A DNA stretch of 42,419 bases, taken from IMG/VR virus record IMGVR_UViG_3300010373_000076, positions 1 to 42,419 of that record, one strand, 5' to 3'. The position numbers were made by a program, and so were the translations under genes. Shown in pieces: positions 1-42,419 of the stretch. The notes under the pieces were generated by a model. That model ran no database searches. It saw nothing but the letters and a program-made list of their open reading frames with translations, and was not told where the DNA came from. Positions within the stretch are counted from its first letter, which is position 1. Each line of letters begins with the position of its first letter. The stretch is from a virus.

Positions 1-608
1 CGGCCGTTCTGGTCGACTTCCACCCACGTCCGCAGGTAGAACCAGGTGGTGGTTTTGTCGCCGGGCTTCGTGATCTTGTCTTCGACCTCGTCGAAGTCAA
101 TCAGGCGCGGCTTCACGCGGCCCGTGAGTGGGTTCGTGAAAAGGGAGAAGAACACGTTGCCGTCAGTGGTCAGGGAGCCTTCGTTGCGCTCCGCGGCTTG
201 CGCGCCAGAAAACACTTCGCGGACCTCGGGATCATCCAACCATTCTTGGATCAGCGCATTGACGTCCTGCGAGCCCTCCGTGCCGTCGCCGGTCGCGGTG
301 GTGCCGCACCCTTGCCCGTGCACGTAGGCGGCGCGCAGGGCCCCAGCACGCTTGATCAGGGGGTTGCCGACGAGGAACACTCGGGCAAGCTCGGCAGAGG
401 TCTTCAACCCTTGACGGGAGAACTCCTGCGCGGCATCCTGGCTGATCTTCTGCCAGCCCACATCCTCCCGCGCCATAATCAGCGCAGAGTAGGACTCGGT
501 CAGTTCCTCAAGGCGATGCCCCAACGTCGCCAACGTGCCGGTGGCGACTAGTTCCTTGCCCTCGGGCACGCCTGCCTCACGGATGCCAAAGAATTCACGA
601 ATACCCAC
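1..608 (-). CDS. Phage portal protein, N-terminal part (cut by the left edge)
   Basis: Portal proteins form the dodecameric ring at the capsid vertex through which DNA is packaged and to which the tail attaches. About 202 codons are visible. The protein begins MGIREFFGIREAG and contains NPLIKRAGALRAAYVHG, a stretch typical of actinophage portals, followed by a region rich in Asp/Glu. I chose the GTG at 608 because a GGAGG lies five bases upstream; an in-frame GTG at 614 falls inside that ribosome site. The gene starts 18 bases after the large-terminase stop, the usual terL-portal order. The C-terminal half should continue past base 1, so it is missing here. The assignment rests on recognised sequence style plus context. 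Confidence 0.85.
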   Translation of the reverse strand, partial: MGIREFFGIREAGVPEGKELVATGTLATLGHRLEELTESYSALIMAREDVGWQKISQDAAQEFSRQGLKTSAELARVFLVGNPLIKRAGALRAAYVHGQGCGTTATGDGTEGSQDVNALIQEWLDDPEVREVFSGAQAAERNEGSLTTDGNVFFSLFTNPLTGRVKPRLIDFDEVEDKITKPGDKTTTWFYLRTWVEVDQNG

Positions 609-625
609 AGGCACCTCCAAGGGGT

Positions 626-2125
626 CTAGACGGGGGAGAACAGGAAGCCACGGTCGTCATAATCGTCGTAGACGTCGTGGTTGACGAACCGCTGATCCGG
701 GGAAAGCAGCGGCATGAGCAGCAAGCGGTTGATGGCCATGGTGGCCGTATCGACTTGGTCGTCGTTGGCGCCAGCCGGGAAAGACAGCACCTCTTGCAGG
801 AACGTTTCGACCCACGGGGCAATGCGAGTGGAGGGAAGTTGCACGTTGCCAGACCAGACCAGCGGCGAGATGGCCGATGCGCGGGCGTACTTGCTGCCCT
901 CGGGCTCGATGGGGATCATGCCCATGACCTGGCCTTGCAGCGCGTTCATGACTGCTGGCCCGTTGGCACGGTCCTCCACGAACTTGGCTATGGCTTGCGG
1001 CCACTTCGCGGACATCGCCTTGATGGCTTCGCAGGTTTCGTTGAAGTTCATCCGGCGCCGCACTTGGTCTAGTAGGTACGCGGTGTTGCCAACACGTAGC
1101 CACACTTGCCCGACGACGTAGTCGCTGGTGTCTTCGCCCTTGAAGGCCAAGTCCCAGGACTGAACCAACTCGTGATCTTCTCGGCCAATGCCCGGCACGG
1201 TGTGCACGCCAGCATGGTCGACAAGCCAGAGCGGTTGCTCGTAGTGGGTCCACTCGGTCGGGAACACGCCGCCTTCGTCGAGTGTGGGATTCCCTTGGTA
1301 GAGGGACTGCCACACCTTCGGGCCGACGGCGACCTTGATCTGCTCCCACTGCTTGGGCGTGCGCTTGCGGGCGGACTCGAGCCATTCCCCGGGCTTGCGG
1401 CCAAGGGGGTCGTCGTCGGTGGCTTCGGCTGGGATGTTCAGGACTGTCCAGCGGTGGCCATCTTCACCGGCGAGCAGGCGGCCGGCTAAATCGTCCGCAT
1501 GCCAGCGGGTGAGTACGAGGATGACGGGAGCGCCGGGGGCAAGGCGGGTGACGCCAACGGACTGCCAGAATCCCCACGCTTGATCGCGGTAGGTCTTCGA
1601 GTTCGCTTGCTCGAGGTTAGAAATTGGATCATCTATGAAAAGTGCATCCACGGCACGCCCGGTCAAACCGCCACGGATACCGACGGCTCGGACGCCACCG
1701 TTGTTGCCTTCGAGTTTCCAGCGGCGTGCGGCCCCGTTGTCTTTGGCGACTTGCAAGCCGAGATCGAGGGTGCCGTCGTCGCCGTCATTGGAGGCGATGT
1801 GGTTTCGGATGTTCCTGCCGAATTCGTCGGCGAGGTCTTGGGCGTAGGAGACGATGGCGATGCGGCGCTCGGGGTTCCGGGTGAGGAACCAGAGCGGGCC
1901 AATGGTCGTGACGCGGGTGCTCTTCCCTTCCTGCGGGGGCAGGTTGACGATGAGCCGGTCAATTTCCCCGGATTCTACCTTCACCAGGTATTCGTCGATG
2001 AGGTCGAGGGCTTTGGTTTGGATGGTGGAGGGTTCGATGGCCCGGGCGAGGTCGCCGGGGGTTGCCCAGTCGTGCGTGGGGGCTTCGAACATGCGAGCGG
2101 CGAACTCCCATACGTCGGTGCTCAC
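626..2125 (-). CDS. terL: Terminase large subunit
   Basis: ATP-driven DNA-packaging motor with a headful or cos nuclease; 499 aa, a normal length. The N-terminal ATPase shows a variant Walker A (PPQEGKST, about residues 62-69) and Walker B (ALFIDDP, about 162-168). The C-terminal RNase H-like nuclease shows SWDLAFKGED (about 318-327), VEDRANGP and the late acidic motif ANDDQVD near residue 470. The GTG start at 2125 follows a GAGG and lies 14 bases after the stop of an HNH gene. It is followed directly by the portal gene. The probable small subunit is not adjacent but about 3.3 kb upstream, with an HNH gene and a non-coding stretch in between, which is a somewhat unusual separation. Confidence 0.96.
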   Translation of the reverse strand: MSTDVWEFAARMFEAPTHDWATPGDLARAIEPSTIQTKALDLIDEYLVKVESGEIDRLIVNLPPQEGKSTRVTTIGPLWFLTRNPERRIAIVSYAQDLADEFGRNIRNHIASNDGDDGTLDLGLQVAKDNGAARRWKLEGNNGGVRAVGIRGGLTGRAVDALFIDDPISNLEQANSKTYRDQAWGFWQSVGVTRLAPGAPVILVLTRWHADDLAGRLLAGEDGHRWTVLNIPAEATDDDPLGRKPGEWLESARKRTPKQWEQIKVAVGPKVWQSLYQGNPTLDEGGVFPTEWTHYEQPLWLVDHAGVHTVPGIGREDHELVQSWDLAFKGEDTSDYVVGQVWLRVGNTAYLLDQVRRRMNFNETCEAIKAMSAKWPQAIAKFVEDRANGPAVMNALQGQVMGMIPIEPEGSKYARASAISPLVWSGNVQLPSTRIAPWVETFLQEVLSFPAGANDDQVDTATMAINRLLLMPLLSPDQRFVNHDVYDDYDDRGFLFSPV

Positions 2126-2139
2126 GGCTGCCTCGCTTC

Positions 2140-2730
2140 TTATGCCGCTTGACGGTCAATCAGATTGTGGGTGAACAGTTCAATGCGCATGGCAATGACG
2201 GCCGCCTCCGCCGCGGGGATGGTTCGATAGGTTCCGCAATGAATGGTTTTGCCGTTGTGCATTACGCGTGCCTTCCATCCACTGCCATGCTTGACCACGC
2301 CGCGGACACCGGAGGACTTGTTGTTTCTGTTCGGTCCAGCGCGGTGCTCCATGTTCTGCTTGGTGGTTGCCAAGCGAAGGTGCGACGCCTCGCAGCAGAG
2401 GATATTGTGGCACTTGTGGTCAATGACCAGCCCGTCGGGGATTGGTCCGTTGGCGCGCTCGTAGGCGTACCGGTGGGCTGGCATTCGGTTGTACTTGAAC
2501 CGGACCTGGCCGTACCCGTTCCCGTCGACGCTTGAGCCCCATAGGAGGCAGCCATTCGGCATCCGGTAGGTGTGGGCGAGGAATGCGTCCTCGAAGCTCT
2601 GGAACGTTTCTATGGGCTCTGATGCTGGAAGGTCTGCGCCCCTGTACCAGCGGAGATAGTGAACGTTGCACAAGCCTCGGCTGGTGCTGGCTCGCTGGCA
2701 TTCCTCAACATTGCATGTATTCTTGCTCAT
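2140..2730 (-). CDS. HNH endonuclease with AP2-like C-terminal DNA-binding domain
   Basis: Probable free-standing homing endonuclease, 196 aa. An N-terminal zinc-knuckle-like segment has Cys at CNVEEC and a Cys/His pair at LCNVH (about residues 6-24). The middle HNH core reads AHRYAYERANG, then VIDHKCHNILCCEASHL and a conserved TTKQNMEH. The C-terminal part (about residues 140-185) reads SGVRGVVKHGSGWKARV and resembles AP2/IE-type DNA-binding domains often fused to phage HNH nucleases. The ATG at 2730 has a GGAAAGGA ribosome site. It sits between the early region and terL, with a stable hairpin 28-58 bases upstream. A second HNH gene (39339-39956) shares the N-terminal Cys pattern but has a different C-terminus. 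Such genes are usually dispensable for the phage. Confidence 0.9.
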   Translation of the reverse strand: MSKNTCNVEECQRASTSRGLCNVHYLRWYRGADLPASEPIETFQSFEDAFLAHTYRMPNGCLLWGSSVDGNGYGQVRFKYNRMPAHRYAYERANGPIPDGLVIDHKCHNILCCEASHLRLATTKQNMEHRAGPNRNNKSSGVRGVVKHGSGWKARVMHNGKTIHCGTYRTIPAAEAAVIAMRIELFTHNLIDRQAA

Positions 2731-2757
2731 GTGTTCGTCCTTTCCGACGAATACCGA

Positions 2758-2788
2758 AGCCCCGGACTGTTGACGCAGTCGCGGGGCT
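2758..2788 (-). terminator. Bulged GC-rich hairpin upstream of the HNH gene (terminator-like)
   Basis: On the minus strand the stem AGCCCCG/CGGGGCT is followed by a single unpaired C, then an inner stem GACTG/CAGTC with loop CGTCAA. It lies 28 bases upstream of the HNH start. The T-rich side (CTCTTTGTTG) is on the plus strand, so as a rho-independent terminator it would work best rightward; leftward there is only TTCGGTATT. The same shape recurs at 3320, 23744 and 39985. It could be a terminator, an RNA element or a target mark of the HNH gene. Confidence 0.5.
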
Positions 2789-3180
2789 CTTTGTTGTGGT
2801 GGTGTTGACGGCGGCGGGGTCCGCGGTGTGCGCGTGGCGTAGCCCGTCGCAGATGGTTGTGTCGGCTTGTCGCCGCCGTCAATTCTGTTCGGCAGGTTCT
2901 TGCCGGTCCGCCCGCTTTCGATGCCCTGGGGGCTCGTGTGGGGGTGGATCGGCAGGATCGTGCCGTAAGTGTTCGGCCCGAGGTGGAAGGCACCGGGCCA
3001 AGTTTGAGGCCCACGCGTTGGGTCTATGGACAGTCATGTACCGGTCGACTTGATGCGTGGGCCTTGTGGGATGCTCGGTCGTGAACCGTTGGCCTCGTCG
3101 TTCTGCGGCATCCCGTGCTTTGTGTGGAGCTGCCAGTGTGCTCTGGCTTGACTCGTATTGCGTTGCTCCCTTTGCAGGGT

Positions 3181-3260
3181 CGTCGGCTTGCGGGATTTGA
3201 ACCCGTATCTCTTCTCCGCTGAGAAGTGTTCTGAACCCGTCCAGTAATTTCCTAGCCGAC
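3181..3260 (-). tRNA. tRNA-like element, atypical or degenerate
   Basis: The minus strand has a perfect 7-bp acceptor-like stem (GTCGGCT at 3260-3254 with AGCCGAC at 3188-3182) and a canonical T-arm (CGGG-TTCAAAT-CCCG). A strong CTTCTC-AGCG-GAGAAG hairpin sits where a class II variable arm would be. A normal D-arm and a 5-bp/7-nt anticodon arm are not visible, so no anticodon can be assigned. It may be a decayed tRNA, an unusual phage tRNA or a tRNA mimic. Confidence that it is a functional tRNA is low. Confidence 0.35.
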
Positions 3261-3319
3261 CTGCTGCAGCAGCGCTAGCGAATGTGTGGGGCTACACCGT
3301 TGAACTATCAGCCGTTGAT

Positions 3320-3350
3320 GCCCCGAGCCGGCTCATGTCCAGCGCGGGGC
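3320..3350 (-). terminator. Bulged GC-rich hairpin (same family as 2758-2788)
   Basis: On the minus strand: GCCCCG, unpaired C, GCTGG, loop ACATGAG, CCGGC, one unpaired T, CGGGGC. The inner stem contains a U-G pair on the minus strand that would be a C-A mismatch on the plus strand, which favours a leftward transcript. It lies just upstream of the tRNA-like element. No downstream U-tract is present in the leftward direction. Confidence 0.4.
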
Positions 3351-3622
3351 TATTCAGTTTTCATTGCAGTGCCTTGCCTGGCGGTGCGTCAGAAGATCCA
3401 GGCAGTGCGGTTCCCCTCGGCGCGTTCGCGAATGTTGGTTGCGATCCGAGGAAGTGTGGGCGTGTGGCCGGGTGCTGGTCCTCGCCGTCCGGAGGCCCCT
3501 TGGGGGTGGGCGGGTCCGCGGCTCATCAGCGCTATTGTCGATAGGTTCCGGCCACACACGCGTGGGATATCGAGTCAGTGATCCGATATTGATTTCATCG
3601 TAGGTGCAAAAAAATGGTTTGT

Positions 3623-4438
3623 CTACTTAAAAGAGGCGTGTTGCAAAGTTGACGTAGATAGTTTGGGCATGGCGTTGAGGACGGCGGCTGGTGTGTAACC
3701 CTCCGTGCCGGTGTGGATGTCGCAGACTGGGCCGATTTTGCCGCGTCGGGCCCATGATTTGGCGGTGTCGTATTTGACGTGGATTCCGTAGGCTTTGAGC
3801 GCGTGGACGACTTGGCGGAGCGGTGCGACGACGTGCCAGGCTCGGCTGATCTTCTGTTCGATGCGGTCGCGTGCGGAGTGTGGTGCGCGGCAGGTGTCGC
3901 ACTTTGCTTGGTCGTCGCCTTCCCTGCCGATGATCTGGCCGGCGCAGAACACGATGGTGCGCTCTTCCCAGACGGGTGCCCCGCATTCGCCGAGTAGGAG
4001 TTTGGGTGCTTGGCGGTCGGCAGCGTTGATGACACTGCGTTCCGCAGCCCGGATGTCGTTGAGCAGGTCGCCGGCCGCTTCGTCGCCGCGGATGATGCCG
4101 ATGCGGTCGAGCATGAACTTTGCTGCTGCGATGGTGTCGCGGGGTGCGGTTCCGCCGTAGTGGTTGGCCAGCAGAGTGCACCAGCTTCGGATGGCGTCTT
4201 GGTACTCGCCCACGTAGATGCTCATGTCGTGGCTGTACGGGAGCCCGGGGGCTTCCTGCCCGCCTCCGCCGCCTCCGATTGGTTCGGGGGCTGCTGCGGT
4301 ATTCGTCAGCGTGCCCCCGGCGGTATTCAAGGTGTCCCGGACGCGGCCCAGGATCCGGCGCAAGTCATCGGCGCCTTCGTTACAAAGGTGGAGACCATCG
4401 GGCAAAGGCTTGTCGCAGTGGCTACATTCCTCGGTCAT
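3623..4438 (-). CDS. Zinc-ribbon protein with a C-terminal helix-turn-helix-like region
   Basis: This 271-aa protein starts MTEECSHCDKPLPDG, so it has an N-terminal CxxC. A Gly-rich linker (PIGGGGGG, about residues 52-60) follows. A central Cys cluster (GECGAPVW, FCAGQ, KCDTCRAP, about residues 155-190) could bind one or two zinc ions. The C-terminal YDTAKSWARRGKI resembles the recognition helix of MerR-like domains. Proteins of this architecture are common near the end of the early region in Arthrobacter-type phages, and a DNA-binding regulatory role is likely but unproven. The ATG at 4438 overlaps the upstream stop as TGATG, indicating coupled translation. It is the last gene of the early block before the gene-poor stretch, so a role in switching to late genes is an attractive guess. 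Confidence 0.7.
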   Translation of the reverse strand: MTEECSHCDKPLPDGLHLCNEGADDLRRILGRVRDTLNTAGGTLTNTAAAPEPIGGGGGGQEAPGLPYSHDMSIYVGEYQDAIRSWCTLLANHYGGTAPRDTIAAAKFMLDRIGIIRGDEAAGDLLNDIRAAERSVINAADRQAPKLLLGECGAPVWEERTIVFCAGQIIGREGDDQAKCDTCRAPHSARDRIEQKISRAWHVVAPLRQVVHALKAYGIHVKYDTAKSWARRGKIGPVCDIHTGTEGYTPAAVLNAMPKLSTSTLQHASFK

Positions 4439-4641
4439 CAGTAGCCTCCTGCTGCGTTGTAGATGAAGATCGGAAGGGCGATGATGCCCGCTGACAGAAG
4501 CCACATGAACGCGAACCATGCACCTACGCCCTCTTGGTTGAAGGTGCCGCTGGCTTGTGCCCATATCCCGAAGCCGAGCATCCCGGCAATGACGATCAGT
4601 GACCATGCGGCGACGAGCACAGCCGCTAGCAGAGGCTTCAC
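4438..4641 (-). CDS. Small two-helix membrane protein
   Basis: 67 aa, starting VKPLLAAVLVAAWSL. Two hydrophobic segments (about residues 3-26 and 40-62) are separated by a short polar loop with FNQEGVG, so the protein should sit in the cytoplasmic membrane with both ends on the same side. The GTG start overlaps the upstream stop as GTGA; longer in-frame starts upstream are Arg/His-rich and run antisense to the neighbour's frame, so I rejected them. Function unknown; a holin-like or superinfection role cannot be excluded but is far from the lysis genes. Confidence 0.7.
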   Translation of the reverse strand: MKPLLAAVLVAAWSLIVIAGMLGFGIWAQASGTFNQEGVGAWFAFMWLLSAGIIALPIFIYNAAGGY

Positions 4642-4892
4642 TCTGCCACCTCGACGAGGCTGTCCGGGTTCAGGATCAGGTCTAGGTCGGGGATCAGCGT
4701 GACCACGGTTCGCGCTTGGCCCGGGATGTACTGGATGTCGCCCGGGGCGGCGAACATGCGGCTGTCGTCGATCATGTCTCGCTTGTGGGTGACGCAGACG
4801 AGCACGCCGGTGACGGTGGCTCCACTTCCGGTCACGGTTACAGTCTTTCCTGTGTGCTCGTGGGTCAATGCCCCGGCAAGGATCTTGCTCAT
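4638..4892 (-). CDS. Small beta-rich protein, paralogue of 6363-6590
   Basis: 84 aa, MSKILAGALTHEHTGKTV. The protein is short, beta-prone and acidic at the C-terminus. It shares with the product of 6363-6590 the pattern of about 12-15 residues, GKTV-V, a T-G-L/V turn, a basic/aspartate segment and a C-terminal DP/NPD motif, suggesting duplication of a small barrel-like fold. A clear ribosome site (AAAGGAA) precedes the ATG. It begins a three-gene coupled set with the membrane protein and the zinc-ribbon protein. Function unknown. Confidence 0.72.
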   Translation of the reverse strand: MSKILAGALTHEHTGKTVTVTGSGATVTGVLVCVTHKRDMIDDSRMFAAPGDIQYIPGQARTVVTLIPDLDLILNPDSLVEVAE

Positions 4893-4918
4893 GGTCGGTT
4901 CCTTTCGGTGGTGCTGGG

Positions 4919-4924
4919 TAGAAT
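4919..4924 (+). promoter_or_regulatory. Candidate -10 box for a leaderless plus-strand gene
   Basis: TAGAAT lies exactly six bases before the ATG at 4931, the spacing expected for a leaderless actinobacterial transcript. No good -35 is seen at 17 bases. The same hexamer occurs as -10 of the minus-strand promoter near 11115. Confidence 0.35.
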
Positions 4925-4930
4925 TGTGGG

Positions 4931-5095
4931 ATGCGACTTTTGGGGAATATTGTGCGGGGCAGTGCCACTCCGGCGACGGAAGAATTCGACCAGGTCAGCT
5001 CGGAGGGCGCTGATTATGAGGCTGCGTTGGGGGCGCTGCGTGCCGCTGTCCCGGAGGGTTGGATGCTGGCCAGCATCACCATCACCGACCACTGA
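4931..5095 (+). CDS. Small plus-strand protein in an otherwise minus-strand operon
   Basis: 54 aa beginning MRLLGNIVRGSA and ending PEGWMLASITITDH. The C-terminal part (EGADYEAALGALRAAVPEGW) matches a style of small proteins common in Arthrobacter and its phages, which I recognise but cannot assign a function to. It is too short for routine ORF calling. There is no Shine-Dalgarno; a TAGAAT hexamer six bases upstream suggests leaderless expression. It fills the gap between two minus-strand genes and overlaps the 3' end of 5082-5447 by 14 bases in antisense. It may be expressed from the prophage independently of the early operon. Confidence 0.65.
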   Translation: MRLLGNIVRGSATPATEEFDQVSSEGADYEAALGALRAAVPEGWMLASITITDH

Positions 5096-5447
5096 GCCCG
5101 CGCCAGTTGATGGGTGGGCCGAGTGGTTCGCCGCGCTGGAATGCGTTCAGGCGGGCCCGGAGTTCGGCGGTGGCGTTGAAATAGTGCGGGCGGGAATCGG
5201 TGGCAAGCTGGGCAAGGATCTCTTTGATTTCCTCGAGGTCTGCCCCGATTGTGGCGGCCGCCTCTTGGGCCAGTCGCCCAAGCTCATCGGTTGATTCTTG
5301 GGAAAGTGCGAACGCTTCCTGCACCTTGGCCATTCCGTGCTGGATGGGCGATAGGCGTTCGCGGGAGAAGCCGCCGATGGCGCGCATGAATCCGCTGATG
5401 TCGGGCACGACTTCCAGCTCTACGGTGGTCGGCGGTTCGGGCTTCAC
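5082..5447 (-). CDS. Hypothetical protein following the small terminase
   Basis: 121 aa, mostly helical. It starts GTG AAG CCC at 5447, overlapping the terS stop as GTGA. The N-terminal part has VELEVVPDISGFMRAIGG, then a Gln/Glu-rich helix (about residues 40-85) with weak heptad character, and a basic C-terminus ending WRGLSGR. I do not recognise a family. The coupling to the terminase small subunit suggests co-expression and perhaps a packaging-related role, but nothing in the sequence shows that. Confidence 0.7.
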   Translation of the reverse strand: MKPEPPTTVELEVVPDISGFMRAIGGFSRERLSPIQHGMAKVQEAFALSQESTDELGRLAQEAAATIGADLEEIKEILAQLATDSRPHYFNATAELRARLNAFQRGEPLGPPINWRGLSGR

Positions 5448-6142
5448 GATGCGTCTCCTGTGAGTTGGCGTAGGGCTGCCGGCACAATCGTCGGCAACAG
5501 TCCTTGTTGGGCGGTGGTGAGGTGGAGTGCGTCGAATATTTGCTTGAGTGCGGCTGCGACGAGTTGGCCTTGTTGTTCGGCCATCCTGACTTTGCGTTCC
5601 TCGATACCTGCCTTGAGTGCGGCGGCGGAGACTTTGACCAGGTGGTCACGTTCCCGGCAGTACATGGCATACCAGACCGACGGCTCGGCTTTCTCCGTGG
5701 TCTTGTCGATGGGGCCTTCCGGCCCGACGCCTTCCTCGTGCTGGGTCCTGCCCCACGTGAGCTCGGTCGGGGAGAGCTCGGCGACCTGGGCGCGCAGCCA
5801 TTGCACGTGGGCGTGGGTCACGCGGATCTCTTCGAGCAGGGCGGCGCCCGGGTCGATGTCGGGGTATTGCTCTCGAATTCCGAGGGTTTTCACGACTTGG
5901 ATTAGTTCCTGTTCTGCGAGTCGGCGCTCTGCCGTGGCTTTGGCCTGTGGGCTGCTGCCACCATGGTTCCCGCACCGGGTTGCGCCCCGAAGTGGTGGGG
6001 CTCCGCATGGTTCGGGTTTGCCGCGCTTCTTCCCGCCACAGATGGTGACGCCGTTGACCACCTGGCCCGGCGCGTACTTCGGGTCACCCTTCCACCGGGC
6101 GACGGCCGCGGCCACGGTGCCGTCGTCGGTTACTCTGGCCAT
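5444..6142 (-). CDS. terS: Probable terminase small subunit
   Basis: 232 aa. It begins MARVTDDGTVAAAVARWKGD, then has a Cys/His segment (ICGGKKRGKPEPCGAP, then TRCGNHGG, about residues 28-60) of the kind found at the N-terminus of many actinophage small terminases (Cys, Cys, HGG). Helical regions follow, including AEQQGQLVAAALKQIFDAL. Small subunits recognise the packaging site and feed DNA to TerL. Of two in-frame ATGs I chose 6142, nine bases from the AAAGGA site; 6151 would leave a one-base spacer. It overlaps the upstream gene by 13 bases. The functional call is from pattern recognition, and its distance from terL lowers certainty. Confidence 0.7.
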   Translation of the reverse strand: MARVTDDGTVAAAVARWKGDPKYAPGQVVNGVTICGGKKRGKPEPCGAPPLRGATRCGNHGGSSPQAKATAERRLAEQELIQVVKTLGIREQYPDIDPGAALLEEIRVTHAHVQWLRAQVAELSPTELTWGRTQHEEGVGPEGPIDKTTEKAEPSVWYAMYCRERDHLVKVSAAALKAGIEERKVRMAEQQGQLVAAALKQIFDALHLTTAQQGLLPTIVPAALRQLTGDAS

Positions 6143-6366
6143 GCTCGCCATTCCTTTCGCCCGTTGGTGAGGATGCAATCAGGGCTTGCCCTGGTCATGA
6201 GGTGTTCTTTGATCCATTGGCGGTCTGTTTGGCTTCTGGGTTCGTCAATAAAATCGATGTGGTCGAAGATGGCTCCGGAGAGCGTTTGCCCGTAGTAGAC
6301 CTTGTCGTCGGTCCCGGCTCGTGTCTCTTTGGTGGGGTGGTAGACCTTCACGCGGCGCGCCCTCAT
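6130..6366 (-). CDS. Small hypothetical protein
   Basis: 78 aa, MRARRVKVYHPTKETRAG. A basic N-terminal beta-like segment is followed by GAIFDHIDFIDEPRSQTDRQW and a C-terminal RKEWRAWPE. No recognised family. The ATG overlaps the upstream stop as ATGA and its 3' end overlaps the small terminase start, so it belongs to the same coupled chain. Function unknown. Confidence 0.65.
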   Translation of the reverse strand: MRARRVKVYHPTKETRAGTDDKVYYGQTLSGAIFDHIDFIDEPRSQTDRQWIKEHLMTRASPDCILTNGRKEWRAWPE

Positions 6367-6590
6367 GATGCCTTCCCGGTGATGGTGACAGCGTCGGTGG
6401 GGTCTATCTGGATGGCTGTGGGGCCGCGGCTGGTGGTGATCAGGACGTCAGTGCGGTTGATGTAGTGGCGGACTGAGATGAGTTCTCCGGTTTGCTGTTG
6501 CGAGTTCCCGAACTTGGCGAGCTCGGTGACTTCCACGGTCTTCCCGATGTCCACACCGGATAGATACCGGGCTTCTCGTGTGACGGGCAT
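6363..6590 (-). CDS. Small beta-rich protein, paralogue of 4638-4892
   Basis: 75 aa from MPVTREARYLSGVDIGKTV. It contains GKTVEV, TGELISVRHY and a C-terminal IQIDPTDAVTI, paralleling the 84-aa product at 4638-4892. The ATG at 6590 has GGAGA five bases upstream and aligns best with the paralogue. An alternative ATG at 6629 overlaps the previous stop as ATGA and would add 13 residues (MIDQRPIPRLGET). Both are possible. Function unknown. Confidence 0.65.
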   Translation of the reverse strand: MPVTREARYLSGVDIGKTVEVTELAKFGNSQQQTGELISVRHYINRTDVLITTSRGPTAIQIDPTDAVTITGKAS

Positions 6591-6625
6591 GGTTTCTCCG
6601 AGTCGGGGGATGGGTCGCTGGTCGA

Positions 6626-6784
6626 TCATGTGCGGGGCCTTCGTTGTGTGCTGGTGTTTCCGGCCCAGGCTGGTTGTGTTGGGCGGGTGTACTTGTCGAT
6701 GGATTGGGCGAGTGCTTGGCGTGCTTGCTCGCGGCGTGCAGGGTCCCACGCGGCCTCCATCCGGTCACACGGGTTGGTGCTCAT
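6626..6784 (-). CDS. Very small hypothetical protein
   Basis: 52 aa, MSTNPCDRMEAAWDPARR, basic at the C-terminus (STQRRPRT). The start overlaps the previous stop as ATGA and the stop is TGA at 6626-6628. Longer frames upstream are antisense-like and Arg-rich, so I rejected them. No family recognised. Confidence 0.55.
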   Translation of the reverse strand: MSTNPCDRMEAAWDPARREQARQALAQSIDKYTRPTQPAWAGNTSTQRRPRT

Positions 6785-7095
6785 GACCCCTCCAGCTGGT
6801 CGGCGCGATGGTTGAGCCATGCTTTTGTGTAGCCATCCCGACCGGGGAAGAACCCGCTTATCTGAGCTGGCCCGTACGCGCCGGCAGCCTCTCGCAGCGC
6901 TTCCGCTTGGGCTTCCGCGATCACCGGGGCCAACGCGGCGGCGAGGTGCGTTCGGTGCAGGGCATCCAGTTGGTGCACATACTCGGCAACGAACCTTTCC
7001 GTGCAGCTGCACCTCATGACACCAGCGTCGCTCCACGGGCGCTTAGCTGCATGCACGGCCAGCACTTCCGCGATCCGCGCTTCAAGGGTGCTCAT
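6781..7095 (-). CDS. Small helical hypothetical protein with a Cys pair
   Basis: 104 aa, MSTLEARIAEVLAVHAAKRPW, with MRCSCTERF near residue 28 and a long Ala-rich helix (HLAAALAPVIAEAQAEALRE). It ends with HRADQLEGS. It overlaps the previous gene as ATGA. Such short proteins with W-x-C-x-C and an Ala-rich helix are frequent in Arthrobacter phage early regions. Function unknown. Confidence 0.68.
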   Translation of the reverse strand: MSTLEARIAEVLAVHAAKRPWSDAGVMRCSCTERFVAEYVHQLDALHRTHLAAALAPVIAEAQAEALREAAGAYGPAQISGFFPGRDGYTKAWLNHRADQLEGS

Positions 7096-7730
7096 GGTGT
7101 CTCCGTTTCGGGGGTGTGGTGGTCGCTTGCCAAAGGCTCGGTGGATAGCGTTTGGTATGCCGTGCCGTCCAGTGCGTGGCTCACGTCGGCTACTGCGCGT
7201 TTCCACCCGCATTTGATCGGGTCATCCTCGGTGTGCCTGTCGCAGGCCTTGGGGTGAGCTTCGAGGGCTTCCCGTACCGCCGCCACAGCCTTCTCGGCGG
7301 CTTCGGCCCGGCCCTCGGCCCGGAGTGCGCGGGCACGCTGCTCCTGCTCTCGGCCGTCCTGCCACTGGAGCGCCGACTTGCCCTTGTGGTCGCAGTCCCC
7401 GTCGAGGGGGAACGTGCGGTCGTGGGTCTCGCACCATTTGAAGTCGTAGGGCTGCTCGTGCGACACCTGGCACGGGTGGGCGACGGTCCACAGCTCGGCG
7501 GCTTCCACGCGGTCGAGTAGGGCTAACACGGTTGGCGGGTCGAACGCGGCAATGTGAGTGGCGTCGGGCCGGTTGCCAACTTTCACCACACGCTTTGCGT
7601 AGTCACCGTGCTCGGTCTCCCAGTCGGCATATACGTTCTCGCTGGTCCCGTCCGTTCCAACGGTCCAGTCGCCCTCGGTCGCGGCTTTGGCGATGTCCCG
7701 TAGCGCGGTGAGGTCTAGTTCGGTGGTCAC
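7092..7730 (-). CDS. Ead/Ea22-like early protein
   Basis: 212 aa, starting VTTELDLTALRDIAKAATEGDW. The block LRDIAKAATEGDW, then DATHIAAFDPPTVLALLDRVEAAE (about residues 50-85) is the hallmark of the Ead/Ea22-like phage family, whose members are early, usually non-essential proteins of unclear function. The C-terminal half has several Cys/His (HPCQVSHEQ, WCETHDRTF, CDHKGK, ACDRHTED, KCGWKR) that could bind zinc, and an Ala/Glu-rich helix. The GTG at 7730 overlaps the previous stop as GTGA. The family call is from the conserved AAFDPPTVLALLD motif; biochemical function is unknown. Confidence 0.7.
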   Translation of the reverse strand: MTTELDLTALRDIAKAATEGDWTVGTDGTSENVYADWETEHGDYAKRVVKVGNRPDATHIAAFDPPTVLALLDRVEAAELWTVAHPCQVSHEQPYDFKWCETHDRTFPLDGDCDHKGKSALQWQDGREQEQRARALRAEGRAEAAEKAVAAVREALEAHPKACDRHTEDDPIKCGWKRAVADVSHALDGTAYQTLSTEPLASDHHTPETETP

Positions 7731-8293
7731 TTGGTCACCCCGTAGTGCTTGCGGGCTACCTTGGCGATGTTGATCCAGAGGTCCTTGGGCGCGACTGGTG
7801 GCCATCCGTTCCCGGCTGGCAGGCCTGCGGAGGCGAGGCAGAGCGCGAGAGCGTCCGCGTCCAGCGCTTTCTGCTCGGCGGCTTCTTTGGCCTTCTGCTC
7901 GGTAATCTCCACGACGCGGCGCAGGTCGGCGACGATCTGATTCGAGACTCCGCCCGGATAGTCGCCCGGCCAGCCTGCTGCTTCGAGGATGGCCAGCGCG
8001 AGAGCCGGGGCGTTAGCCGGTGTGAACTCGCGGTAAGAGTCTCGGAACTTCATAGCCCAGTTCTCGTGGTCGGCTCGGCCTTCGATGGTCATGGGGCTTC
8101 CGTCTGCGTCGAGGAAGTCGGTGCGCTTGCTCATGGGTTCTCCTGCGGGTTCGAGGTGGGTGGTGCTGGCGTATGAGGCGAGGTGTTCGTCCCAATCGAT
8201 GAAGGCGAGTGTGTGCCCGAGGATGCTCCGGATGGTGCCGGTACGCAGTAGCGGGGCGTGGTGCACCCGGTCGCCGGGCTTGAACACGGTCAT
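7727..8293 (-). CDS. Two-part hypothetical protein with an internal start
   Basis: 188 aa. The N-terminal ~55 residues (MTVFKPGDRVHHAPLLRTG, then LAFIDWDEHLASYASTTHLEPA) look like a small SH3/KOW-type barrel. The rest begins again at an in-frame ATG at 8134 (MSKRTDFLDADGSPMTIEG), with AGGAG five bases before it, and is helical, containing a Lys/Glu/Ala-rich coil (EQKAKEAAEQKALDADA). So the gene may give two products, 188 and about 135 aa, or be a fusion of two formerly separate genes. The first start overlaps the previous stop as ATGA. Function unknown. Confidence 0.65.
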   Translation of the reverse strand: MTVFKPGDRVHHAPLLRTGTIRSILGHTLAFIDWDEHLASYASTTHLEPAGEPMSKRTDFLDADGSPMTIEGRADHENWAMKFRDSYREFTPANAPALALAILEAAGWPGDYPGGVSNQIVADLRRVVEITEQKAKEAAEQKALDADALALCLASAGLPAGNGWPPVAPKDLWINIAKVARKHYGVTK

Positions 8294-8682
8294 GCGACTT
8301 CCCATTCGATTGGCTTGGACTTGTCAACGGTGACGATGCAGCCCCATTCCCGGAGCTTGGCGGCTTCTCGCCGTGCTGCGGACGCTGATTGCCAGTGCTT
8401 GCGCCGCGACACCGGCACTCTCATTGCCGGGTCGGTGCCGATGTGTTCGCCGCCTGGCCCCGCGTAGTAAGTGCCGCCTTCGCCGCCGTACCCGGAGTAG
8501 TCCTCTTGGTAGATCCACTCTTCGAAGTCCCAGTCCATGAACGCTGGCAGCTGGTCAGCCAAGCTGGGGTCGTAGTGGGCATCCAAGCACTTCTGCCAGA
8601 ACTCGACGGGCTGATCCACGAACGGTTTACCGTCCGGCGTCGGGTACGACATGATGGTCACCCGGTACAGGTGGCGGCTCAC
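8290..8682 (-). CDS. Hypothetical acidic protein
   Basis: 130 aa, starting VSRHLYRVTIMSYPTPDG (GTG at 8682, GTGA overlap). It contains WQKCLDAHYDPSLADQLPAF, a Gly/Tyr-rich patch (YSGYGGEGGTYYAGPGGEH) and an Arg/Ala helix (RREAAKLREWGCIVTVDKS) near the C-terminus. No family recognised. It lies in the coupled chain that starts at the operator-controlled promoter near 8950. Confidence 0.66.
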   Translation of the reverse strand: MSRHLYRVTIMSYPTPDGKPFVDQPVEFWQKCLDAHYDPSLADQLPAFMDWDFEEWIYQEDYSGYGGEGGTYYAGPGGEHIGTDPAMRVPVSRRKHWQSASAARREAAKLREWGCIVTVDKSKPIEWEVA

Positions 8683-8894
8683 GCTGCCGCCTCCACGGCG
8701 GCCAGCTCGGCCTCAGCCTGTTCCAACGCGGTGCCGGCGCGGACGATGTCCTCAATGCGGGCTTGCACGTCCCCACCGGTGAATGCTGCGGTTTCGACGG
8801 CCATCGCGGCCCGACGGATAGTGCGGCGTGCGGCCTGCACGGCACGCTCAGCACGTTCGGTGGTGACGGCTGGTGGTACGTGGGTGATGCTCAT
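8679..8894 (-). CDS. Small Ala-rich coiled-coil protein, first gene of an early operon
   Basis: 71 aa, MSITHVPPAVTTERAERAV, nearly all helix and rich in Ala/Glu/Arg. The ATG at 8894 has a strong GGAGGA site and is the first gene downstream of the promoter/operator at 8948-8985. A further upstream in-frame start would begin inside the untranslated leader, so I prefer this one. Function unknown. Confidence 0.66.
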   Translation of the reverse strand: MSITHVPPAVTTERAERAVQAARRTIRRAAMAVETAAFTGGDVQARIEDIVRAGTALEQAEAELAAVEAAA

Positions 8895-8947
8895 GGTTTC
8901 CTCCCAAGGTGGCCCCAAACTTGGGGCGGTTTCTATCGACACTCATC

Positions 8948-8985
8948 ACTCTACCTACTTCAAGTAGGCACCGCAACTACTTCAA
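8948..8985 (-). promoter_or_regulatory. Early promoter with repressor-type operator in its spacer
   Basis: On the minus strand, -35 TTGCGG (8976-8971) and -10 TAGAGT (8953-8948) are separated by exactly 17 bases. That spacer holds a perfect dyad, CCTACTTGAAGTAGG (8968-8954). A second half-site, TTGAAGTAGT, lies just upstream at 8985-8976. The same dyad recurs near 11121 and as half-sites in the immunity region, so repressor or Cro binding would block RNA polymerase here. The site overlaps the last codons of the VRR-NUC gene. Confidence 0.65.
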
Positions 8986-9324
8986 CGAGACGCCACGCAA
9001 CTCCGCCACAATCCGACCGCTGAGAAGATCAGCCGGCCGCCACACACCCACATCCTGGCCACACGATCCCAGCACCTCGAGGACCACCTTCTGCTCCGGC
9101 CGCATCCGCCCAGCGTCCGTCTTGAGCTCCCGAAACATGAGTCGGCCCCGCTTGGCCGATGCCAGCACCAGGTCGGGGAAACCCGCCTGTGAGCCGCGGC
9201 TGTCCTTGGTGTGATACCGGACTTCGTAGCCGTGGAACCCGGCCAGCTTGAGCACCGCGGACTGCAGGTTCCGCTCCGTCATCGGCGGCATGCTTCGTGC
9301 AATGGTGGTTGGCTCTCGGTTCAC
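8977..9324 (-). CDS. VRR-NUC domain nuclease
   Basis: 115 aa, the usual size for stand-alone VRR-NUC proteins, which are PD-(D/E)XK nucleases related to Holliday-junction-processing enzymes. The core is visible: MTERNLQSAVLKLAGFHGY at the start, GFPDLVLAS as the catalytic Asp strand and FRELKTDAGRM as the ExK motif. The GTG start overlaps the previous stop as GTGA. The gene belongs to the DNA-metabolism part of the early region, downstream of the replication initiator. Likely substrate: branched or flapped DNA during replication or recombination. Confidence 0.88.
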   Translation of the reverse strand: MNREPTTIARSMPPMTERNLQSAVLKLAGFHGYEVRYHTKDSRGSQAGFPDLVLASAKRGRLMFRELKTDAGRMRPEQKVVLEVLGSCGQDVGVWRPADLLSGRIVAELRGVSLK

Positions 9325-9896
9325 GATGTGGCTCCATTCTGATTCTTTGGGGTGCTGGGCGGCTCCGTAGGGGTTGTGTGGGGGATTGCTCGTCCGCGTT
9401 CATTTGAAAGCGTCACAGCGCCTCCTGCGGGTAGATGCCCCGGGGTTGCCAATGCAGGGTCGCGTTTTGTCCGGTTTGGTCGGGGACTACGTCCCGGGGT
9501 CACCGTAGGTGTGGTGCGTTTCCCGATCATGTTCGGGTGTCGGTCTCCGACCTTCACGTCGGCGAGGCATGAGCGGCAGTTGTGGGCGGGTTCGGTGTCG
9601 TGGTCTCCGCAGGGTCGGGCTGGTGGTGCGTCGTGGCCGTCGGGGGCGGTGGTGGTCCAGTGGCGTCCGTGTTCGGGGTAGACGTTGGGGGTGCGCTTCA
9701 CGAATGATCCATCCGGGTGGGTTTCGGTGGCGTATGCGGCGAGGGCTCGGATGCAGTGGCCGAAGTCTGCTGCTGGGAATCCGTCGGTGTCGTTGGCTTT
9801 GGCCAGGACGATGCCGGGCTTGTTGGGGGTCCAGTCGGGGCGCATGGCCAGCATCATCGTTGTGAGTCGTTGGCCTTGCTGGTCGGTGAGTTTCAT
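9321..9896 (-). CDS. Hypothetical protein with a Cys/His cluster
   Basis: 191 aa, MKLTDQQGQRLTTMMLAMRP. The N-terminal ~70 residues (DWTPNKPGIVLAKAND, then DFGHCIRALAAYATE) are a pattern I have seen in actinophage early proteins. The middle holds RPCGDHDTEPAHNCRSCLAD, a likely zinc site. The last 60 residues are Pro/Thr/Arg-rich and probably disordered. The ATG at 9896 has GAGG seven bases upstream; an ATG two codons earlier lies within the ribosome site. It sits between the replication initiator and VRR-NUC. Possible replication accessory; not shown. Confidence 0.65.
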   Translation of the reverse strand: MKLTDQQGQRLTTMMLAMRPDWTPNKPGIVLAKANDTDGFPAADFGHCIRALAAYATETHPDGSFVKRTPNVYPEHGRHWTTTAPDGHDAPPARPCGDHDTEPAHNCRSCLADVKVGDRHPNMIGKRTTPTVTPGRSPRPNRTKRDPALATPGHLPAGGAVTLSNERGRAIPHTTPTEPPSTPKNQNGATS

Positions 9897-10098
9897 AATC
9901 ATCCTCGATAGAAATTTGTTTGCGGCGAACGTTGGGCTGGGCTTGGCCTGCGTTGGTCGCCGCTGCGCTTTTTCGGTTCCTGCTGGTGAGTTAAGTTCTT
10001 AGAAGACCGCCGCGGTGAATGGTGAATGGTGTCCAGGTGAGAGGTGTTAAGGTGTGCGGCATCCCTTGACCGATGGGTTCCCCTTCCCGAATGTATGG
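9897..10098. other. Intergenic gap after the replication initiator
   Basis: About 200 bases with no confident gene. A 23-codon minus-strand frame (MPHTLTPLTWTPFTIHRGG) is present but lacks a convincing ribosome site. The plus-strand octamer GATGGGTT at 10072-10079 matches the in-gene iterons next door but is out of their 12-bp register. Confidence 0.4.
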
Positions 10099-10638
10099 CT
10101 AGAACGGTGGGTTATCGGATGGGTTGCTCAATGGGTTTGTGGATGGGTTCGGCGATGGGTTTACCGATGCCTTTCCGGATGGGTCAACGGCACGTTTCTG
10201 CATGACTTCGGCGAGGGCTTCCCATGAGCCCCACGATGGGTTCTCCGTGTGCAGCCTGTGCAGCTCGTGAACGATGATTCCCTTGAGCTCTCGTGAGCCG
10301 GTGGAGGTGTATGCCTTGGCTACGGCGGCGCCCATGTTCTTCTGCTTGAGCAGCCCGTCGCTACGCATGAAGCTGCGGACCAGGATTTCTTCTGTGCCGT
10401 CGTCGATGATGATGTAGCTTTTGGCCATGAGTACCTTGGCGGCCAGTTCGATGTCTTCGAGGGTGATGTCTGCGGCCTTCTGCGTGATCTTCTTCGGTCG
10501 CCAGTCCATGACGCCGGCGTAGGACAGGTCGGCTTGGGTGATGAGGTGCTGGTAGAGCCACTGCTCGTGTACGGCGAGGTCGAGGAAGTCGTCGTCGTCC
10601 CAGATGGTCACGAGGATCTGGGCGAACTTGCGGGCCAC
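10099..10638 (-). CDS. Replication initiation / replisome-organiser-like protein
   Basis: 179 aa. It starts MARKFAQILVTIWDDDDFLDL and continues EQWLYQHLITQADLSYAGV, then LEDIELAAKVL, a winged-helix-like N-terminal domain typical of phage initiators (DnaD/replisome-organiser type) of actinophages. The C-terminal ~28 residues are a tetrapeptide repeat (NPSP, NPST, NPLS, NPSD) encoded by a 12-bp tandem DNA repeat at 10118-10185. Initiators that carry the origin iterons inside their own gene are known (for example lambda O), so this gene may hold the origin. The GTG at 10638 overlaps the upstream stop by one base (TAGTG). Confidence 0.7.
   Translation of the reverse strand: MARKFAQILVTIWDDDDFLDLAVHEQWLYQHLITQADLSYAGVMDWRPKKITQKAADITLEDIELAAKVLMAKSYIIIDDGTEEILVRSFMRSDGLLKQKNMGAAVAKAYTSTGSRELKGIIVHELHRLHTENPSWGSWEALAEVMQKRAVDPSGKASVNPSPNPSTNPLSNPSDNPPF
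10118..10185. repeat. 12-bp tandem iterons inside the initiator gene, candidate replication origin
   Basis: The plus-strand core GATGGGTT (or a close variant) starts at 10118, 10130 (AATGGGTT), 10142, 10154, 10166 (GATGCCTT) and 10178, each exactly 12 bases apart. Further copies lie outside the register at 10072 and 10235. In protein the repeat gives NPSx tetrapeptides. Direct iterons at about one helical turn near or inside an initiator gene are typical initiator-binding sites. The low-complexity protein repeat is an alternative explanation. Confidence 0.55.
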
Positions 10639-10841
10639 TAGTGGTCACCTTCATCGAACCAGGCGTTGATGATGAGCTCGCGAATCTTCCCGGCCTCGGG
10701 GTGCTTGCTGTCGGCGAAGTCGATCAATGCGCCGAATGCCTTGCGGATCTTCCGGTCGTTGTCCGGGGTCGGTTCACTGGCGGACTCGAGGTTGATGACG
10801 GCCCAGTTGTATCCGGCGATGAAGTCGTCTGTCCATTCCAT
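10638..10841 (-). CDS. Small hypothetical protein
   Basis: 67 aa, MEWTDDFIAGYNWAVINLES, mostly helical and acidic, ending NAWFDEGDH. The ATG at 10841 is preceded by GGAGGAAA. It overlaps the replication initiator by one base, so the two are translationally coupled. Function unknown. Confidence 0.68.
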   Translation of the reverse strand: MEWTDDFIAGYNWAVINLESASEPTPDNDRKIRKAFGALIDFADSKHPEAGKIRELIINAWFDEGDH

Positions 10842-10843
10842 GG

Positions 10844-11086
10844 TTAATTTCCTCCGGTGTAGCGGGCCATGATGTCGCGGCCTTGGGTGTATGCGTCGTA
10901 GTGGCCGGCGGGGCGAAATGCTGCGCGGCGTCCGGTCTTGATTTGGTGGGCTGCGGCCCATGCTCCGGGCTCGGTTTCGGCGGTGCGGACGAGGGCCCAG
11001 ACGCCGGGGTTTTCTTGGAGGTGTTTGGCGAGTGCCCCGTATTTGTTGCGTGCGGGTCCCGGCCGGTATTCGTAGTTTGCGCTCAT
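10844..11086 (-). CDS. Small hypothetical protein, first gene of an operator-controlled operon
   Basis: 80 aa, MSANYEYRPGPARNKYGALA. The stretch KYGALAKHLQENPGVWALV, then an Ala-rich segment and TGRRAAFRPAGHYDAY are typical of small actinophage early proteins of unknown function (possibly nucleic-acid binding, given many Arg/Lys/Tyr). The ATG at 11086 has AAAGGA eight bases upstream. It is the first gene after the promoter/operator at 11115-11133 and precedes the initiator by two short genes. Confidence 0.66.
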   Translation of the reverse strand: MSANYEYRPGPARNKYGALAKHLQENPGVWALVRTAETEPGAWAAAHQIKTGRRAAFRPAGHYDAYTQGRDIMARYTGGN

Positions 11087-11114
11087 GATGGTCATCCTTT
11101 TCTGTCCTATCCCA

Positions 11115-11133
11115 ATTCTACTACTTGAAGTTG
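11115..11133 (-). promoter_or_regulatory. Second early promoter/operator
   Basis: On the minus strand a near-perfect dyad CAACTTCAAGTAG (11133-11121) directly abuts a -10-like TAGAAT (11120-11115), the same arrangement as near 8950, where the dyad abuts TAGAGT. The -35 is weak (GGCAAA at 17 bases). The leader to the ATG at 11086 would be about 22 bases with a ribosome site. Confidence 0.5.
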
Positions 11134-11160
11134 TCGGTTTGCCTGATTCGGTTAGGCGAT

Positions 11161-11188
11161 GTGGGCGCAGCCTTGTTGCTGCGCCCAC
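11161..11188 (-). terminator. Strong hairpin, probable leftward terminator
   Basis: A perfect 11-bp stem GTGGGCGCAGC/GCTGCGCCCAC with a 6-base loop lies just after the stop at 11193 and before the operator at 11115-11133. It would end the upstream early transcript and leave the following operon under its own promoter. There is no U-tract, as often in GC-rich actinobacteria. Confidence 0.6.
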
Positions 11189-11192
11189 CAAG

Positions 11193-11420
11193 TTACAGCC
11201 CTGTCGGTTTGCTCTTGCCTTCGATGTCACGGGTCCAGTGCCACCCGCCAGCGTGTTCGTAGTAACGGACCCTGGAGCGGTCGCCGTTCTCCTGCTGGAC
11301 CTCTCGGCGCATGCGCTTGGCATCTTCCTTGGTGGCGCACCAGACTTTCCCGCAGTACGGGTCTGGGCACACGGGCCTAGGGGAGCGGTACGGGGCCCGG
11401 CGGGCTGGTTGTGCGCTCAT
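11193..11420 (-). CDS. Small Cys-containing hypothetical protein
   Basis: 75 aa, MSAQPARRAPYRSPRPVCPD. It has a CPDPYCGKVWC cluster (residues 18-28), followed by a basic helix (KEDAKRMRREVQQEN) and RYYEHAGGWHWTRD. A small zinc-binding, nucleic-acid-interacting protein is likely. The start has a near-ideal AGGAGG. It is the last gene before the hairpin at 11161. No functional assignment. Confidence 0.68.
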   Translation of the reverse strand: MSAQPARRAPYRSPRPVCPDPYCGKVWCATKEDAKRMRREVQQENGDRSRVRYYEHAGGWHWTRDIEGKSKPTGL

Positions 11421-11482
11421 GGTTCCTCCTAGAAAAGTGTTGTTGGATCTTCTGGTTCTGATAGATCAGTGGTGTGGGCATG

Positions 11483-11815
11483 CTAGGGACGGACCGACCC
11501 GGCGGGCCCATAGTCTGATTCGTCCAAGTCCCAGTGCTCGCCGGTGCGCTTGTCGTGCACAGTGTCGTGCCCGCAGTCAGCGCACCGGTAGGCGTGCAGG
11601 TTTTTGGTGGGGGTGGTTTCTCCGAGGTCGTGCCGGGCTGGGCGTTTCCCAAATGCGAGAAGGATTTCGCCGATGGTTCCGCACTGATCGCAGGCGGTAG
11701 CTTCGACCGGTAAATGCAGGACCAGGGTCGAAGGTGGCGGGGTGATCCATTCGCCCCAGGTCACCGGCTCCCAGTCCCACAGGTCCGGCAGCGTGCGGTA
11801 CGGTTGTGCACTCAC
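11483..11815 (-). CDS. Zinc-ribbon hypothetical protein
   Basis: 110 aa, starting VSAQPYRTLPDLWDWEP. A treble-clef-like pattern is visible: ACDQCGTIG (about residue 42) and RCADCGHDT (about residue 77), spaced as in zinc ribbons, then a highly acidic C-terminus (WDLDESDYGP). The GTG overlaps the upstream stop as GTGA. Possible transcription-related role, unproven. Confidence 0.66.
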   Translation of the reverse strand: MSAQPYRTLPDLWDWEPVTWGEWITPPPSTLVLHLPVEATACDQCGTIGEILLAFGKRPARHDLGETTPTKNLHAYRCADCGHDTVHDKRTGEHWDLDESDYGPAGSVRP

Positions 11816-11997
11816 GCCGCTACCTTCCGCCCCGTGGTGAGCCAGCCGAGGGCGCGGGCCTCGGGGCGGCAGTCCTGGCAGTAGCCGGCCTGTGGGCTGC
11901 GCGGGTTGCCGTCACGCTCGATACCGCAGCGGCCGCACACCAGTTCACCCCAGCGCGGCTGATGCGGGGCAATAACCCGGGTGGCAAGAATGGTCAT
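11812..11997 (-). CDS. Small zinc-ribbon protein
   Basis: 61 aa, MTILATRVIAPHQPRWGE. It has CGRCGIERDG and GYCQDCRPEA, two CxxC pairs about 18 residues apart, forming a likely zinc ribbon. The ATG overlaps the upstream stop as ATGA. One of a run of small Cys-rich early proteins; specific function unknown. Confidence 0.66.
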   Translation of the reverse strand: MTILATRVIAPHQPRWGELVCGRCGIERDGNPRSPQAGYCQDCRPEARALGWLTTGRKVAA

Positions 11998-12359
11998 GAT
12001 TTTCCTTTCGTGGTCAGGGTTCGCCATGTGGCGATGCGTTCGAGGATCTGGGGTTTCTTCTCGGCTTCCGTTCCGGGGTCTTCGTTCACCAGGAATCGCG
12101 GCCATGTGTCCGACCGAGCGGGGTCGCCGTATCGGGTCCAGCACTTTTCGCAGTATTCGTAGTAGATGCTGATTTGGTGGTGCTCGGGGTGCCGGGTTGC
12201 TGCGCCGCCGCTGGTCCCTGGCTTCCCGCACCAACCGCAGCCGCGGGCCTGCCATGGGTATAGGTTCACGGTGAACGGCGGGGCATCCGACCGGGCCGGC
12301 GCCGGCTCGCCGCCCAGTAGGTCGAGGGCGGACAGCTGGCCATCGATGTGCGCAGCCAT
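11994..12359 (-). CDS. Cys/His-rich hypothetical protein
   Basis: 121 aa, MAAHIDGQLSALDLLGG. The middle shows RGCGWCGKPG, then RHPEHHQIS and YEYCEKCWTRYGD, compatible with one zinc-binding site. The C-terminal region is helical and ends WRTLTTKGKS. The ATG overlaps the upstream stop (TGATG). No family recognised. Confidence 0.66.
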   Translation of the reverse strand: MAAHIDGQLSALDLLGGEPAPARSDAPPFTVNLYPWQARGCGWCGKPGTSGGAATRHPEHHQISIYYEYCEKCWTRYGDPARSDTWPRFLVNEDPGTEAEKKPQILERIATWRTLTTKGKS

Positions 12360-12625
12360 CAGAACAGCATCCCTAGCTCGTCGGCGACTGGTTCAAGGTC
12401 GGTCCAGTCAGACTCGGACCATGACTGTGCCCATTCATCGTTGGGGTGCTTGACGTCGGCGGTCCAGTACCGAGTGAGGCCGGTACCGTTGTAGTCCTCC
12501 GTGATTCCCTTGACGATCATGATGCGCGGTGGGCCGTACGGGATCGCCTTGGGCGCGTCCACTGGTGACCAGAGTTGCATGCGCACCACGTCCCCGACTG
12601 CGGGAACGTACACCTCGGAGCTCAT
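12359..12625 (-). CDS. Small beta-rich hypothetical protein
   Basis: 88 aa, MSSEVYVPAVGDVVRMQLW. It is Trp- and Asp-rich, with strands such as PPRIMIVKGITEDYNGTGL and an acidic end (WTDLEPVADELGMLF). It resembles small SH3-like phage proteins, but this is a weak impression. The start overlaps the upstream stop as ATGA. Confidence 0.62.
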   Translation of the reverse strand: MSSEVYVPAVGDVVRMQLWSPVDAPKAIPYGPPRIMIVKGITEDYNGTGLTRYWTADVKHPNDEWAQSWSESDWTDLEPVADELGMLF

Positions 12626-12870
12626 GCCGCCGCTACCCACCCATAGTTGCGCCGCCGAGCCACTGCCGGGGCGGTGGCGACGACGCAAAGGTGCGCGCCT
12701 TGAGAGCCGGGCTGGGTGCGGCCGTCCACGACCTTGAACACCGCGGGCCCGGTGATGGTCGCGCCGTGCCGCGTAGCGACCGCGGGCAAGTCCTGCTCGG
12801 CTTCGAATACGAGGTCAGCGAATGGCAGCGTGGCATCCGTGATCGGCCAGACCGCTTGGAACGTGGTCAT
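12622..12870 (-). CDS. Small hypothetical protein
   Basis: 82 aa, MTTFQAVWPITDATLPFADL. Beta-rich, with GAHLCVVATAPAVARRRNYGW near the end. The ATG overlaps the upstream stop as ATGA, and AAAGG lies about nine bases before it. No family recognised; co-translated with its neighbours. Confidence 0.6.
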   Translation of the reverse strand: MTTFQAVWPITDATLPFADLVFEAEQDLPAVATRHGATITGPAVFKVVDGRTQPGSQGAHLCVVATAPAVARRRNYGWVAAA

Positions 12871-13034
12871 GATTCGACCCTTTCGTTTTGGAGGGCCACG
12901 GCCAGCAGGGTTTCCATGGTCGGGGACCAGCCGCGCTGGCCAGTAGCCCGGATGACGTCCACGTGGCAGGCACAGTTGTTCTTCTTCGCGCAGCTGTACG
13001 GCGTCCAGCAACAAGACCGCTTGCACTTGCTCAT
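12867..13034 (-). CDS. Very small Cys-rich protein
   Basis: 55 aa, MSKCKRSCCWTPYSCAKKNN, followed by CACHVDVIRATGQRGW and a helical tail. Six Cys and one His in the first 28 residues suggest a single zinc knuckle. Both ends overlap neighbours as ATGA, which strongly supports it as a real gene despite its size. Function unknown. Confidence 0.66.
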   Translation of the reverse strand: MSKCKRSCCWTPYSCAKKNNCACHVDVIRATGQRGWSPTMETLLAVALQNERVES

Positions 13035-13552
13035 GCCGTCACCGTCGCTTCGTTGGCCACGCGGTTGATCTTGGTGAGGTCCTCCGTGGTGAGCCCGTAC
13101 TTCGCGAACGGGCTGATCAACGTGACATCGTCACGGTTCCGGGCCCAGTTCATGGCCTGGCGTTCGAGGCTGATGTCATCATCAATCCAAACCACCGCCG
13201 CGGGGCTGGTGGCTTCGACGTCGGCACGGATCGCGGCCAGCTTCCACCAGTCCGGTCCGCCCCACTGGTGAAGGTCACCGGTGAGCACTTCCCAGCCCGC
13301 TCCATCAAGACCGATCAGCGGGGACAGGACCTTGGCCGCATCATGCTCCCACGTCGTTAGCCACTTGATCGTCACGTCATCCCGGGCCGCCAACGCGTTC
13401 AGCATGGTGATCAGCTCCGGGGCGTAGGCGATCTGGTAGCCGTTGGCCATGACGCTCTTGTACTCGGGGAACCCTGTGTGCTTCGGCTCCGGATGCGTCC
13501 GGCCGATCGCGTTGATCACGCCGTCAACGTCAAGGTAAATCGTGGTGCTCAT
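13031..13552 (-). CDS. HAD-like phosphatase
   Basis: 173 aa. Haloacid-dehalogenase fold: motif I IYLDVDGVINA (nucleophile and acid Asp, residues 5-15), motif II WLTTWE with Thr, and motif IV AVVWIDDDIS near residue 123. The size suits a stand-alone phage HAD acting on a nucleotide or a 5'/3' phosphate end, with little room for a cap domain. The ATG overlaps the NrdH-like gene stop as ATGA, so the two are co-translated within the nucleotide/DNA-metabolism block. The substrate cannot be read from sequence. Confidence 0.82.
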   Translation of the reverse strand: MSTTIYLDVDGVINAIGRTHPEPKHTGFPEYKSVMANGYQIAYAPELITMLNALAARDDVTIKWLTTWEHDAAKVLSPLIGLDGAGWEVLTGDLHQWGGPDWWKLAAIRADVEATSPAAVVWIDDDISLERQAMNWARNRDDVTLISPFAKYGLTTEDLTKINRVANEATVTA

Positions 13553-13821
13553 GCTGCGGCCGCCTCGGGTGCGCAGAACTCGGCCAGCAGGTCGGGCCGG
13601 AATCCGTACCAGTGCTTCTCGTCCGCGGTGTTCCCGTTGTCGTTCACGATGACGACCGGGGCACCCATGTAGCCGAGAGCCTTGATCGCCGCAAGGTCCG
13701 CGGCATTCTCCGGGAGGCTGATGTCGACGGTCGCGTACGGGGTGCCGGCACGGTCGAGGGTCTTCTTCGTCATGTCGCACTGGCGGCAGTCGGGCTTCGT
13801 GTAGACGGTGGTTGTTGCCAT
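13549..13821 (-). CDS. nrdH: NrdH-like glutaredoxin
   Basis: 90 aa thioredoxin-fold redox protein. The active-site CxxC is in TKPDCRQCDMTKKTLDRAG (residues 9-27), followed by cis-Pro region GAPVVIV and the C-terminal WYGFRPDLLAEF, as in NrdH redoxins that supply electrons to class Ib ribonucleotide reductase. No reductase gene is present in the window, so it would serve the host enzyme, boosting dNTP supply. The ATG at 13821 has AGGAG upstream; an earlier in-frame start lies inside the terminator region. Confidence 0.85.
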   Translation of the reverse strand: MATTTVYTKPDCRQCDMTKKTLDRAGTPYATVDISLPENAADLAAIKALGYMGAPVVIVNDNGNTADEKHWYGFRPDLLAEFCAPEAAAA

Positions 13822-13851
13822 GGTGTTCTCCTGTTTGTGGGTATGAAAATT

Positions 13852-13882
13852 GGCAGGTCCCGCCCCCAAGGTGGGACCTGCC
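13852..13882 (-). terminator. Terminator downstream of ssb
   Basis: Perfect 10-bp stem GGCAGGTCCC/GGGACCTGCC with an 11-base loop. On the minus strand it is followed by AATTTTCAT, so it is a leftward rho-independent terminator between ssb and nrdH, separating the recombination block from the following small genes. Confidence 0.75.
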
Positions 13883-13910
13883 CGATTACTGGGATGAAGC
13901 TAGGCGATGG

Positions 13911-14462
13911 TCAGAAAGGCGGTTCGTTGTCGCCGGTGGGCGCTCCGGTGCCCCAGCCGCCCGCGGTGCTGGTCGCCGGTGCGCCCCACGCTCCGGCGTT
14001 GCCGCCGCCGTCCGGTGTCCAGGAACCATTGGTGGGAGTGCCGCCGAACCCGCCGCCGGTGTTGCCGCCGCGGTTGGCTGCGCCTTCCCCGTTGCCGCGG
14101 GCCGTGCGCGTGACCTTCGCGGATGCGCTCTTGAGTGAGGGTCCGATTTCTTGGACCTGCAGTTCTGTGCTGGTCCGGTTCTCGCCTTCCTTGGTGGTGT
14201 AAGCGCGCATCGTGAGGTTGCCCTGCGCAATAACCCGCATTCCCTTCGTCAAGGATTCCGCCACGTTTTCCGCAGCCTCACGCCACACCGAGCAGCGGAG
14301 GAACAGGGTGTCCCCGTCCTTCCACTCGTTGGTCTGCTTGTCGAAGTTCCGCGGGGTCGACGCAATGGTGAAGTTCGCGACCGCGCTGCCCGACGGGGTA
14401 AAACGCAACTCCGGATCCGAGGTCAGGTTCCCGATGACAGTGATAATGGTTTCGCCGGCCAT
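13911..14462 (-). CDS. ssb: Single-stranded DNA-binding protein
   Basis: 183 aa. The N-terminal OB fold reads [18 protein letters not shown], then [14 protein letters not shown] and [17 protein letters not shown], followed by [16 protein letters not shown], all standard for bacterial-type SSB. A Gly/Asn-rich linker (about residues 120-170) leads to the acidic tip DNEPPF, the usual partner-docking tail. The ATG at 14462 follows the ATPase stop by two bases. Coats ssDNA during replication and RecT-mediated annealing. Confidence 0.95.
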
Positions 14463-14464
14463 GA

Positions 14465-15688
14465 TTAGGCCACCTTTCCGTCTTCGATGGTCCAACCGAA
14501 TTCGCCGGACTCGTCTACGAATTCCGCGAAGATCTGGAAGTCGTGAGCGTCGCCCAAGGCTTCGAGTTCGGCGAGGCCGTCGGAGTCCAGGTCGTTGCCG
14601 TTGCGGACGATCATGATGCGCAGTTCCGGGTTGGAGGCGATGATCATCTTGGCGGAGGCGATGGTCTGTTCGCGGGTGGATGCCTTGCGGAATGGGCGGC
14701 CGTTGAGCAGGACGCCTTCCTCGTCGAACGTCATGTTGTCGACGGGGAAGTTGGCGGCGGCGAGCCCGTCGGCCTTTTGCTTGTCCAAGGCTTCGAGCTG
14801 TTTGGTGAGGTCGTCGGCCTGTTCCTGCGTGGCCTCGAGCTGGAACGCGAGGTTCGCCTTTTCCTTGGCCGTGCGCACCGCTCGGTTCGTTTCCTCCGCG
14901 GTGGCCATGCGCTGGCGCAGTGCCCCTACATCCGGGAGCTCCGCGTGGTTGTCGATGCGGTCGTTGGCGTTATCGTGATCGACTTCGGCCGCTTCCCGCA
15001 GCTTGGTCAAGCGGGCGATTTCGGTGTTGATCCGTTCGATCTCGGCGTTGGCGCGGGCCAGCTCTTGGTGATCATCGTTCTGCTGACGCGCCAGTCCTTC
15101 GGCTGCCCGGATTTCTTCGGCCAGCTCCACCACTGAAACTTCGGCGGCCGGCGCCGCGGGCAGTTCCCCGTACCGGGCTACCTGCGCTTCGAGTTCCTTG
15201 GCCTTGCGGTTGATGAAGGTCCGCTGCTCGAACACATCCTTCTGCGTGGCGGCCAGCTTCGCGGGGTCGAACGGCAGGTCCACGAGGTCGAGGACCACGG
15301 CCAGCTGCTTCCGGTCGTCCAGCAGGGAGAACGCGCCAGCGTCCATGCCCAGGGCGCCGAGCATCCCGTTCAGCGTGGCTTGCGCAACCTTGGATCCGTC
15401 GGACGTCTTCCCGGTCAGGGAGGATGAGCCGTCGGCCTTGTACTTGCGGATCAGCGTCATGCCGTTATCGAGGACGTTGACGACTTCGGCGGTCTTCTGG
15501 CCGTCGCGGACCGGGCGGGGCACGTCCCGCTTGTTGTGCCCGATGATCGTTGCCTCGAGCCCGTCGAGGATGCTGGACTTGCCTTGGGCGTTGCGGCCGC
15601 TGATGGCCACGAGTGCGCCGCGGGGTGCGATCTGCACATACTCGAGACGCTGAAAGTCGGTGAACGTTGCTTCAGTGGTTTTTGCCAT
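14465..15688 (-). CDS. AAA/SMC-like ATPase of the recombination module
   Basis: 407 aa. Walker A is [16 protein letters not shown] (about residues 32-47), as in RecF/Rad50-like ABC ATPases. A central coiled coil (about residues 170-320, Glu/Ala/Arg-rich) follows. The C-terminal half has [20 protein letters not shown] and an acidic end, where a degenerate Walker B could lie ([15 protein letters not shown]). It lies between recT and ssb. Phage ATPases of this kind often accompany nuclease and annealing proteins, but the exact role is not known. The ATG has AGGAG about ten bases upstream. Confidence 0.8.
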
Positions 15689-15718
15689 GATGGTCAGACT
15701 CCTATGGTGTGTGGTTGG

Positions 15719-16645
15719 TTAGGCTGCGGCGGTGGCCGCGGTGGCGATGGCTTCGAGGACGTCCGCGGGTTCGCCGGCGGCGCTGGCCTGCTTCCACAGG
15801 GTGCGGAGCGCGGCCTTGTCCCCGGCCAAGGTCTGGATTTCGTCGAAGTAATTGACCTCGAGGACCGCGGGGGTGCCTTCGTCGATGGCTTCACCGGTGG
15901 CGGTGTCGAACGATTCGTCACCCTCCGTCTCAGCTTCCGGCTCCGGTGCGTCGTGGATGACGGCGGGGGCGACGGGATCTGGTGCTGCGTTCTTTCGGGG
16001 GCGGCTGATCTTCCGGGTGGCGGTCTTCGTGGTGGTCGGTTCGACCTGCACGAACGGTGCCGGGTCATAGTCGCCCAACTCGATTTCTTCAATGCTGTTC
16101 ATGCCGGCAAGGGCGTCCGGGGCCACGAGCTTCGCGGCCTCGGCCTTGCACTTCTCGGTCAGCATGCCGATGGGGTTCTCTTGGTACTTGCCATTGCTGG
16201 TGTACTTGGCCTGGCGGGCCCGTTCGATGGTCCACTCGATCTTCTGCCAGCCGGACTGGCCGCGGCGGCGGGCCCGGAACTCGACGCGCTCGTTGTCGGC
16301 GTAGACCCGCTCAATCTCGTGGCCCTTCGACAGCGCGATGGCGTACATCTGCTGGGCGTAGAGCGCCGGTGTGCCGTGGACGACGTAGATCGTCTTGAGA
16401 GACACCATGGGGGCCATGCCAAGGGTGAAGCCGTAGAGGATGGCTGCGGCGGCTTCCTCTGGCTTCCCGCGGAAGTGCTGCGGGGTGAACATGGTGTTGC
16501 AGATGGTGTTGGCGATTGTGTAGGCGTGGGCCAGTTCGGATGCCCAAGCCTCGAGGGACATCGTGGCGTCGGTGGTGACCTGCTCGATGTTCGCGGGCTG
16601 TACTGCTGGGGTGAATGCGCTGGGGGTGGTGGCCAGTTCGGTCAT
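15719..16645 (-). CDS. recT: RecT-like single-strand annealing protein
   Basis: 308 aa. The core (about residues 25-180) includes HAYTIANTICNTMFTPQHF, AAAAILYGFTLGMAPMVSL, IYVVHGTPALYAQQMYAIA and AKYTSNGKYQENPIGMLTEK, the usual pattern of RecT/Bet-type recombinases in actinophages. The C-terminal region is acidic and low in complexity. RecT pairs complementary ssDNA exposed by the exonuclease encoded just upstream. The ATG overlaps the previous stop as ATGA. Confidence 0.9.
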   Translation of the reverse strand: MTELATTPSAFTPAVQPANIEQVTTDATMSLEAWASELAHAYTIANTICNTMFTPQHFRGKPEEAAAAILYGFTLGMAPMVSLKTIYVVHGTPALYAQQMYAIALSKGHEIERVYADNERVEFRARRRGQSGWQKIEWTIERARQAKYTSNGKYQENPIGMLTEKCKAEAAKLVAPDALAGMNSIEEIELGDYDPAPFVQVEPTTTKTATRKISRPRKNAAPDPVAPAVIHDAPEPEAETEGDESFDTATGEAIDEGTPAVLEVNYFDEIQTLAGDKAALRTLWKQASAAGEPADVLEAIATAATAAA

Positions 16646-16887
16646 GAGGTGGGTTCCTTTGCGGTGAGTGCTTTGTATGGTGCGCCGTAGCGGCTGATGA
16701 TGTCGGCGCGCATGACGGTCAGGTGATTGATGAGGTCGTCCACGGCATCGAGGGGGAGCAGTACCTCGTGGCCGTTGAACAGATGCGCGTCGCGTTCCCT
16801 GTCGGTGTCTAGCGCGATCATCTGATCCTCGTAGAAGAGGTGCAGGGATTCGCGGCGGATCGGGTCGAAGTAGCTGTAGACGCTCAC
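16642..16887 (-). CDS. Small protein between exonuclease and recT
   Basis: 81 aa, starting VSVYSYFDPIRRESLHLFYE. Hydrophilic, with HLFNGHEVLLPLDAVDDLINHL in the middle. GTG start with GTGA overlap to the nuclease; stop overlaps recT. Its fixed place inside the recombination block suggests a linked function, but no family is recognised. Confidence 0.66.
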   Translation of the reverse strand: MSVYSYFDPIRRESLHLFYEDQMIALDTDRERDAHLFNGHEVLLPLDAVDDLINHLTVMRADIISRYGAPYKALTAKEPTS

Positions 16888-17741
16888 GCGGCCACGTCCA
16901 GCTGATTCACCGGCGGGGCGAGCGGTTCCCGGGCGAGCTTGTCGCGGAGCTTGGCGGTCTTCGCGGTGAACGCTGCGGCCAAGAACCATGAGTAGTGCTC
17001 ATCGATTTCTTCGGGGGATCCGGCCAGCGGGTAGAGCGTGGTTCCCAGTGGCTTGTCTCCGTAGCGGGCGTTCACGCCTTCCCGGTCCATCGGGGTGACA
17101 TGTGCGACGTAGGTCTTGGCGACCTTCGGCATGGGCTGTTCGTTCCCGTCGGTGTCGACGTAGAACTCGGCCTTGGAGTAGGCCGCGGTCTGTAGCGCGG
17201 TTTCCCCGTAGACGCCCTTGGATGTCTTGAGGTCGACCTGCACTACCCAGCCGTCGGCCAGCTGCTCCGGGGTGAGCAGTAGGGGAGAGGTGGCCAGCAT
17301 GTCGAACGTGCCGCCGAAGTGATCCGTCCGGTTGCCGCACGGGCGTTCGGTGAGTACCGGGGTGATCTGCCACGCCTCGAGGAAGTCCGCGAATCCCTCG
17401 ATGTATCCGGCCAACTCGTCCGGCGCTTCGACTTCGCCGGTGGTGGCCAGCTGCTCGGCGAGCCCGTGAACGGCGGTGCCGGTGATCCCGGCGTCGTCGC
17501 GAACTTTCCGCCATGCCATGCGCATGGTCTGGATCGCGTTGGCCCGGTCCATGGTGCGCAGTTCGTCGAGGTGGTCCATGGCCCAGGTGCCGGCGACTTC
17601 GGCAGCCCATGGGATCAGGTTGTCCTTGGGGATCCCGGCGCCGATGAGTCCGGTGACGCCGCGGACCGGCTTGGAGTCGAGGCGGTAGGTGTGGTTCCCT
17701 GCGTTGAATACGAGCCCGGCGGGCTTCGGCTTGGCGGTCAT
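16884..17741 (-). CDS. PD-(D/E)XK exonuclease (Cas4/RecB-like)
   Basis: 285 aa from the ATG at 17741 (GAGG eight bases upstream). The nuclease core shows GTAVHGLAEQLATTG, HFGGTFDMLATSP (catalytic Asp), VQVDLKTSKGVYGETA (D-x-K motif) and LQTAAYSKAEFY (the Q-x3-Y motif of RecB/Cas4-type nucleases). It would resect ends to give ssDNA for RecT. A GTG at 17843, overlapping the previous stop as GTGA, is in frame and would add 34 residues with a Cys-rich head (RCSCPSGDCPGW, then CPIHGEE). Both starts may be used. Confidence 0.84.
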   Translation of the reverse strand: MTAKPKPAGLVFNAGNHTYRLDSKPVRGVTGLIGAGIPKDNLIPWAAEVAGTWAMDHLDELRTMDRANAIQTMRMAWRKVRDDAGITGTAVHGLAEQLATTGEVEAPDELAGYIEGFADFLEAWQITPVLTERPCGNRTDHFGGTFDMLATSPLLLTPEQLADGWVVQVDLKTSKGVYGETALQTAAYSKAEFYVDTDGNEQPMPKVAKTYVAHVTPMDREGVNARYGDKPLGTTLYPLAGSPEEIDEHYSWFLAAAFTAKTAKLRDKLAREPLAPPVNQLDVAA

Positions 17742-17839
17742 GGTGGCTTCCTCTCCGTGGATGGGGCATTGGTCGTTGATGGGGTCGAGTCCGGCTTTGC
17801 GTTCCCACCCGGGGCAGTCCCCGGACGGGCACGAGCACC

Positions 17840-17962
17840 TCACAGCGCACCGGCCAAGACGGTGAAGGCCAGGATGAAGCCGTACACACCCGCGGCCGCA
17901 CCCACCGCCTGCAGGACGAACAGGACGTCCCGGCCACGCTGGGTCAACACCAGGCCCCTCAC
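17840..17962 (-). CDS. Very small single-span membrane protein
   Basis: 40 aa, starting VRGLVLTQRGRDVLFVLQ. A positively charged N-terminus is followed by one hydrophobic helix (about residues 13-40) rich in Ala/Val/Gly. The GTG overlaps the upstream stop (GTGA), and its stop overlaps a second GTG that reads into the nuclease. The double coupling supports it as a gene. Function unknown. Confidence 0.5.
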   Translation of the reverse strand: MRGLVLTQRGRDVLFVLQAVGAAAGVYGFILAFTVLAGAL

Positions 17963-18333
17963 GCCGCCACCGCCAAAGCTGGCAAGGGAGCGGGCACGAA
18001 CCGAGACCACAGGATCTGCCGGCACTTCTCACTGATCAAGTCCTCGCAGCCGGCCAGGTAGTCGGCCTTCGCCGGGGCGTACTCGGGGTCGCCCACACGC
18101 CAGCCGAGTTCCGCCCGGTCATCCTCACAAACGGCCTTGCCCTCGATTTCGGCGAGCAGTTCCTCAAGATCCGACTCGCGGACCTCCACCTGCAGTGCCG
18201 CGGACAACTGCCGGACCAATCGGCCCCAGCAATCACCCTCCGAGAGGAAGCCGTGCTCTGCGGAGTAAGCGCGGACCTCACTGGTCAGGGTCACCGCCGC
18301 CGCCATGTAGACAGGATTCTCTAAAACGTTCAT
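17959..18333 (-). CDS. Acidic hypothetical protein
   Basis: 124 aa, MNVLENPVYMAAAVTLTSEV. Contains SEGDCWGRLVRQLSAALQVEV, an acidic middle (SDLEELLAEIEG) and GWRVGDPEYAPAKADYLAGC. The ATG at 18333 is seven bases from GTGAG; a GTG at 18345 has no ribosome site. It is the first gene after the hairpin at 18365-18401. No family recognised. Confidence 0.64.
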   Translation of the reverse strand: MNVLENPVYMAAAVTLTSEVRAYSAEHGFLSEGDCWGRLVRQLSAALQVEVRESDLEELLAEIEGKAVCEDDRAELGWRVGDPEYAPAKADYLAGCEDLISEKCRQILWSRFVPAPLPALAVAA

Positions 18334-18364
18334 TGGTATACTCACTTTCAGAAATTGATTTCGG

Positions 18365-18407
18365 TTGGGCCTGCACGCTTCTCAAGGGAGTGCGGGCCCA
18401 ATTTTTT
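18365..18407 (+). terminator. Hairpin with a T-tract on the plus strand
   Basis: Stem TTGGGCC-TGCAC with GTGCG-GGCCCAA, loop about 13 bases, then TTTTTT at 18402-18407. The T-tract is rightward, although both flanking genes are leftward. It would stop antisense transcription. On the minus strand it is a stable hairpin without a U-tract, so leftward read-through is likely. Confidence 0.55.
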
Positions 18408-18591
18408 ATGCGCTGTACGCGTGCCGATTCAGGAACTGATCAATGGCCGAAGCCCGGATCTTCCACGAGCCCCGAAGCCCTGGCATCTTCGACCCAGCCA
18501 GATCGCCGCGCCGCAACAGCGTGTAGACGGTGTCCGGATGCATGTCGAGTTCCTCGGCTGCTTCCTTCACGCTCAACACCTTCTTGCTCAC
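18406..18591 (-). CDS. Excisionase-like HTH protein
   Basis: 61 aa, starting VSKKVLSVKEAAEELDMHPD. The block VKEAAEELDMHPDTVYTLL and RGDLAGSKMPGLRGSWKI is the standard helix-turn-helix_17/excisionase pattern (winged helix, MerR-like), ending in a helix with IDQFLNRH. Excisionases bend attP DNA and steer the integrase toward excision. Its place near the immunity region in an integrase-bearing phage fits. It could instead be a general regulator. GTG start with GTGA overlap. Confidence 0.75.
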   Translation of the reverse strand: MSKKVLSVKEAAEELDMHPDTVYTLLRRGDLAGSKMPGLRGSWKIRASAIDQFLNRHAYSA

Positions 18592-18872
18592 GCCGCCACC
18601 GCCAAGTGGCGTTCCGGGATGCCCACCCAGGTGTACTGGTGGCCGCCGTTGCGGGACTTCGTTCGGGACGTGTTGTCGGCGACCTTCTCGATCAGCCGGC
18701 GCTTGGCCGCGGCGATGAACACGCCGCCTTCCATGCCCTGCCTTGGCGCTGGCCGCATAGCTTCCCGGAGAGTGTCCGCGGTGAACCTGCGGCCCTCCGC
18801 GGCCCAACGTTCAATCAGGTCCGTGGCGTCCTGCGTCCACGTGGTGTCTTCAAGTGCGATTGGTGTAGCCAT
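18588..18872 (-). CDS. Winged-helix-like early protein
   Basis: 94 aa, MATPIALEDTTWTQDATDLI. The block ERWAAEGRRFTADTLREAM, then GGVFIAAAKRRLIEKVADN is a winged-helix pattern common in early proteins of temperate actinophages. It ends YTWVGIPERHLAVAA. The ATG has AGGA about ten bases upstream. DNA binding likely; target unknown. Confidence 0.68.
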   Translation of the reverse strand: MATPIALEDTTWTQDATDLIERWAAEGRRFTADTLREAMRPAPRQGMEGGVFIAAAKRRLIEKVADNTSRTKSRNGGHQYTWVGIPERHLAVAA

Positions 18873-18909
18873 GTCGGCGTGTCCTTTCCAGAACTTTTGA
18901 CCGTTTGAA

Positions 18910-19188
18910 TCAGGCGGTCTTGCGATTTGAAATAGGTTCTTGCGGGTCGAAAAGGACAGTAACGTCCAAGCCGAGTACCTCCGCGATGCTCTCGGCGACT
19001 TCGGTGGTGCAGTCTGTGCGATAGCCGGACACCAGGTGGTTGATGAAGCTGGGGTGGACGCCGACCCGTTTGGCCAACTTGCGTTGGCTGATCTTGCGGA
19101 AGTCCGAAGGGTGTCCCGCCTTGATGGCGTCCATGTCTTGCTTGGTGTAAACGAACGTCTTGAATCGTTCTTTCGATGCGAGGCGCAT
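18910..19188 (-). CDS. Cro-like HTH regulator, first gene of the leftward early operon
   Basis: 92 aa, MRLASKERFKTFVYTKQDMD. The XRE-type helix-turn-helix reads SQRKLAKRVGVHPSFINHLVSG (about residues 34-55), followed by TTEVAESIAEVLGLDVTVLF, the dimer-side helices of Cro/CI proteins. The ATG at 19188 has GAGG seven bases upstream; an in-frame extension to 19380 would run through operator DNA and is rejected. Divergent from the repressor, it is placed as Cro is in lambdoid phages. Confidence 0.82.
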   Translation of the reverse strand: MRLASKERFKTFVYTKQDMDAIKAGHPSDFRKISQRKLAKRVGVHPSFINHLVSGYRTDCTTEVAESIAEVLGLDVTVLFDPQEPISNRKTA

Positions 19189-19280
19189 GTAGGTTCCTCT
19201 CTGCCAGCGGCATTTGGTTCGGAAGGGTGACATTTGGTTCCTGTCTGTTGTAGGCGGGTTTGTTTCTTGTTGATAGGAAA

Positions 19281-19413
19281 AGCATCCCATCCCAGTAGGC
19301 AGGTTGTCAACTTGAATCAGGCAAATTGTTTCTTGCAAGTAGGCACCAGTCTGGATGGGCGCCTTTTTGTTAGTAGGCACAACTACTTCAATAAGGCAGA
19401 ATTCCCAGTAGGC
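19281..19413. promoter_or_regulatory. Immunity control region with divergent promoters and operator repeats
   Basis: Leftward promoter: consensus -35 TTGACA (minus, 19310-19305) and -10 GATGCT (19286-19281), 18 bases apart, overlapping CTGATTCAAGTTG. AGTAGG half-sites occur at 19294, 19338, 19373 and 19406, and CTACTTCAA at 19383-19391; two of these form AGTAG-GCACAA-CTACT. The 19338 copy, AAGTAGGCACC, is identical to one near 8962. No clear rightward -35/-10 for the repressor was found. Confidence 0.6.
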
Positions 19414-19468
19414 GCATCGGAAACGTATGCGAATGCGCTAATCGACGAAACTAGCGACAGTGGTTGGC

Positions 19469-19972
19469 ATGACAAGCAAACTTCCCAAGAACGGCCTCCA
19501 GGCACTCATCCTCAACCACAAGGGTGACCGCTCATACGCCAGACTGTCCGCTGCATGCGGCGGAGTTCCCTCCACCGTCAACGCCCAGCGCCTCGCCACC
19601 AAGCCCATCAAGGACTTCCCCACCGTGGACGTTCTCATGGGCCTCTCCAGGGGCCTCGGGGTCCGCCTCATCGACGTCCTCCACGCCGCAGCTGTCTCCG
19701 TCGGGATGCCCATTCACGCCTCCAGCGACAACGACCTCCTGATCCCGGAAGCCGGCCGACTCCCAGAAGAATCGCGTCGCCTCCTGCTCGACACCGCCCA
19801 GAACATGCTCTGGTGGATGGAGCGAGTCGACGCGGCCGCACCCGAAGGCGTCGAAGATTCTGCCGAAGACGCACCGAACAACATGCACCCCTTCCCGACG
19901 CCGAACTGGGCCCAGGCCGCGGCCGACAAGGGCGAGGCTGGAATCGACCACGACCAGCTGCCTGATGACTAG
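19469..19972 (+). CDS. Immunity repressor
   Basis: 167 aa, MTSKLPKNGLQALILNHKGD. A helix-turn-helix region reads SYARLSAACGGVPSTVNAQ (about residues 22-40), followed by PTVDVLMGLSRGLGVRLIDVLHAA, as in actinophage CI-type repressors. The C-terminal ~60 residues are acidic and contain no Ser/Lys LexA-type autoprotease. This fits repressors inactivated by a separate ImmA-like protease, encoded next. There is no ribosome site, so leaderless translation from 19469 is likely; an in-frame GTG at 19460 is an alternative. It would hold the lysogenic state by binding the CTACTT/AAGTAG operators. Confidence 0.78.
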   Translation: MTSKLPKNGLQALILNHKGDRSYARLSAACGGVPSTVNAQRLATKPIKDFPTVDVLMGLSRGLGVRLIDVLHAAAVSVGMPIHASSDNDLLIPEAGRLPEESRRLLLDTAQNMLWWMERVDAAAPEGVEDSAEDAPNNMHPFPTPNWAQAAADKGEAGIDHDQLPDD

Positions 19973-20034
19973 CCAGTAACGCTTCGGAAACATTCGTCAC
20001 AGATTCGACTAACTGACGCCTACTGCCCATAAGG

Positions 20035-20050
20035 TCGAACATATGTTCGA
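20035..20050. promoter_or_regulatory. Perfect SOS (LexA) box overlapping the protease start codon
   Basis: TCGAACATATGTTCGA is a perfect 16-bp palindrome and matches the mycobacterial/Gram-positive LexA consensus TCGAAC-N4-GTTCGA exactly. The ATG of the metalloprotease gene (20043-20045) is inside it, and its ribosome site AAGG is directly upstream. LexA bound here should block transcription of the protease. Confidence 0.82.
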
Positions 20051-20405
20051 AAACGTCTTGGTGCAGCTCAACGTCACCATCATCGAAACCGACCTGCCAC
20101 ATGGCTGGTGGGGCGCCTACGACATCACCACCAACACCATTGGCCTACGCCACAACCTCGCGCCCACCCAGCGGCGCTCCACACTGGCACACGAAGCGGC
20201 CCACGCCGCCCTCCAGCACGACGGCCACAGCCTCGCCCAAGAACGCGACGCCGAAGAACTAGCCGCCGCCTGGCTCATCATGCACTGCGACTTCCAACAC
20301 GCAGCCCGCATCTACAACACACCCACAGCACTCGCGCACGAGCTCAACGTCCTCCCAAGAGACGTCCACGCCTACATGCGCACCATTCTGCGAACCCAAA
20401 AATAA
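20043..20405 (+). CDS. ImmA/IrrE-type metalloprotease (probable anti-repressor)
   Basis: 120 aa. The gluzincin motif HEAAH is in RSTLAHEAAHAALQHDGHS (about residues 45-63), and the downstream acidic ligand region is ERDAEELAAAWLI, exactly the ImmA/IrrE (DUF955) pattern. In ICEBs1, ImmA cleaves the repressor ImmR after DNA damage; here the neighbour is the repressor. The start lies within a perfect SOS box, so expression should depend on LexA release. AAGG is eight bases upstream. It is followed by the integrase after 13 bases. Confidence 0.85.
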   Translation: MFENVLVQLNVTIIETDLPHGWWGAYDITTNTIGLRHNLAPTQRRSTLAHEAAHAALQHDGHSLAQERDAEELAAAWLIMHCDFQHAARIYNTPTALAHELNVLPRDVHAYMRTILRTQK

Positions 20406-20418
20406 GGGGGGCCCCACC

Positions 20419-21525
20419 ATGGCAACCGGACGCGTCACAGACACCTGGCACCTCAAAGACAAAAAGACCCGGTCCAAAAGATACGGCATCGGCAAACGCT
20501 GGCAAGCCGTCTGGACCAATGACCGCGGCGACGAAGAAAAGCGATCATTCGAAATGAAGGACGCAGCCAAAGCATGGATCGACGCCAAAGTCATCCAGAA
20601 CGCCCTAGACCCCAACGGCATCAAACCCGACATGCCATTCACCGAGTACTGGGACATCTGGCGGGCCGCCCAACTGCACCAGCGCAAATCATCCCTCAAG
20701 ACCATCGACTCCCACGCCAAAAACTGGATCCTTAAATCGTTCCAACACGACTGGATGCACTCCATTGACCGACCCCGCATCCAAGCCGTCGTGAACGAAT
20801 GGGCCGCGTCGGGGCTCGCTTCATCCACGGTCTACCTGATGTACCGGTACGTGCGTGGCATGATGTCCGACGCCGCACTGAACAAGCAGATCCGCGAATT
20901 TCCCTGCGTGAAAATCAACATGCCGGCAGGTGACCGGAAACGAATCGTCCCCTTGTCGATTGCCCAGGTCCAGCAGATCGTTAGCAAGCTCGAGGAACCG
21001 TACCGTTCGGCGGCGATCTTTGCTGCAGCAACCGGGCTCCGGCCAGCAGAGTGGAGGGGGCTCACGGCCGAATATGTGGATCTGAATCGCGGCGTGGTGA
21101 TCGTCGAGCAGCAAGAGCACCTGAGCCGCATCGCAAAGCCGCTGCTGGGCCCGCTCAAGAATGATTACTCCTACCGTGACGTGACCATCGGGCCCAGGAC
21201 GTGCGCGTTGCTCGAGCCCTTGCTTGCGGCGCCGGGAGCCCTCGGTTTGCTGTTCCACGTGAAGGGGTCGGTGATCACCGGCGGCCGGGCGGTCGGCGCG
21301 TGGACGGAAGCGCGGGGCGATCTGCCTTGGATGGGGCCCGGGTGGCACCAGCTCCGCCACCATCATGCGTCGCTGCTTATTGCGGGGGGAGCGTCGCCGG
21401 TGGCGGTTGCTCACCGGCTGGGGCACAAGGATGCGAACGAAACGCTACGCACCTACGGGCATTTGTGGGCGGATGATGAGTCGAAGCTGGCGGCAATGTC
21501 TGACGGGTTGGTGGCTTTGGGTTGA
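20419..21525 (+). CDS. int: Tyrosine integrase
   Basis: 368 aa tyrosine recombinase that inserts and excises the phage genome at attP/attB. The N-terminal arm-binding region (about residues 1-60) and SAM-like core-binding domain (about 70-165) precede the catalytic domain. Catalytic residues seen: Arg in ATGLRPAEW (about 210), Lys in GPLKNDYSY (about 250), HxxR in WHQLRHHHASL (about 310-320), His in VAHRLGHKD and the nucleophile Tyr in TLRTYGHLW (about 350). The ATG follows a GGGGGG ribosome site. It shares orientation with repressor and protease, so it may be SOS-induced with the latter. Confidence 0.95.
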   Translation: MATGRVTDTWHLKDKKTRSKRYGIGKRWQAVWTNDRGDEEKRSFEMKDAAKAWIDAKVIQNALDPNGIKPDMPFTEYWDIWRAAQLHQRKSSLKTIDSHAKNWILKSFQHDWMHSIDRPRIQAVVNEWAASGLASSTVYLMYRYVRGMMSDAALNKQIREFPCVKINMPAGDRKRIVPLSIAQVQQIVSKLEEPYRSAAIFAAATGLRPAEWRGLTAEYVDLNRGVVIVEQQEHLSRIAKPLLGPLKNDYSYRDVTIGPRTCALLEPLLAAPGALGLLFHVKGSVITGGRAVGAWTEARGDLPWMGPGWHQLRHHHASLLIAGGASPVAVAHRLGHKDANETLRTYGHLWADDESKLAAMSDGLVALG

Positions 21526-21530
21526 GTGTG

Positions 21531-21740
21531 TTCCGCCACGATTCCGCCACACTCGCTTACTTGGCTTTGTTTGCAAGGGAAATACTTCTACAGTGGGTAG
21601 AAAGGCGGGTTGTGAGGTTGAGCGCTGTTTTTGCCGTGATTTCGCGGGGAACTTGACCATTCTGGCCCCGTTTCTTTTGGGGCGATTTCGGTTGATTTAT
21701 GCCGATTTAGGCGTGTCATCCGCCACGAAACCGCCACGGA
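21531..21740. other. Candidate attP with paired arm-type repeats
   Basis: Immediately after int, CCGCCAC occurs in two pairs: at 21533 and 21544, and at 21720 and 21731. Both pairs are 11 bases apart and about 187 bases from each other. This is how integrase arm sites flank a core. The core itself, identical to the host attB, cannot be identified without the host; it should lie within about 21551-21719. The region is otherwise non-coding and relatively T-rich. Confidence 0.55.
21665..21690 (+). terminator. Probable terminator after int
   Basis: GCCCC (21665-21669) pairs with GGGGC (21679-21683) around a T-rich loop, followed by GATTTCGGTTGATTT. A weak rightward rho-independent terminator inside the attP region. 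Confidence 0.45.
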
Positions 21741-21749
21741 TTTTCCCCT

Positions 21750-22040
21750 TCACATCTCCCCTTGATCGATCCTCCATGGGATGTCTTCGGCGCTGGTGGA
21801 GTCGTGCCACCGGGACTCACTATAAGGGATCCGCACGGCGTGCATGTCGTCCATCCACAGCTGGTGGTTTGCGCGCTGCTCGTCGAACCAGACGGCGAGG
21901 AACTTGTCTCCTTGCCATGCGTGGGCTTTGCCGTCGACGGTGGTTCCGTCCTCGAGGGTGATCCGCACGTAGGGTTGCCGGCCGTAGGGGTAGAGGTGGC
22001 AGGCGCCAGGGGTGGGGACGAAGTCGGGGTAGTAGGGCAC
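21750..22040 (-). CDS. Hypothetical protein at the end of the late region
   Basis: 96 aa, starting VPYYPDFVPTPGACHLYPYG. It has strands such as RQPYVRITLEDGTTVDGKAH and WQGDKFLAVWFDEQRANHQL, with Trp/Tyr-rich, SH3-like character. The pattern resembles small conserved Arthrobacter/phage proteins of unknown function. I chose the GTG at 22040, preceded by TAAGCT plus five bases (leaderless style). A GTG at 22070 would start inside the terminator stem. Isolated between attP and the lysis genes, so it could be a prophage-expressed gene. Confidence 0.62.
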   Translation of the reverse strand: MPYYPDFVPTPGACHLYPYGRQPYVRITLEDGTTVDGKAHAWQGDKFLAVWFDEQRANHQLWMDDMHAVRIPYSESRWHDSTSAEDIPWRIDQGEM

Positions 22041-22060
22041 GCCCCAGCTTAACCACAAAT

Positions 22061-22095
22061 AGCGCCCCACCTTTCCTTGCGGAGGGTGGGGCGCT
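22061..22095 (-). terminator. Strong terminator at the end of the lysis/late operon
   Basis: Perfect 11-bp stem AGCGCCCCACC/GGTGGGGCGCT with a 13-base loop. On the minus strand ATTTGTGG follows. It should end leftward late transcription before the attP/integrase region. Confidence 0.75.
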
Positions 22096-22218
22096 TCTGC
22101 GTGTGAACCTTGGGGGAATCCACACTGCGGCGGGGGCGTCCGCTAGCGGTCTTGGGGTACCGCTGGAACCGAACCTACTCCCAAAACCTTGCAATGTCTA
22201 CGTTTCCCCCGGCATTGC

Positions 22219-22584
22219 CTAGCGCTCGTATCGCTCTGGGTCCGCGGTGGTCGGATCGTGCGGGTCTGCCACTGGGTAGCTGGCATGCTTGGCTTCGTAC
22301 TCCGCCACGACTTCCGCGATGCGATCGGTGACCACGCCGGTATCGACCTGCAGCTGCACAGTGGTGCTCCCGGCCGTGAAGTCGGCATTGCCGATGCTTG
22401 TGGCCAGAGACAGGACGGTGGACAGCACGGCCACGCCGAGGGAAGCGCTCAGGGCAGTCTCCCACGGCACCTCCCACGCGGATACGACCGCGCCAATGGA
22501 CGCGAGCAGGGTGGCGACGAACGACTGAATGAACGTCTTGACGGCGCGCTCAGCGGCGCCCTTCCAAAATGCGATGGTGAACAT
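22219..22584 (-). CDS. Holin (r1t-type)
   Basis: 121 aa. MFTIAFWKGAAERAVKTFIQ at the N-terminus, then two hydrophobic helices (about residues 18-40 and 43-66: FVATLLASIGAVVSAW, LSASLGVAVLSTVLSLATS) and a hydrophilic acidic C-terminus ending PHDPTTADPERYER. The W-K-x-AxERA-KTFxQ start is characteristic of r1t-like holins. Holins permeabilise the membrane to release or activate the endolysin encoded just upstream. The ATG follows the endolysin stop by 12 bases. Confidence 0.88.
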   Translation of the reverse strand: MFTIAFWKGAAERAVKTFIQSFVATLLASIGAVVSAWEVPWETALSASLGVAVLSTVLSLATSIGNADFTAGSTTVQLQVDTGVVTDRIAEVVAEYEAKHASYPVADPHDPTTADPERYER

Positions 22585-22596
22585 GGTGGTCGATCC

Positions 22597-23565
22597 TTAG
22601 GCTCGTTTGTTGACGGCGGCGCGGACCTTGGCGTAGGTCCCGTTGTCCGCGCCGAGGGACTTCTGCCGGGCCGTGTGACCGTTGCCGTGCTTGCCCTGGA
22701 TGACTTCGGCGGCCATGTCCGCGACACTCTTGCCGGCGGCCTTGCCGTTCACGGCGTCCCGGACCTTGGCATATTCGGCGGCGCTGATCCCGAGGGACTT
22801 GCGGCGCACATCGTGGCCATTGCCGTGCTTCCCGGCGCGGACCTCCGCGGCCATCTGCGCCACGGTCTTACCCGCGGGCTTCGTCGCGGCGGGGCCCCCG
22901 GCCTTGAGCTTGGCCAGCAGCGCGGTGTTCTGTGCCGCGGTGCCCGAGTAGCCCTTGACGCCGTACTGGGCTGCCAGCTTGGCGCGTGCCGCGTAGGACG
23001 AATCCCGCTTGCGGGCGTTGAGCCAGTCCACGACCGATCCGCCACCGGTGGACGGCCGCACCACGGGGGCGCTCGGCTTGGTGCTGCCGACCGGCTTCAC
23101 CTCGGTGTCGTCATCCACCAGTTCGCCGAGGACCTTCTCCCACAGCGCCACCGTGTCGGCGACACTGCGGTTCGCCGCGGTCCACGACAGCTCCACGTGC
23201 AGATGGTCCACGTGCGGGTTCACACCCGTGTACGTGCGCCACTCGTCGTAGTACCCGGACCAGATCCGCCGGTTCCAGATCACACACTGGACACCAAGCT
23301 CTGCCGAGTGCCGGCGGATCAAGTCGGCGAGCTTGGTGCCGTACTCCGCGGAGTACGGGCGGATCGCCGCATCAAAGGCGCGGCCTTCACCGTGCAGGGA
23401 CGTTGTGCAGGTGGATCCGCGGATGGGCCGGCAGTTGTAGATGCCCGCGTTCAGTCCGCCGTCGTCCGCGTACTTGGCCAGAAACCATGCCATGGCCCCG
23501 CGAGCACCGGTGGAGGGGCCCTGCGTGCAGGTCTCGGCCCCTGTGTAGCCGTTATAGATGGCCAT
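22597..23565 (-). CDS. Endolysin: M15-like peptidase with two CW_7 wall-binding repeats
   Basis: 322 aa. The N-terminal peptidase shows the zinc ligands in SLHGEGRAFD (about residues 57-66) and PHVDHLHVEL (about 118-127), as in VanY/M15-like endopeptidases. A linker with DWLNARKRDSS and YGVKGYSGTAAQNTALL follows. Then come two CW_7-type repeats: KTVAQMAAEVRAGKHGNGHD and KSVADMAAEVIQGKHGNGHT (about residues 235-320), as in Cpl-7. It cleaves peptidoglycan cross-links during lysis. The ATG is preceded by AAGGAAGG, and the gene is followed by the holin. Confidence 0.93.
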   Translation of the reverse strand: MAIYNGYTGAETCTQGPSTGARGAMAWFLAKYADDGGLNAGIYNCRPIRGSTCTTSLHGEGRAFDAAIRPYSAEYGTKLADLIRRHSAELGVQCVIWNRRIWSGYYDEWRTYTGVNPHVDHLHVELSWTAANRSVADTVALWEKVLGELVDDDTEVKPVGSTKPSAPVVRPSTGGGSVVDWLNARKRDSSYAARAKLAAQYGVKGYSGTAAQNTALLAKLKAGGPAATKPAGKTVAQMAAEVRAGKHGNGHDVRRKSLGISAAEYAKVRDAVNGKAAGKSVADMAAEVIQGKHGNGHTARQKSLGADNGTYAKVRAAVNKRA

Positions 23566-23568
23566 GGG

Positions 23569-23712
23569 TCAGCCTTCCTTTCGGGCGCGGGGCCGGATGC
23601 TGGCCGCGGGCTCGATGTAGTCCGGGTGTTCCGGGTCCGTGACCGGCTCCGGGTTGGGGTCTTCGGCGTCGAAGTCTTCGATCGCGTCCAACGGGTCTGG
23701 GGTATCGCTCAT
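23569..23712 (-). CDS. Very small acidic protein before the endolysin
   Basis: 47 aa, MSDTPDPLDAIEDFDAEDPN, extremely acidic with a basic end (RPRARKEG). It has an excellent ribosome site (AGGAGG, eight bases) and ends just before the endolysin start, whose own ribosome site lies in its last codons. It probably modulates lysis-gene translation or is a small structural peptide; unknown. Confidence 0.6.
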   Translation of the reverse strand: MSDTPDPLDAIEDFDAEDPNPEPVTDPEHPDYIEPAASIRPRARKEG

Positions 23713-23743
23713 AGTGATGGCCTCCTGTTTTCTGGCATAAGAA

Positions 23744-23771
23744 AAGCCCGGACCAGGATGGTCGCGGGCTT
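23744..23771 (-). terminator. Bulged hairpin terminator upstream of the lysis genes
   Basis: Minus strand: AAGCCCG, unpaired C, GACC, loop ATCCT, GGTC, CGGGCTT, then TTCTTATGCC. It has the same single-base bulge as the hairpins at 2758, 3320 and 39985, here with a good U-tract. It separates the membrane-protein genes from the acidic peptide/endolysin. Confidence 0.72.
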
Positions 23772-23786
23772 GGGGGTTGGGCGGGG

Positions 23787-24083
23787 TTAGTCGCGGCCAC
23801 GTTGCTCTCGGAAGATGGACCAGCCAATGGCCCAGATCGACACGATCAGCAGGACGTAGAGCGCGATGTAGACCGCGGCTCGTCCCGGGAACGCAGGGAA
23901 GAAGCTACTGGCGGTCGCCAGAGCGGTGATCGCAGCAATGACGGCCAACAGCCCCATGAGGGTCACGCCAGCCGCCCAGCGCCGCCATGCGCCCCGGCCG
24001 AGACAGTGCCAGCCGATCATCACGCCGAGGGTGGACAGGCAAGCAACAGCGATAAGGATTCCCGTGAGGGGTTGAATGGTCAC
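23787..24083 (-). CDS. Three-helix membrane protein in the lysis region
   Basis: 98 aa, starting VTIQPLTGILIAVACLSTL. Hydrophobic segments at about residues 5-25, 38-60 and 68-92, with charged ends (FREQRGRD). GTG start overlapping the upstream stop as GTGA. Its location among lysis genes suggests a second holin or antiholin, or a membrane protein acting in lysis; the sequence alone does not say which. Confidence 0.68.
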   Translation of the reverse strand: MTIQPLTGILIAVACLSTLGVMIGWHCLGRGAWRRWAAGVTLMGLLAVIAAITALATASSFFPAFPGRAAVYIALYVLLIVSIWAIGWSIFREQRGRD

Positions 24084-24298
24084 GCGTGGCCCTCCCGGTA
24101 GATTCGTGTGAGCTTGGCAGAGAAATGATTCTCGCAGTTGATCTGCGCCAGCCTCTCGGATTGCCGGCGCACCTCGGTGTCGCGGTCGAGGGCGGCCTTG
24201 TGTTCCACGCTGGCCTCGATCTTCGCCGCCAACGCCTCCGTGGCCGCCGCCTCCGCCTCTACGCGGCGTGAGCGTTGGACCCACCTGAACAGCTTCAC
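24080..24298 (-). CDS. Small DUF7620-like protein
   Basis: 72 aa, starting VKLFRWVQRSRRVEAEAAAT, an Ala/Glu-rich amphipathic helix followed by NHFSAKLTRIYREGHA. The style (short, basic start, Ala/Glu helix, NHF motif) matches small proteins near actinophage lysis cassettes; I am moderately sure of the family. GTGA overlap with the upstream gene. Confidence 0.64.
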   Translation of the reverse strand: MKLFRWVQRSRRVEAEAAATEALAAKIEASVEHKAALDRDTEVRRQSERLAQINCENHFSAKLTRIYREGHA

Positions 24299-24570
24299 CG
24301 AGGACCACCCTCTTTGACCTCATCGATGGCACCCATCACCTTGATGACCGAAGCCCCGACCACCGTCTGCTTCTCGATGGTCGAGGCCTGCACCGCGTTG
24401 GTGTCCTTCAGAGTTTCGGCGGTCGCTCGCCACTGGTCCTTCGCCTTCACCATCACCTCGTACAGGTAGCGGGGAACGAGCCGGCCAGTGAGGATCATCC
24501 ACACCGCCAGGCCGAGCAAGCTGGACGGGGTCAGGACACCGATGGCCTGCCAGGGGATTTCATCAAACAT
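24295..24570 (-). CDS. Membrane-anchored coiled-coil protein (possible holin)
   Basis: 91 aa. MFDEIPWQAIGVLTPSSLLG leads into one transmembrane helix (about residues 8-31, LLGLAVWMILTGRLVPR), then a charged coiled coil (KAKDQWRATAETLKDTN). This single-span plus coil type is common beside actinophage endolysins and is often called holin or minor membrane protein. Strong GGAGG ribosome site. It starts the leftward lysis-side block, with a plus-strand cassette diverging from it. Confidence 0.72.
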   Translation of the reverse strand: MFDEIPWQAIGVLTPSSLLGLAVWMILTGRLVPRYLYEVMVKAKDQWRATAETLKDTNAVQASTIEKQTVVGASVIKVMGAIDEVKEGGPR

Positions 24571-24662
24571 GGGGATTACCTCCGGGTGATGGTCGGGTCA
24601 GGCATGGGCAGCACCTTCCAGCGCGAGAGGGTTTGGCATGAAGGGCCTTTCGGGAGGGCCAC

Positions 24663-24845
24663 ATGGTGCGCAAATCGTTTAAGTTACAGCAACGTTATGG
24701 ATACCGGACGGTAGTGATGTTTGGCCTCGGTAGGGTTGGAAATTCTATTGGGTTGATCTTGGGGGAAGTGTTGGGTAAAAGTATTGTTCGACAGATCGAA
24801 GCAAGCCTCTGCGGCGTGACGCATCAAGCGGGTGAGACTCGATGA
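24663..24845 (+). CDS. Small plus-strand protein coupled to the acyltransferase
   Basis: 60 aa, MVRKSFKLQQRYGYRTVVMF, with a hydrophobic/Gly patch (GLGRVGNSIGLILGEVLGKS). It has a strong GGGAGG five bases before the ATG and ends with an ATGA overlap into the acyltransferase gene, so the two are likely co-translated. The DNA here is visibly more AT-rich than the flanks, a sign of separate origin. The alternative is that this is only the leader and promoter region of the acyltransferase. Confidence 0.42.
   Translation: MVRKSFKLQQRYGYRTVVMFGLGRVGNSIGLILGEVLGKSIVRQIEASLCGVTHQAGETR
24753..24787 (+). promoter_or_regulatory. Candidate promoter for the acyltransferase
   Basis: Two overlapping 17-bp-spaced pairs: TTGATC (24753) with TAAAAG (24776), and TTGGGG (24759) with TATTGT (24782). 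Either would give a leader of roughly 50 bases before the ATG at 24842. Confidence 0.35.
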
Positions 24846-25600
24846 GGAAGCCGTTGCAGCAGATCCAGCAGGCACTTTCGAAGAACCGTGTCTTCCTGAT
24901 GGGCGCGGGGGTGGGCCGGATTGAAGAAACCGGTGCCGCCTTCAAGAAAGACCAGAGCATCCAGATCCAGGAGAACATCGCCCTGGAGCCATACACCACG
25001 TTCTGGGGCCAGAGCGGCCGGAACCTGGTCACCATGGGATCGTTCAGCTACACCAACTCGGTACTGCCCATGAGCGTTTCCCTGGGCCGATATTGCTCCA
25101 TTGGCAGCAACTTCAAGGTCCTCGGGGCGCGGCACCCCAAGGAGCGTGCGTCCACCAGCCCGGTCTTCTACAACCAAAAGCTTAAGATGAACACCTTCGC
25201 CAAGGACCATGGCGTGAACCTATCCCCGCAGCGCTACGAATACGATCAGGATCCCATCACCATCGGCAACGATGTGTGGGTCGGGGACGACGTCACCTTT
25301 GGCCACGGCGTGACCATCGGTGATGGCGCGGTAGTTGCCGCGGGCTCCTTGGTGCTTGATGACGTCGAACCGTTCACCGTTGTCGGCGGCCACCCGGCGA
25401 AGCCGATCCATGACCGGTTCGGCTGGGAGGCGACCGATGCTCTGACGGATTCCCAGTGGTGGAGGTTTAGCCCCGAGGCCATTGGGCATCTGGATACGAC
25501 CAATCCGGAGGAATTCGGGATGCAGGTTCAGGAGCTCCGGTCCGCGGGAAAGATCGCTGTGTACAAGCCGGAGCCGATGAGGGCATCAGACTTCGCGTAA
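24842..25600 (+). CDS. Hexapeptide-repeat acyltransferase (CatB/Vat-like), probable lysogenic conversion gene
   Basis: 252 aa left-handed beta-helix acetyl/acyltransferase. Hexapeptide repeats are visible in VSLGRYCSIGSNFKVLG and in ITIGNDVWVGDDVTFGHG followed by VTIGDGAVVAAGSLV, and the classic end VGGHPAKPIHDRF, as in xenobiotic acyltransferases and sugar O-acetyltransferases. It lies on the plus strand between leftward lysis and tail genes, with a UUCG-type terminator behind it. That arrangement is typical of morons expressed in the lysogen. Possible roles are modifying a surface sugar (receptor exclusion) or a small molecule; the substrate is unknown. Confidence 0.87.
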   Translation: MRKPLQQIQQALSKNRVFLMGAGVGRIEETGAAFKKDQSIQIQENIALEPYTTFWGQSGRNLVTMGSFSYTNSVLPMSVSLGRYCSIGSNFKVLGARHPKERASTSPVFYNQKLKMNTFAKDHGVNLSPQRYEYDQDPITIGNDVWVGDDVTFGHGVTIGDGAVVAAGSLVLDDVEPFTVVGGHPAKPIHDRFGWEATDALTDSQWWRFSPEAIGHLDTTNPEEFGMQVQELRSAGKIAVYKPEPMRASDFA

Positions 25601-25613
25601 AACGGCTGGCAAT

Positions 25614-25646
25614 GGCCAAGCCCCTTCGGGGCTTGGGCCACTTTTT
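25614..25646 (+). terminator. Terminator behind the acyltransferase
   Basis: CAAGCCCC-TTC-GGGGCTTG stem within GGCC...GGCC flanks, a stable small-loop hairpin, followed by CACTTTTTATG. Rightward rho-independent terminator; its T-tract overlaps the end of the convergent tail gene. Confidence 0.85.
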
Positions 25647-27225
25647 ATGCCCACATTTTGTTGCGAAGCCTTTGCAAGATTGCGTCAATGAGAGGCCACT
25701 TCGCGGTGTCGGCGATGTGCTGCATGCCGATGTCGTTCGGGTGGAATTTCGCCGCGTCCTCGGTGGATGCCATCGTGGCCGGCACCCATCCGCGACCCAG
25801 GTCAACCACCGTTGCGGTGGGGAACTCGGCCGCCACTGAATCAACGATGCCGTGAAGCAGTGGGCTGTTGGCCGCCCACGCGTCCTGCCGGGCCTGCGTG
25901 GTCAGTTCGCCCACTGGAGGGTCTTTGAACACGAGGACCGGGGGCGGTACGGCGCCGGGGACTAAGAGTGCATCGACATACACCGAGTACGCGGCTCCGG
26001 TCTTGGTTACCTTGATGGAGTGCGTGCCAGTGGCCGGAACATTTACCGGAATCACTGCGTGAGCGTAGGCCGGCCACCCGCTTCCGCTCACGAGGGATGC
26101 GAACTGTTCCATCTGCCCTTCGCCGGTGTACGTGATTCCTTGGTCCACCCCATCGACGGCCACGGTGATGCTGCCGGTCTTGGAAGCGTCCTGTTGGTTG
26201 CAGAACGTGAGGATGTACGCCTTGCCACCGGGTGCGTTCACGTTCTCGAAGGTGAGGGTGTTGCCGTTGACGGCAGTGTATCGGCTGGTTCCTCCTGAGC
26301 AGATCCCGTTGGTGAAAGTGCTCCATGTCCCTGTGGTGGCGGCCGCCGTGGACTCGATGCGTTGAGCGGCAGTGGTGGTGGCGAGGAAGGCGCGGAGCGC
26401 GTTCTCGAATCCCTTCCGGCCTGCTGCGGTGGCCGGACCTGAAAGCGCGTCGTTCATGACTCCCTCGACGGCGATGATACCCGGCTGCCCGGCCGTGTAG
26501 GATCTGTTCCCGATGGCCCCGGGGACGGCGTTGCCGATGGCCATAGCCGCAATTTCGATCATGCGCGCACCGGAGGCCCCGTGGCTTTTACGCACGACGC
26601 CGAGCATGTTGGTTAGCCGGGTGGACCATTCCCCGTTCGTGGAGACGTAGGCTCCGGGCACAATGGTGTAGGAATGGCCATATACGGTGAGGGGGTTTCC
26701 ACTGATCAGTGGGCCCAATGTATCGATCAGCTTTCGGTCCATCGCCATAGCGGCCTGGCTTTGTGGCGTGTCGATGAGGGTGCCGACTGTGCTATCGGTT
26801 GGGGCCTCTGCGGCGGCAGCGGCGGCTTCGGCCCGGTCCGCGTTGGCTTCCGTGCTGTCCACCCAGTTTTGAAGCTGCTCGGCGGTGATCCCGGGCGGGG
26901 TCATCTTGGTGAAGCGTGGCAGGGCCGGGTAGTTGATGGCGATAGTGCCATCGGGCACGCCCACGATCTCGGTGAATGACCGGTTGCTTATCCGGTCGCG
27001 GAAGGTCACCCTGTAAGCCCAAGCTGGTTCCGGGCCGGCTGGTGATGGCGCTACGTCCCGCAACGTGGTCTTGCCGTTGGCGATGCCAACCACTTTCTTG
27101 ATGGGAAAGACTGTCACCGCGCCGTCGTGACGGAGAATGGTGGGCTCGTATTCCACGTCGCCAAAGAAGATGTCGTAGGGCGAAGCGCCGCCGCCTCGTG
27201 CGTCGATGTTGATATTGCGTCCCAC
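25645..27225 (-). CDS. Tail protein with SGNH/GDSL hydrolase domain
   Basis: 526 aa. The N-terminal ~110 residues look like a tail-attachment/receptor module (MGRNINIDARGGG, DIFFGDVEYEP), then an Ala-rich helix (NADRAEAAAAAAEAP). The C-terminal hydrolase shows block I VYGHSYT (Ser nucleophile, about 180), block III VEGVMNDAL and the late block V FHPNDIGMQHIAD (His). A beta-sandwich insert lies between about residues 300 and 410. Probably deacetylates or cleaves a surface glycan during adsorption. I chose the GTG at 27225 (AGGAGG six bases before it); an ATG six codons upstream overlaps that ribosome site. Last tail gene of the operon. Confidence 0.8.
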   Translation of the reverse strand: MGRNINIDARGGGASPYDIFFGDVEYEPTILRHDGAVTVFPIKKVVGIANGKTTLRDVAPSPAGPEPAWAYRVTFRDRISNRSFTEIVGVPDGTIAINYPALPRFTKMTPPGITAEQLQNWVDSTEANADRAEAAAAAAEAPTDSTVGTLIDTPQSQAAMAMDRKLIDTLGPLISGNPLTVYGHSYTIVPGAYVSTNGEWSTRLTNMLGVVRKSHGASGARMIEIAAMAIGNAVPGAIGNRSYTAGQPGIIAVEGVMNDALSGPATAAGRKGFENALRAFLATTTAAQRIESTAAATTGTWSTFTNGICSGGTSRYTAVNGNTLTFENVNAPGGKAYILTFCNQQDASKTGSITVAVDGVDQGITYTGEGQMEQFASLVSGSGWPAYAHAVIPVNVPATGTHSIKVTKTGAAYSVYVDALLVPGAVPPPVLVFKDPPVGELTTQARQDAWAANSPLLHGIVDSVAAEFPTATVVDLGRGWVPATMASTEDAAKFHPNDIGMQHIADTAKWPLIDAILQRLRNKMWA

Positions 27226-27247
27226 GCGGGACCTCCTGGGCATAAGA

Positions 27248-27271
27248 AAAGCGCCCTTGGTGGGGCGCTTT
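27248..27271 (-). terminator. Terminator before the SGNH tail gene
   Basis: AAAGCGCCC/GGGCGCTTT stem, six-base loop. On the minus strand it continues TCTTATGCCC, nearly the same tail as the hairpin at 23744. Separates the minor tail genes from the hydrolase gene. Confidence 0.75.
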
Positions 27272-27273
27272 GT

Positions 27274-27420
27274 TTAGATGGTGTATTCGGGTTGGGGTTC
27301 GGGGGGCTTTGTCAAGGCGTCGAGGATCGCGTCGGTTTCCGTTCGGAGCCGGTCAAGGGCGGCAGTTGCTTCTCGCTGCGCGGCCCGGGTTCGCAGCTCT
27401 GCGCTGTTGCTGGTTCCCAT
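27274..27420 (-). CDS. Very small coiled-coil protein
   Basis: 48 aa, MGTSNSAELRTRAAQREATA, one amphipathic helix (LDRLRTETDAILDALTK) and a Pro-rich tail. The ATG overlaps the upstream stop (TGATG) and the gene ends just before the terminator. Coupling supports it; function unknown, perhaps a tail chaperone peptide. Confidence 0.55.
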   Translation of the reverse strand: MGTSNSAELRTRAAQREATAALDRLRTETDAILDALTKPPEPQPEYTI

Positions 27421-27854
27421 CAGTCAACGAAGTAGCGGATCAGGCCTTGGGCCAGCCCCCGGGTGGCCCCGGTTTGTTGGATGACGCCAACGTCTCCGGT
27501 GGCGGAGTCCACGAAGAGCTGCCCGATTTGGGCGTCTCCTAGGTAGCATTCGCCGCGGGCGTTGGTGCCAGGTGGCCAGAGGCTTGGCGGGATCGCGGCG
27601 GCTGCGAGTGTGGACAACCCCACGGGGCAGCCCGCAGTCACGGATACTGCGACCTCGACCGCTTTGCCGACTCGGCGGTAGCTGATGCCGGGGGCGACGA
27701 TCACTCGCCTGGTGTCGTACACGCTCGCACCCGCGGGAGAGAGGCTCTTGATCCAGTCAGTAATGTTGATGAACCACCGAACAAACCCGCCGTTCCAGGT
27801 GCTATCGTTCTCGGTCGGCCCCACGGGCGAGACGGATGTGCTGGGTGTGCTCAT
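27420..27854 (-). CDS. Minor tail protein
   Basis: 144 aa, MSTPSTSVSPVGPTENDSTW. It contains GGFVRWFINITDWIKSL and beta-rich segments (YDTRRVIVAPGISYRR, VEVAVSVTAGCPVGLSTLAA) like small baseplate or fibre-tip proteins of actinophages. The ATG overlaps the upstream tail-gene stop as ATGA. Tail role inferred from position and composition. Confidence 0.66.
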   Translation of the reverse strand: MSTPSTSVSPVGPTENDSTWNGGFVRWFINITDWIKSLSPAGASVYDTRRVIVAPGISYRRVGKAVEVAVSVTAGCPVGLSTLAAAAIPPSLWPPGTNARGECYLGDAQIGQLFVDSATGDVGVIQQTGATRGLAQGLIRYFVD

Positions 27855-30049
27855 AGTGTTCCTCCAAAGTCTCGGCCCCACTCATCGAACGCATCGAAGG
27901 TGTCGATGTTATGGGCCTGCATATAGGTGTCGAGTTGGGCAAAGGTGTCGATGCCGTGAGCTTGCAGCCACTTGTCGTAGTCGGCCCACGTCAAATCCAG
28001 CAAGGCGAAGTCGAGGTGCTGCGTGTAGGTTCCGCCGTTTCCGGCAAGGCTCACCGCAGTGATCAGCGCCTTGGTGATCAACCCGCTTTTACCGTCGGTG
28101 AGCCGTACTATGTCGCCGATTTGTCGACGCAATTCTGGCTTGACACGCACGCTCGGAACGACGGCTTGGGCATGGGATGTCTGCCCCGTCACCCACGCCA
28201 AGAGCGACTGCGCCGTTTCCGAATCCTGCACCCAAGACCCGCAATCGATTGACAGGGGATTCAGTGCCGTGCTCTCTGCCAGCCCCGATGAGATGGTCAG
28301 CGGCTCACCAGGCAACACTTGCAGGCTCGTGCGCAGGATTAGACAGGGGCTACCGTTGCCATCGACCGCCCAAAGGGTCACATCGGTCCGGCTCGTTAAG
28401 CGGATCTCCGCCGTCGAGACGCTGACCATCCGTGCCGTCACCACCAGGTCCGAGGACTGGGGGCGTTCCCCCGACCCATCGGCAGAGAAGGCCGCGGCCC
28501 AGCGGGACATCTGGTGCGGTTCGTAGGTCTCATCCCACACTGGGCGGAACGCGGAGGGCGCATTCACGGCCCCGGCCACCTCCACCACCAGTGTGATCGT
28601 CTGCCTCGGTCCTATGCGGATAGCCTCGGTGGCCTCCCAGATGGTGGTCGAGTTCACCGATTGCACCACCTGCGTGGGCGTGTATGACAGCTCGACCCGG
28701 TCAGCAATCTCTCCTGGGTCAATGACCCACGGAAGGTCTTCGAGCTTGTCCAGAGCCTCGACCTCGTCCACGATGTCGCCGCCGCGGAGCGATGATCTGT
28801 TGCGGTAGGTGAAGACCCCGGACTCGCTGACCCAAACCGCACCCAGGGTTGCAGCGGCGATCTTCTGGGCCATGTCCCACCCGAACCCTGTCAGGGCGTC
28901 GAAGGCAGCATGCAGGGGCGAGCCGGACAGGTTGATCTTCGCGTTGGGTGTGAAAGCCCAGTCATCACGGAACGTGGTGTCCACCATGACCCCGCGAATG
29001 AACCTTCCGGTGGGGGCCCGATCTGTGCGCACGGCGATGGCGCGGTTGGCCGTATCGATGGCCGCAGAAGCCAGGGACATGACGAGGGGTTCGGAAGCCA
29101 AGGTCTCCGATGAATACACACGGATCGTCGGGGCGCTGCTGAACGGATCTTGAATTGACACCCGGATCCTGGCCAGACCAAGGTTCGCTCCGGCCGGGTA
29201 CATGATCTGCTGGACTACCATCCCGTGCGTGATGATGACGTGGTCCCCGCGGAAGTTCAGCCAGAGTCCGGCAAGCACAACCTCGCCACCGGTTCCGGCA
29301 ACCTCAGCGGTCACATGGATCGCCGCGGGGCCTCCGTACCCGTCCGGAATTTCAGCGATCACCAGCCCACCCGGTCCCATGCCGACGTCCCCGGCGTGTT
29401 CCGACCAGCCGCCGATGGTGGCACTGGTGGTCTCACCAGCTTCCGCCATCGTCCCGCCCACCAGCGGAAGGGACAGCAGCGTGCCGCTTCGGACATTCGG
29501 GGTCTGGAAATATCCGGCCGATCTGGCGATCTTGTCGAGCACCCACGATGGGTCGATTTCGAACCGCGAGGCGATCACCTCGTTGCGGCGCCACCGAATC
29601 GCGATCGGGCGCTTGAGGTTGATGGAGTTCTCTTCCAAGTCCAGCGCCACATCGGCGCTCAGCCCGGCGCCGGCGATCGGGGCAAGCACGAATTTCCCGA
29701 GAGGAAGACGCCCAGAACCGGCGGCCCCGGTGTGCGATGCGTACAGGACGCATGCACCCCGGGCCCCGAGTCGCCGGTCTCCCTTGGCAAAGGGCGAAAG
29801 CTGCTCGCCAAGGGGCTGGGCAAACGTTGCCGACCCGGTGGCGATGCTGAACCCCGCCGCACCGCGGACCTGCCCCGGCAATGAGGAGCCCGTCAACGAC
29901 CGATCCACCGACCAGCTACCCAGCTCCGCGGTGCCTGCCGGAACCCCGTCACTGGCAGGTGGCCACGCGGCCGACGCGAATTCAAGGAACAACTCCGGTG
30001 CCGTTTCGACATCCGCGTCATCCGGCCATCCCTGCGGCAATGCCTGCAT
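27851..30049 (-). CDS. Large minor tail protein (tail tip)
   Basis: 732 aa, third gene after the tape measure in transcription order, where tail-tip proteins lie. N-terminal part: MQALPQGWPDDADVETAPEL, SWSVDRSLTGSSLPGQVRG. A middle region shows GWDMAQKIAAATLGAVWVSE, typical of tail-tip/gp27-like folds that form the hub. The C-terminus has two related helical repeats (YDKWLQAHGIDTF and LDTYMQAHNIDTF), perhaps for oligomerisation. Good GGGAGG ribosome site. Possible roles are attachment and genome-ejection hub; a specific receptor function cannot be read. Confidence 0.8.
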   Translation of the reverse strand: MQALPQGWPDDADVETAPELFLEFASAAWPPASDGVPAGTAELGSWSVDRSLTGSSLPGQVRGAAGFSIATGSATFAQPLGEQLSPFAKGDRRLGARGACVLYASHTGAAGSGRLPLGKFVLAPIAGAGLSADVALDLEENSINLKRPIAIRWRRNEVIASRFEIDPSWVLDKIARSAGYFQTPNVRSGTLLSLPLVGGTMAEAGETTSATIGGWSEHAGDVGMGPGGLVIAEIPDGYGGPAAIHVTAEVAGTGGEVVLAGLWLNFRGDHVIITHGMVVQQIMYPAGANLGLARIRVSIQDPFSSAPTIRVYSSETLASEPLVMSLASAAIDTANRAIAVRTDRAPTGRFIRGVMVDTTFRDDWAFTPNAKINLSGSPLHAAFDALTGFGWDMAQKIAAATLGAVWVSESGVFTYRNRSSLRGGDIVDEVEALDKLEDLPWVIDPGEIADRVELSYTPTQVVQSVNSTTIWEATEAIRIGPRQTITLVVEVAGAVNAPSAFRPVWDETYEPHQMSRWAAAFSADGSGERPQSSDLVVTARMVSVSTAEIRLTSRTDVTLWAVDGNGSPCLILRTSLQVLPGEPLTISSGLAESTALNPLSIDCGSWVQDSETAQSLLAWVTGQTSHAQAVVPSVRVKPELRRQIGDIVRLTDGKSGLITKALITAVSLAGNGGTYTQHLDFALLDLTWADYDKWLQAHGIDTFAQLDTYMQAHNIDTFDAFDEWGRDFGGTL

Positions 30050-30064
30050 GGGGCCTCCCTTCGA

Positions 30065-30781
30065 TTAGATGAAGCCGGGCTTGCCGACTTCCATGAGAGT
30101 GACTTGGTAATCCGAACGAACTTGCTCCGTCACCAACTGCAACGTCCGTTGGGGATCTTGAACCGCCACCTTGCACGGCGTCCCGTGTCCGGCGTGGAAC
30201 GCCCCGTCGAAGGGGCCCTCGTTGACCCGCAGCCCGGAAACTGAACCGCTCGTGACGGTGACTGTCAAGATTGAATCCACCGGAGCAGTGAACGAACCAG
30301 CCCCCGAGCCGTTGAAAGATGAAACTGGTACTGGTGTGTCCATGCCCACCTGATAGGTGAGCATCTGCTGATCCGACGCCTGCCATGCGGACACCGAGTA
30401 CAGGCGTCCGGCAAGTACGGGCACCTGCACTTGGTGACCGGAGGCTACCGCCCGCATCGGCAGGCCATTGACCTGCACCAGGAACCCGGTGCCCGCCGCC
30501 AATTGCGCGGGCACCATGTTCTCCCGCGCCGACGCCACGTCATAGAGCCAGCACTGAGGAAGAAGGCCGTGCGCCGCCAGTGACAATAGCCGCGCCCAAT
30601 CGGGCCCGCGGTACTGCCTGCCGACCGTCCACGTGCGGGGTGCGGCCCTCCCGCGCAGGAAGGATCGCACCCCGCCCGAAGACACGAACTCGGATTCTGA
30701 GCGGGACGTCTCCGTGGAGACACCCGCCGAAACGGTGAGCCGCTCCATAGCCCCGAGCGGACCAAAGAAATGCGAAGCCAT
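30065..30781 (-). CDS. Distal-tail / minor tail protein
   Basis: 238 aa, first gene after the tape measure. MASHFFGPLGAMERLTVSAG at the start, RTWTVGRQYRGPDWARLLSL in the middle and a beta-sandwich C-terminal half (VPVSSFNGSGAGSFTAPVDS) suit a Dit-like or carbohydrate-binding baseplate protein. AGGGAAGGAG ribosome site. Assignment by position and fold impression. Confidence 0.72.
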   Translation of the reverse strand: MASHFFGPLGAMERLTVSAGVSTETSRSESEFVSSGGVRSFLRGRAAPRTWTVGRQYRGPDWARLLSLAAHGLLPQCWLYDVASARENMVPAQLAAGTGFLVQVNGLPMRAVASGHQVQVPVLAGRLYSVSAWQASDQQMLTYQVGMDTPVPVSSFNGSGAGSFTAPVDSILTVTVTSGSVSGLRVNEGPFDGAFHAGHGTPCKVAVQDPQRTLQLVTEQVRSDYQVTLMEVGKPGFI

Positions 30782-30793
30782 GAAGCTCCTTCC

Positions 30794-33700
30794 CTATCTG
30801 AGTCGAGTAGCCTGCCGCGAACCGATGTCCGCGATCTGCGCCGCCACATTCTTGGTCACGACGGCCTGCGCCTGGATCGGTGTCGCATTGATGGCATCGA
30901 CCACGGCAGCGCCAAGCTGCGCATAGTCGATCTGGAAACCCACCGAGGCAGGCTGCGCGGCGTACCTCGCAACCTCGGCCGAAGCCGGAACCGAGAACGC
31001 CGGCGCGGCATACAGCCCGGCCATCGCATCGGTGAACCGGTGGCCCTGGTCCTTGACGCCCAGGACCTGCCCGTCGATGATGTGCCCGACGTCCTTCTTG
31101 GCTTCCTTCGCCGGGGACGCGATGCCCCAGGCGCGGTGGAAGCCCTTCTGCCCGGCCTTGCCGAGCTTGTAGAAGGCCTTCTCGACCGCTTTCTCTTCCT
31201 TCTTCAAGGTCGAAACGAGCGTCTCGGCGGCGTTCAGCCCGCCCTTGGCCATGGCCTCCGTCAGACTGTTGCCTGTCCGGGTGCCGTAGGTGCCCAAGTC
31301 CTTGAATGACTTGTTGAACGAGGACCGTTCACCCTTGTTCATGGACAGCATCGCGTTGGCCAGCTCGAACGTGCCGCCGTTGGTCCACTCGTCGATGACC
31401 TGGTTGATCATCGACTCGTTGAAACCAAGCTTCTGCATGCTCTTGACCTTCTGTGACAGCGTCTTGGCTCCGGCGGCGAGGGACTTGCCGTAGGACAGCA
31501 AGCCCTTCTTGCCCACGAACTTGCTGTATCCGAAGTCGTCCTTCTGGCCGACCATGGACCCCATGTCGAAGGCTCCGGTGATCTGGTCCCGGGCGCCGTT
31601 GCGGGCGCTCAGGAGTCGATCGCGGGCCTCCACGGCCTTGTCGATCTTCTTCTCGACCGACTCAGCGCGCTTCTCCAGTTTGAGAAGTTCCCGCTCGGCC
31701 TTGTAGCCAAGCGAGCGCATGTTGGCGCGCTGCTTCTTCGACAAGTCCTTGTTCTTGGACGCATCGAACATCTTGTCCACATACCCCATGCCGCCGCCAC
31801 TGGTGAAGGAATCCAGCATGGTGCCGCGGCGGGCCTCGGTGCGCAGATCGAAACGGCCCTCATTCAGGCGGGACTGGCGCTCCTTCTCCGCCTTGCGAGC
31901 CTCAGCGGAAGCCTTGCCCGACTTCTTCACCGCAGCCAGTTCAGCCTTCGCGGCCTCCCACTGGTCCTTCGCCGCCAGCTTGCGCAACCGGTTCGTGCGC
32001 TTCCCGTCAATCAGGTCATACGCACGACGCGTGGACTTGACCTTCTTCTCAGCATCGCCAACACGGCCGCCGCCAGCCAGTCCGGCCAGACCCTTGAGCT
32101 GGTCAACCCGCGGATCATCCCGGTTGATCGCATTCAGCAGGACATCGTGCTTGTCCGAGGACCGGCGGTTGATCACCCATTCCCGATCATCCACACGAAC
32201 GTGTGGGATGCCGCGCTCGTTGACGCCCATGACCATGTCGGTACCTAGCCCTGTGCGAGGGACACGTCCACCGCCAGCGAGGCCATGAGCACGGCCACCC
32301 AATTCCTTCTTGGGTATCAGGGAGCTGAACCCGATTGGCGTGCCCGGGTTGTTGTAGCCAACCTTCACAGTGACCGAGCCACCCTTGAGGTTGTAGATAC
32401 CCTGCTGGACAGCGTTGATCGTTCCGCCGTCGGACACATTGACCGACGCGGACCCATTCTTCACGGCGTTGATCAGTCCCTGAACCCATGACACGCTTCC
32501 AGCGTCGGACACATCGACGTTTGCGGACCCGTCGTTGATTCCGTTGATACCTCCCTGAACTACGGTGATGGTGCCGTCATCGCCGACCAGGATCTTCGCG
32601 TCACCATCGGTGACCCCATTGATCGCACCCTGCGTGGTGAGGACGGTTCCCTCGTCGGTGACTTCAATTCCAACGGTCTGTCCCTTGATGGCCGCGATCT
32701 GCTCTTTAGTGAGCTTCGTGGTGCCATCGTCAGTAACCAAGGCCTTGATCTTCAAGTCCGTGGGTATCTGCAGGAGTTGCCCTGTGATCCGTTCGGCAGC
32801 CGCAGTAGCCTGATCGTCGACCCACGCAGCGATGGTTACATCCTTGGGGATGTCCAGTGCCTTGCGGACCAGCGCGTCGGCCTTTTCGCCCATGATCCCG
32901 AAGCCCTCAGCGGACTTGATGCCCGCATCGTAGGTGGCTTGGTACTGGTCGACCACTTCCTTCTGGGACTTGGAACTGTCGGCCGCGTAGGTCTTGGCGA
33001 TCGCGATTCCTTCCTGCAGCTTCCCTTGGAATAGCTGCAGGCCCGCGTAGCCGGCATCCGTACTCTCGTTGAAGTCGGTCTTGCTCTTGTTGAGGACGGC
33101 ACCCATCTTCCCTTGCGAGTCGGTGATCTTCTTGATCTCGCCATCCATGTCTCGCAGGCCCTGGGCCCACTGGAATGCGGCGTCCTTGGACGACATCATC
33201 GCGAGACCGGAGTTGAACAGGAAGTCAGTGAAGTTGCCCAGGCTGGTCACGGATCCGTCAGCGGCGACACCGATCTCTTCGAGAGCTTTGGCCATTTCCT
33301 TGGACGGCGTGAAGGCCGCACCAACACCAGTAGCAACATCGTCGGCACCAGCACCGAGGGCTCCGAGTCCACCGCCAGCGTTCGCGGCTTCAGCTGCGAC
33401 GCCGGCCAGCGCGTCAGCGTAGCCAGGGAACATGGCCTTGGCTTCTTCGACAGTGCGGCCCTGCTCCACGAATTTCGCGGCAATGCCATCAAACGCGGTC
33501 TTCGCGCCTTCAACATTTCCGGATCCGACAAGGTCCGCAAGGGACTGATCGATGCGCCCGAAAGCGTCTTGGGTCATCGCGAGGGAGCCCTTGATACCCA
33601 TAGTGGACGTGACAAGGTTTTCGCCCCAGTCGTTGAACTTCTGACCGGACGTCTTGTTGAACGTGCGATCAATCGCAGACCCGAGACTGTCGATGTCGTC

Positions 33701-35332
33701 GGTGAGGCCTTCACCCCGCGTGTTCTTGAACAGGTCATCGAGCGCATCTGTTGCATCCGGCGCGTTGTTGATGATCTTCGCCATGGCAAGGTCGACACGG
33801 CCCATGCCTTCATCAATCTTGGACATGTAGGACGCTTCGGCCAGCTTGGCAACGGCCACGGTGACGGCGGTGATGGCGACAGCGGCGCCGGCGAACTTCG
33901 CGAACTTCTTCGCGACACCGGGCGCAGCGTTGCCGAACTTCTCCATCTTGCCGGTGAGCCCAGGGAACTCGAGGCCAAGGGCTTTGAGCCCGCCCATGGT
34001 CGACGTGAACGAACCAACCATTTTCATGCCGACACCAGCAACAAGCGCGCCGACACCAACGAATCCGGTCATGACAGTCAGGGCTCCGGCGATGGGCGCA
34101 GGGATCTTTGCGAATCCGGTAGCAATCCCAGCGACTGCCTCAGAGACACCAGCGACCACAGGCAGCATGACACCACCGAACGTGATGGCAGAGTCTTGGA
34201 TGCTTGAGAGCGCGGCCTTGATCTTTGACTCAGTCGTGCCGTACCGCTGGTCGGCTTCCTTCGCGAGGGCCAGGTTTTCGGCCCACGCCTCACTGCCAGT
34301 TTTCAGCGAGTCACTAAGCAGGTCACCAGAGGCGGCAAGGGCGAGCATGACCTGAGTTTCCTCGGTGCCCTTGATACCCATGTCCTTGAGCGTCTTGGTG
34401 ACGTTGCCGCCGGACTCGTTGACCTTGCCGATGCCCTTGGACACCAGATCGAGGGCCGCAACCGGGTCTTCCCGGAACTTTGCTGCGAACTCGTCAGCGG
34501 AGACACCCGCGGTTTCGGCGAAGCTTTCCAGCGATTCGCCGCCTTCGTCGACAGCGGAGCGCATCTTGAGCAGGACGCGGGTGGTTACGCCGCCGCCTTG
34601 TTCGGCCTTCACGTTCATCGAGGCGAGGGTGCTGGACAAGGCCAGCACGTCGGACTCTGTGGCACCGATGGTCGCGCCGGCGCCAGCAATGCGGCTGGCC
34701 ATGGACAGGATTTCAGCTTCGGTCGATGCGCCGTCGTTGCCCAGGGCCACCAGTGCGGATCCGAACCGTTCGACGCCTTCGGTGCCTTCGCGCTTCATGG
34801 TGCCCATGACGTTGGAAATTTGGGCGATGTTAGTGGCCGCTTCCTCAGCGGTCAGGTTCGTGGTTTCGCCGAGGTCGACCATCGTCTTCGTGAAGCCGAC
34901 AACGTCGCCCGTCTTGACGCCCAGCTGGCCTGCAGCTTCGGCCACGGCGGCAATCTCGGTGTGCGTGGACGGGAGGGTGCGCGCAAGGTTACGCAGGCCG
35001 CCTTCGACCTCGGCCAGTTGCTTTGGTGTGCCGTCCACGGTTTTCTTGACACCGGTCCAGGCGGACTCCCAGTCGATCGCGGCCTTCGTGACCAGTGCGA
35101 CGCCACCCGCTGCAGCAACACCGCCAGCGACAAGGCCGGTGGAGACTTGCCCCCATGCCTGCTCGTGCATGCCGGCGACACGGCTAAGCTTGCCGATGCC
35201 GGAGCTGGCCTTCGTGCTGGCTGCCTCAGTTTCCGCGGCGGCCTTGCGGGCGGCGCCGGCGGCGACCATCATGTCCCGCTTGAATGAACCGATCTCGGCC
35301 TTGATGCGAACTGTCACGTCACGAGTTGCCAA
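30794..35332 (-). CDS. Tape measure protein
   Basis: 1512 aa, the longest gene; by the usual 1.5 A per residue it predicts a tail of roughly 225 nm. The N-terminal region carries a TP901-type core (WESAWTGVKKTVDGTPKQL, TTNLTAEEAATNIAQISNVM), followed by hydrophobic segments near residues 395-450 (GGVMLPVVAGVSEAVAGIA, APIAGALTVMTGFVGVGA). Around residues 860-1000 there are about five imperfect 25-30-aa repeats (V-x-DDGT, then VQGGINGI-DG). The C-terminal third is Lys/Glu/Ala-rich coil. The start is TTG at 35332 with GGAGG seven bases upstream. Confidence 0.95.
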   Translation of the reverse strand: MATRDVTVRIKAEIGSFKRDMMVAAGAARKAAAETEAASTKASSGIGKLSRVAGMHEQAWGQVSTGLVAGGVAAAGGVALVTKAAIDWESAWTGVKKTVDGTPKQLAEVEGGLRNLARTLPSTHTEIAAVAEAAGQLGVKTGDVVGFTKTMVDLGETTNLTAEEAATNIAQISNVMGTMKREGTEGVERFGSALVALGNDGASTEAEILSMASRIAGAGATIGATESDVLALSSTLASMNVKAEQGGGVTTRVLLKMRSAVDEGGESLESFAETAGVSADEFAAKFREDPVAALDLVSKGIGKVNESGGNVTKTLKDMGIKGTEETQVMLALAASGDLLSDSLKTGSEAWAENLALAKEADQRYGTTESKIKAALSSIQDSAITFGGVMLPVVAGVSEAVAGIATGFAKIPAPIAGALTVMTGFVGVGALVAGVGMKMVGSFTSTMGGLKALGLEFPGLTGKMEKFGNAAPGVAKKFAKFAGAAVAITAVTVAVAKLAEASYMSKIDEGMGRVDLAMAKIINNAPDATDALDDLFKNTRGEGLTDDIDSLGSAIDRTFNKTSGQKFNDWGENLVTSTMGIKGSLAMTQDAFGRIDQSLADLVGSGNVEGAKTAFDGIAAKFVEQGRTVEEAKAMFPGYADALAGVAAEAANAGGGLGALGAGADDVATGVGAAFTPSKEMAKALEEIGVAADGSVTSLGNFTDFLFNSGLAMMSSKDAAFQWAQGLRDMDGEIKKITDSQGKMGAVLNKSKTDFNESTDAGYAGLQLFQGKLQEGIAIAKTYAADSSKSQKEVVDQYQATYDAGIKSAEGFGIMGEKADALVRKALDIPKDVTIAAWVDDQATAAAERITGQLLQIPTDLKIKALVTDDGTTKLTKEQIAAIKGQTVGIEVTDEGTVLTTQGAINGVTDGDAKILVGDDGTITVVQGGINGINDGSANVDVSDAGSVSWVQGLINAVKNGSASVNVSDGGTINAVQQGIYNLKGGSVTVKVGYNNPGTPIGFSSLIPKKELGGRAHGLAGGGRVPRTGLGTDMVMGVNERGIPHVRVDDREWVINRRSSDKHDVLLNAINRDDPRVDQLKGLAGLAGGGRVGDAEKKVKSTRRAYDLIDGKRTNRLRKLAAKDQWEAAKAELAAVKKSGKASAEARKAEKERQSRLNEGRFDLRTEARRGTMLDSFTSGGGMGYVDKMFDASKNKDLSKKQRANMRSLGYKAERELLKLEKRAESVEKKIDKAVEARDRLLSARNGARDQITGAFDMGSMVGQKDDFGYSKFVGKKGLLSYGKSLAAGAKTLSQKVKSMQKLGFNESMINQVIDEWTNGGTFELANAMLSMNKGERSSFNKSFKDLGTYGTRTGNSLTEAMAKGGLNAAETLVSTLKKEEKAVEKAFYKLGKAGQKGFHRAWGIASPAKEAKKDVGHIIDGQVLGVKDQGHRFTDAMAGLYAAPAFSVPASAEVARYAAQPASVGFQIDYAQLGAAVVDAINATPIQAQAVVTKNVAAQIADIGSRQATRLR

Positions 35333-35373
35333 CGCAGGGCCTCCAATATTTAGTTTTCGTCACCCCGACATGG

Positions 35374-35379
35374 GATGCT
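35374..35379 (+). promoter_or_regulatory. Candidate -10 box for a leaderless plus-strand gene
   Basis: GATGCT, preceded by TGG, ends exactly six bases before the ATG at 35386. The same GATGCT is the presumed -10 of the leftward immunity promoter (19286-19281). No clear -35. Confidence 0.3.
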
Positions 35380-35385
35380 TGCGGC

Positions 35386-35598
35386 ATGACAAACACGACT
35401 GGGAACGTGCAGCACAAGCGCGGCCACAACACGATGATGACCGGACTCGCAATGCTCGTGATGGGCATTGCTGTTGCGCTGGTTGGCGGTTATGGGGATG
35501 CGCCTGGGCTGCAGGGGTTCGCGATCCTTGTGGCCATCGCGGGGCTGGTCACGCTGCTTGTGGGTGTTGGCCGGCGCCGGGAAACCCCAGCCGCCTAA
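35386..35598 (+). CDS. Small two-helix membrane protein on the opposite strand
   Basis: 70 aa, MTNTTGNVQHKRGHNTMMTG, then two transmembrane segments (about residues 18-36: LAMLVMGIAVALVGGYG; and 43-61: GFAILVAIAGLVTLLVGVG), with a basic tail (RRRETPAA). It sits between tape measure and chaperone genes, both leftward, and overlaps the chaperone extension's stop by four bases. No ribosome site; leaderless start likely. Moron-like: possibly a superinfection-exclusion or surface protein expressed in the lysogen. Confidence 0.68.
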   Translation: MTNTTGNVQHKRGHNTMMTGLAMLVMGIAVALVGGYGDAPGLQGFAILVAIAGLVTLLVGVGRRRETPAA

Positions 35599-36595
35599 GC
35601 CTGCGTATCCACCGGGTAGATCAGTTGACCGGGGTACTTGGTTCGGTTCTTGTCCTCGGCCAGTGAGTCCCGTGCTGCGCAGCCGTGACAGATCGCGTCG
35701 TCGTGCCATTCGATACGGCCGACGTTCTCGTCCCCGCGGACCATGGAGTGCGGCAACCCGCACCCGCCGCACAGGCTGTTCAGGTACTTGGTGTAGGCGA
35801 TCTGCATGATCCGGTCGCGGTCGTTGTACTTCCCGTCTTGCTCCCGCACGCCCAAGAGCACGGTCACGGGAATGGTGCACGCCCGCGCTGTCTCCACCAA
35901 GTCGATGAGGTGTTGCCAACGCGGGCGCGTGAGGGCTTCTACGATTTTGGGACGGTCACCAACGGCACGTCCTCGGAGGATGCGATGACGGCGTCAGCGA
36001 TGAGGCCCATCTGCGCGTCACCGAGGACAGTGAGCATGCGTTCGACCTGGTCCCGGTTGAGTGGTGCCCATTCGCCCTTGATGCGGGTCTTTGCGGCCAT
36101 TGCGATCTTGCGAACGCGCAGCTCTCGGGAGATGACTGCGTTCGTCTTCTCGTTGGCGCCGGTGCGCGCAAGTGCGTTGATGTCGGCGGGCGCGGTGATT
36201 TCCATGAGCTTCGCCGTGGTCTTCGCTTCCCGACGGCCTTCCGCCGCAGCGGCCTCAATCTCCGTGGCGAGGTCCTTGCGGATCTGGTCCAAGAGGTCCT
36301 GCTCTTCGTTGTAGGTGATGGCGGAGACCCGGAACTCACGCTTGGACGCGTAGACCTGCGCCTCAAGCACCGCGATCTTCGCGTCGAGTTCGGCGTTCGG
36401 GTTGGTTTCGCCGCCGAGGGCTTCGTCGCCTTCGGGTGGGGCTTCGTAGGGGATCCGCTGCTTCTCGAGTTCTTCGATGTCAGCCAAGAGGTCGAGGCGG
36501 CCGAAGAGGGTGACATGGTGGGTGGTGCGTTCGCCGCCGGCCAGCCATTCGTCGAAGTCGAGTTCAGTGGTGGGGGTGTTCTGGTTTTCAGTCAT
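35595..36595 (-). CDS. Tail assembly chaperone, long frameshift product (GT)
   Basis: The short chaperone ORF is extended by a -1 shift at CCCAAAA. After the shift the frame reads IVEALTRPRWQHLIDLVETA and continues to 35595, giving about 333 aa instead of 218. The extension has Cys/His pairs (LCGGCGLPH, ICHGCAARD) as in many actinophage T-domains. GT and G are made in a fixed ratio and bind the tape measure while the tail tube grows. The extension alone (about 35595-35900) has a GTG but no good ribosome site, so frameshifting is the better explanation. Confidence 0.8.
35939..36595 (-). CDS. Tail assembly chaperone (G)
   Basis: 218 aa, MTENQNTPTTELDFDEWLAG. Acidic and helical (LFGRLDLLADIEELEKQRIP, LEAQVYASKREFRVS) and ending TVLGDAQMGLIADAVIASSE, as in actinophage G-type chaperones between major tail and tape measure. 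AGGAG upstream of the ATG (GGAGTCTGACC cassette). The stop TAG lies just after the slippery heptamer. Confidence 0.82.
   Translation of the reverse strand: MTENQNTPTTELDFDEWLAGGERTTHHVTLFGRLDLLADIEELEKQRIPYEAPPEGDEALGGETNPNAELDAKIAVLEAQVYASKREFRVSAITYNEEQDLLDQIRKDLATEIEAAAAEGRREAKTTAKLMEITAPADINALARTGANEKTNAVISRELRVRKIAMAAKTRIKGEWAPLNRDQVERMLTVLGDAQMGLIADAVIASSEDVPLVTVPKS
35945..35951 (-). promoter_or_regulatory. Programmed -1 frameshift site
   Basis: The heptamer C CCA AAA (X XXY YYZ form), in frame with the zero-frame codons CCA-AAA, is five bases before the zero-frame TAG at 35941-35939. Slipping back one base gives ATC GTA GAA GCC and joins the downstream domain. Conserved arrangement in siphovirus tail chaperones. 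Confidence 0.8.
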
Positions 36596-36597
36596 GG

Positions 36598-36837
36598 TCA
36601 GACTCCTGCGATTGTGGGGGCGTCATCCACGGGGATGAAGATGGTGTGCTTGGCGTATTCGTCGACGTTGACGATGTTGCGCCCTTCGTCGTCCTTTGCG
36701 AACACGGTGGCGTGGACGCCGGAAGCGTCGAACCGCAGAGACACTGTGTCCTCGGGTCGGATGCCGACCGCTCGGAAGAACGACATGTACTGCTCTCGGG
36801 TGAACGACTCGGGAACGCTTGGGATTGTCTTGCTCAT
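36598..36837 (-). CDS. Small protein between major tail protein and chaperone
   Basis: 79 aa, MSKTIPSVPESFTREQYMSF, with FRAVGIRPEDTVSLRFDASG and a beta-rich VFAKDDEGRNIVNVDEY. The ATG follows GGAG and TCTGACCCC. Tail-region location; role unknown (possibly a structural accessory). Confidence 0.66.
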   Translation of the reverse strand: MSKTIPSVPESFTREQYMSFFRAVGIRPEDTVSLRFDASGVHATVFAKDDEGRNIVNVDEYAKHTIFIPVDDAPTIAGV

Positions 36838-36913
36838 GGGGTCAGACTCCAATGAATCGGGGGTCGTCAGACTCGGTGGGGGTGGTGCCGTGGCGGGGCG
36901 GAGTCTGACGTAC

Positions 36914-36928
36914 ACCCCGCCACGGGGT
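36914..36928 (-). terminator. Short hairpin after the major tail gene
   Basis: ACCCCG-CCA-CGGGGT, six base pairs and a three-base loop, 14 bases after the major tail stop. No U-tract; it may partially lower downstream expression relative to the abundant tail protein. Confidence 0.4.
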
Positions 36929-36941
36929 CTTGTGGGAGCGG

Positions 36942-37463
36942 TTAGACTCCGGCGGCCACGATGGCGCGCTCGTCCACGTTGTCCTGCACGGAGAAGTTCA
37001 TCTTGAACTTCTCGTAGCCGGCGTCGGCCGGGGACAGGATCTGCGGGGTGTTCGTGAGAACCTCGTAGACCTGCACCTCGTCGGCGGCAGTGAACGGGTG
37101 CTCATGCGCCTTCGTGCCTTCGGGCTGCTGCCCGATGCGAGAAACGATGTAGCCGTGGATGCCCTTCGAGGTGAAGGTCTCCCACGGGATGTCGTCAATG
37201 GCGTCCTTCCAGCGGAAGAAGTCCATGACGGCTTCGTAGTTGGTGCGGCCCGGAGTGGACGAGTTGCTGGACGCGCAAAGGGCCGGGTCGCTGATCGCGT
37301 CGTCACCGGTGGCGCCGAGGACGAAGTTCGCGGCGGTCACGTTGCAGGACAGCACGACGGCGCCAACGCCGGTCAGTTCGCTGGCCTTCGGGGCGCGGTA
37401 GTCGGCGAGGTCGGTAACGAACACGGCATGTCGGTTCGCGTCGGTGAGCATTTTCTGGCCCAT
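36942..37463 (-). CDS. Major tail protein
   Basis: 173 aa. MGQKMLTDANRHAVFVTDLA, then GVGAVVLSCNVTAANFVLGA, TNYEAVMDFFRWKDAIDDIP and SKGIHGYIVSRIGQQPEG. It is beta-rich, located directly before the chaperones and tape measure, at a typical size for a short tail-tube protein. It polymerises into the tail tube. The ATG has AAGGCAAATAACC upstream. Confidence 0.82.
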   Translation of the reverse strand: MGQKMLTDANRHAVFVTDLADYRAPKASELTGVGAVVLSCNVTAANFVLGATGDDAISDPALCASSNSSTPGRTNYEAVMDFFRWKDAIDDIPWETFTSKGIHGYIVSRIGQQPEGTKAHEHPFTAADEVQVYEVLTNTPQILSPADAGYEKFKMNFSVQDNVDERAIVAAGV

Positions 37464-37465
37464 GG

Positions 37466-37702
37466 TTATTTGCCTTCCTTCTTGGAAGCGACCTCACGCA
37501 GGTGCGGGAAGATCACGAGGTGTGTTTCTGGGACTGGGTTGTCGATCTTGCGGCCGGTTCGGGAGTCGCGGACGAAGACCTTGCGGCGTGGGTCAAGGGT
37601 TTTGAGCTTGGCCATGTCGATGGCCTGGGCTTCGGCCGCTGCGGGTTCGGTCACGGTGTCCACCGGCTTGGCGGGCTCGGTGACCGGTTTCGGGGTTGCC
37701 AC
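37466..37702 (-). CDS. Small hypothetical protein beside the major tail gene
   Basis: 78 aa, starting VATPKPVTEPAKPVDTVTEP; a disordered Pro/Ala N-terminus then MAKLKTLDPRRKVFVRDSRT and LVIFPHLREVASKKEGK. GTG with a GGAGG ribosome site. Such short proteins often precede the tail tube gene; function unknown. Confidence 0.66.
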   Translation of the reverse strand: MATPKPVTEPAKPVDTVTEPAAAEAQAIDMAKLKTLDPRRKVFVRDSRTGRKIDNPVPETHLVIFPHLREVASKKEGK

Positions 37703-37712
37703 GGTGGGCCTC

Positions 37713-38144
37713 CTAGTTGGTGATGAGCCGCCACGGGAGCGGCAGGTAAGCCCGGGCCGGGGTGACCTGGGTGTCTGTGAGGGGTCTGGTGACCCGGAAT
37801 GCGTCGGCGTCGGGCATGAGGTATCCGCCGCCGATGGGCAGGTTGGTGAGTGCTGCGGTGACTTGCTGCGCGGCGAGTCGGCAGATGCGTGCGTCTGGGC
37901 CGACCACAGTCACTTGTGGGGACCAATCAAGGACGCTGGTGTCCACGAGTCCGGTAAGGTCGCGTTCGGCTGGCAGGTCGGAGCCCAGCCCCGCAAAGAA
38001 CGCGATGTAGGGGCGGATGTAGATGCCGCCTGCATCCGTTGGGACCTTCGTCGGGACGATGCCGTCATAGACGCGGGCGCCGATGTCCGGCAGGGACCGG
38101 AGCTTGGCCAGCAGCAGATCGGCGAGCGTGTTCGGGTCAACCAC
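37713..38144 (-). CDS. Tail terminator / head-tail connector protein
   Basis: 143 aa, starting VVDPNTLADLLLAKLRSLPD. Then GARVYDGIVPTKVPTDAGG, YIRPYIAFFAG and DWSPQVTVVGPDARICRLAAQQ, a mixed alpha/beta pattern of the tail-terminator family (gpU-like), located between the tail-completion and tail-tube genes. It caps the tube and joins it to the head. GTG overlapping the upstream TAG by one base. Confidence 0.78.
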   Translation of the reverse strand: MVDPNTLADLLLAKLRSLPDIGARVYDGIVPTKVPTDAGGIYIRPYIAFFAGLGSDLPAERDLTGLVDTSVLDWSPQVTVVGPDARICRLAAQQVTAALTNLPIGGGYLMPDADAFRVTRPLTDTQVTPARAYLPLPWRLITN

Positions 38145-38488
38145 TAGAGCGCACCACCAATGATTTGAGCCATCGCGTCGGAGAACGCTGGCGTGTGCTT
38201 ATCGGCTGCCGGACCCATGAACGGCTGCGCGGCCATGCGGCTGGTCCCTGTCTCGAGGTAGACCGCGTAGTTTGCGGTGGCCCTGATCTCAGCCTCGAGC
38301 GGGCCCACGTCCTGGCTGCCGATGCTGTTCTTCAAGTTGCCCGTATCGACCGGCGCCAAGACCTTGGCGGTGCCCTCGATATCCTTGGCGGTCTTGCGGA
38401 CCACCTTCGACGCCAGCGGGATCGCCTTGGACGGGACCTTTTGCAGGTCCGCGGCCAGTTGGAACATCTGGGATGCATCAAATTCCAT
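38144..38488 (-). CDS. HK97 gp10-like neck/tail-completion protein
   Basis: 114 aa. MEFDASQMFQLAADLQKVPS, then KAIPLASKVVRKTAKDIEGTA, KVLAPVDTGNLKNSIG, NYAVYLETGTSRMAAQPFMG: the V-DTG-L-SI and Y-E-GT-x-x-PF motifs are the standard of the gp10/neck family. It sits between connectors. Strong GGAGG ribosome site. Confidence 0.86.
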   Translation of the reverse strand: MEFDASQMFQLAADLQKVPSKAIPLASKVVRKTAKDIEGTAKVLAPVDTGNLKNSIGSQDVGPLEAEIRATANYAVYLETGTSRMAAQPFMGPAADKHTPAFSDAMAQIIGGAL

Positions 38489-38527
38489 GGCGACCTCCGG
38501 GGCAGAAGAGAAGCCCCGCCGGATCGG

Positions 38528-38956
38528 CTAGGGCTGCTGTTGGGTTTGGTTTTCCCAGGCGATGAAGTCGTTCTCCCAGAGCAGGGATCCGGCCATGGAT
38601 TGCTTGAGGTTGAACTGGCGGCCGGTGGTGACCACGATGTCGCCGCGTTCCCCGGTGAACAGCTGGGGGAGCGGGACGCCTTCGCGGTTCTCGAACGGGA
38701 GTGCGATCAGGTACTGGCGTAGCTCGGTCGGCTGCTCACCTGGCACGACGGTGTTCTCGCGCTTGAGTTCTTGCAGGCGGCACATGCCCGTCCACACGAT
38801 GGCCTCGTTGGTCCAGCCTTCGGGCAGCGGGTACGGGGCCGGGCCCTCTTGGATGCGGCGGATGGTGCACATGGCTGTCATCGTTTGCACGGCCACCGGG
38901 CGGTGGTGCTCAGCCCAGTTCGTCGGGATGACCATGGCGTTGGGGAGGGGGCTCAC
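38528..38956 (-). CDS. Head-tail adaptor (DUF6093-like)
   Basis: 142 aa, starting VSPLPNAMVIPTNWAEHHRP. Then IVWTGMCRLQELKRENTVV and RQYLIALPFENREGVPLPQL, FTGERGDIVVTTGRQFN, the pattern of DUF6093 head-tail connectors. It forms part of the connector stack. GTG overlapping the upstream stop as GTGA. Confidence 0.8.
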   Translation of the reverse strand: MSPLPNAMVIPTNWAEHHRPVAVQTMTAMCTIRRIQEGPAPYPLPEGWTNEAIVWTGMCRLQELKRENTVVPGEQPTELRQYLIALPFENREGVPLPQLFTGERGDIVVTTGRQFNLKQSMAGSLLWENDFIAWENQTQQQP

Positions 38957-39339
38957 CAGCGGGCCTCCGCACCTTCGGGCCCGCCCGGGCTGCAGAACGG
39001 GATGATTTCGAAGAACGAATCGGCTTCCGCGTCCGCCTGGTCGGCCTTGGCCCGGAGCGCGGTGGACTGTTTCCGCAGCGCGTCGGCAACCTTTGCGCCG
39101 TCGGTGCTGAGGTCTTGAGTCCTAATGACCTTCGACGTGAGCACTTCGCTGGTCGCGATCGCATCCAGCGCGTCGGCGGCTGCCCGCCAGATGCCCGGGC
39201 GTTCGATGCTGTCCGGGTCGCCGACAACGTAGTCGTGCATGGCGAGGTAGCCCTCGAGGATCATGTCATCGAAGATCGGCGGCTCCGAAAGGTCGGAAAT
39301 CAATAGTCGAATCTGACCAGTGGGCGTCGTGTAATCCAT
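38953..39339 (-). CDS. Head-tail connector protein
   Basis: 128 aa, MDYTTPTGQIRLLISDLSEP. Then ILEGYLAMHDYVVGDPDSI, ERPGIWRAAADALDAIATSE, typical of helical gp6/DUF-type adaptors downstream of the capsid gene. ATG overlaps the HNH stop by one base (TGATG), so it is coupled to the inserted HNH gene. Confidence 0.8.
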   Translation of the reverse strand: MDYTTPTGQIRLLISDLSEPPIFDDMILEGYLAMHDYVVGDPDSIERPGIWRAAADALDAIATSEVLTSKVIRTQDLSTDGAKVADALRKQSTALRAKADQADAEADSFFEIIPFCSPGGPEGAEARW

Positions 39340-39956
39340 CAGATGTGCCTCCAAATTTTTCGTTTGACGATGTCGGCAACGTTGGTCTTGGATATTCCGA
39401 ATCGGACCACAAGGGATTGGTAGGTTGCGCCGCCCTGCCGCATGGCTCGCAGTTCGAGGACTTGGGCCTCGGTCAGCTTCGCGCCGGGATGCCTGCTGCC
39501 AAGTGGCTGATCGACGTAGAGCTGTTGGCGACCTTTCCGCCACATGTCATGCATGTTCTCTTTCTGGGTGCCAGCAAAGAGATGGTCGGGGTTGAGGCAA
39601 GGCGGGTTGTCGCAGCGGTGGAGGGAGTTTTCACCCTCGGGAATTGGACCGCTGTGATGTTCAAGCGTTACCCGGTGAACCTGACGGGTTGATCCGTGCA
39701 TGCGGATCTGCCCGTGACCGGCCTGGCCTCTCGCGCCGTTCCATTCCCAGCAGGGGCCGAGTTCAGGGCGGCGAACGACTTCGGTCCAGCCGATGCGGAC
39801 GACGCGTTCAATCGCGGTGTCAGTGTAGGATGCGCGGGTGGTCGGCTTGCCTGTGGGTGATCCGTAAAGACGCCAGCGCCGAAGGTGCTTATTGCACCAG
39901 CCGTGCCCCTTGTGCTTGCTTTTGCAGCCGTCGATTGAGCATGTAATATCGGACAT
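39339..39956 (-). CDS. HNH endonuclease with C-terminal HTH
   Basis: 205 aa. The N-terminal zinc-knuckle-like segment (CSIDGCKSKHKG, WCNKHLRRW) parallels the other HNH protein. The HNH core is VHRVTLEHHSGPIPEGENSL followed by HRCDNPPCLNPDHLFAGTQK. The C-terminal HTH reads LTEAQVLELRAMRQGG then SLVVRFGISKTNVADIVKRK. Probable homing endonuclease inserted between the capsid and connector genes. ATG at 39956 with AGGGAG seven bases upstream; a hairpin of the bulged family precedes it. Confidence 0.9.
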   Translation of the reverse strand: MSDITCSIDGCKSKHKGHGWCNKHLRRWRLYGSPTGKPTTRASYTDTAIERVVRIGWTEVVRRPELGPCWEWNGARGQAGHGQIRMHGSTRQVHRVTLEHHSGPIPEGENSLHRCDNPPCLNPDHLFAGTQKENMHDMWRKGRQQLYVDQPLGSRHPGAKLTEAQVLELRAMRQGGATYQSLVVRFGISKTNVADIVKRKIWRHI

Positions 39957-39984
39957 GTAGTCACTCCCTAAAGTGATTGCCATG

Positions 39985-40013
39985 GCCCCGGATTGTTAGC
40001 GCAATCGCGGGGT
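39985..40013 (-). terminator. Bulged hairpin upstream of the second HNH gene
   Basis: Minus strand: CCCCG, unpaired C, GATTG, loop CGCTAA, CAATC, CGGGG. The inner stem differs from that at 2758 by a compensating pair change (C-G to T-A), and the loop is CG-N2-AA in both. It lies 29 bases upstream of the HNH start. Confidence 0.5.
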
Positions 40014-40027
40014 TTCTTACTGTCTAT

Positions 40028-40045
40028 TCTACCTTGTGAGGTAGA
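40028..40045. promoter_or_regulatory. Palindrome between capsid and HNH genes
   Basis: TCTACC-TTGTGA-GGTAGA is an 18-bp perfect dyad, flanked by GTCTA/TAGAC. It vaguely resembles the early operator CTACTT-AAGTAG but has different inner bases. Function unknown; possibly a protein-binding site or a small hairpin. Confidence 0.35.
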
Positions 40046-40057
40046 CAATTTGGGGGT

Positions 40058-40087
40058 GGCGCGCACCCCTGTGAAGGGATGCGCGCC
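40058..40087 (-). terminator. Hairpin after the major capsid gene
   Basis: GGCGCGCA-TCCC with GGGG-TGCGCGCC on the minus strand (one T-G pair), 6-base loop, followed by ACCCCCAAATTG. Likely attenuates transcription beyond the highly expressed capsid gene. Confidence 0.6.
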
Positions 40088-40096
40088 GGGGTGAAG

Positions 40097-41173
40097 CTAG
40101 GCCACGGTGCCGTCAGATGCGTACACAGCGGCGGTGAAGCCCTGCGCGGCACCGGTGACGTGGCGACCGCGGAACCAGATGGTGTCGTCGCCGAAGGAAC
40201 CTTCGTTGACTGCCACGGTGCCGCCGCCGGCGCGCTCGCCCTGGTCACGCTTCACGCGGATGTCCACGTTTTCGTGACCGATCAGGCCGGTCTTCACGAC
40301 GGCCGGGTTCTCGGTCGTCTTGTTCGGGAGCAGCGCCCAGCTGGTGGCCGCGGATCCGGCGCCGTTGAGGCGTGCGAACTCGCGGGACACCTGCAGGGTG
40401 ATGAGGCCCTTGAACGGGTTCGGCACGCGAACCTTGGAGACCTTCGTGCCGGAGGTCGACTGAATCTCGACTTCCTGTGCGTTCAGGATCTGCTGGGCAC
40501 GGAACTGCAGGGCCGGGCCGACGACGAGGGTGATGGAGCTGATGTCGACCAGCTCGTCGCGGTGGTTGACCTTGACGGCCAGTGCCTCGATGGCGGCCTG
40601 CAGGCTGTCGGTGTTCAGCGCCTTGGTGTCGACGGTGCCGAAGAACCCGGTGTTCAGGCCGGTGGCGCCGACGAGCAGTTCGTAGACCTTGCGGTTTTCC
40701 GTGTTGATCGCGGCGTTGCCGAGGACCTTCGGGAAGTCGGCGAGGTCGGAGAAGTCGCGGGACAGCTGCAGCTCCCAGGTGAGGCCGAAGACCTTACCGG
40801 TCTTGCCGGTCTTGATCTCAACGTCGGTTTCCTCGAGCGCGCCGCCCTTGTATTCCTCGGCCTGTGCAACGTCCTCGAAGTACTCGTTGCCGAACAGGTC
40901 GACGAGCTTCTTGGGGCGGAAGTCGGAGAGGTTCTTCACGAGGGCGAAGGACTCGTATTCCTTGACGGACGCCTTCTGGGCTTCCATCGCTTCCTTCTCG
41001 AGTGCGGCACCGAGCAGCTTGGGGAAGTCGTCGGTGGTGAGCGCTTCCATGAGGACGGTCTGGCGGGCGTAGTTGGCCGGGTTCTGGCCTTCGCCGAACA
41101 GCAGTGCGGCTTCGTAGATGCGTTCGTCGAGGGACGAGGCAGCGCGGAAACCTTCGATTGCGAGATTTGCCAT
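40097..41173 (-). CDS. Major capsid protein (HK97 fold)
   Basis: 358 aa. MANLAIEGFRAASSLDERIY, DFPKLLGAALEKEAMEAQK (N-arm and spine helix region), VFGLTWELQLSRDFSDLADF and LQAAIEALAVKVNHRDELVD, ITLVVGPALQFRAQQIL, VRVPNPFKGLITLQVS, GTVAVNEGSFGDDTIWFRGR: the usual order of an actinophage HK97-type capsid protein. The ATG has AGGAGAACATCACC upstream. It follows the scaffold and decoration genes. Confidence 0.93.
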   Translation of the reverse strand: MANLAIEGFRAASSLDERIYEAALLFGEGQNPANYARQTVLMEALTTDDFPKLLGAALEKEAMEAQKASVKEYESFALVKNLSDFRPKKLVDLFGNEYFEDVAQAEEYKGGALEETDVEIKTGKTGKVFGLTWELQLSRDFSDLADFPKVLGNAAINTENRKVYELLVGATGLNTGFFGTVDTKALNTDSLQAAIEALAVKVNHRDELVDISSITLVVGPALQFRAQQILNAQEVEIQSTSGTKVSKVRVPNPFKGLITLQVSREFARLNGAGSAATSWALLPNKTTENPAVVKTGLIGHENVDIRVKRDQGERAGGGTVAVNEGSFGDDTIWFRGRHVTGAAQGFTAAVYASDGTVA

Positions 41174-41186
41174 GGTGATGTTCTCC

Positions 41187-41537
41187 TTACGCGCCGACGG
41201 CGGTCTGAGTGGTGTAGCCGATGGGGGCTACTTCGACGGGGCCGGCGGCGGCGGTCTTCGTGCCCAGCGCGATGCCGAACAGGTAGTTGCCGGTGGCCGT
41301 GGTGTTCAGGGCGCCCGCGGCGGTGATGTACACCGGGAGGCCTTCGGTGGCGAGTGCGCCGGTGACGGTCAAGTCCCAGGACCCGTCAAGCCAGATGGTG
41401 ACCTTTTCGCCCGACTTCGCGGCGATCTGGGCGACGCCGCAGATGTTGCCGACGCGGACCGGGTCGCCGGAAGCGATGTCCCGTGGTGCGGTGACGCTGA
41501 TGTGCAGGGCGTTGGTGTAGCGCTGGTTCTTAGCCAT
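41187..41537 (-). CDS. Head decoration-like protein (DUF2190-type)
   Basis: 116 aa, MAKNQRYTNALHISVTAPRD. Then IASGDPVRVGNICGVAQIAA, TIWLDGSWDLTVTGALATEG, GLPVYITAAGALNTTATGNY, LFGIALGTKTAAAGPVEVAP: the SGDPV and Y-IGIAL-x-K-A-G features of DUF2190-type decoration proteins. It sits between protease/scaffold and capsid genes and probably stabilises the shell. Confidence 0.85.
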   Translation of the reverse strand: MAKNQRYTNALHISVTAPRDIASGDPVRVGNICGVAQIAAKSGEKVTIWLDGSWDLTVTGALATEGLPVYITAAGALNTTATGNYLFGIALGTKTAAAGPVEVAPIGYTTQTAVGA

Positions 41538-41539
41538 GG

Positions 41540-41938
41540 TTAGGCAGCCTTCCCTCGGAGTGCGGAGACGATGCTCTCGCTGGTGATGGTCTTGCCGGAT
41601 TCGGTGACCTTGCCGGCGTCGCCGAGTCCGCGGGGGGTGCCGGCGCCGTGGGTGACCGCGATTTCGGCGGCGGCTTCGGTGGCGTCGGCGCGGAGCTTGT
41701 CAGCGTCGAACGCTTCGGCGGCCAGTGCGGCGGTGATCAGCGCGGCACGGGTGACCTTCGCTTCGGTGTCGCCGAATGCTTCGGCGACGATGGCTTCGGC
41801 GGTGGCCTTGGTGCGGGCGGTTTCGGCTTCGGCCAGCAGGGTGCGGGCTTCTGCCAGTTCAGCCTCGACCGTTGCGGCCCGGCTGGCGGACTCGCGCAGG
41901 GTGGCGAGTTCGGCTTCCTCAATCTGGGTGGTCGCCAT
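41540..41938 (-). CDS. Scaffolding protein nested in the protease gene
   Basis: 132 aa from the in-frame ATG at 41938 (MATTQIEEAELATLRESASR). AAGGAGGA lies seven bases upstream and is itself part of the protease reading frame (codons KKED). The product is a long Ala/Glu coiled coil (TVEAELAEARTLLAEAETAR, ALITAALAAEAFDADKLRAD) with a basic end, like phage scaffolds. Lambda Nu3 is made the same way inside gene C. It would guide capsid assembly and be removed by the protease. Separate translation is inferred. Confidence 0.6.
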   Translation of the reverse strand: MATTQIEEAELATLRESASRAATVEAELAEARTLLAEAETARTKATAEAIVAEAFGDTEAKVTRAALITAALAAEAFDADKLRADATEAAAEIAVTHGAGTPRGLGDAGKVTESGKTITSESIVSALRGKAA

Positions 41939-42419
41939 GGGGGCGTCCTCCTTCTTCTGGGTTGACCCTGCCGGGACCGGCTGGGAGTTCTTGGACTCGG
42001 TCACTGCCGAGGTTTTGACGGGGTCGTACTCTGTGCGGCGTCGCACCTCGACAGGCTCACCGGAGAGAGTCGCGTCGACGCCGGCCAGCGTGTAGGCCTG
42101 CCGGTAGGTGCGGCCGTCCTGCTCGAAGTAGATGAAGGTGTCGTCGAAGTCCTGCAGCCAGGCGTATCGGTCGCCGGCGCCGTGCACGTCCCGGACGGCG
42201 GCGCGGAGGTAGCCGCCGATGTCCGCGACGACTGTCTCGGAAACCATGGATCGGGATTCGATGACCATGGCCGCTTCGAGGACCTCAGTAATCTCTCCGC
42301 CGCGGCCTGCCACGGTGACGAGGTCGCACCGGTTGAATGGGGATGGGTGTAGCTTCTCCACGGTGCGGGTGCTTTCGCTGATGTCCGCGCTGGCCACGAT
42401 GCTGGCACCAATGAAGTCA
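41540..42419 (-). CDS. Capsid maturation protease, C-terminal part (cut by the right edge)
   Basis: About 293 codons are visible, open to the edge. DFIGASIVASADISE, RCDLVTVAGRGGEITEVLEA is the end of the actinophage prohead-protease domain (F-G-S-I-A-G, D-VT-AGRGG). It is followed by WLQDFDDTFIYFEQDGRTYR and LSGEPVEVRRRTEY, a domain common in these proteases, and then the scaffold-like coiled coil. The catalytic His/Ser are expected in the missing N-terminal part. The C-terminal third is also encoded as a nested gene. Confidence 0.82.
   Translation of the reverse strand, partial: DFIGASIVASADISESTRTVEKLHPSPFNRCDLVTVAGRGGEITEVLEAAMVIESRSMVSETVVADIGGYLRAAVRDVHGAGDRYAWLQDFDDTFIYFEQDGRTYRQAYTLAGVDATLSGEPVEVRRRTEYDPVKTSAVTESKNSQPVPAGSTQKKEDAPMATTQIEEAELATLRESASRAATVEAELAEARTLLAEAETARTKATAEAIVAEAFGDTEAKVTRAALITAALAAEAFDADKLRADATEAAAEIAVTHGAGTPRGLGDAGKVTESGKTITSESIVSALRGKAA

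Follow-up and report, generated by a model that had tools for sequence, protein, structure and literature searches.

How could DNA damage in the host be signalled to a phage repressor that has no autoprotease of its own? This question is raised by the switch region of a 42,419-base stretch of viral DNA (the window), whose virus is one of a family infecting Arthrobacter-like soil bacteria. A sequence-only reading of this DNA had described a repressor lacking a LexA-type autoprotease directly upstream of a protease gene, and this description holds: the repressor matches PHROG 12831, and Pfam detected in it no autoprotease domain of the LexA/S24 kind. The features of the region are collected in Table 1.

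Table 1. Predicted features of the switch region (window coordinates)
Feature	Position	Strand	Remarks
HTH_17 excisionase-like gene, start approximate	18406..18591	-	Pfam HTH_17 2e-12; PHROG 66 excisionase
Divergent Cro/C1-type HTH gene	18910..19188	-	Other side of switch; Pfam HTH_3 1.3e-8
Putative repressor operator array AGTAGGC	19294..19413	.	Direct repeats at 19294, 19338, 19372, 19407
Phage repressor, HTH-like N-terminus	19469..19972	+	167 aa; PHROG 12831 'transcriptional repressor', E=1.4e-10; conserved C-terminal tail AADKGEAGIDHDQLP
Inverted copy of putative repressor operator (CGCCTACTG)	20017..20025	-	Just upstream of protease -10
Predicted -10 hexamer TAAGGT (TANNNT)	20030..20035	+	7 nt before ATG; register kept in 11/11 loci
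LexA (SOS) box TCGAACATATGTTCGA, predicted	20035..20050	+	Spans -10 end, predicted +1, start codon
M78/ImmA-IrrE-type zinc metalloprotease, putative proteolytic antirepressor	20043..20405	+	120 aa, HEAAH
Tyrosine integrase	20419..21525	+	PF00589 8.5e-13; PHROG 1 8e-54; starts 14 nt past protease stop

A small M78 protease

The HEAAH metalloprotease of the sequence-only reading was confirmed: its product matches PF06114 (Peptidase_M78) well above the cut-off (44.8 bits against 22, E=1.3e-11) and PHROG 87 (metallo-protease), with HEAAH at residues 50-54. Pfam and PHROG thus place the protein with M78 proteases, and neither placed it in the Tum/DinI or Gifsy antirepressor families. The AlphaFold model (pLDDT 94) has PprI/IrrE structures as its top PDB matches in Foldseek (8sln, 8slm and 3dti; prob 1.00, TMq 0.56-0.63, E 1.1e-3 to 3.2e-3). 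The protein contains little beyond the catalytic domain and is without the extra domains of IrrE/PprI (120 residues, against 240 or more in PprI). Such a reduction fits control by abundance, and the damage signal probably reaches the virus by way of protease transcription, as the sequence-only reading had inferred, and not through the repressor.

A perfect LexA-type box at the protease start

The sequence TCGAAC-N4-GTTCGA is the LexA box of mycobacteria and their relatives. The earlier claim of a perfect SOS box with the start codon inside proved exact, since TCGAACATATGTTCGA matches this consensus without a mismatch, as a perfect 16-bp palindrome, and encloses the protease ATG (20043-20045). 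It is the only perfect occurrence in the window, where the other sites with at most two mismatches are just those at 15267 (two mismatches) and 38691 (one). Taken alone, a single perfect site per 42 kb is suggestive; a chance origin is excluded by the identical position of the box in 10 further distinct loci.

Counts of perfect boxes in two host genomes were uninformative as a test, these 16-mers being scarce in both (one each, against three to five in the reversed control). A scan of viral contigs for TCGAACNNATGTTCGA gave many matches in coding frames, with no M78 protease recognised among the matches listed, and bears neither for nor against the LexA-box case.

Conservation of the box across related loci

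A search of related prophages for the box at the same position had been proposed from the sequence alone. We drew relatives from annotated phages, IMG/VR contigs, bacterial genomes and 398 Micrococcaceae genomes, and found a LexA-like box at exactly -8 from the protease ATG in 10 further distinct phage or prophage loci, which form the closest clade. Nine of these boxes have no or one mismatch, and that of L204 has one. The boxes read TCGAACACATGTTCGA in L009 and again in L010/L011, TCGAAAGTATGTTCGA in L012/L018, TCGAATCTATGTTCGA in L017, TCGGACTCATGTTCGA in L019, TCGAACTCATGTTCGA in L020, TCGAACATATGTTCGA in L021, TCGAATACATGTTCGA in L022, TCGAATGTATGTTCGA in Glutamicibacter phage BIM BV-113 (L003) and TCGGACCCATGTTCGA in L204.

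Among 10 of the 11 sequences (the near-identical L009 was left out), mean pairwise identity is 93% in the non-coding left arm of the box and 94% in the right arm, against 39% in the upstream non-coding DNA and 47% at third codon positions. In BV-113 the arms are even lengthened to 13 nt, still perfect. In a tree of 36 M78 proteases the ten box-bearing rows form one clade (support 100/99), and no box was found at the protease start in the remaining 26. This confinement to a single clade points to one origin followed by purifying selection, rather than to repeated invention.

Phage TripleJ (L004) has a different palindrome, TGCCCCATGGGGCA, at the place of the LexA box (1986-1999), at the annotated start of a related protease (41% amino acid identity). 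In two Renibacterium-like prophages (L201/L202) it is the repressor gene, and not the protease start, that is preceded by a strong LexA-like site, TCGAACATATATACGA (score 21.7); this may be another wiring of SOS control, or an operator of that phage's own.

Match to host lexA and recA operators

The regions upstream of lexA in 24 Micrococcaceae genomes contain sites of consensus TCGAAC-ATAT-GTTCGA, often paired about 67 bp apart, and the window box is identical to this consensus. On a LexA matrix built from 32 distinct lexA-upstream sites of these genomes, the window box scores 28.9, above every lexA site and with the next-best window site at 16.4, although these scores lean towards the consensus because the matrix sites were chosen by likeness to it. 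Low scores were obtained for the boxes of L019 (16.2) and L204 (14.7).

The preference within N4 (A-T/C-A/G-T) and the tolerated variants are independent of the matrix seed. Host operators also contain the variants seen at position 6 of the phage boxes: the lexA site of Arthrobacter sp. MYb214 (G002), TCGAAAACTTGTTCGA, has an A there, as does the box of its own prophage (TCGAAAGTATGTTCGA), and a T is found at one of the recA sites of the host group, which read TCGAACACCTGTTCGG and TCGAATATCTGTTCGG. Since the preferred N4 ends in AT and is followed by G, the box can provide its own start codon.

Host LexA thus very probably acts on the protease promoter and start codon. The sequence-only reading had stated that host LexA directly gates the phage anti-repressor; the LexA part of this statement is strongly supported by the position-specific conservation, the identity with the host lexA consensus and the independence from phage operator type (see below), and the antirepressor role is putative.

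A predicted leaderless promoter shared with the integrase

The box overlaps a predicted promoter, such that the operator would cover the -10, the +1 and the start codon. Each of the 11 distinct loci has a TANNNT hexamer whose last base is the opening T of the box, and 7 nt separate this hexamer from the ATG; the hexamers are TAAGGT, TAAGCT, TATCTT, TATATT, TACATT and TAGTTT. Several box-bearing loci also have in common a block around TAAnTGTCG. We found no classical sigma-70 consensus promoter, including a -35 element, at the protease start. The spacing of -10, box and ATG is the geometry of leaderless actinobacterial mRNAs, and we therefore propose a leaderless promoter: the protease mRNA probably starts with the A of the ATG or with a base beside it. 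A leaderless lexA is documented in M. tuberculosis (PMC2897130).

The protease probably has a promoter of its own, since in L017 an extra gene (MGFFARLFGKTVE..., at about 2390-2938) lies between repressor and protease while the box and the protease are intact. The distance from the protease stop to the integrase start is -18 to +14 nt throughout the eleven loci (the L020 sequence is cut after six integrase codons), and because of this constant adjacency the protease promoter probably drives the integrase too, the two genes probably forming one transcription unit. A scan for terminators gave matches at chance level only. Further along the window, a lone plus-strand gene within the minus-strand late region (24842-25600) encodes a hexapeptide-repeat transferase (PF00132, 3.5e-11) and is likely lysogenic-conversion cargo.

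Repressor types and putative operators vary around a constant box

A repressor with an HTH lies directly upstream of the protease in nine of ten loci (window included, L204 left out), the exception being L017 with its inserted gene. The window repressor gave no Pfam match, including any similarity to ImmR or DdrO, and one relative gave weak HTH_3/HTH_31 matches. Its AlphaFold model has an all-helical N-terminus and a mean pLDDT of 66, and its PDB matches, to XRE-type proteins only, are weak (best E at least 0.1); this model is too weak for a fold assignment. In an alignment of eight relatives, the repressors split into several types by their DNA-binding part. Their C-terminal tail, AADKGEPGxDPEQLP, is by contrast largely constant: it is much better conserved than the linker and recurs in repressors that differ in DNA-binding part and operator. 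This tail is a candidate recognition site for the protease.

The repeats between the divergent genes vary with the repressor type: the window, L009 and L010 have AGTAGGC, BV-113 and L020-L022 have GGTTATCACT, and L012 has CGGTAGGCA/TACCGGTA. The LexA-type box does not occur in these intergenic operator arrays and is constant whatever the repressor type. Such constancy beside variable repressors and repeats argues against a phage regulator, and a constant host factor would be the simplest reader of the box. The inverted AGTAGGC copy upstream of the protease -10 is kept in L009 and is missing from L010 and others, and we therefore dropped repressor control through this copy as a general feature.

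Proposed mechanism and alternative explanations

We propose the following model, which we regard as likely: a LexA-gated, leaderless protease-integrase operon whose protease inactivates the repressor, leading to prophage excision. In the lysogen, LexA bound to the box would cover the -10, the transcription start and the ATG, and keep the operon off. Upon DNA damage, active RecA would promote LexA self-cleavage and the operon would be transcribed. The small M78 protease would then build up and inactivate, most likely by cleavage, the phage repressor encoded next to it, and the co-expressed integrase, together with the excisionase, would excise the prophage. What the sequence strongly supports is the promoter logic of this model: the presence and position of the box, the way it matches LexA sites of the host and is conserved, the register of the promoter and the order of the genes. 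That LexA occupies the box, that the SOS response induces the operon, that the repressor is cleaved and that the operon serves excision we infer. That the protease cleaves its neighbouring repressor is probable by family and synteny, in analogy to ImmA/ImmR and IrrE/DdrO.

LexA could also control the protease without the neighbouring repressor being cleaved: the target may be another protein, for instance a host factor or the Cro-like regulator, or the integrase may be the key SOS-induced gene. The sharing of the protease unit by the integrase in all eleven loci would fit this, as would the absence of Pfam similarity to ImmR or DdrO in the repressor. However, the adjacency of repressor and protease is the standard ImmR-ImmA order (PMC6872733), and a nearly constant repressor tail beside a variable DNA-binding part is what would be expected of a protease recognition site; we consider a different target, or a primary role of the integrase, unlikely. 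That the box instead serves as operator for a regulator of the phage, either the repressor or the divergent Cro-like protein, its likeness to LexA sites being incidental, appears quite improbable. Promoters of antirepressors are often under phage operators, as in Listeria, where its own CI-like repressor represses mpaR (PMC6872733), and around the divergent Cro-like gene the window and BV-113 have 66% DNA identity; yet the box does not occur in the intergenic arrays, stays the same across repressor types and equals the consensus of host lexA sites.

It is more improbable still that the palindrome is no operator at all, arising as a by-product of a conserved MFE protein start (ATGTTCGAA) and a conserved -10. 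The right half of the box is indeed coding (M-F-E/D) and the -10 hexamer includes its first T, but the CGAA of the left arm lies outside both the coding sequence and the -10, and this arm is highly conserved amid poorly conserved DNA. The extended, perfect arms in BV-113 and the lack of the box in other M78 clades also speak against such a by-product. Codon bias for GAA was not informative as a clue to the MFE start (213 GAA and 186 GAG codons over the counted genes).

Comparison with known systems

LexA-controlled antirepressors include Tum of coliphage 186, AntC of N15 and GfoA/GftA of the Salmonella Gifsy prophages (PMC3121763, which cites Shearwin 1998 and Mardanov and Ravin 2007; PMC12637031). 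They resemble our model in that host LexA represses the antirepressor gene, and the SOS response inactivates a repressor that is not RecA-cleaved. Tum and GfoA/GftA are described as binding the repressor and not as proteolytic, whereas the putative antirepressor of the window is a predicted metalloprotease; their hosts are enterobacteria, and the window box, unlike theirs, covers a predicted leaderless start.

In ICEBs1 (ImmR/ImmA), Listeria (MpaR and a CI-like repressor; PMC6872733) and TnSmu1, a repressor gene is likewise followed by an M78-type protease gene, whose product acts as an antirepressor; in the window this role is putative. The repressor-protease pair of ICEBs1 and Listeria is autoregulated by its repressor, while the window protease has a predicted LexA-type promoter of its own and is linked to the integrase. 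Mitomycin induction in Listeria requires the SOS response, and the available text mentions no LexA site at mpaR (PMC6872733).

The closest solved folds belong to the Deinococcus IrrE/PprI-DdrO system, in which an HTH repressor is cleaved upon damage. PprI, however, has 240 or more residues, extra domains and an SOS-independent response, in contrast to the 120-residue catalytic domain under an SOS box in the window. Host LexA also acts on phage promoters in GIL01 and CTXphi (PMC4551915; PMC12637031), where LexA and a phage protein repress the prophage directly; in the window, LexA would gate a putative antirepressor.

No report of a LexA-gated ImmA-type (M78) protease or antirepressor was found among open-licence papers. 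LexA-gated antirepressors are thus known, and a LexA-gated proteolytic one appears new. ImmA-type proteases are common in mobile elements; in the described cases the protease is made with the repressor, under the repressor's control, and the damage input is ascribed to the protease itself. Here the damage input would be written in the DNA, as an optimal LexA operator on the protease promoter, joining two induction logics known separately, the LexA-gated and the proteolytic antirepressor. This can be tested in culturable soil bacteria and phages, among them Arthrobacter sp. MYb214, Paeniglutamicibacter gangotriensis and Glutamicibacter phage BIM BV-113.

More tentatively, and with somewhat more doubt than confidence, we suggest that the locus may be a conserved SOS adaptor module: a LexA-gated leaderless operon, with proteolytic antirepressor and integrase, whose protease reads the constant repressor tail, so that the DNA-binding specificity of the repressor and the operators could be exchanged with no change to the damage input. 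The constancy of box and tail beside variable operators leads to a prediction of cross-induction: if such a module exists, the protease of one prophage could induce heteroimmune relatives sharing the cell.

A similar LexA-like box encloses the start of genes of another family, of about 81 residues (MFDKVSYRIEG...) and unrelated to the protease, in five loci (L068, L085, L093, L098 and L130). Their -10 is TACTAT or TAATAT, in the same register as in the protease loci, and the family is a candidate for a leaderless SOS-gated gene of other mobile elements.
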